From IMG/VR virus record IMGVR_UViG_3300006636_000001, positions 1 through 28,408 of that record: 28,408 nucleotides of DNA. One strand, given 5' to 3'. The notes below the pieces were generated by a model. The model had not been told where the DNA came from and did no database searches. It worked only from the letters and a program-made list of their open reading frames with translations. Position 1 is the stretch's first letter, and every line of letters starts with the position of its first letter. Shown piece after piece: positions 1 to 28,408 of this stretch. This DNA is from a virus. The position numbers were made by a program, and so were the translations under genes.

Positions 1-12
1 TTCAATATATAT

Positions 13-291
13 TTGTAACCTGTAACTTTATTTATAATATACGAAGAATCAAATAATTACAGGGTTACAACTTGGTTACAACTTCAAAAAAAAACTGTAA
101 CTTTTTGAATTTGTAACCGGAGAGCACCTCCGGTTTTTCCCGATTTCCGCTCCGGTTACAAATTTCACTGTTTTTACACCCCTTTTAATCAACTGTTTTT
201 CAATAGGTTACAAAACACCCCTAAAACAAGTTGTAACTTTGTAACCGCTGTATATCAGAATATTGCAAGGGCAAAACAGGGCCGGTTACAA
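13..291. repeat. Cluster of GTTACAA/TTGTAAC sites in both orientations
   Basis: Bases 1-463 hold no convincing gene. Exact TTGTAAC or GTTACAA heptamers occur at 13-19, 64-70, 75-81, 111-117, 155-161, 207-213, 231-237, 239-245 and 285-291, with partial copies at 21-26 and 95-101. Two sites sit in a perfect 15-base inverted repeat, arms 108-122 and 150-164. The spacing is irregular, so this is not a CRISPR. The density suggests an array of binding sites for a phage or host protein, either an operator or an iteron-like origin. Which of these it is cannot be told from the sequence. Confidence 0.6.
115..138 (+). terminator. Intrinsic terminator at the left edge
   Basis: The arms AACCGGAG (115-122) and CTCCGGTT (128-135) are perfectly complementary around a 5-base loop, and a T-run ends the structure (134-138). 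It would end transcription entering from the left of the window. The left arm overlaps one of the TTGTAAC sites, so this stem competes with the longer inverted repeat 108-122/150-164. Confidence 0.6.
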
Positions 292-382
292 ATTTTTGCC
301 ATTTTTTGATAAAATCTATAGGGGTATGTTTTTTTAGTATCAATTTTTCATAATCTCAAAACACCAAACAAATATTTTTTTA

Positions 383-412
383 TTGTTATTTAAGCAAAGA
401 TTTATATCTTCG
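383..412 (+). promoter_or_regulatory. Bacteroidetes-type promoter for the first gene
   Basis: TTG (383-385) is followed after 19 bases by TATCTTCG (405-412), one mismatch from the Bacteroidetes -7 consensus TAnnTTTG. It lies 51 bases upstream of the ATG at 464. It argues against reading the TTG at 383 as a start codon. Confidence 0.5.
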
Positions 413-463
413 CATGTTCCCACCACAGCGGGGTTTTCATTAACCGTGAAACCCTATACTCCT

Positions 464-979
464 ATGAATACACGTCCGTCAATTACCATCTCGCTTTCTC
501 CACTCCTGCAATCCTATTGCCGGTTTGTTTTTAATTCGGATCCCGATGAGAAAGAGATCCGCCTTCGTCGAAACCACGACATCGCAAAATTGATACACTC
601 AAATGTGATCGCCTGGGATAGATCAATGGTCCGGCCTTTCAACGCCGATTCAATTACCTTTATTTTGGCACTGGACAATATTAATGAAACTGCATTGCGG
701 TATCATTTTTTACATGTTTCCAGATGGGGAGAACAGAAGATCACGGAAGGTATTGAATACGAATTCAGACACTGGATAAAAAACTGTTTTGACAGAGGAT
801 ATGAAAAAGGGTACCAGCAGAAGGTAATCATCGAAGCGATTCTCCGGGGCCTGAATGACCGGAATAATTCCGCGAATTTCGACATGATTAAGAAAATCGA
901 CTACCGATATCGCCGTAAAGTTGAAGAAACACGATTCAATGAGCTCCTTAAAGAGTGTCAAATATTTGAATACCAATAA
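464..979 (+). CDS. Hypothetical protein, first gene right of the repeat cluster
   Basis: A 171-residue protein that I do not recognise. I chose the ATG at 464; the reading frame extends to a TTG at 383, but that TTG looks like part of a promoter. The product is predicted mostly helical and rich in charged residues, with basic patches near residues 28-33 and 146-155. There is no signal peptide or membrane segment. It stands alone downstream of a promoter-like site and the GTTACAA cluster, and about 75 bases separate it from the next gene. The position would suit a DNA-binding or late-switch protein, but no motif supports this; a minor structural role is equally possible. Confidence 0.65.
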   Translation: MNTRPSITISLSPLLQSYCRFVFNSDPDEKEIRLRRNHDIAKLIHSNVIAWDRSMVRPFNADSITFILALDNINETALRYHFLHVSRWGEQKITEGIEYEFRHWIKNCFDRGYEKGYQQKVIIEAILRGLNDRNNSANFDMIKKIDYRYRRKVEETRFNELLKECQIFEYQ

Positions 980-1055
980 TATATTACATACAAAATAAAT
1001 GTTCCGATACTTTTTGCAAGATTGTCAACAATAATCATCGAAAAACCGATAGAAA

Positions 1056-1433
1056 ATGAACAGCGCAGTAATCATAAAAATAGAATTCCGTTTTCCAAAT
1101 GTTGAACTATTCACACCGATTGACTATACCGGATTTTCGGCAAGTCTGACAGAGCAAACAAGTAAATCCTTTGCCGGAGTACTTCATACTGCTGCACTTC
1201 AGTTCCGGATTCCCAAATGCGATGCTGAAAAAGACCGGTTGATGTTGTCACTCTCACAACGACGTGCCATATACCAGGCAACCGATGCAAACGGATCTGT
1301 TTACAAAATTGGATCCTCAAAGCGTGGAGCATTGTTATTGTATAACCGGACCGTTGACGGAAAAGCAGGTGGCTTTAACGGTTACGAAGCGGTAATTACA
1401 TTGAAATTTAAAGGGAATCCGTTAATATCCTGA
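1056..1433 (+). CDS. Hypothetical protein, possible beta-rich structural protein
   Basis: A 125-residue protein that I cannot assign. It starts at ATG 1056 after an A-rich leader. Alternating hydrophobic residues suggest beta strands: an N-terminal strand at about residues 4-13 and a C-terminal one at about 111-122 (EAVITLKFKG). Mid-protein segments contain paired charged residues. It has no signal peptide or membrane segment. It ends just before the late-type promoter at 1442, so it is not transcribed from that promoter. It could be a small virion or head accessory protein, given the head genes that follow, but the sequence does not prove it. Confidence 0.6.
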   Translation: MNSAVIIKIEFRFPNVELFTPIDYTGFSASLTEQTSKSFAGVLHTAALQFRIPKCDAEKDRLMLSLSQRRAIYQATDANGSVYKIGSSKRGALLLYNRTVDGKAGGFNGYEAVITLKFKGNPLIS

Positions 1434-1441
1434 AATTAAAA

Positions 1442-1476
1442 GTCCTTTAAATTGGTAATTCACCTGAGTAACATTG
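1442..1476 (+). promoter_or_regulatory. Late-type promoter A (GTCCTTTAA-N18-TAACATTG)
   Basis: GTCCTTTAA (1442-1450), exactly 18 bases, then TAACATTG (1469-1476), a variant of the -7 box TAnnTTTG. The protease ATG at 1494 begins 17 bases after the -7 box. The same 9-mer and spacer occur at 12175, 21641 and 27776. The TTTA within the 9-mer falls where host promoters carry TTTG at -33. Confidence 0.65.
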
Positions 1477-1493
1477 TAAAAAATGATACTCAG

Positions 1494-2678
1494 ATGTTGA
1501 ATTATCAGCTCATAAAATCTATTCTTTCCGAGCCCTGGGCCATCGACAGCCTGGCCATCGACACGATGAGTCCGCTTATTGCCGGCCTGTTCACTCCGAA
1601 CATGGCATTTGAAGCATCTAAACCAATGCAGCCCTCGGCATCAGCTTACGCCGATCCGAAATCGGGTACCACCAAAACTATTCGTATTATTCCCATTCAG
1701 GGAAGCCTCACCAAATACGATCAATCCTGCGGACCGGTTGGAATGGCAACTGTAGGCAGATGGATCCAGAGTGCCGATTCAAACCCTGATATTGATGCAA
1801 TAGTTTTGTGCCTCGATTCTCCTGGTGGAACAGTATCCGGAACAGAGGAACTGGCCAACATCATCAAAGGAACCTCAAAACCAATTATTGCCTATGTTGA
1901 AGATATGGCCTGTTCAGCTGCTTACTGGCTGGCAAGTTGCTGTAATGAGGTAGTAGCAAATAATTCAACTGCACAGGTTGGAAGTATTGGTGTGTTAATG
2001 TCGTTTGCCGATGCACAGCCAATGTGGGAAGCAAAGGGTGTGAAATTCCATACTGTCACAGCTCCCCAGTCAACCGACAAAACCAAAACCTTTGAAGATC
2101 TTCGTGCCGGTAATTACGAGGAATACAAAAACACTGTACTTGGTCCGCTTGCACAAAAATTTATTGCAACTGTCCAGGGCAACCGTCCGGGAATAACCGA
2201 TGCTCATTGTACCGGTAAGGTTTATTTTGCCCAGGATGCAATCGGATCGTTTGTAGATTCAATCGGAAACCTCGATTTTGCCGTTCAGCGTGCAGCTTCA
2301 CTGGCTTCAACACCTTCCGCTTCAGTAAATACCCCTAAAATTTTAAATATGAGTTACAAAAGACTTGCTACAGTAGCCGGTGTCGAAGCGTTTGAGAGCG
2401 CTGACGGTACCATCGCGCTCACTGATCAGATGGCATTGGCTGTTGAGACTGCACTTGAGAGTGCAGAGGCAGAGCGAAACCATCTTACTGAGCGCACGAC
2501 CGAACTTGGAACGGCTAATGGCCGGGTTCAGGAACTCGAAGCCCGCGTGGCTGAACTCGAAGGCGCTGCCGGTGCCGGAACTGCAAAAGTAATTGTGGAC
2601 ACCGATAAAGGCGCATCAGGTGAAACAACCTTCTGGGATCGCTTCAGTGCATGCCAGGAACATTTACAGAAACAATAA
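1494..2678 (+). CDS. S49 (SppA/ClpP-fold) prohead maturation protease with C-terminal scaffold region
   Basis: A 394-residue protein. The ATG at 1494 is preferred to an in-frame TTG at 1452 because promoter A overlaps the extra segment. Residues about 62-270 form an S49 serine protease domain. LDSPGG at 107-112 is the oxyanion region. CSAAYWLAS at 140-148 carries the likely nucleophile Ser141, and QVGSIGV follows at 161-167. The general-base lysine is probably Lys196 or Lys198, by analogy with the roughly 52-residue Ser-Lys spacing of SppA. The C-terminal third (about 286-394) has a charged coiled coil at about 325-372, typical of a scaffold fused to a head protease. In phages this enzyme removes scaffold and trims capsid proteins during head maturation. 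It lies 12 bases before the capsid gene. Confidence 0.88.
   Translation: MLNYQLIKSILSEPWAIDSLAIDTMSPLIAGLFTPNMAFEASKPMQPSASAYADPKSGTTKTIRIIPIQGSLTKYDQSCGPVGMATVGRWIQSADSNPDIDAIVLCLDSPGGTVSGTEELANIIKGTSKPIIAYVEDMACSAAYWLASCCNEVVANNSTAQVGSIGVLMSFADAQPMWEAKGVKFHTVTAPQSTDKTKTFEDLRAGNYEEYKNTVLGPLAQKFIATVQGNRPGITDAHCTGKVYFAQDAIGSFVDSIGNLDFAVQRAASLASTPSASVNTPKILNMSYKRLATVAGVEAFESADGTIALTDQMALAVETALESAEAERNHLTERTTELGTANGRVQELEARVAELEGAAGAGTAKVIVDTDKGASGETTFWDRFSACQEHLQKQ
2349..2678 (+). CDS. Probable nested scaffold protein (in-frame internal start)
   Basis: An internal ATG at 2349 (residue 286 of the protease frame) is preceded by the A/T-rich run AAAATTTTAAAT, a leader style used by Bacteroidetes genes. 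Starting there gives a 109-residue protein beginning MSYKRLATVAG that contains only the coiled-coil part. Lambda has a comparable arrangement, with the Nu3 scaffold nested at the 3' end of protease gene C. The boundary between protease and scaffold falls right before this ATG. Separate translation is inferred, not shown. Confidence 0.45.
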   Translation: MSYKRLATVAGVEAFESADGTIALTDQMALAVETALESAEAERNHLTERTTELGTANGRVQELEARVAELEGAAGAGTAKVIVDTDKGASGETTFWDRFSACQEHLQKQ

Positions 2679-2690
2679 TTTTTTTGAGTT

Positions 2691-3641
2691 ATGGCTATTA
2701 ATATCACCCAACAATTAATCGACGCCGGCACTAAGTATAAGAAGGAGCTTCTTACCATGCCGGTAGCTGTTTTGAGCGAAATGTTACAATTCATGACGCT
2801 GATTACAGGTTTACAGGGCAAAGAAGTCGGAGGTTCGTTAACCACTGATGCTGAGCTCAGGCCTTACCGCACTGCCAAAGATGCAACCGACAACACGGTT
2901 ATCACTGCTTACGAATGGGAAACATTCCTGGGCGACGTGGTAAAAGAGTTCGATCCGAATGTACTCCTGGGCACGCTCTACACCGACAGGACCAGCAAGA
3001 AACCAACTGAACGCGAAATTGCGAAACTGGTTGCTTTAGAGATGGCGAAGAAAGTTGGCGAAGCATTGTACGATGCATCGTTTACGGCTACACGTAATGC
3101 AGTTGGTACCACTACTTCTGCTTTGTTCAATGGATGGGCCACCCAAATGGCTGCGGCTGTTACTGCAGGCACCCTTGCTGCAGCAAAAGAGAATTATGCT
3201 GACGTTTCGCTTACTGCTATCACCGTTGCCAATGTTGGCGATGTTCTTAAAGAACAGTGGAGAGGATTAAGCCCTTTGCTGAAAAAGCAAAAACCTAATC
3301 TCTACCTTCCAACATCTGTTTTGGAAATGTACGAAGATTGGTACCAGGTTGAATATGGTCATGCACCATGGAACGCCGATTTCACCCAGCGGTCGTTAAT
3401 TGGATCTGACAACAAATGTAAATTTGTACCACTCGACAACATGGAAGGTACTGACAAACTCATTTTTACCGTAAAGGCGAACATGAAGGTTGGTGTTGAC
3501 CAGGAGTCTGACAAAGAGGATGTGAAAATCCGCGAATGCGACAACCCAAAAATGGTTCAATTCTTTATGATGGCCTATTATGGTGTTGGTTTTGATACTC
3601 TTGATAAGAGGTTTATGAAAGCAATCAAATACTCAGTTTAA
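2691..3641 (+). CDS. Major capsid protein (HK97-like fold expected)
   Basis: A 316-residue protein that would form the icosahedral shell. It directly follows the protease/scaffold gene, the usual place for the capsid gene, and its length fits HK97-fold capsid proteins. The N-terminus is helical and charged (about residues 1-30). A long helix (about 104-130, IAKLVALEMAKKVGEALYD) resembles the spine helix. The C-terminal part is beta-rich with a PKMVQFFMMAYYGVGFDTLD stretch, like the P-domain or A-domain strands of Bacteroidetes phage capsids. No cysteine-rich or membrane features are seen. No conserved motif is strictly diagnostic; position plus overall character carry the call. Confidence 0.78.
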   Translation: MAINITQQLIDAGTKYKKELLTMPVAVLSEMLQFMTLITGLQGKEVGGSLTTDAELRPYRTAKDATDNTVITAYEWETFLGDVVKEFDPNVLLGTLYTDRTSKKPTEREIAKLVALEMAKKVGEALYDASFTATRNAVGTTTSALFNGWATQMAAAVTAGTLAAAKENYADVSLTAITVANVGDVLKEQWRGLSPLLKKQKPNLYLPTSVLEMYEDWYQVEYGHAPWNADFTQRSLIGSDNKCKFVPLDNMEGTDKLIFTVKANMKVGVDQESDKEDVKIRECDNPKMVQFFMMAYYGVGFDTLDKRFMKAIKYSV

Positions 3642-3651
3642 TATCTGAAAT

Positions 3652-4230
3652 ATGATTTTTGAAAATCTGACATGGCCGGCCGGGAAAGTAAACCCGTCCG
3701 GCATTAAAACCAAGGTCTATTTTATCGACAAGAGCTTCATTAAGACTTGGCCTAAAATAGTAGCAGCCCCTCTTACTGCCATCGACAATGTGACTTTAGC
3801 AGGTGATTTTGAACTTGTAGCGACTAAAGTATGGAATGAGCTTTATACGACACAGGGAAAAGGGAAAGTTGATTTTGAACCAATTGGTGAAAAGGATTGT
3901 AAAATGTTCAACAACAAAGGGACATTCAAATTTCCTGATATCAGCAATGAGGCCAAAAGCCTGGCGAAATCAGCTATCAACTCGAATGTAGTTTTCCTGG
4001 TTCCGCTTCCTCATGAAACTGAAAAACGCTATATCTTACTTGGAGACGAAAGTTACGATCTTGAAGTTACGATCAAAGGCGATTCAGGTGATGCTCCTGG
4101 TTCTGCAAAAGGAATTACCATCGAGGTAATAGCCCCCGCAACTACACCGCTCCCAAATTATACCGGAGCTTTGGTAACAGCAGCAGGGTCGCTTGATTGC
4201 GATACCGGCGTATTTACCCCCACTGTGTAA
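3652..4230 (+). CDS. Probable major tail (tail tube) protein
   Basis: A 192-residue, beta-rich protein starting 11 bases after the capsid stop. Residues about 50-80 (TLAGDFELVATKVWNELYTT) and 80-100 (GKGKVDFEPIGEKDCKMF) alternate like tail-tube strands. A C-terminal extension from about residue 147 (KGITIEVIAPATTPLPNYTG) resembles the end of tail-tube proteins I know from Bacteroidetes phages. It would polymerise into the tail tube around the tape measure. The next structure is a terminator, so capsid and tube genes probably share transcripts from promoter A and are made in large amounts. A capsid decoration protein is the alternative. Confidence 0.6.
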   Translation: MIFENLTWPAGKVNPSGIKTKVYFIDKSFIKTWPKIVAAPLTAIDNVTLAGDFELVATKVWNELYTTQGKGKVDFEPIGEKDCKMFNNKGTFKFPDISNEAKSLAKSAINSNVVFLVPLPHETEKRYILLGDESYDLEVTIKGDSGDAPGSAKGITIEVIAPATTPLPNYTGALVTAAGSLDCDTGVFTPTV

Positions 4231-4243
4231 CACTAACAAATAG

Positions 4244-4278
4244 AATAAAGCCGGGGCCAACGCTCTGGTTTTATTTTT
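4244..4278 (+). terminator. Terminator or attenuator after the head block
   Basis: As RNA, AATAAAGCCGGGGC (4244-4257) pairs with GCTCTGGTTTTATT (4262-4275) over 14 bp including three G-U pairs, with a 4-base loop, followed by TTT. It separates the highly expressed capsid/tube genes from the lower-demand genes that follow. The wobble pairs and short T-run suggest partial read-through. Confidence 0.5.
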
Positions 4279-4290
4279 AAAACTGTGATT

Positions 4291-5061
4291 ATGACACCAC
4301 ATGAAGAAATAAAAGATTGGCTGGATTCTGAAACGAAGGATTTTGAAGCCGGTTATGTATTGTTTGTCCGATTTTCGCACAACCGGGCGCTTGCGTTGTA
4401 CCTAGCACGGAAACACGATTTATTGAAGCTGACCTATGAGCTTCAAAAAATCAGCGACCGTCCCACACTGAAGGATGCTCCGGTTATGCCGATAGGTCCT
4501 ATATTGAATATGGTTAAATCTTCCGGGGAGAAAGCAAACGGAATTACCGATGCCGGCAATGTAATTGACAATACAGAGAAGAAAATCCGAATCATCAGGG
4601 ATGGTAAAGTTCAGTATGATGATCTTCCGGATGAACTCAAAAAGCTGTATGATGAGAATACGGCCAGTTATAAAAACATGCGCACGCTCCACGAACAGAT
4701 GAAGCTCGCTAAAACTGACGAGGAGCGCGCAGAAAAGCGGGCTATCATCGATACGCTTGATGATGGTATCTCCGGCAACTGGAAGATCATTGATGACTGG
4801 GCTGCAGGGAAAATAACGGAGGCTGATTTAGTCGCAGCAACCGGAGAGCAGGAAGAGTATAAACAGATCAACGCTGCACGGACTTACCTATCACGCAACA
4901 TCATGAAGATGGAAACACTGAAAGGTGAGAAGCACGAAAAGATGAAGCTCGATCTTCGCACCAGGGTAACGTTCCTCCGGTCGAAGAAAGCGGATATCAG
5001 CCTTGAGACATTGGTTAAACTGGCCAAATATGGCGTCATCGACGAAACTGAATTGGGTTAA
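4291..5061 (+). CDS. Conserved-looking helical protein of unknown function
   Basis: A 256-residue protein. I chose ATG 4291 over a GTG two codons upstream. The N-terminal 55 residues are helical, with HEEIKDWLDS and FSHNRALALYLARKHDLLKL segments. The middle (about 93-220) is highly charged and coiled-coil-like, with a run of Lys/Glu/Asp-rich helices. The end (KADISLETLVKLAKYGVIDE) is amphipathic. I recall similar proteins in Bacteroidetes prophages but know no function. Between the tail tube and terminase genes it could be an assembly chaperone or a head component. It is cytoplasmic and soluble by sequence. Confidence 0.65.
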   Translation: MTPHEEIKDWLDSETKDFEAGYVLFVRFSHNRALALYLARKHDLLKLTYELQKISDRPTLKDAPVMPIGPILNMVKSSGEKANGITDAGNVIDNTEKKIRIIRDGKVQYDDLPDELKKLYDENTASYKNMRTLHEQMKLAKTDEERAEKRAIIDTLDDGISGNWKIIDDWAAGKITEADLVAATGEQEEYKQINAARTYLSRNIMKMETLKGEKHEKMKLDLRTRVTFLRSKKADISLETLVKLAKYGVIDETELG

Positions 5062-5100
5062 CAATCACACGATGTGTTTGATATCCTGTCTGATAAATTC

Positions 5101-5133
5101 AAAAGAGCTGATAATTATCTTATCGGCTCTTTT
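5101..5133 (+). terminator. Stem-loop terminator just before the small terminase gene
   Basis: AAAAGAGCTGATAA (5101-5114) pairs with TTATCGGCTCTTTT (5120-5133) over 14 bp with one G-U pair and a 5-base loop; the T-run lies in the 3' arm. Only 16 bases separate it from the ATG at 5150. I see no promoter between them, so terminase expression would need read-through or a promoter further upstream. Confidence 0.6.
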
Positions 5134-5149
5134 GCTATTAAAACCCTAA

Positions 5150-5731
5150 ATGAGCCGAAAACCTAATCTCGATAAGTTTCACGATGTGTTGTTCAATGAT
5201 TTCGACGAACAGCAGCATCTTTCGCCGGTTGAATGTGACCAGCTGAAGCGTTACCGGGCTGCGTATGCTCAATCGCTCGAAAACCCATCAATTCCCGACA
5301 TCCAGTTGCGCGATTACCTGGTTAAAGAATTCGGGATATCACAGACTCAGGCTTATTGCGATATTGCCAATATCAGGGTTTTACTCGGAAACGTTCGCAA
5401 TGCCAGCAAAGAATGGATGAGGTATCTGATCAACGAAACCCTGAAAGAGGCCATTGCTAAATGTAAATTAACCGGCGACTGGAAAAAGGTTATCCTGGCT
5501 ACTAACGTACTGGGAAAATATAACAGGCTCGACAAAGAAGATTCAACTGAATATCCCTGGGAAGAGATCCTTCCAACTTCAATTGAGCCAACCAACGATG
5601 TAACGGTACTGAAGGTGAAACCGCTTGCCAATAAAGAAGACGAAATTCGAAAGATGTACGAAAAGTACAAGGGTGAAATTGATATTGAAGATATTGGCTA
5701 TGAGGAGGTAGAGAATGAGCGAAACGATTGA
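5150..5731 (+). CDS. terS: Terminase small subunit
   Basis: A 193-residue protein. The small subunit recognises the packaging site on phage DNA and recruits the large subunit. A predicted helix-turn-helix lies at about residues 50-80 (IQLRDYLVKEFGISQTQAYC and following). Central helices suited to oligomerisation come next (about 85-130). The C-terminal tail (about 165-193) is acidic and charged, the usual contact region for the large subunit. The gene overlaps the large subunit gene by 17 bases, which strongly supports the call. Sequence alone is poorly conserved in this family, so context carries much of the weight. Confidence 0.8.
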   Translation: MSRKPNLDKFHDVLFNDFDEQQHLSPVECDQLKRYRAAYAQSLENPSIPDIQLRDYLVKEFGISQTQAYCDIANIRVLLGNVRNASKEWMRYLINETLKEAIAKCKLTGDWKKVILATNVLGKYNRLDKEDSTEYPWEEILPTSIEPTNDVTVLKVKPLANKEDEIRKMYEKYKGEIDIEDIGYEEVENERND

Positions 5732-7343
5732 TAAAAAGAAAATATACTTTTCGGATCCGCAGCTGGAGTTTCGTTATACAGCAGCTCACACCAGTATTGT
5801 TGTAGCCGGTCGCCGGTTTGGGAAAACACATGGCATAGCAGCGCCCTGGCTTCTTCGCAATCTCCAGTATATGCCCAGAAGCGCCGGGGCTATTGTCGGT
5901 TCAACATTTCAGCAGATTCTTACCCGGACACTCCCTGGAACGTTGACAGCTCTCGAAGACATGGGGTTTCGTCGTAATATCCATTATTTTGTTGGTAGAA
6001 AACCTGATCCCAGTGCTGGATTTAAAAAACCTGTCCGAGAGCCGGTAAGTTTCGATCATGTTATATCCTGGTATAACGGATCTGTTCAATATCTGATTTC
6101 GCAGGATATTCCCGGATCATCGAATTCACTCACACTTCAGTATGTGATGGGTGATGAAGCAAAGTTCCTGAACTTTGATAAATTGAAAGATGAGACTTTT
6201 CCGGCAAATGGCGGATTTAAAGGATCGTGGGCAAATTGCCCCTGGCTAAACTCCATGCTTTTCATCTCCGATATGCCAACCACAAAGAAAGGATCATGGT
6301 TCCTGAACTATGCTGATAAGATGGATCCGGAGTTAATCAATATGATTCAGGCAATAGTTCAGGAAGTATTCCGGCTTAAATCATTGCCTCAAAACACCTA
6401 TACCAATAGGATGATCAGGGAATATCAGCTGAAGCTCGCACAGTTCCGGAGTATTGCTGTCTATTACCGTGAATGGTCATCAATTGAGAATATAGAACTG
6501 TTGGGAAAGAAATATATCCAGCAAATGAAGCGGGATCTTCCACCCCTGGTATTTCAAACATCTATTCTTTGCATTCGCCCGGGGAAGCTGAAGGACGGGT
6601 TTTATCCTGCATTGTCAGAGACCAGGCATATGTATTCAGCATACGACAACTCCTATCTGCTTAATCTCGATTATGATTTAGATAAAATCAAAGAACCCGA
6701 CTGCCGGCAGGATGGAGACTTAGACCTGGACGATCCTATCAGGGTTGCATTCGATTATAACGCTGATATCAATTGGCTGGTATGTGGACAGCCATCATTC
6801 TCGAAAGCCAAAGTAATCAGATCATTCTATGTGAAGTATGAGCGTAAGTTGCGTGAGGTAGTGGATGACTTCTGCAAGTACTATCGCTTTCATCATTCCA
6901 AAGAGGTAGTCTATTACTATGACAATACAGCATTAGGCAGCAATTATGCTGTAAGTGATGAGGACTTTGCATCTGTTATCTGCTCACAATTCGAGAAGAA
7001 CAGATGGACAGTGAACAGGCAGCACATAGGCAACCCATTACGCCACAATGAAAAGTACCTGATCTTTGACCAGGCATTCAAAGGACAGAAGTACCTGATG
7101 CCTCAGATCAATCATCCTAACAATGAAGCCCTGGTGTTAGGGTTACAACATGCAGGTGTACGCATTGGATCACACGGCTTCCAGAAGGATAAGACTGAAG
7201 AGAAGAAGAAGGAAACAGAAGAAAGCCTGCTCGAACATCGCACCGATGGTACTGATGCTTTTGATACATTGATGATAGGCATGATGCTCTACCCTGTCAA
7301 AGGTAGTGTAGGTGGCGGGCTTGGCAGCTCATGGATACAATAG
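5715..7343 (+). CDS. terL: Terminase large subunit (packaging ATPase and nuclease)
   Basis: A 542-residue protein, normal length for the family. It drives ATP-dependent DNA packaging into the prohead and cuts the concatemer. The Walker A motif is GRRFGKT at residues 32-38. Walker B is YVMGDEA, with Asp147 and catalytic Glu148. The C-terminal RNase H-like nuclease carries acidic residues at Asp347 (VAFDYNAD), Asp403 (YYYDNTALG) and Asp514/Asp517 (DGTDAFDTLMIG). The gene starts inside the small subunit gene. Unusually, the portal gene does not follow: a roughly 5 kb accessory region intervenes before 12446. Confidence 0.94.
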   Translation: MSETIDKKKIYFSDPQLEFRYTAAHTSIVVAGRRFGKTHGIAAPWLLRNLQYMPRSAGAIVGSTFQQILTRTLPGTLTALEDMGFRRNIHYFVGRKPDPSAGFKKPVREPVSFDHVISWYNGSVQYLISQDIPGSSNSLTLQYVMGDEAKFLNFDKLKDETFPANGGFKGSWANCPWLNSMLFISDMPTTKKGSWFLNYADKMDPELINMIQAIVQEVFRLKSLPQNTYTNRMIREYQLKLAQFRSIAVYYREWSSIENIELLGKKYIQQMKRDLPPLVFQTSILCIRPGKLKDGFYPALSETRHMYSAYDNSYLLNLDYDLDKIKEPDCRQDGDLDLDDPIRVAFDYNADINWLVCGQPSFSKAKVIRSFYVKYERKLREVVDDFCKYYRFHHSKEVVYYYDNTALGSNYAVSDEDFASVICSQFEKNRWTVNRQHIGNPLRHNEKYLIFDQAFKGQKYLMPQINHPNNEALVLGLQHAGVRIGSHGFQKDKTEEKKKETEESLLEHRTDGTDAFDTLMIGMMLYPVKGSVGGGLGSSWIQ

Positions 7344-7380
7344 CTAAGTAATCAATCCCTTATACATACGTTACAATCAT

Positions 7381-7503
7381 CATGTGATTACATCAACCAT
7401 GTAATTACATGCTTATGTGCGATCATTTGCACGATGTAATCGACATACAATAATCATAATCGGTCTGGCATATTACGCGAAAATCATAGGCATGTAATGA
7501 CAT
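7381..7503. repeat. Four near-palindromic ATGTAAT-ACAT sites downstream of the terminase genes
   Basis: The gene-free stretch 7344-7748 opens with four related sites. They are CATGTGATTACAT (7381-7393), CATGTAATTACATG (7398-7411, a perfect 14-base palindrome), GATGTAATCGACAT (7433-7446) and CATGTAATGACAT (7491-7503). A GTTACAA heptamer like those at the left edge is at 7370-7376. The cluster resembles an operator or packaging-site array; its place right after the terminase genes allows either reading. Confidence 0.55.
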
Positions 7504-7690
7504 ATCCGGACAGGGCGGGGCGGGGTCTTCCGTCTGAAAGGGGGAAAATAACGGTAGTTTTGCAATACTACATAACAGAATATTAGACAAATAGCATTTT
7601 ATTCACCGGAATGGTGTGATACCGGGAAAAACGTATTTTGATGGATGGAAATTGCTGGCGGTTGCCTGGTAATTACAGACCGGTTTTTGT
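7504..7690. other. Gene-free stretch with a second possible promoter
   Basis: This holds a G-rich run (GGGCGGGGCGGGG, 7513-7525) and a perfect -7 box, TAGTTTTG (7555-7562), with only a weak TCTG 18 bases upstream as -33 element. The reading frame of the downstream gene stays open back to a TTG at 7638, but the coding signal is better explained by the ATG at 7749. I see no further gene here. Confidence 0.4.
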
Positions 7691-7721
7691 TTTGATCTGT
7701 AAAAGTTTTTTGTTAAGTTTG
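7691..7721 (+). promoter_or_regulatory. Host-type promoter for the DUF4468 gene
   Basis: TTTG (7691-7694), 19 bases, then TAAGTTTG (7714-7721). This matches the Bacteroidetes consensus TTTG-N19-21-TAnnTTTG without mismatch. It lies 28 bases before ATG 7749 and gives the gene its own transcription, as expected for a moron expressed outside the lytic programme. Confidence 0.7.
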
Positions 7722-7748
7722 GAGGATAAACTTAAAACCAAATTTGTT

Positions 7749-8357
7749 ATGAGAAAACTTTTGCTTGTTTTACTTTTTTCCCCATTGCTTTCTTTTGCGC
7801 AGGAATATTCGGAGGTTGTGGAAGTACCTGGCAAATCAGTTGATCAACTTTATAGTTCTGCTCGTGAATGGTTTGCCTTAACTTTTAAATCGGCAACTGA
7901 CGTATTAAAGATGGATGATCCAATTGCCGGTAAATTAATTGGCAAAGGATCTTCTCACATCTCAGAAAGTTATGTGACTGATGGATTGATTAAAGTACCT
8001 ATTAAACTGGATTGGTATCCATCATATACCATTAGTATTGCTATTAAGGATGGAAGGTACAAATGCATCATTGCAGAAATCACAATAAAACGCATTGTAG
8101 AGGGAAGTGGAATCGCACCGATAGAAACTTCATTTAAAGAGTTCTTTGACCAAAAAGATAATTTTAAAAACGGAAGAGATCCTGAATGGTTTACAAAAAA
8201 CGTCGAAGGTGCTGGAAAACTTTCGAAGAATATGATTAAAAATAGTGCTAAGGCGTATGAATCTTATTACAATATCATTCTTAAAACAGAACAGGAATTT
8301 ACAAGTTTACTTGCTTCACTTCAAAAAAAGATGAAAGGAACAGACGATAATTGGTAA
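7749..8357 (+). CDS. Secreted DUF4468-like protein (probable moron)
   Basis: A 202-residue protein. The ATG at 7749 gives a clean signal peptide, MRKLLLVLLFSPLLSFA, with cleavage expected after Ala17 and Gln18 as the new N-terminus, a common Bacteroidetes pattern. Residues about 20-115 resemble DUF4468, a TBP-like-fold domain of exported Bacteroidetes proteins: an N-terminal strand and helix, then GKLIGKGSS, then a YTISIAIKDGRYKCIIAEI strand pair. The rest is helical and lysine-rich. The domain's biochemical function is unknown to me. It has its own promoter upstream and a strong terminator downstream. That marks it as an independent cassette, plausibly acting on the host envelope in a lysogen. 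Confidence 0.72.
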   Translation: MRKLLLVLLFSPLLSFAQEYSEVVEVPGKSVDQLYSSAREWFALTFKSATDVLKMDDPIAGKLIGKGSSHISESYVTDGLIKVPIKLDWYPSYTISIAIKDGRYKCIIAEITIKRIVEGSGIAPIETSFKEFFDQKDNFKNGRDPEWFTKNVEGAGKLSKNMIKNSAKAYESYYNIILKTEQEFTSLLASLQKKMKGTDDNW

Positions 8358-8377
8358 CTTGTAATTTCCAATACATT

Positions 8378-8414
8378 AACAGAAAACCCCGGTCATTCGC
8401 CGGGGTTTTCTGTT
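8378..8414. terminator. Bidirectional terminator between convergent genes
   Basis: AACAGAAAACCCCGG (8378-8392) and CCGGGGTTTTCTGTT (8400-8414) form a perfect 15-bp stem around a 7-base loop, with A- and T-runs on either side. It serves the plus-strand DUF4468 gene and the minus-strand ribbon-helix-helix gene, whose stop codon (8393-8395) lies in the loop. Confidence 0.85.
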
Positions 8415-8548
8415 GCTTGCTTTTCTTGCATGTGCTTTAACAGAATCATTTCAATGTAGTTATTCACATTCCTAAAATCATCCTTTGCTTCTCTTTTAAG
8501 AAACTCAATAAGCTCTGAATCCAGACGTAATGATATATTTTCTTTCAT
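8393..8548 (-). CDS. Small ribbon-helix-helix (Arc/CopG-like) DNA-binding protein
   Basis: A 51-residue protein starting at the minus-strand ATG ending at 8548; a longer frame to 8596 would overlap its own promoter. Residues 4-10 (NISLRLD) form the beta strand that would enter the major groove. SELIEFLKREAKDDF and a second helix, VNNYIEMILLKHMQ, complete the fold. Such proteins act as dimeric repressors and often control their own gene. It is the only gene on the minus strand and is divergent from the KilA-N gene, with 116 bases between them. It is therefore a candidate repressor of both. An antitoxin role is possible, but no toxin neighbour is visible on its strand. Confidence 0.75.
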   Translation of the reverse strand: MKENISLRLDSELIEFLKREAKDDFRNVNNYIEMILLKHMQEKQATENPGE

Positions 8549-8565
8549 TATAAAATGTTTGATTG

Positions 8566-8596
8566 CAAAGATATGCAAAATAATTAAAAAATACAA
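8566..8596 (-). promoter_or_regulatory. Host-type promoter for the ribbon-helix-helix gene
   Basis: On the minus strand, TTG (8596-8594), 20 bases, then TATCTTTG (8573-8566), an exact TAnnTTTG box. It is 17 bases upstream of the ATG. Both spacing and box agree with Bacteroidetes promoters. Confidence 0.65.
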
Positions 8597-8629
8597 TTAT
8601 TTTGTGATACATTGCATTGTTTTATAATG

Positions 8630-8637
8630 TACATTTG
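8630..8637 (+). promoter_or_regulatory. -7 box of the KilA-N gene promoter
   Basis: TACATTTG is an exact TAnnTTTG box 27 bases before ATG 8665. No TTTG stands at the expected 19-21 bases upstream (TTG copies are 15 and 25 bases away), so the promoter may be weak or need an activator. It is 33 bases from the divergent -33 element. Confidence 0.45.
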
Positions 8638-8664
8638 TGCCATTATTAATTAATACTTCAAAGT

Positions 8665-9228
8665 ATGAATATTCAGAAATTTAAGTTTGGTGATGTTGAG
8701 ATCGAGTTTGATCTCCGTCAAGGAAGAAATGTAATGGTGAACGCTACGGAAATGGCGAAAGTTTTTGGCAAAAAAATAAACCATTTCATGGAAAATGAAA
8801 ACACGGAAAATTTTATAAATGCGTGTTTAAATAACCGGAATTCCGGCTTTTTGGGAGTCAAAACTCGCGAAGATTTAGTAGTGTCAAAACAAAAATCTGG
8901 CACTTGGATGCACCGGGTATTAGCTTTAAAATTTGCCTCTTGGTTAAATTCTGATTTTGAAGTTTGGGTCTGGATGACTATCGACCAAATTATTTTTGGA
9001 TTTGCAATTGAAATTCAAGATTCGATCAGCGAAACCGTAATATTAAAGGCGAAACAAGATGATTTAAAGAATCAGCTTGCAAAACGCGAACCTGATTTTA
9101 TGGAGTATCTGTTAATTGATCAAAAATTGATCAACGCGAAAAGCCGTCGTAGTAATGCAACAAAGAACAAATTCAGAGAGACAATGGAAGATTTGTTCTC
9201 TAACAAACCGAAGGAGGACGAAGAGTGA
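8665..9228 (+). CDS. KilA-N domain protein
   Basis: A 187-residue protein. Residues about 1-108 form a KilA-N domain, a DNA-binding fold common in phage regulatory and antirepressor-type genes. VMVNATEMAKVFGK at 23-36 is the family's hallmark first half, and WMHRVLALKFASWLN from residue 81 followed by EVWVWMTIDQII is the second. A C-terminal helical, coiled-coil-like region (about 115-180) is lysine-rich and could mediate oligomerisation or partner binding. It is divergent from the small repressor gene. Its last four bases overlap the GTG start of the next gene, with AAGGAGG just upstream, so the two products are translationally coupled. Confidence 0.85.
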   Translation: MNIQKFKFGDVEIEFDLRQGRNVMVNATEMAKVFGKKINHFMENENTENFINACLNNRNSGFLGVKTREDLVVSKQKSGTWMHRVLALKFASWLNSDFEVWVWMTIDQIIFGFAIEIQDSISETVILKAKQDDLKNQLAKREPDFMEYLLIDQKLINAKSRRSNATKNKFRETMEDLFSNKPKEDEE

Positions 9229-9845
9229 TCAACCTTTTAAAAACAATATCCAAAGATGTGAATGCACATCTTTGGATGATTGAAGCGATGGGATTAAATC
9301 CCATTGCCTCACAAGTACCACAATCACATCAGGATAGTATGGCGAAAGATATTAGCAGAACTTACCTAATGAAACGTAGACTGGAGTACGCTATAAGCAA
9401 TCTCGAAAGTATTCGCAAGTATTGCCTGTCTGAAATTAATGGAACATTTTACGATGACTTTGAAAAACGTTGGGAAGGAACTGATATTGAGCCAAAATAC
9501 ACCATTGATACTCCGTATGAATATATTTTGGGCATATGGGACAATCATCCATCACCTGAAATCGACATTATAACAAAGGCTTTTATTGAATGTATGGGAT
9601 CGTTAAATACCAAAGTGTTGTTTAAAATGCTCGAAATATGCCCCGAAGCCGGACCATATAAACAAAATAAAGATGGTGAAATGGTAAAATCAAACATGTC
9701 TGATTGTCAAATAGACGACAGCTTAAAGGCCGGATCAATGCTTGCTGCTATTGAAGAATACAACGAGCGACTTATAAAGATTCAGGAGATTGCTAAAAAC
9801 CGTGGTAATCTGGGCCAGATACTTACCTTAATTGGTGACAAATAA
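9225..9845 (+). CDS. Unknown partner of the KilA-N protein
   Basis: A 206-residue protein that I do not recognise. The GTG start at 9225 overlaps the previous stop codon (GTGA) and follows a good Shine-Dalgarno sequence, rare for this window. It is helical and cytoplasmic. Features include RTYLMKRRLEYAISNLESIR (about residues 45-64), a Tyr/Trp-rich middle, and a C-terminal helix (MLAAIEEYNERLIKIQEIAK). Coupling to the KilA-N gene implies the two act together, perhaps as a regulator and its effector. A perfect 11-bp inverted repeat lies in its first codons. A terminator closes the pair. Confidence 0.7.
   Translation: MINLLKTISKDVNAHLWMIEAMGLNPIASQVPQSHQDSMAKDISRTYLMKRRLEYAISNLESIRKYCLSEINGTFYDDFEKRWEGTDIEPKYTIDTPYEYILGIWDNHPSPEIDIITKAFIECMGSLNTKVLFKMLEICPEAGPYKQNKDGEMVKSNMSDCQIDDSLKAGSMLAAIEEYNERLIKIQEIAKNRGNLGQILTLIGDK
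9250..9275. promoter_or_regulatory. Perfect 11-bp inverted repeat inside the start of a gene
   Basis: CCAAAGATGTG (9250-9260) and CACATCTTTGG (9265-9275) are exact reverse complements around the loop AATG. It begins 25 bases after the GTG start codon. It could be an mRNA hairpin tuning translation of the coupled gene or an operator for a dimeric repressor. Confidence 0.5.
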
Positions 9846-9853
9846 ATCAAAAA

Positions 9854-9885
9854 CCCCCGGCAGTGCTCGAAACACTAACCGGGGG
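9854..9885 (+). terminator. Terminator after the KilA-N gene pair
   Basis: CCCCCGG (9854-9860) pairs with CCGGGGG (9879-9885), extended by AGTG/CACT inside with a small bulge. The 3' side continues CAAGTTTAAATTTT, giving only a broken T-run, so termination may be partial. Confidence 0.6.
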
Positions 9886-9929
9886 CAAGTTTAAATTTTC
9901 ACGTATAAAAATTTTAACATCACAAAAGT

Positions 9930-10187
9930 ATGAAAAATTCAGAATTAAAATGCAACCTCGAAGTTGAAGGTATTACACAGACCAAGGAAGCAATCAATTA
10001 TTTGAAGAGATTGCAGGACAGAAACAATGAAGATATCATAATTGCCCGCGAGATTATTGCCGATGTAGTTTGCTTTCTTGCAAAGAAGATGGACTATATC
10101 GAAGATGCTGAAAATGAAGAAATATCATCGTTGATGAACAGCCTAAGCCATGTTCGTGAGGACCTGAATAATTTCAGAAAGCCATGA
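9930..10187 (+). CDS. Small helical hypothetical protein upstream of radC
   Basis: An 85-residue protein, unrecognised. It appears to be two or three amphipathic helices (about residues 15-35 TQTKEAINYLKRLQDR, 38-60 IIAREIIADVVCFLAKKM, and 65-80) and is acidic overall. Its ATG follows an A-rich leader. The stop overlaps the radC start by four bases (ATGA), so it is probably co-translated with that gene. It has no membrane segment: the hydrophobic run around residues 40-52 is too short and mixed. The role is unknown. Confidence 0.6.
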   Translation: MKNSELKCNLEVEGITQTKEAINYLKRLQDRNNEDIIIAREIIADVVCFLAKKMDYIEDAENEEISSLMNSLSHVREDLNNFRKP

Positions 10188-10699
10188 AAAAAGAAATTGC
10201 AAAACCAAAAATGCTTATTGAGGACGAATGTACAAATTGGCATGTTGGAGAACTCATGGTAAAATATAAAGAATTGCAACCTTGCACAATTACAATCACA
10301 ACATCAAAGAGCGTGGTTTCTGTTATACGTAATAGCATTGATCAGGAAGATCTGCTTATACAAGAGCATTTTTATGCGCTTTATATAAACTACAACAACG
10401 ATGTCTTGGGTTTTAAGACAATCAGTGTGGGTAATTTGACCGGTTGCGTATTCAATCCGCAACTGATATTAAGTATTGGACTATTGCTTAATGCAACCGG
10501 AATAATAGTTTGCCACAATCATCCAAGCGGCAATCTTGATCCCTCTGAATCAGATATTATTTATACCAAACAATTAATTTCAGCTGCAAATATTGTTGGT
10601 ATGCGTTTGCTGGATCATATTATTTTAACCAAAAACGCATTCCGATCAATGGATAATGACAACTTAGTCGATTTCAGCAAAATACCAAGAAGGTTTTAA
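10184..10699 (+). CDS. radC: RadC-like JAB/MPN-domain protein
   Basis: A 171-residue protein with the C-terminal JAB domain of RadC and no N-terminal helix-hairpin-helix part, a form common on mobile elements. The metal-site JAMM motif is complete: Glu61, His111 and His113 (CHNHPSGN), then Asp124 exactly ten residues after the second histidine's neighbourhood (PSESD). The first 40 residues are unlike RadC. Despite its name, RadC has no settled role in repair. In phages and plasmids the JAB domain is suspected to be a metal-dependent hydrolase or anti-defence factor. It sits between two small unknown genes in the accessory island. Confidence 0.88.
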   Translation: MKKEIAKPKMLIEDECTNWHVGELMVKYKELQPCTITITTSKSVVSVIRNSIDQEDLLIQEHFYALYINYNNDVLGFKTISVGNLTGCVFNPQLILSIGLLLNATGIIVCHNHPSGNLDPSESDIIYTKQLISAANIVGMRLLDHIILTKNAFRSMDNDNLVDFSKIPRRF

Positions 10700-10729
10700 A
10701 AATCTAAGAAAACCATAAATCATAAAAAT

Positions 10730-10948
10730 ATGAATACAATAGACTTACAAACCGTAAAAGAATTAAAGGCCAGTGAATTATCCGAATTATTACAAGCGAA
10801 GGTTCGTCGTATTTGTGAACAGGCAAAGATGAACTTCGATAACATTCATTTCATCCGTGACGATAAAGAGGAAAACTACATGGATATGTTCGATGGTGAT
10901 GAATTCACCTATTGGGGATATTTTATTGACACAAACGAAATTGATTAA
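10730..10948 (+). CDS. Small acidic hypothetical protein
   Basis: A 72-residue protein that I do not recognise, 30 bases after radC with an A-rich leader. The N-terminal half is helical (LQTVKELKASELSELLQAKV), while the C-terminal half is acidic and aromatic (MDMFDGDEFTYWGYFIDTNE). Small, acidic and aromatic proteins of this type are frequent among phage inhibitors of host defence and DNA-binding proteins, but that is only analogy. It is the last gene before a terminator, and may share a transcript with radC. Confidence 0.55.
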   Translation: MNTIDLQTVKELKASELSELLQAKVRRICEQAKMNFDNIHFIRDDKEENYMDMFDGDEFTYWGYFIDTNEID

Positions 10949-10980
10949 TACCTATTCTTTATTTTTGCATATTTCACGAA

Positions 10981-11008
10981 AACCCGTCTCCCCAAAAGGC
11001 GGGTTTTT
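10981..11008 (+). terminator. Terminator, left copy of a duplicated sequence
   Basis: AACCCGTC (10981-10988) pairs with GGCGGGTT (10998-11005, one G-U pair), loop TCCCCAAAA, then T-run to 11008. The 26 bases from 10983 to 11008 recur exactly at 12105-12130, on the other side of the toxin-antitoxin-like pair. Confidence 0.8.
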
Positions 11009-11047
11009 ATGCCTTCAAATTGCGAAACAAAAAGGTTCAGCTGCACG

Positions 11048-11080
11048 TTTATTAATTGATATTTCTTTTACTTACATTTG
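11048..11080 (+). promoter_or_regulatory. Host-type promoter for the antitoxin-like gene
   Basis: TACATTTG (11073-11080) is an exact -7 box. TTTA (11048-11051) stands 21 bases upstream in the -33 place. The gene starts at 11117. The pair can therefore be expressed independently of phage late transcription. Confidence 0.55.
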
Positions 11081-11116
11081 CAGTGAAAATACACACCGAA
11101 AAGAAAGAAGACAAAC

Positions 11117-11656
11117 ATGGACAAATTCACCTATAATGAGCAAAAGGCTGTTGCTGCAGTATTGCTGGTTGTAAACGAGCTTTCCAGCGTCGACAGACAC
11201 AAAATTGCAAAGATCCTTTTCTTTGCAGATCAAAAACACCTCGCCAGATATGGCAGAACAATTACCTCCGACTTCTATTGTGCCATGGAAGCCGGTCCGG
11301 TTCCTTCAAACATCTACGATTCGATAAAGGTTATTGCACACGAACGCAATTTTTATAACCACCATGGTCTTGAAGGTAAAATCGAAGTCAGGGGAAGAGA
11401 AATAACCGCGCTGGAAAAACCCGACATTGATCAGTTATCGATTTCGGATATGGAGTGCCTGGTTGAATCAATCAATGAAAATTCGAAACTTACCTATGGA
11501 CAGCTCATTGATAAGTCACATGGTACGGCATGGCAAAGCGTTCCCGACAATCAACTAATTCCGTTTACAGAGATCGCCAAAGAAGTTTCGGCACCTGCTG
11601 AAATTCTTGAACTTATAAATTCAAACCTTCAAGCAGAGGAACTTTTAAGTTTATGA
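11117..11656 (+). CDS. SocA/Panacea-domain (DUF4065) antitoxin-like protein
   Basis: A 179-residue protein. The Panacea domain covers about residues 8-140: KILFFADQKHLARYGR (32-47) and FYCAMEAGPVPSNIYD (53-68) are its hallmark stretches. WQSVPDN in the C-terminal part follows the usual layout. Panacea proteins are antitoxins paired with many unrelated toxins, and SocA acts as a proteolysis adaptor for its toxin. The stop overlaps the next gene by four bases (ATGA), the usual antitoxin-first arrangement. The pair has its own promoter and is enclosed by identical terminators. It is likely an addiction or anti-phage module carried as cargo. Confidence 0.85.
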   Translation: MDKFTYNEQKAVAAVLLVVNELSSVDRHKIAKILFFADQKHLARYGRTITSDFYCAMEAGPVPSNIYDSIKVIAHERNFYNHHGLEGKIEVRGREITALEKPDIDQLSISDMECLVESINENSKLTYGQLIDKSHGTAWQSVPDNQLIPFTEIAKEVSAPAEILELINSNLQAEELLSL

Positions 11657-12102
11657 GTAGCCTCAGGGATTCCCTTTCAGCCGGAGGTTTAAGAAATTTA
11701 ATCGCCTCACAAATACAGCCTGGCGCTGTATTTGTAATTTTAGACCCGATAGCGAGAAAGGAAAAGTTTATTGTGATCCTGGGTATTGATGCCGGTAGAA
11801 TTTGGGTGGGAACCCTGTTCATCAACAGCGAAAAGAATGTGAATTTTATCAAGACGCTGGAACAACATGGCTTACAGTTTACAATAAAGGCCTCCAACTA
11901 CGAATTTCTTGATTACGATTCCTTTATCAATGCTTCAAATATCATCAGGCGTGAGTTTGAAAAGCTGGTTGATATTATAATTGCCAGAGATGGAAGATAT
12001 TTAACACAGATCATCCCCAAAGACTTCGATTACATCAGGGCAAAAATGGCAGGTTCGAAAGTCGTTTCAACCGCTGACAAAAAAGACTTTGGATTAATCT
12101 AA
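11653..12102 (+). CDS. Candidate toxin paired with the Panacea antitoxin
   Basis: A 149-residue protein coupled to the antitoxin gene by a four-base overlap. Residues about 22-60 (QPGAVFVILDPIARKEKF, then VILGIDAGRIWVGTLFINSE) look like the SH3-type barrel of MazF/PemK-like or related proteins. A later YEFLDYDSFINASNI (83-97) matches the strand-then-helix step I expect in such folds. The C-terminus is a charged helix and a lysine-rich tail. MazF-type enzymes cut RNA, but I cannot identify catalytic residues here, so the activity is a guess. Position is the main support for a toxin role. Confidence 0.65.
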   Translation: MSSLRDSLSAGGLRNLIASQIQPGAVFVILDPIARKEKFIVILGIDAGRIWVGTLFINSEKNVNFIKTLEQHGLQFTIKASNYEFLDYDSFINASNIIRREFEKLVDIIIARDGRYLTQIIPKDFDYIRAKMAGSKVVSTADKKDFGLI

Positions 12103-12132
12103 ACCCCGTCTCCCCAAAAGGCGGGTTTTTTT
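12103..12132 (+). terminator. Terminator, right copy of the duplicated sequence
   Basis: The same stem as at 10981, here CCCGTC (12105-12110) with GGCGGG (12120-12125), loop TCCCCAAAA, then seven T (12126-12132). It directly follows the toxin-like gene's stop codon (12100-12102) and shields the portal operon from cassette transcription. Confidence 0.85.
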
Positions 12133-12138
12133 CGCCCT

Positions 12139-12163
12139 GTCATTGCGAGCGCAGCGACGCAAC
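12139..12163. repeat. REP-like GCGAGCG element
   Basis: GTCATTGCGAGCGCAGCGAC (12139-12158), then GCAAC. From memory this resembles a short repeat family (CATTGCGAGCG-AGCG--GCAA) scattered through many bacterial genomes, including Bacteroidota. TTGCG and CGCAA form inverted ends. It sits between the cassette terminator and promoter B, and marks the boundary of the accessory island. Confidence 0.5.
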
Positions 12164-12174
12164 CCCTTCTCTCT

Positions 12175-12209
12175 GTCCTTTAATCTCCCTTCTTACCCGC
12201 TTATCTTGC
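12175..12209 (+). promoter_or_regulatory. Late-type promoter B (GTCCTTTAA-N18-TATCTTGC)
   Basis: GTCCTTTAA (12175-12183), 18 bases, TATCTTGC (12202-12209). The first gene of the portal operon starts at 12228. It would drive the long overlapping series of neck and tail genes up to 21616. Confidence 0.7.
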
Positions 12210-12227
12210 AATAAAAAAAGATAAGCT

Positions 12228-12449
12228 ATGCTGCACATTTCACAATTACACAAGGTAGTAGGACTCGGCGAATTCTCAATCAAATTCGTTGAGAAGAGCG
12301 GCGCCATTGTCCATGGTCCGCGCTGTATCTGCACTTCGTTCCACTCTGCAGGCCGAACAATGAACCTGAAGTTTTGCGACAGTGAAGAGATTCGCAAAGT
12401 GCGCCGGCTTTCAGTCATCGAATTTAATGGAGAGGAGGTTACGCTATGA
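12228..12449 (+). CDS. Small conserved-looking protein at the head of the portal operon
   Basis: A 73-residue protein that begins MLHISQLHKVVGLGEF. It is compact and beta-rich, with two cysteines in RCICTSFHSAG (about residues 32-42) and a third in LKFCDSEEIR. CxC plus a further Cys/His could bind a metal, but the pattern is incomplete. I recall similar small proteins before portal genes in Bacteroidetes prophages, without known function. It is the first gene after promoter B, and its stop overlaps the portal ATG by four bases (ATGA, with GAGGAGG upstream). It is probably made in amounts like the portal. Confidence 0.65.
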   Translation: MLHISQLHKVVGLGEFSIKFVEKSGAIVHGPRCICTSFHSAGRTMNLKFCDSEEIRKVRRLSVIEFNGEEVTL

Positions 12450-13795
12450 GTGATAATTTTATAGAGATTGGTGGCTTTACTTACCTCCCCGAAGCCAAGG
12501 CCATCATCGCGATGGAATCAAGCCGTGAAATATTTTCGGAAGCGATAGACCTGAAACCAGTGTCGGTTGATGGCTATACAATTTCGCCCTGGGGACCAAC
12601 TAACGATATGCCACAGCTCATTATTGAGAAAGCCAAAAAGAGCGAAATCGTACAATCGAACTTGCTATTTAATATCCAATCTGGTTATGGACAGGGTATA
12701 AAACCCATGCGCAGGATTATTGAAGGGAAGAAACTGGTAGGTTATGAGGAGATCTACGAAGGCGAAGTGGTTGATTTCTTTGCACAAAACGATATCAACG
12801 GTTTCTTCCTGGAGCAACTCTCCGATATGCATTACTTCTATAATGTCTTTCCGGAGATCATCCTGAGCGGTGATAAACGCAAAATCGTTTCACTCCGGAG
12901 TAAGGAGGCAGCATTCTCCAGATGGGGTGTAATGGATTCTAAAAAAGGATGCATCACCAAGCACTACTATTCTGCAAAATGGAACGATGGAGCGAATAAA
13001 ACGACGATTGCTGAGTCAGATGTTCTCAATAATTATAACCCATACCAGGATCTTGTATCACGGATAAGTACCAATAGTTACTCCCAGCTGCGTTTTATTG
13101 TTCCGGTCAACTTCCCTACTCCCGGAAAAACCTATTATCAGGATCCTTACTGGTGGAGCATTTTTCTAAGCGGATGGTACGACTTCCTGATAATGATTCC
13201 CGAATTTAAGAAGGCGCTGCTCAAGAATCAGCTGGCATTAAAATATATCATCTACCTGTCTGATAAATATTTTACCGAAATATTTAAAGACGAGGGCATC
13301 GATACTTCCAATACTGAAGCGGTGAAATCGAGGAAAGCCCTGGAGTATGGCCGCTTTAAAGACTTCCTGGCTGGAGAGAAGAATGCCGGGAAAGGAATTG
13401 TAGCACTTAAAAAACTCATTGCATCCGGATCCGGTTCGACTGAGGAAAAGTACATCGATATCGTTCCGTTAAAAACAGAGATCGCCGGTGGTGAATACCT
13501 CGAAGATTCGGAAGAAGTCAGCAATATCATCAGCTATGCGATGGGTGTTCATCCTTCATTGATCGGATCAGTCCCAGGGAAGAATTCCGGGAGCCAATCG
13601 GGTACCGATAAACGGGAACTCTTCCAGATTAAACAAGCACTGATGAAACCCTTCAGAGACCGGCTGCTGAAACCGCTTGAGCTGATAAAGCTCTATAATA
13701 AATGGGATAAGGATATTGTGTTCGCAATTCCGGAACCTGTTTTCACAACACTCGATAAAAATAAAACCGGGCAGGAAACTGCTGTAAATAAATAG
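12446..13795 (+). CDS. Portal protein
   Basis: A 449-residue protein that forms the dodecameric ring at one head vertex, through which DNA enters and leaves and onto which the neck docks. Length and layout fit siphovirus portals: an N-terminal clip/wing region with YTISPWGPTNDMPQ (about 45-58), a middle with WWSIFLSGWYDFLIMIPEF (about 236-254), and a late segment GVHPSLIG (367-374) followed by GSQSGTDKRELFQIKQALM. That late segment is the typical portal crown/stem region, with a long helix ending in LLKPLELIK. The N-terminal 45 residues have no obvious counterpart. The neck genes directly follow. It lies about 5 kb from the terminase genes. Confidence 0.87.
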   Translation: MSDNFIEIGGFTYLPEAKAIIAMESSREIFSEAIDLKPVSVDGYTISPWGPTNDMPQLIIEKAKKSEIVQSNLLFNIQSGYGQGIKPMRRIIEGKKLVGYEEIYEGEVVDFFAQNDINGFFLEQLSDMHYFYNVFPEIILSGDKRKIVSLRSKEAAFSRWGVMDSKKGCITKHYYSAKWNDGANKTTIAESDVLNNYNPYQDLVSRISTNSYSQLRFIVPVNFPTPGKTYYQDPYWWSIFLSGWYDFLIMIPEFKKALLKNQLALKYIIYLSDKYFTEIFKDEGIDTSNTEAVKSRKALEYGRFKDFLAGEKNAGKGIVALKKLIASGSGSTEEKYIDIVPLKTEIAGGEYLEDSEEVSNIISYAMGVHPSLIGSVPGKNSGSQSGTDKRELFQIKQALMKPFRDRLLKPLELIKLYNKWDKDIVFAIPEPVFTTLDKNKTGQETAVNK

Positions 13796-13798
13796 GCT

Positions 13799-14638
13799 AT
13801 GGTAATCATCAGTGATATTGATGTTTTAAAACAGTATATCCCGACAATCTTTTCGGCTGAATTCACAAAGTATGAAAAGTACATTGCCGATGCTGAAACA
13901 TGGTTAATAAAAGAAATCACCGGCAAAGAACTTTTTCTGATTATCAGTGAGGCAGATGAAGCGCTGTTGAATTATGCCAGGGCAATTGTAGCCAATAAAG
14001 CATATGGTGATGGGATTCCGTTTTTTGACCTCGTAGAAACCGAAAACGGATTTGCCGTAGTTGGTAACGGAAACCTTGCACCGGCATCTCAGCAACGCGT
14101 GGTAGCATTGCAAGCGGCCACTTACCGGAAGTTGGATGAAGCGGTCGAATCGTTACTTGAGTACCTGGAAGAAACGGTCGATTATCACGATGAGTGGAAA
14201 GGTAGTCCCGCCTATACCCTGCTTTCGAATCTCTATCTCACAACGGTGAAAGAATTCCGGCGTTACGTGGTTTACCCTGGCAGTCGCCGTGAGTTTATGG
14301 CACTGAAGCCCGAAATGCTTAATGCCATCAATCTGAAGATCGCACCGGTGATCAGCCAGGAATTATCTGATCAGGTGGTAGAGCAGCTGCGCGATGGGGA
14401 TCTTACTGCAGATAATAAAACGATACTCGAGAACCTCCGGTTTGCATTCGCCAATTTCACGATGAAACAAGAAGAAGTCGCACAGTCCTACCTCTCACGG
14501 GTCCGCAGGGTGCTTTATGCTTCTCCCGATAAATATCCCTTATTCCGTGACAGTGATATCTATATCAATTGGCTTGCATCCCAAAAAGTTACAGCCATCA
14601 ACAATGCTGATTCACCTATATTTTTTGCAGGATTATGA
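13799..14638 (+). CDS. Probable head-tail connector (adaptor) protein
   Basis: A 279-residue protein starting 3 bases after the portal stop. The first 120 residues have a helical pattern (VLKQYIPTIFSAEFTKYEKY, then AETWLIKEITG and ALLNYARAIVANKAYG), like gp6-type adaptors that plug under the portal. I recall this as a Bacteroidetes phage family (DUF6712-type), though I cannot verify the number here. The second half (about 130-279) is also helical, with a FTMKQEEVAQSYLSRVRRVL segment, and is longer than in usual adaptors. It could be a fusion of adaptor and a second neck function. Its stop overlaps the next gene by four bases. Confidence 0.6.
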   Translation: MVIISDIDVLKQYIPTIFSAEFTKYEKYIADAETWLIKEITGKELFLIISEADEALLNYARAIVANKAYGDGIPFFDLVETENGFAVVGNGNLAPASQQRVVALQAATYRKLDEAVESLLEYLEETVDYHDEWKGSPAYTLLSNLYLTTVKEFRRYVVYPGSRREFMALKPEMLNAINLKIAPVISQELSDQVVEQLRDGDLTADNKTILENLRFAFANFTMKQEEVAQSYLSRVRRVLYASPDKYPLFRDSDIYINWLASQKVTAINNADSPIFFAGL

Positions 14639-15402
14639 GAGAAATACATTTACACGCCCCGTCCGGATGGCACGACATCACACCGGAACAACTTCTGTTT
14701 GTGTCGAAATTATTCGAAGATCAACTATCTGAAGCTGAGTTTCTGACCAGGTGTCTGATCAACTTTACAGAAATTGAACCCGTGAAGCATGGTATAGAAA
14801 CTCGTGATGGTGAATTGCTTTTTGAATTTCTGGATCCTGCCGGCGAAGTCTTTTCGCTGTCGGCTGAAGAGATGAAAAGCCTGCTGGATGAATTGCGCTG
14901 GCTGATCGATAGTGTTGGCCTGTGTCGTCTGCCGGAAAAACTTGGAGGACTATCACCGGTAGATTCCAGGTTATTTGGCGTCACACTCGAAGAATACCTG
15001 TTGGCTGATCAGCTCTATGCAAACTATTCAGCGAGCAAAAGAGTGGACGATCTGAACCAATTGATTGCAGTATTCTACTGTAAGCCTGGTGAAAAATGGA
15101 ATGAACGCAAATACAAGATGTATGTCAATATCCTGCGATCGGTTCCCAATCATGCGAAAACTGCCGTTTACATCTGGTTTTCAGGTTTGAAAAAATGGAT
15201 CATCGATAAGTATCCCTATATGTTTGGCGATGGTACCACCGGCGAAACTTCGGCACCATCACCTGATGAGCATATCCTTCGGTTATTCACCTCGCTGAAC
15301 AATGGAGATGTAACCCGCAATAAACAGATCCTTCACACGCATGTGCATGAGGTATTCTACGAACTGAATCAGAAACTTGAAAATCAGCAAAGCCATGTTT
15401 GA
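14635..15402 (+). CDS. Conserved-looking phage protein, possibly a tail assembly factor
   Basis: A 255-residue protein that I cannot assign firmly. It starts MREIHLHAPSGWHDITPEQL, with helices in the first 50 residues and an acidic middle. A LFGVTLEEYLLADQLYANY stretch (about 116-134) is followed by NQLIAVFYCKPGEKW. The last 30 residues are helical and basic. No signal peptide or membrane span. Its place between connector and neck genes, plus a fold that looks like an alpha-helical chaperone, suggests a tail assembly factor. A slippery frameshift such as in lambda gpG/GT is not apparent. It overlaps the following gene by 8 bases. Confidence 0.55.
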   Translation: MREIHLHAPSGWHDITPEQLLFVSKLFEDQLSEAEFLTRCLINFTEIEPVKHGIETRDGELLFEFLDPAGEVFSLSAEEMKSLLDELRWLIDSVGLCRLPEKLGGLSPVDSRLFGVTLEEYLLADQLYANYSASKRVDDLNQLIAVFYCKPGEKWNERKYKMYVNILRSVPNHAKTAVYIWFSGLKKWIIDKYPYMFGDGTTGETSAPSPDEHILRLFTSLNNGDVTRNKQILHTHVHEVFYELNQKLENQQSHV

Positions 15403-15841
15403 TGCACTTGAATACGCTAAAAGCAGAGCCGCTCAATTGCCCGAAATAAAGGCAATATATGCCTGCTCCGGACTGGCCGAAATGGAAGGGATGCTGCAAA
15501 ACCTTCGGAGTCCTGCAACTCCGGTATTGGTTGTGGAAGATAGCGCCGATGGTTATCTTGATCTGGAGAATGGAAACTTTGCAAACGAATACAATACGGT
15601 ATACTTTTTCGATAAAGTAAAACTGAACGATAGCGCCGATCGGAGACGCGCACAGGAAGTGACATTTTCCCTGGGAAAGAAATTCTTCAGTCAACTTGGA
15701 ATCGATGCCGGCGAATTTGGCGATATCGCTTTTGGCTTCGACCGGAGCAGGATCGACTTCGCGAAACTTGGACCCATTGGGAACGGGTATTACGGCTACT
15801 CCTTTTCGTTCATAGTTAAGAATGAAAACTTTGAAATCTAA
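15395..15841 (+). CDS. Probable neck protein (tail terminator or head completion)
   Basis: A 148-residue protein. ATG 15395 is chosen over a TTG at 15377, which would extend the overlap with the upstream gene. It has a mixed alpha/beta look: an N-terminal helix (MFDALEYAKSRAAQL), strands around TPVLVVEDSADGYLDL and NTVYFFDKVKLN, a helix RAQEVTFSLGKKFFSQL, and a final YYGYSFSFIVKN strand. Proteins of this size and pattern between portal and tape measure genes are tail terminators or head completion proteins, which cap the tail tube and join head to tail. The exact one cannot be told. Confidence 0.55.
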   Translation: MFDALEYAKSRAAQLPEIKAIYACSGLAEMEGMLQNLRSPATPVLVVEDSADGYLDLENGNFANEYNTVYFFDKVKLNDSADRRRAQEVTFSLGKKFFSQLGIDAGEFGDIAFGFDRSRIDFAKLGPIGNGYYGYSFSFIVKNENFEI

Positions 15842-15844
15842 CCA

Positions 15845-16231
15845 ATGGCCGATAATACGAACCTTTCACTCACTGTTGATGCCTGGGCAAAGATCGTAAT
15901 CGAACGATGGGAAAATAAGATTGTCAGACTTCGCATACACAACACTGGAAATCTCGCCAAAAGCTTTGCAATCCATGTATTCACACAATCTAATGGAGAC
16001 CCGGATAAGATTGAATTTGCATTTAACTATTACGGTAAATTTAGCGATATGGGAGTAGGAACCGGGATTACTGCAGGTGAAGCTGGATCAGGCAACAGAA
16101 AGAAAAAGCCCTGGTATTCGAAAGTATTTTTTGGCCAGGTAAAGCAGCTCGGAGTAATCCTACGAAGTAAATATGAATACAAGGCACAATTAACAATCAT
16201 CACAAATATTACCACTAATGGCACAAACTGA
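15845..16231 (+). CDS. Probable HK97 gp10-like head-tail joining protein
   Basis: A 128-residue protein. The N-terminal helix (WAKIVIERWENKIVRLRI) is followed by GNLAKSFAIHVF, then strands around KIEFAFNYYGKFSDMGVG and a C-terminal KPWYSKVFFGQVKQLGVIL helix. This N-helix then GxLxxSF pattern is that of HK97 gp10-type neck proteins found before tape measure genes, here in a Bacteroidetes version. It would sit at the head-tail junction. It starts 3 bases after the previous stop and overlaps the tape measure start by 14 bases, a coupling that points to coordinated neck assembly. Confidence 0.62.
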   Translation: MADNTNLSLTVDAWAKIVIERWENKIVRLRIHNTGNLAKSFAIHVFTQSNGDPDKIEFAFNYYGKFSDMGVGTGITAGEAGSGNRKKKPWYSKVFFGQVKQLGVILRSKYEYKAQLTIITNITTNGTN

Positions 16232-19200
16232 AACTGCAAGGGCAACCGTCTATCTCGATGGCAAACAGGCTGAAGCTGCACTGGGGGCGCTAGCTGAAAA
16301 AGCAAAAGGGTTGCGTAAAGATCTGAAAGAAGCGCTGGATGCTGGCAATACGGTCAAATACGATAAACTGAGGGCAGAGTTAAGCCGGGTGGAATCGGTA
16401 CAGCGAAGCGTTACCAAAGAATCGTTTGATGTTGCGAAGGTTTTGCGGAACATCAATAACGTAAGCTGGCGTGATCTCGAAAAAGCGCAAAAAGCGGTAA
16501 TTGCCCAGATGAAAGGAATGACACGCGGAACTGAAGAGTATGCTGCCAAACAAAAAGACTTGGGACTATTGCGAGCTGAATTGAGTGGAATATCAGGTAT
16601 TGCCACAAAACAAACAGGAATACTTGGTAAACTGAGAGATACTGCAGCGGAATTATTACCCGCCTTTGGTTTGGCTGCTATTGCTTTGGGATTGAAAAAT
16701 ATATTTACGACTGCTGATGATTCGTATGTAAAATTCGAAGAACGAGTTGATAATCTTTCTGCATTAACCGGACTGGAGGGCGAACAACTTGATTGGCTCA
16801 GCAAAAAAGCAAAAGAAACTTCAGTATCAACGGTTGAAGGGAATGTTCGCATCACACAATCAGCCGAATCTATTGTAGATGCTTATACAAAGGTTGGCAG
16901 TCAGCGACCTGAGTTATTGAAAGTGAAGGAAGATTTGGCAAGTGTTTCCCAGGAAGCCATTATTCTTTCAGCTGCTGCAAAAAGTGAGCTGGAACCTGCT
17001 GTTGAAGGCTTAACAATGACACTCAATCAGTTTGATATGGCAGCCGATCAAAGCCGTCGTATCATCAATGTTTTAGCGGCAGGATCAATGGTCGGTGCCG
17101 GAGAAATACCCTATTTGACAGAAGCTATGGAGAAGTCGGGAACAACAGCCAATCTGATGAAGATCCCACTTGAGCAATGGGCCGGTGCAATTGAATCCAT
17201 TGCCCCTTACTACAAACAGGCATCGGAAGCCGGAAATAGTTTCGATAAGGTTTTGCTTACGATGAAGCAAAAACAGATTGGTTATGTGAACGGGGTATTT
17301 GATATGAATACCGCTCTTGATCAACTTGAAAAAAGATATGCTGCAGGCGAAACTGCAACAGACATTTTCATGAAAGAGCATTCCAAAATGGGTGAACTTT
17401 TGGTATTGAATCGCGGCAAAATGGATGAATATACCAAGGCAGTTACCGGATCAAATATTGCAATTGAACAGGCAGCAAAAAATACCGACAATGAGGTTGC
17501 AAAGCGGGCACAGGCGCAAAACGGAATCAATAATCTTTACCTCGAATTTGGTGCGAAGATTGCACCGCTGATCACCAAAGGAATTACATCGGGTGCCGAG
17601 CTCCTTAGAATCGCCATCGAATACCGAACCGTCCTGATTCCACTTGCAGCTGCTTTAGCCGCTTATGTAGTAATGGCAAAGCTCAAAGTATTCTGGGATG
17701 TGACACAGAAAGGATCTGTTATCCTGGCATCGGCAGCGCAAGCATTGTTTACCGGGAATCTAACCAGGGCAACAGCTGCAATGAGGATGTTTAATACAGT
17801 CACGAAGCTGAACCCATTTATATTACTGGCTTCGCTTATTGCATCGGCAGGGATCGCGTTGTTTGCCTATACCAAACGTTCGGATGCTGCAGTGGTAGCT
17901 CAAAGATCATTGAATGATATCAGTGTAACAGCCCAGCAAAACATTGCCAGCGAAAGGGTTGAATTACAGCAGCTATTGAAAGTAGCACAAAACGAAACGC
18001 TTTCGAAAGTTACACGTCAGGAGGCAATGGCTAAAATAAACCAGATTTCACCCGAATACCTGGGAGGATTAACACTCGAAACGATCAATACAGATAAGGC
18101 TAAAACAGCAACCGAACAGTATATTACAAGTCTTGAAAAAAAGGCGAGAGCACAAGCCAATTTCGACAGAATGGTAGAGATTCAGAAAGAAGAAACTTCG
18201 CTCAATGCTGGAATTGGAGGTGAACCAGGTGTGGGAACCAAAGTTTGGAACGCTGTATCAAGACCATTCTTATACAACCAATTAAACGCATCCTCAAAAC
18301 AGAAAAACATAAATGCCAGACTTGAAGAACTGAGAATAGAAAAGTTATCACTCAATGATGATGCTTCCAGTAATTATGTACCACCACCAAAACCTTCCGG
18401 AAGCGGTGGCGGGGATGGCGGGAAACCTACTGAAACCCCGGAAGAGAAAAAAGCCAGGGAAAAAGCGGAAAAGGCAGCTCTTAAAACAGCAGAGAAGGTC
18501 GAAAAAACTAAACTGGAACTTGTTGAAGCAGCAAATGCTCATATCGTTGCATCAATAAATAAAAGTCATCTTGAAGGTAAAACATCCGAAAGTCAGTATA
18601 ATGCAGATTTGCTGGAGCAGGAGTTTATTTTCCTTCAGGGAAAGATGGATATATATAAAGTTGGCAGTAAAGAGTATGAAGATGCTTCGGCTGCATTTAC
18701 TGAAAAACAAGTAAAAGCAAGTGAGCAGGTAAAAGACCTACTGGTAAAAGCCGAAAAAGAGTTGGCAGATGCTAAAATAGCAAACCTGAAGGATGGTATT
18801 GATAAAGAAAAAGCACTTGAAAATAATCGGTGGGCAGACGAATTGGCTGGATTAAAAAAACGGTTGGCTGACATTACAGGAACCTCTGTAGATGAAGTTG
18901 CGCTGAGAAAGTCTATCAATGATATAATTGAGCAAAACGAAAAGGCTCATACTGAGAAAATGCGGATTCTTAATTCTGCTGATGACATAGCAAAACTTGA
19001 AAAGCAACAAAAAGATTTCGGAAATATTAACGATTCTGCTGATAATTATTCCACATCAACTCCATGGCTGTCCGGCAAAGATCTAAATGCTTTTTTTGAT
19101 TCAAGAAAGGATGTCATTGAACAGGCATTTATAGTAGAAAAAAAACTTGCCGGTGATAATCAAAAACTACAAAAGGCCGCAGAGGAAAAGCATAATGTAG

Positions 19201-19946
19201 ATATATCTAAATTAGAAAAACAAAAAGTTGATGCAACTCATGATGCTGCATTGAGAAGGATTGGTATTGCTCAGGATTTTCTTGGCGCATTGAGCGGAAT
19301 TGTAGATCAGGAATCTGCATTAGGAAAGGCGCTTTTCCTCTTTCAACAAGGACTTGCTGTTGCAAGTATATGGATTAGTACAGCAAAGGCCAATGCAGAA
19401 GCAATGGCGACGTTGATTCTACCCCCTTTATATCTGCCAGTTATGGCAGCTAATACAACTATGGCAATTGTGCAAACAGCGCTTGTTGCAGCACAAACAG
19501 TAGGTAATTTTGTGGCAAGTGGCAAGAAAGGCAAACAATCAGGAGGCTATGCCGATAGTGATTCAAACGACTCGACCCCGGTTGGAGTTTATCACGCCAA
19601 TGAGTTTATTGCTTCAGGACCTGCCGTAAGGAATCCTACTATCAAACCGGTTCTTGATATTATCGATATTGCCCAACGTTCTGGAACAATACGCAGTTTG
19701 AATCTGCCGGCGATGCTTGGTCAGTCCGGAAGACAGTCCGGAGGGTATGCTTCGCCTGGACCAGCAACTTCAGTTCCTTCTTCTGTGATACCAGGAAGTA
19801 GCCCGGAATTGATGGCAATCATGACAAAGATAAGTGCCCAGCTCGACAAACCGATCACTGCCAATGTCGCTGCATATGGTGGAAAAGGATCTGTAGCTGA
19901 TTCGATAAAACAGATTGCTAACCTTGCTAAATCACTGGGAATATGA
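16218..19946 (+). CDS. Tail tape measure protein
   Basis: A 1242-residue protein. Tape measure proteins set tail length and are ejected with the DNA. The first 130 residues are an alanine/lysine-rich coiled coil (EAALGALAEKAKGLRKDLKE and others). Hydrophobic, membrane-like segments lie near 146-163, 473-493 (LIPLAAALAAYVVMAKLKVF), 532-552 and 1039-1098, and long coiled coils occupy about 700-940. A proline/glycine-rich linker at about 722-735 (PPPKPSGSGGGDGGKP) splits the protein. At the usual 1.5 angstroms per residue this would give a tail of roughly 180 nm, which supports a siphovirus. No peptidase domain is obvious. Confidence 0.9.
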   Translation: MAQTETARATVYLDGKQAEAALGALAEKAKGLRKDLKEALDAGNTVKYDKLRAELSRVESVQRSVTKESFDVAKVLRNINNVSWRDLEKAQKAVIAQMKGMTRGTEEYAAKQKDLGLLRAELSGISGIATKQTGILGKLRDTAAELLPAFGLAAIALGLKNIFTTADDSYVKFEERVDNLSALTGLEGEQLDWLSKKAKETSVSTVEGNVRITQSAESIVDAYTKVGSQRPELLKVKEDLASVSQEAIILSAAAKSELEPAVEGLTMTLNQFDMAADQSRRIINVLAAGSMVGAGEIPYLTEAMEKSGTTANLMKIPLEQWAGAIESIAPYYKQASEAGNSFDKVLLTMKQKQIGYVNGVFDMNTALDQLEKRYAAGETATDIFMKEHSKMGELLVLNRGKMDEYTKAVTGSNIAIEQAAKNTDNEVAKRAQAQNGINNLYLEFGAKIAPLITKGITSGAELLRIAIEYRTVLIPLAAALAAYVVMAKLKVFWDVTQKGSVILASAAQALFTGNLTRATAAMRMFNTVTKLNPFILLASLIASAGIALFAYTKRSDAAVVAQRSLNDISVTAQQNIASERVELQQLLKVAQNETLSKVTRQEAMAKINQISPEYLGGLTLETINTDKAKTATEQYITSLEKKARAQANFDRMVEIQKEETSLNAGIGGEPGVGTKVWNAVSRPFLYNQLNASSKQKNINARLEELRIEKLSLNDDASSNYVPPPKPSGSGGGDGGKPTETPEEKKAREKAEKAALKTAEKVEKTKLELVEAANAHIVASINKSHLEGKTSESQYNADLLEQEFIFLQGKMDIYKVGSKEYEDASAAFTEKQVKASEQVKDLLVKAEKELADAKIANLKDGIDKEKALENNRWADELAGLKKRLADITGTSVDEVALRKSINDIIEQNEKAHTEKMRILNSADDIAKLEKQQKDFGNINDSADNYSTSTPWLSGKDLNAFFDSRKDVIEQAFIVEKKLAGDNQKLQKAAEEKHNVDISKLEKQKVDATHDAALRRIGIAQDFLGALSGIVDQESALGKALFLFQQGLAVASIWISTAKANAEAMATLILPPLYLPVMAANTTMAIVQTALVAAQTVGNFVASGKKGKQSGGYADSDSNDSTPVGVYHANEFIASGPAVRNPTIKPVLDIIDIAQRSGTIRSLNLPAMLGQSGRQSGGYASPGPATSVPSSVIPGSSPELMAIMTKISAQLDKPITANVAAYGGKGSVADSIKQIANLAKSLGI

Positions 19947-21616
19947 AACAAATAATAACACCACTTGGAATCGTTGCCCTTTCACCAGGCACAACGATTG
20001 ATATATCCAAAAATAATCCGCTGTTCACGCGTGCTGAAGAATTCTCGATCTCCCTGACAGTTCCCCGGTTGCCAAATGAACATATTTTTGGCCATAAGTG
20101 GCGATTAACATCAGCTGGAGCTATTGTTCCAATCGAAGTTCAGTTTGTTTTTTTTGGACGCGAAAAATTGAGTGGCACCATCGAACTGATATCTGGCTCG
20201 GATGAAAGTTACGAGATCCTAATGAAGGGATCCCGTAGCGATTTCATATTTCGTTATGGAAAGATCCGGTTACCAGAGATTGATTTTGGTTGGGAAAACT
20301 TTGTACCTGGTAACGCGAATCCATTGGAAGCCGATATGCAAACAGAGATGTATAATACACTGAACCTGCAGCGCGATTGGATCTGTTTTCCGGTTTACCA
20401 TACAGAAGCAGGGGAATGGATAAACAGATGGAGCTTCGATACTAACGGTTTCGCAATGGATATCGGAGGATGGCGCACAGCACATGTGCGTTTATACAGG
20501 GCATTGGAACGTCTTTTCGCAATTAAGGGATACACGGTCACAGATAACTGGTTTTCGGATACAGATGAGAAAAAGAAGATTGTAATCTTTAATAACGGAA
20601 GGGCGCTGGCGAGTCAAATGAATATCAGGTTTCTGTTACCTGACTGGACCATTACTGAGTTCATCAATGAAATAGAAGACTTTTTCCCGGTAACATTCTT
20701 TATCAACTCCCGAAATAAAACGGTCCGTATCTTGTCAGATGATACAGTTTCAGCTTCAGACCCCGTTGATTCACTTGACAGATTTGTTGTCGGAAAGCAT
20801 AAAATTAATTTCAATGATACCCAAAATGGGTACGATATCACCTATGAGCTACCCGCTGATGATGAAACAACAGATCAGAACTGGGACTATGCCGATCAGG
20901 CTACGGTCGAAGAGGTAAATACATTCTCTGATCTTCCGGATGCAGGGGTTATTTGTCTTGTAGTGAGCGAAGGTCAGTATTACGAATATGATGAGAGTGA
21001 CCCGCTTGTGCCATGGAAACCATCCGGGAATGTAGCACTTGGAATACGTTCAGGAGAGGGAGAAATAAGCCGGAAAACAAAAATTTATCCTTTACTTTCA
21101 AAAACACAACTTCAGCCAGAAACCGTCACAGTAATACAGCAATACGTGGATATCCGACGTGTCGCAATAAATTTTAAGCTGGTGGTACCTCACACATCCA
21201 AAATTGCCAGCAAGTGGTCACAGGATTTCAGACCTGTTATTTATCGCGGGATGGAAACGCCTTTATATTCGATGTCCGATATCCCGTCTGGTTATGTTGC
21301 GCAAATTAATGGTTACCCGATGGCCAATTATATCAATCGTAAAATTACCGGCGCACGCTGGCCGGGTCAGTCAATTGATCTTTGCTGGAATGGAGATCAG
21401 GGATTACAGGGCGCACAGGCAATTGCTTTTTTGGATGGTGCCGAAAAGACAGAGGTAAAACTGTTAATGAATCATGTGGATCTTGAAAATATGGACATGA
21501 CAAAGGTTTACATTCTGCTCGGTCGAAGAGTGCTGATATCTGAACTTACAATTCACTACTCAGAAGGAACCAATGTTGAAATTGATGCAGTACTATTGGC
21601 ACAGGCCCGTGTGTAG
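19943..21616 (+). CDS. Distal tail/baseplate protein
   Basis: A 557-residue protein coupled to the tape measure gene by a four-base overlap (ATGA), the usual location of the distal tail protein. The N-terminal half has the strand-rich pattern of the tail-tip ring: DISKNNPLFTRAEEFSISLT (about 21-40), PIEVQFVFFGREKLSGTIEL (about 66-85), then ESYEILMKGSRSDF. The middle contains a WTITEFINEIEDFFPVTFFI helix (about 234-253) like the hub part of gp27-type proteins. The end (ISELTIHYSEGTNVEIDAVL) is again beta. It would start tail assembly and carry the fibre. Whether it combines distal tail and hub functions cannot be settled here. Confidence 0.7.
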   Translation: MKQIITPLGIVALSPGTTIDISKNNPLFTRAEEFSISLTVPRLPNEHIFGHKWRLTSAGAIVPIEVQFVFFGREKLSGTIELISGSDESYEILMKGSRSDFIFRYGKIRLPEIDFGWENFVPGNANPLEADMQTEMYNTLNLQRDWICFPVYHTEAGEWINRWSFDTNGFAMDIGGWRTAHVRLYRALERLFAIKGYTVTDNWFSDTDEKKKIVIFNNGRALASQMNIRFLLPDWTITEFINEIEDFFPVTFFINSRNKTVRILSDDTVSASDPVDSLDRFVVGKHKINFNDTQNGYDITYELPADDETTDQNWDYADQATVEEVNTFSDLPDAGVICLVVSEGQYYEYDESDPLVPWKPSGNVALGIRSGEGEISRKTKIYPLLSKTQLQPETVTVIQQYVDIRRVAINFKLVVPHTSKIASKWSQDFRPVIYRGMETPLYSMSDIPSGYVAQINGYPMANYINRKITGARWPGQSIDLCWNGDQGLQGAQAIAFLDGAEKTEVKLLMNHVDLENMDMTKVYILLGRRVLISELTIHYSEGTNVEIDAVLLAQARV

Positions 21617-21640
21617 TTTCTGGGAATCCTGATCTTTTTT

Positions 21641-21675
21641 GTCCTTTAATGTAAGGGTGCCTGGCGCTACCTTGC
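21641..21675 (+). promoter_or_regulatory. Late-type promoter C (GTCCTTTAA-N18-TACCTTGC)
   Basis: GTCCTTTAA (21641-21649), 18 bases, TACCTTGC (21668-21675). The fibre gene's ATG is at 21691. A T-run (21635-21640) touches the 9-mer on its 5' side, as it does in promoter D. Confidence 0.7.
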
Positions 21676-21690
21676 AGAAAAATCAAATAA

Positions 21691-24600
21691 ATGAGTATCA
21701 TTGTTCAACAACCCGATTCGCTTTCTTTTGCAGGGAACCTCAAAAAGTTTGTTGTCACCTCCGCTGTGGCTGTCGCGCTGCAGCTGAACAAGGGAGCTGA
21801 ACAGATTCTGAATGAGATCTACCAGCCCGGCTCTGGCAACCTCGTAGAAATCGACCTTCGTACCGTAATTGACAAAGTATTGTCAGTTACGTTACCAGGC
21901 ACAAACCTGATCACCGAACAGTCTTCCGGATTTGCTGATTTCACCGCGACAATTGACGGTACCGCCGTTGCTTTCCGCGTAATCAAAGGTGGTGTGCTGG
22001 AACTTGGATCGATGGCCGGTGATTTTGTAAATGAGCATTTCCTTACCTGGCAGATCCAGGACAAACAGATATTGCAGCGCCAACCCGAATGGCTGACAGT
22101 TTATACCGTTGCAGCCCGCAACCTCAAAGCAAAAGCCTACTACCAGGATAATACAAACGCCTCGATGCTGCTTACTGCACTCGCTGCCAATAAACTTTTG
22201 GCCGTTGATGTGAGCTGGGCATCTATCAACTCACTTTTCGTAAAGAAAAACCCGATTGCCTGGGAAGTATGGTTCGAAGATCTTGCCGGGACCCGGTTAA
22301 GTTATGTGCAGCGGTATTGCCTCCGGAATTCGGATGACGAAGAGAAAATATTTATCTGGGCGAATACAATGGGAGGTATTGATTCCATATCGCTCACAGG
22401 TAGTGCCGAGGATGATAAAAAGCTCGAGCATTTAATTGCCGAAATGGGTGATGAATCCCTGCAGGAATATCAAACCGATAAGAAACGGGAAATCAAACAG
22501 TCAACCGGATTTTTGACTGTTGATGAAAGCCGGTGGATAGAAGACTTTTTCTATTCCGGCCGCAGGTACCTGGTTGGCGAAGATGGAGCAGTAAGATCAA
22601 TTGTTTTAGCGAGCTCGAAGATTGTAGGATCAACCGCTGATGACTTGTTTGATTACGAATTCAATTACAGGTTAGCCTCCGAAAGTCAATTACTCAATCT
22701 TGAAAGATCATTTGAATCATTTCCAGCATTGGAGGTGCCGGTTGATTTTTTTTTAACTGAGTTACTGTCCGGGCTTCCGGTAGCTCAGTATTCTGACGGC
22801 CTTTTGATGGCTGTTCAAAGCCCTTTTGCCCAGGCGTGGCAAAAACTATCCATGGCACAATTATGGGGATCTGCACTTCCCTGCCTCGTTGATGGAACTA
22901 CAATCTCAGTCGTGAACGGAAAGCTCCAGGTAAATGGAGTATCCGGAGGAGTTGGCGTTTCGAAGTGGGGAGATCTCACTGAAAAACCCTTTTCAACTTT
23001 ATCAAATCTCTTTTCTGTCAGTCCGGAGGGAGTATTAACGTTGTCAAATAACTATGCTGCCGCCAATCACACACACCCATACCTTTCTGATTCGGATGCA
23101 CGGATCGGCAATTGGACCACTGCATATAATTGGGGAGATCACACCGGAAAATACCGACCAGTTGCATGGGTTCCAGCATGGGCAGATATATCCAATAAAC
23201 CTGAATGGTTGAATAGAATGGGTTGGGATGGAACAGCAACTGTTGTTTCTTCTGATCTTCACGTTACAGGCAAATTGGTTGTTGATGGAACAATTCAATT
23301 CTTTGGTTCTGGCGCCGGTGGTGGCACCGGTGGTGGCGGAGCATCCGCACTCTGGGAATTAACCGACGTGGACGATGACATGAAGAATTCCCTCTTTGGT
23401 GATCTTCCGATGTATAACGGTACTCACTTTGCCAGGTACAATATTTCAAATTTTGCAACAGCCGGTCATGGACACACGATCGGTCAGGTAACAGGCTTAC
23501 AGGGAGCTCTCGATGGGAAACAAGCATCATTGGGTTATACTCCTTACTACTCAGCTAATTTTGTAGCCGGCGTAAATTACTCAGCGCCTCACTCCCACCC
23601 TTACCTATCAGACAGCGACGCGAGAATTGCCAATTGGAGTACTGCTTTCGGATGGGGCAATCATGCAGGATTATACAGACCAATTGGATATGTGCCCAGC
23701 TGGGGAGAAATAACCAGTAAACCAACCTGGACGGAAAAGATGGGATGGGATGGGACCGCTGTGACAATTGCCGGTGATTTACATGTAACCGGTAAAATTA
23801 TTTCTGATGGTTCGATGCAGTTTTATGGCATCAGTTCCGGTGGTACCGGTGGCGGTGGATCTACAACGCTTTGGGGATTGACGGACGTTGCCGATGACGT
23901 GGTAAATGCGGTATATGGAGATCTGATCATGTATAATGGAACCCATTTTGCCAGGATCAATCAATCGATTCTGGCACCGGCTGTGCATACGCACGCGATA
24001 TCGCAGGTTAATGGATTGCAGGGAGCGCTCGACACAAAAATGGCAATTCACACACATCCTTACCTATCTGATGCTGATAGTAGAATAGCCAATTGGAATG
24101 TTGCTTATACTCATAGTCAAAGTGCCCACTACGCCGGGGCGGATGTTGGAAGCTGGGCAAAAGTAGCTACTATCCCTGTCTGGAATCAATCAACAACAGG
24201 AAATGCAGATACAGCATCAAATTCAGGGCAATGGGGAGGCATTTCTACTGGCTTTTGGCAGGGCAATTATACCAGTGGAATCTCAGGAATAATAGGAGTT
24301 CACACTAACGGAATTGCTTATACGTTCAGCGCAGGAGCAGCACAATCTTTTCTTGGCTTAGGCTCCAACGCTTATAATTCAACAGCTTATCAGCTTTTGG
24401 AAAATCAAAGATTATCAACAACTAATTCACCAACCTTTGCAGGTGGAAATTTTACAGGTTCACTATCTGCACCCAATATTCTAACTTACAGAATTTATTA
24501 TGACTTAAACGCGTACACAACTGGGTATCCACCAACATACGGATTTACTCACGTTAATACTCCAACAGGTAGTTTTGTAAACTATTTAGTAATTGGTGGT

Positions 24601-25599
24601 GATAATGGTGGATATGCGACACAAATAGCAGGAGATGCTTACGGTAATGGGTTCTATTATAGAAACCTATCAGATAATGTAATTAAAAGTACTGGCTCAA
24701 ACGGATGGAATAGAGTTTATGATGTAACCAATTTGAATCGTTCAGATATTGCTATTACTGCAAGTACTGTAATAATGAATGGTTTATTTCAATCTGACAG
24801 TGATTATTTCTTTTATAACAAAAATTATTCAGCGTTCCGAAATATTAGCGCAGGTGATATTAATGGAACTGGTTTAGTATTAAGCGGAAGAGCAATATTT
24901 AAAACTGATGTTTGGAACATAAGTAGTGATAATCAACAACGATTTTATTTTTCACCAAATGGAGTAACATATATTAAAGGAGCTGATATAATTTTTCGTA
25001 ATAACTCCGATACAGCTTTATTAACTCTTACTTCTACAAATACAGCAATATTTGGTGGTAGTGTTGGAGTTTACGCAACAAACAATTCAACTTATGGACT
25101 TAATGTTACTGGAACAGCAGGTGGAGCAAGAACTATATTTTTAGCAGGTCAAACAGGTTTTTCAAATGGTTTTAACGTTAGTTATGATGGCACTAAAATG
25201 GTTTATAACTTTCAAAATGGTGATTCAACTTTTGGTGGTAATATTACTGCAAGTGGCAATATAATTGGCCTTGGCACAATGCAATTTTACACCGCATCCG
25301 ATCGCAGGTTAAAAACCGACTTTCAGCCCATCATAAACCCTATCGAGAAAATCAAATCCCTTACCGGTTACTTTTTCAATTACACCGATCAGGCGATGCA
25401 ATTAGGAGGCTACACTTCACGCCGGGATATCGGTTTGATTGCGCAGGACGTTCACAACATCCTTCCTGAAGCAACCGGAAAACTTTGGAATACTGATTTT
25501 ATGGGGTACAAAGCTGACAAGCTGATCCCTTTATTAGTGGAGGCCATCAAACAACAACAAAACGAAATTGATCAACTAAAAAGACAAATAGCAGCATGA
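21691..25599 (+). CDS. Tail fibre/receptor-binding protein with S74 intramolecular chaperone
   Basis: A 1302-residue protein that likely recognises the host. Residues about 1-440 are a tail-attachment part. Residues 460-806 hold two large repeats and a start of a third. About 830-1200 is a beta-rich, Asn/Thr/Gly-rich region unlike the rest in base composition. Residues 1202-1302 form a peptidase S74 chaperone: SDRRLKTDFQPI with Ser1203 and Asp1204 at the self-cleavage point, GLIAQDV, and a final IPLLVEAIKQQQNEIDQLKR coiled coil. In this family the chaperone folds the trimer and then cuts itself off. Glycine linkers (GGGTGGGG) separate repeat parts. Promoter C precedes it. Confidence 0.85.
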   Translation: MSIIVQQPDSLSFAGNLKKFVVTSAVAVALQLNKGAEQILNEIYQPGSGNLVEIDLRTVIDKVLSVTLPGTNLITEQSSGFADFTATIDGTAVAFRVIKGGVLELGSMAGDFVNEHFLTWQIQDKQILQRQPEWLTVYTVAARNLKAKAYYQDNTNASMLLTALAANKLLAVDVSWASINSLFVKKNPIAWEVWFEDLAGTRLSYVQRYCLRNSDDEEKIFIWANTMGGIDSISLTGSAEDDKKLEHLIAEMGDESLQEYQTDKKREIKQSTGFLTVDESRWIEDFFYSGRRYLVGEDGAVRSIVLASSKIVGSTADDLFDYEFNYRLASESQLLNLERSFESFPALEVPVDFFLTELLSGLPVAQYSDGLLMAVQSPFAQAWQKLSMAQLWGSALPCLVDGTTISVVNGKLQVNGVSGGVGVSKWGDLTEKPFSTLSNLFSVSPEGVLTLSNNYAAANHTHPYLSDSDARIGNWTTAYNWGDHTGKYRPVAWVPAWADISNKPEWLNRMGWDGTATVVSSDLHVTGKLVVDGTIQFFGSGAGGGTGGGGASALWELTDVDDDMKNSLFGDLPMYNGTHFARYNISNFATAGHGHTIGQVTGLQGALDGKQASLGYTPYYSANFVAGVNYSAPHSHPYLSDSDARIANWSTAFGWGNHAGLYRPIGYVPSWGEITSKPTWTEKMGWDGTAVTIAGDLHVTGKIISDGSMQFYGISSGGTGGGGSTTLWGLTDVADDVVNAVYGDLIMYNGTHFARINQSILAPAVHTHAISQVNGLQGALDTKMAIHTHPYLSDADSRIANWNVAYTHSQSAHYAGADVGSWAKVATIPVWNQSTTGNADTASNSGQWGGISTGFWQGNYTSGISGIIGVHTNGIAYTFSAGAAQSFLGLGSNAYNSTAYQLLENQRLSTTNSPTFAGGNFTGSLSAPNILTYRIYYDLNAYTTGYPPTYGFTHVNTPTGSFVNYLVIGGDNGGYATQIAGDAYGNGFYYRNLSDNVIKSTGSNGWNRVYDVTNLNRSDIAITASTVIMNGLFQSDSDYFFYNKNYSAFRNISAGDINGTGLVLSGRAIFKTDVWNISSDNQQRFYFSPNGVTYIKGADIIFRNNSDTALLTLTSTNTAIFGGSVGVYATNNSTYGLNVTGTAGGARTIFLAGQTGFSNGFNVSYDGTKMVYNFQNGDSTFGGNITASGNIIGLGTMQFYTASDRRLKTDFQPIINPIEKIKSLTGYFFNYTDQAMQLGGYTSRRDIGLIAQDVHNILPEATGKLWNTDFMGYKADKLIPLLVEAIKQQQNEIDQLKRQIAA
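23068..24108 (+). repeat. Diverged tandem repeats inside the fibre gene
   Basis: Repeat 1 spans 23068-23589 (174 codons), repeat 2 23590-24048 (153 codons) and a partial third 24049-24108. Each begins HxHPYLSDxDxRI and contains, in order, GxWDGTA-type and LHVTGK blocks, a Gly-rich linker, LWxLTDV and QGALD. The 21-codon length difference is a KQASLGYTPYYSANFVAG-type insert at the end of repeat 1. This is a classic shaft-lengthening duplication. Confidence 0.8.
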
Positions 25600-26570
25600 G
25601 CAAAAGACTATACACCTATGCCGGATTTACGGCAACGGATCTAAAAAATAGGGCATCAATACCGAGCCAGACAGACATCACTGTTGGATCAAACTACATT
25701 GATTGTTCCTCGGTTGATATCCCTTCAGAAATCCGTGATATAATTGGTGAAGGGTCGAACGATCTCGGCACAATCTACATGAGTGCGAAGGTTAATAAAT
25801 GGAGTGGCTTTGGACCACGAGAATGGTATGTTTCAGGAGGTTTATTACTTAACCGGGTTAAGGCATTACCCTATGACATGGCCAATTTTTGTGGATACAA
25901 TCACAATGCAGTCACACCTGGTTGGATGGGAGGATCTTATATCACAGATTTTAAATACGTTCAGACCGACAATTCAAAAGTTTTGTCAGGCGGCTTGCAA
26001 GGTGGTGAAATTGATTTTCTTATAATGGTTGGCGCCACGCATGTTAAGTGGGTTATTAAAGATCCCGGAGGAAATGTGATTGGATCCAGTCTCGCTGCAT
26101 TAGGCAGTTATTATAATTCAAACCCTATTATCCCTGTTTGTACGATCACAATGGGAAATTGGACAGGAGTTAAAAATCTATCATCTACAATTTACCTGTC
26201 AAATTCTTTTGGGGATGAACTTTGTGTTTATCCGGGCACAACAGCCTGGACAATTATAGCGACGCAACGATTAAATCCTGCAGGCGCGGTGTTGCCGTCG
26301 GGCTCAGTAATCAAAATTGTAGCCGGAAGCGCAACCCTTGATTTGGCTGGAAACTATACGATCACAATCAATAATATGACGCGTTATAGTATGACTCCTT
26401 ACACTGGCCGTGTCAATATTGTTGCAAATCTATACAATGAAGTTAATGGGCTGATTCACACGCAACAGATTACAACAAATGATAGTGCCCGTAGTTTTGC
26501 CGGATACCTGACGCATGCAGCTGACTATGACTATCACGTTGAATTCTTAATATCAAATGCCGATGCTTAA
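25596..26570 (+). CDS. Fibre-associated structural protein, unknown family
   Basis: A 324-residue protein that I do not recognise. It overlaps the fibre stop by four bases (ATGA). It is mostly beta, rich in Tyr, Asn, Thr and Ser, with few charges: GREWYVSGGLLLNRVKALPY at about 75-95, VLSGGLQGGEIDFLIMVGAT at about 129-148, and a C-terminal NIVANLYNEVNGLIHTQQIT region. The N-terminal 50 residues have a SDIPS-like bend (SVDIPSEIRDIIGEGSNDLG). That composition fits a fibre tip or a second fibre. No signal peptide. The metallopeptidase-like gene overlaps its end by 14 bases. Confidence 0.6.
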   Translation: MSKRLYTYAGFTATDLKNRASIPSQTDITVGSNYIDCSSVDIPSEIRDIIGEGSNDLGTIYMSAKVNKWSGFGPREWYVSGGLLLNRVKALPYDMANFCGYNHNAVTPGWMGGSYITDFKYVQTDNSKVLSGGLQGGEIDFLIMVGATHVKWVIKDPGGNVIGSSLAALGSYYNSNPIIPVCTITMGNWTGVKNLSSTIYLSNSFGDELCVYPGTTAWTIIATQRLNPAGAVLPSGSVIKIVAGSATLDLAGNYTITINNMTRYSMTPYTGRVNIVANLYNEVNGLIHTQQITTNDSARSFAGYLTHAADYDYHVEFLISNADA

Positions 26571-27048
26571 AAGGCTACTATTTAGTATCGTTTTTCTGAT
26601 TTCGATTGCCGCATCAGCGCAAAACAAAGTCATTAACATGACGAAGTGGAATATTGACAGTTACGTCAATAACTGTTTGTCAGATTTGAAAATTGATAGT
26701 TGCATGATAGTTCTGCAACCTTCAGACATCTTGATTTACGGAGAGTATCCGGGGGTTACGATCAAAAATACAGACAGGGTATTTACTGTCGTAGTTTATG
26801 ATTTCATTGGCTATGATGAGGCATGTTTGACAATCGGACATGAGTTATGCCATGTAATGCAATTCATTACCGGGTCGCTTCAGATTGATCAAAATAAAAA
26901 AATCATTTTCGATGGCAAGGGATATAAAGCAAATTCGACGTCTGAGTATTACAATGCTCATGAGGTCGAAGCAAGAATTCAGGGATTAAGACTGTTTGCA
27001 AAATACAAACGCAAAGTCTATTCACCACCAGTCGCGCGAGTTTTTTAA
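26557..27048 (+). CDS. Exported zinc metallopeptidase-like protein (HExxH)
   Basis: A 163-residue protein. Residues 1-21 are a signal peptide (MPMLKRLLFSIVFLISIAAS) with cleavage after ASA, leaving Gln22 first. The start may equally be ATG 26563. HELCH (95-99) is a zincin HExxH motif, with Glu96 catalytic. Downstream NAHEVEAR (133-140) offers Glu136 or Glu138 as the third zinc ligand. The surrounding TIGHELCHVMQ resembles several small zinc peptidase families; I cannot pick one. The mature part has two cysteines (40, 49) that could form a disulfide in the periplasm. It follows the fibre genes, so it may act on host surface or envelope proteins. Confidence 0.7.
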   Translation: MPMLKRLLFSIVFLISIAASAQNKVINMTKWNIDSYVNNCLSDLKIDSCMIVLQPSDILIYGEYPGVTIKNTDRVFTVVVYDFIGYDEACLTIGHELCHVMQFITGSLQIDQNKKIIFDGKGYKANSTSEYYNAHEVEARIQGLRLFAKYKRKVYSPPVARVF

Positions 27049-27079
27049 ATTTCAATATAAACACTTTTAATTTTTAATT

Positions 27080-27382
27080 ATGGAACTTATTTCAGAAAAA
27101 AAGAGATTGATTACCAATAGAGTTGGTAGAATCATGGGAGTTGATGTTAATTTCAACTTCGAACAAAACATTGGCGAAGCTCCTTCGACCGTTAATGCAA
27201 ATTGCAGTATTCCTGGTGCGACACCAGAATCGGGATCGTGTAATATCACGATCAACAGGCAAACGAACGGACAGAAGTCGATTGCTATCAATGGTAACAA
27301 GAACATCGTAGAGTTATATCCCGTCATCGAGGAGATTGAGGCGGAACTCGAAATCATTGCAGTGGAAGGAGTCGTAGCCTAA
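27080..27382 (+). CDS. Small hypothetical protein in the late region
   Basis: A 100-residue protein, unrecognised. The N-terminus is basic (MELISEKKRLITNRVGRIMG) and the middle is beta-like and Asn/Thr-rich (PSTVNANCSIPGA). The C-terminal helix is acidic (ELYPVIEEIEAELEII). Two cysteines (about residues 42 and 54) lie 12 apart. There is no signal peptide or membrane span. Its stop shares one base with the next gene's start (TAATG), so the two are translated together. They lie between the metallopeptidase-like gene and a terminator. A small tail or virion accessory protein is possible, but nothing shows it. Confidence 0.55.
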   Translation: MELISEKKRLITNRVGRIMGVDVNFNFEQNIGEAPSTVNANCSIPGATPESGSCNITINRQTNGQKSIAINGNKNIVELYPVIEEIEAELEIIAVEGVVA

Positions 27383-27717
27383 TGAAAATAAAACTTACCG
27401 CAAGTGACCGACTGAGCACAGCCCAGTTCTTACCTGCAGAAGGGAATACTTCAGAGCAGATGATCGGGAAAAGTATCCTGGATAAGACAAAACTCACCAA
27501 AGAAGAGAAGGCCAAAATTAAACCCGATTTATTCTACCAGGGCGAAATTGATCCGGATACTGACTTCTCCCGGGAGTTTGATTTCAGTGCCGAAGAGTTC
27601 AATTTGATGTACTCCGAATACCGGAAAAAGGAGGATGACAAAAAACTGAACAAAACAAATATCTGCATGGCTCTGAAGCTAATTGAAGCAAAAGACGCCA
27701 TCAAGGAAAAGAAGTAA
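27382..27717 (+). CDS. Small charged hypothetical protein
   Basis: A 111-residue protein that I do not recognise. Its start overlaps the previous stop by one base. It is highly charged: KLTKEEKAKIKPDLFYQGEI (about 38-57), then DFSREFDFSAEEFNLMYSEY (about 60-79) and a Lys/Glu-rich C-terminal helix (KKEDDKKLNKTN, LKLIEAKDAIKEKK). It is probably helical and cytoplasmic. It ends the fibre-region transcript, followed at once by a terminator. A chaperone or assembly role would suit its charge pattern, but this is only a guess. Confidence 0.55.
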   Translation: MKIKLTASDRLSTAQFLPAEGNTSEQMIGKSILDKTKLTKEEKAKIKPDLFYQGEIDPDTDFSREFDFSAEEFNLMYSEYRKKEDDKKLNKTNICMALKLIEAKDAIKEKK

Positions 27718-27746
27718 TTCTTCAACTTTGTCAGCATAGAAATTTA

Positions 27747-27775
27747 AAACCCGGTCACCGCGATCGGGTTTTTTT
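27747..27775 (+). terminator. Terminator ending the fibre operon
   Basis: AAACCCGGTC (27747-27756) pairs with GATCGGGTTT (27762-27771) over 10 bp with one G-U pair, loop ACCGC, and a run of seven T (27769-27775). The next base begins promoter D. Confidence 0.8.
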
Positions 27776-27810
27776 GTCCTTTAACACACCGCTGGCAAAG
27801 ATTAAGTTTG
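27776..27810 (+). promoter_or_regulatory. Late-type promoter D (GTCCTTTAA-N18-TAAGTTTG)
   Basis: GTCCTTTAA (27776-27784), 18 bases, TAAGTTTG (27803-27810), an exact TAnnTTTG box. It directly abuts the preceding terminator and would start the lysis-region transcript. The first full gene starts at 27858. Confidence 0.7.
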
Positions 27811-27828
27811 AGATATAAACGCAATCTG

Positions 27829-27852
27829 ATGGCCGAAAGGCGTAAAAATTGA
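27829..27852 (+). other. Seven-codon leader ORF before the lysis genes
   Basis: ATG 27829 opens MAERRKN and stops at TGA (27850-27852), six bases before the ATG at 27858. It contains GCCGAAAGGC, a small GNRA-type hairpin. It may be a leader that modulates translation of the lysis-region gene, or a chance frame. Confidence 0.25.
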
Positions 27853-27857
27853 ATACT

Positions 27858-28139
27858 ATGGAAGACAATGACGAAAGCCGAGGATGGATCAAAACCATTA
27901 CCATAATAGGAGTAGTCCTCACAATTGTAATAAATGTCGGATCAATACTTTATTCTACATTGATTAAAAATAATGACCTGAAAAATGATGTTAAAGCAAT
28001 GGATAGTAGAATATCGAAAGTTGAAGTGGCGGTAATAAACATTCAGGACAAAAAACTGGACAAAGAAACATTCAATTTGATTCTCACAACATTGACAGAA
28101 TTGCGGTCAGATATACGGGATTTATCAAACAAAAAATAA
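27858..28139 (+). CDS. Small membrane protein with coiled coil (lysis-region candidate)
   Basis: A 93-residue protein. ATG 27858 is chosen over a TTG nine bases upstream. One transmembrane segment (about residues 11-34, IKTITIIGVVLTIVINVGSI) follows a short charged N-terminus, then a coiled coil with a regular DLKNDVKAMDSRISKVEVAV pattern and an ISKxEVAV-type heptad, ending basic. This shape recalls haemolysin XhlA-type or holin-accessory proteins, with the segment at the other end. It is the first full gene after promoter D and is followed after 3 bases by a second membrane protein, as in a lysis cassette. Confidence 0.6.
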   Translation: MEDNDESRGWIKTITIIGVVLTIVINVGSILYSTLIKNNDLKNDVKAMDSRISKVEVAVINIQDKKLDKETFNLILTTLTELRSDIRDLSNKK

Positions 28140-28142
28140 CTC

Positions 28143-28408
28143 ATGAAAAACTTTCTTAAAACCTTCAAAGAGGAAATGGTATTTATACCAATTTTGATCA
28201 TTGCTTTCTTCGGAATTAACTGGTTTTTTAGCTCCTGGTTCCCGGATTCGGCCTTCTTCGATTTCTACTCTCAGCTTGAAACGATTGCATTCAGGGTATT
28301 ATCGTTTGTGTTGGTTTTGGCAATCGCATGGTTTGGGTTAAGAATCGCATTTCCGCAAATGTTTCACTACCTGATTGACGATTTTTATCAGGACTTCAAA
28401 AACTTTGA
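28143..28408 (+). CDS. Holin-like membrane protein (partial, runs off the window)
   Basis: At least 88 residues, open to the window's last base. It starts MKNFLKTFKEEMVFIPILII, with hydrophobic segments at about 12-30 and 48-68 and an aromatic stretch between. The C-terminal part seen (PQMFHYLIDDFYQDFKNF) is acidic and aromatic. Two-helix proteins of this form, often next to an amidase, occupy the lysis region of Bacteroidetes prophages and are assumed to act as holins. It directly follows the single-span protein. Its end and the expected endolysin lie outside the window. Confidence 0.6.
   Translation, partial: MKNFLKTFKEEMVFIPILIIAFFGINWFFSSWFPDSAFFDFYSQLETIAFRVLSFVLVLAIAWFGLRIAFPQMFHYLIDDFYQDFKNF

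Follow-up and report, generated by a model that had tools for sequence, protein, structure and literature searches.

Small zincins of the families phrog_10499 and phrog_16532 are found in many phages, where their role is so far unexplained; both profiles are annotated as having unknown function. Described members, such as ORF071 of Xanthomonas phage XacN1, AAY80_057 of Stenotrophomonas phage DLP_6 and a protein of Caulobacter phage Cr30, lie among other genes in much larger phages. A small zincin fold is also that of the SprT-like/Spartan proteins (PF10263), which are not known to be exported. The M61/M1 gluzincins (PDB entry 7xyo) share an HExxH motif with a downstream glutamate on a second helix, but are far larger, multi-domain proteins. 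Secreted cargo genes of phages are commonly located near fibre and lysis genes, as are lom and bor of phage λ. Like the gene described here, lom and bor are cargo genes that lie close to tail-fibre and lysis genes, encode exported proteins and are expressed in the lysogen (PMC7067206), with export and expression presumed for the present gene; Lom and Bor differ in being outer-membrane proteins with no enzymatic motif and no homology to the zincin. SprT-like proteases of jumbo phages have been argued, from their patchy distribution, to target host proteins (PMC7824862). Here, we describe a gene in a 28 408-nucleotide stretch of viral DNA (the window) that is predicted to encode a secreted variant of this common phage enzyme family.

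The gene and its product

The gene is a genuine open reading frame located exactly where the first-pass annotation had placed a secreted HExxH protein, an assignment borne out by the frame itself, an apparent signal peptide and the HELCH sequence at residues 95–99 (Table 1). The leader, MPMLKRLLFSIVFLISIAASA, is followed by Gln-Asn and contains a basic pair (Lys5 and Arg6), a hydrophobic core (residues 7–18) and a predicted cleavage site between ASA and QN. An A-x-A site followed by Gln is a common end of signal peptides in Bacteroidota. The mean Kyte–Doolittle value of the core, 2.91, is the highest among all family members compared; the cleavage site was judged by eye and from hydropathy. 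The alternative start, at Met3, aligns with the start of the homologue in contig L128.

The 5′ end of the gene overlaps the end of g25596 by 14 bases, with the S74 fibre gene further upstream. On its 3′ side, two small genes are followed by a terminator and then by the lysis cassette of Rz-like and endolysin genes, so that the zincin gene belongs to the fibre-side transcript. The position between fibre and lysis genes, at first considered unusual, is less so, as this is a typical spot for phage cargo genes.

Table 1. Features of the zincin locus and its surroundings (window coordinates).
Feature	Position	Strand	Basis
Tail fibre with C-terminal S74 chaperone domain	21691..25599	+	Domain search
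g25596, fibre-associated protein, left flank of insertion site	25596..26570	+	Sister-phage comparison
Predicted exported zincin, 163 residues	26557..27048	+	Sequence, family, alignment, model
Predicted signal peptide, residues 1–21 (alternative start 26563 possible)	26557..26619	+	Sequence, hydropathy, L128 match
Cys40 and Cys49, possible disulfide	26674..26703	+	Alignment
HELCH zinc-binding motif (His95, Glu96, His99)	26839..26853	+	Alignment; on helix 86–105 of model
Glu136, predicted third zinc ligand	26962..26964	+	Invariant in alignment; on helix 134–150
g27080, small conserved gene, right flank of insertion site	27080..27382	+	Sister-phage comparison
g27382, small conserved gene	27382..27717	+	Sister-phage comparison
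Intrinsic terminator, fibre/cargo transcript versus lysis genes	27746..27772	+	Also L128:8667-8691
Rz-like spanin candidate	27849..28139	+	phrog_7686, E = 2.6e-4
Membrane-anchored endolysin N-terminus, cut by window end	28143..28406	+	Homologue L072:7549-8388

Family and predicted fold

Searches of Pfam and NCBIfam with the protein gave no significant match, and the SprT-like model PF10263 did not match it. Among the PHROGs profiles, phrog_10499 matched nearly the full length (residues 20–155; E = 1.5e-10) and phrog_16532 also matched (E = 2e-5). Both profiles are matched by all 16 aligned members, and 9 of 16 relatives gave weak PF10263 matches; the relatives comprise the XacN1, DLP_6 and Cr30 proteins and those of fifteen viral contigs. 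The relatives have the pattern HExxHxxQ...GxL...ExxA in common with the window protein. Together, these matches place the protein in the widespread phage zincin family phrog_10499/16532. Direct searches of the phages, plasmids, viral_contigs and genome_contigs collections with the protein returned no close relative. The sole match in genome_contigs (L107, Alphaproteobacteria), a protein of 406 residues with only the HELCH region in common, was set aside. A scan for the pattern HELCHVxQ[FY] added one more leaderless family member (L112), together with other zincins.

Six residues are invariant in the 17-row alignment: His95, Glu96, His99, Gln102, Glu136 and Ala139. An HExxH sequence turns up in 0.12% of shuffles of the protein. 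As the pattern used to retrieve fifteen of the contigs (L091–L105) itself contained HExxH, conservation of this motif among them is not counted as an argument; the independent evidence is Gln102, Glu136 and Ala139, together with the full motif in L128 and L088–L090, which were found otherwise. Of the two glutamates first put forward as candidate ligands, Glu136 stands, whereas Glu138 varies. The third-ligand site reads AHE in the window protein, PHE in L128 and PWE in the others, with the glutamate kept throughout; PWE is common in the family and was not treated as defining.

Structure prediction, which the first-pass annotation had proposed around these residues, places the HExxH on one helix and Glu136 on a later one (Table 1); the AlphaFold model has a mean pLDDT of 77, with the core above 90. 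In the model, this arrangement is that of a gluzincin. The best viral fold matches are phage proteins annotated as SprT-like (TM 0.66–0.70; E = 1.5e-8 for the top one), and the best PDB match is the M61 gluzincin 7xyo, which is weak (E = 5.7e-3) and has no significant sequence match to the protein. SprT-like is used here as a description by fold, of what the protein works like, and not as membership of PF10263. The protein appears to be exported and is probably a catalytic zincin.

Insertion site and lifestyle of the carriers

The junction between g25596 and g27080 was compared in five phages. The zincin gene occupies it on the + strand in the window and on the − strand in L128, where its stop codon overlaps that of g25596. 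In L127, L129 and L068 the junction is empty, with g25596 followed directly by g27080; the terminase of the L068 phage is 95% identical to that of the window. The L128 zincin is the one close relative found and was reached only via g27080, which occurs at 73–91% identity in three contigs. Records of terminase relatives yielded no zincin copy, many of them being fragments that end short of the site.

The L128 zincin is 49% identical to the window protein over 154 residues and retains a signal peptide (MKYVLLASALFCSLSAMTM), the motif as HELVH, Glu136, Cys40 and Cys49. Between the two genes synonymous sites are saturated while pN is 0.32 in the mature part, which indicates purifying selection. 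For the flanking genes of the same two phages, identity is 94, 86 and 95%, a disparity with the zincins which suggests that the two copies entered the same junction separately and were probably acquired independently. A DNA-inversion switch, a possibility prompted by the reversed L128 copy, was rejected on the same disparity. The GC content of the zincin genes (38% in the window and 35% in L128) differs modestly from that of the window (42%).

The L128 record contains an integrase downstream, directly beside a tmRNA gene (L128:12908-13301; tag GENNFALAA). tmRNA genes are a known kind of integration site, and the arrangement suggests that the L128 phage integrates at ssrA. The adjoining integrase and tmRNA gene indicate that this phage is probably temperate. 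The window phage is probably likewise a temperate Bacteroidota phage; no integrase is found in the window, which stops inside the lysis cassette, short of the region matching that of L128.

Proposed function and alternatives

We propose, with a probability of about 60%, that the gene is a moron, a lysogenic-conversion cargo gene for an exported metallopeptidase that may alter the surface of the lysogen, rather than a structural or lysis component. Its optional presence, its occurrence on either strand between genes that are adjacent elsewhere, its deviant composition and the temperate sister carrier fit such a gene. In the mechanism that we envisage, a temperate lineage of tailed Bacteroidota phages would have acquired, between g25596 and g27080, the gene for a small gluzincin-type metallopeptidase recruited from the leaderless phage SprT-like family phrog_10499/16532 and provided with a signal peptide. 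The protein would be exported by Sec and cut after Ala21, with a Cys40–Cys49 disulfide possibly stabilizing it; zinc would be bound through His95, His99 and Glu136, with Glu96 as the catalytic base. Once in the periplasm or beyond the cell, the enzyme would cleave a protein that belongs to the host envelope or lies around it, and most plausibly the changed lysogen surface would confer superinfection exclusion or another fitness trait, the former being the most natural benefit. Export and catalysis are inferred from sequence; expression in the lysogen and the kind of substrate are proposed.

As to expression, accessory loci in prophages commonly show high expression in the lysogen, and a gene lying antisense to the lytic genes of a prophage is described as typical of a moron locus (PMC7067206). 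The L128 copy, being on the opposite strand, requires separate transcription; upstream of it there is one candidate promoter of the Bacteroidota type, which carries a mismatch; 8% of shuffles contain one or more sites of this kind. A search for a strong promoter for the zincin gene found none. In the window, where the gene is on the + strand and overlaps the 3′ end of the fibre operon, its expression may be confined to the late stage.

The first-pass annotation had also considered help with release and an envelope protease acting at lysis. Such an enzyme would be produced from the fibre transcript at a late stage, leave the cytoplasm before the holin is triggered and aid release by cutting proteins of the outer membrane, the S-layer or the gliding machinery. 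The window gene does lie on the same strand as the fibre operon and overlaps it, a signal peptide is present and the lysis cassette begins 0.8 kb downstream. Against this, three sister phages are without the gene and its L128 homologue faces the other way, and a gene that is optional and found on either strand argues against a role at lysis or in the virion. A terminator conserved in the window and L128 phages divides the zincin and g27382 from the lysis genes. The endolysins of the two carriers also differ, that of the window being membrane-anchored like the L072 enzyme and that of L128 of another kind, so the zincin is not tied to one lysis type. A role at lysis is less likely than cargo, and we regard it as unlikely. 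An endolysin role for the zincin itself was rejected, both carriers having separate endolysins.

The protease might instead be freed with the progeny and trim receptors on nearby cells or on debris, sparing new phages from binding to dead surfaces. The signal peptide and the adjoining fibre genes suit this proposal; however, neither an adhesion domain nor a C-terminal domain for type IX secretion was seen in the 163 residues of the protein, for which Pfam gave no match, and the gene is absent from sisters with related fibres. It seems improbable. Trimming of host surface proteins and a block to further adsorption, both raised in the first-pass annotation, are possible effects of the protein.

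The hydrophobic N-terminal stretch could also be an uncleaved anchor or the product of a mis-called start, the protein then being intracellular. A signal peptide is absent from all 18 distant relatives examined, as would be expected from this; but both close members have diverged yet similar leaders (22% identical, compared with 49% for the mature parts), and the Cys40/Cys49 pair is common only to these two, the leaderless relatives being without it. We consider this quite improbable. The first-pass annotation had asked whether relatives keep HExxH, and had taken loss of it or of the signal peptide in most relatives as telling against its reading. Such loss is not seen in the close group, since the L128 homologue retains both; in the distant relatives it is the signal peptide that is absent. 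With the wider family leaderless, export would be a local innovation.

Cleavage of the fibre or g25596 during virion processing is highly improbable: gene order and the proposal that in certain jumbo phages another zincin takes part in maturation (PMC7824862) are in its favour, but a signal peptide would take the enzyme out of the assembly compartment, and sisters with homologous fibre and g25596 proteins are without the zincin, a virion role being unlikely also for an optional gene.

An optional zincin that is secreted, whose insertion site is well defined and has empty counterparts, and which has a temperate sister carrier would narrow the possible substrates to the Bacteroidota envelope or its surroundings. 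Surface modification of the lysogen by a prophage through proteolysis, if true, would be an uncommon means of excluding superinfecting phages. A literature search for phage-encoded secreted metalloproteases found nothing relevant. That the exported SprT-like zincins of temperate Bacteroidota phages form a class of their own among lysogenic-conversion enzymes, cleaving a host surface receptor or machinery part and so giving superinfection exclusion, is a tentative and rather doubtful generalization.

Other features of the window and related phages

The tail gene at 19943-21616 of the window is far more divergent between the sister phages than are terminase and portal, and a mosaic adsorption region starts here. 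In the related phage L072, fibre-region proteins (L072:9091-12882) display motifs of the GNS/GDYG..H type and resemble SGNH hydrolases by eye. Just after the terminase gene, at 7638-8357, lies the gene for another protein that apparently has a signal peptide (MRKLLLVLLFSPLLSFAQ, from an internal start); the protein has a DUF4468 domain, and its gene may be a further cargo gene. Between terminase and portal (8665-12102) lies an accessory block with KilA-N, RadC-like JAB and SocA/Panacea antitoxin-like proteins, in which the SocA/Panacea antitoxin-like gene and its downstream partner (11653-12102) may form a toxin–antitoxin or defence pair.
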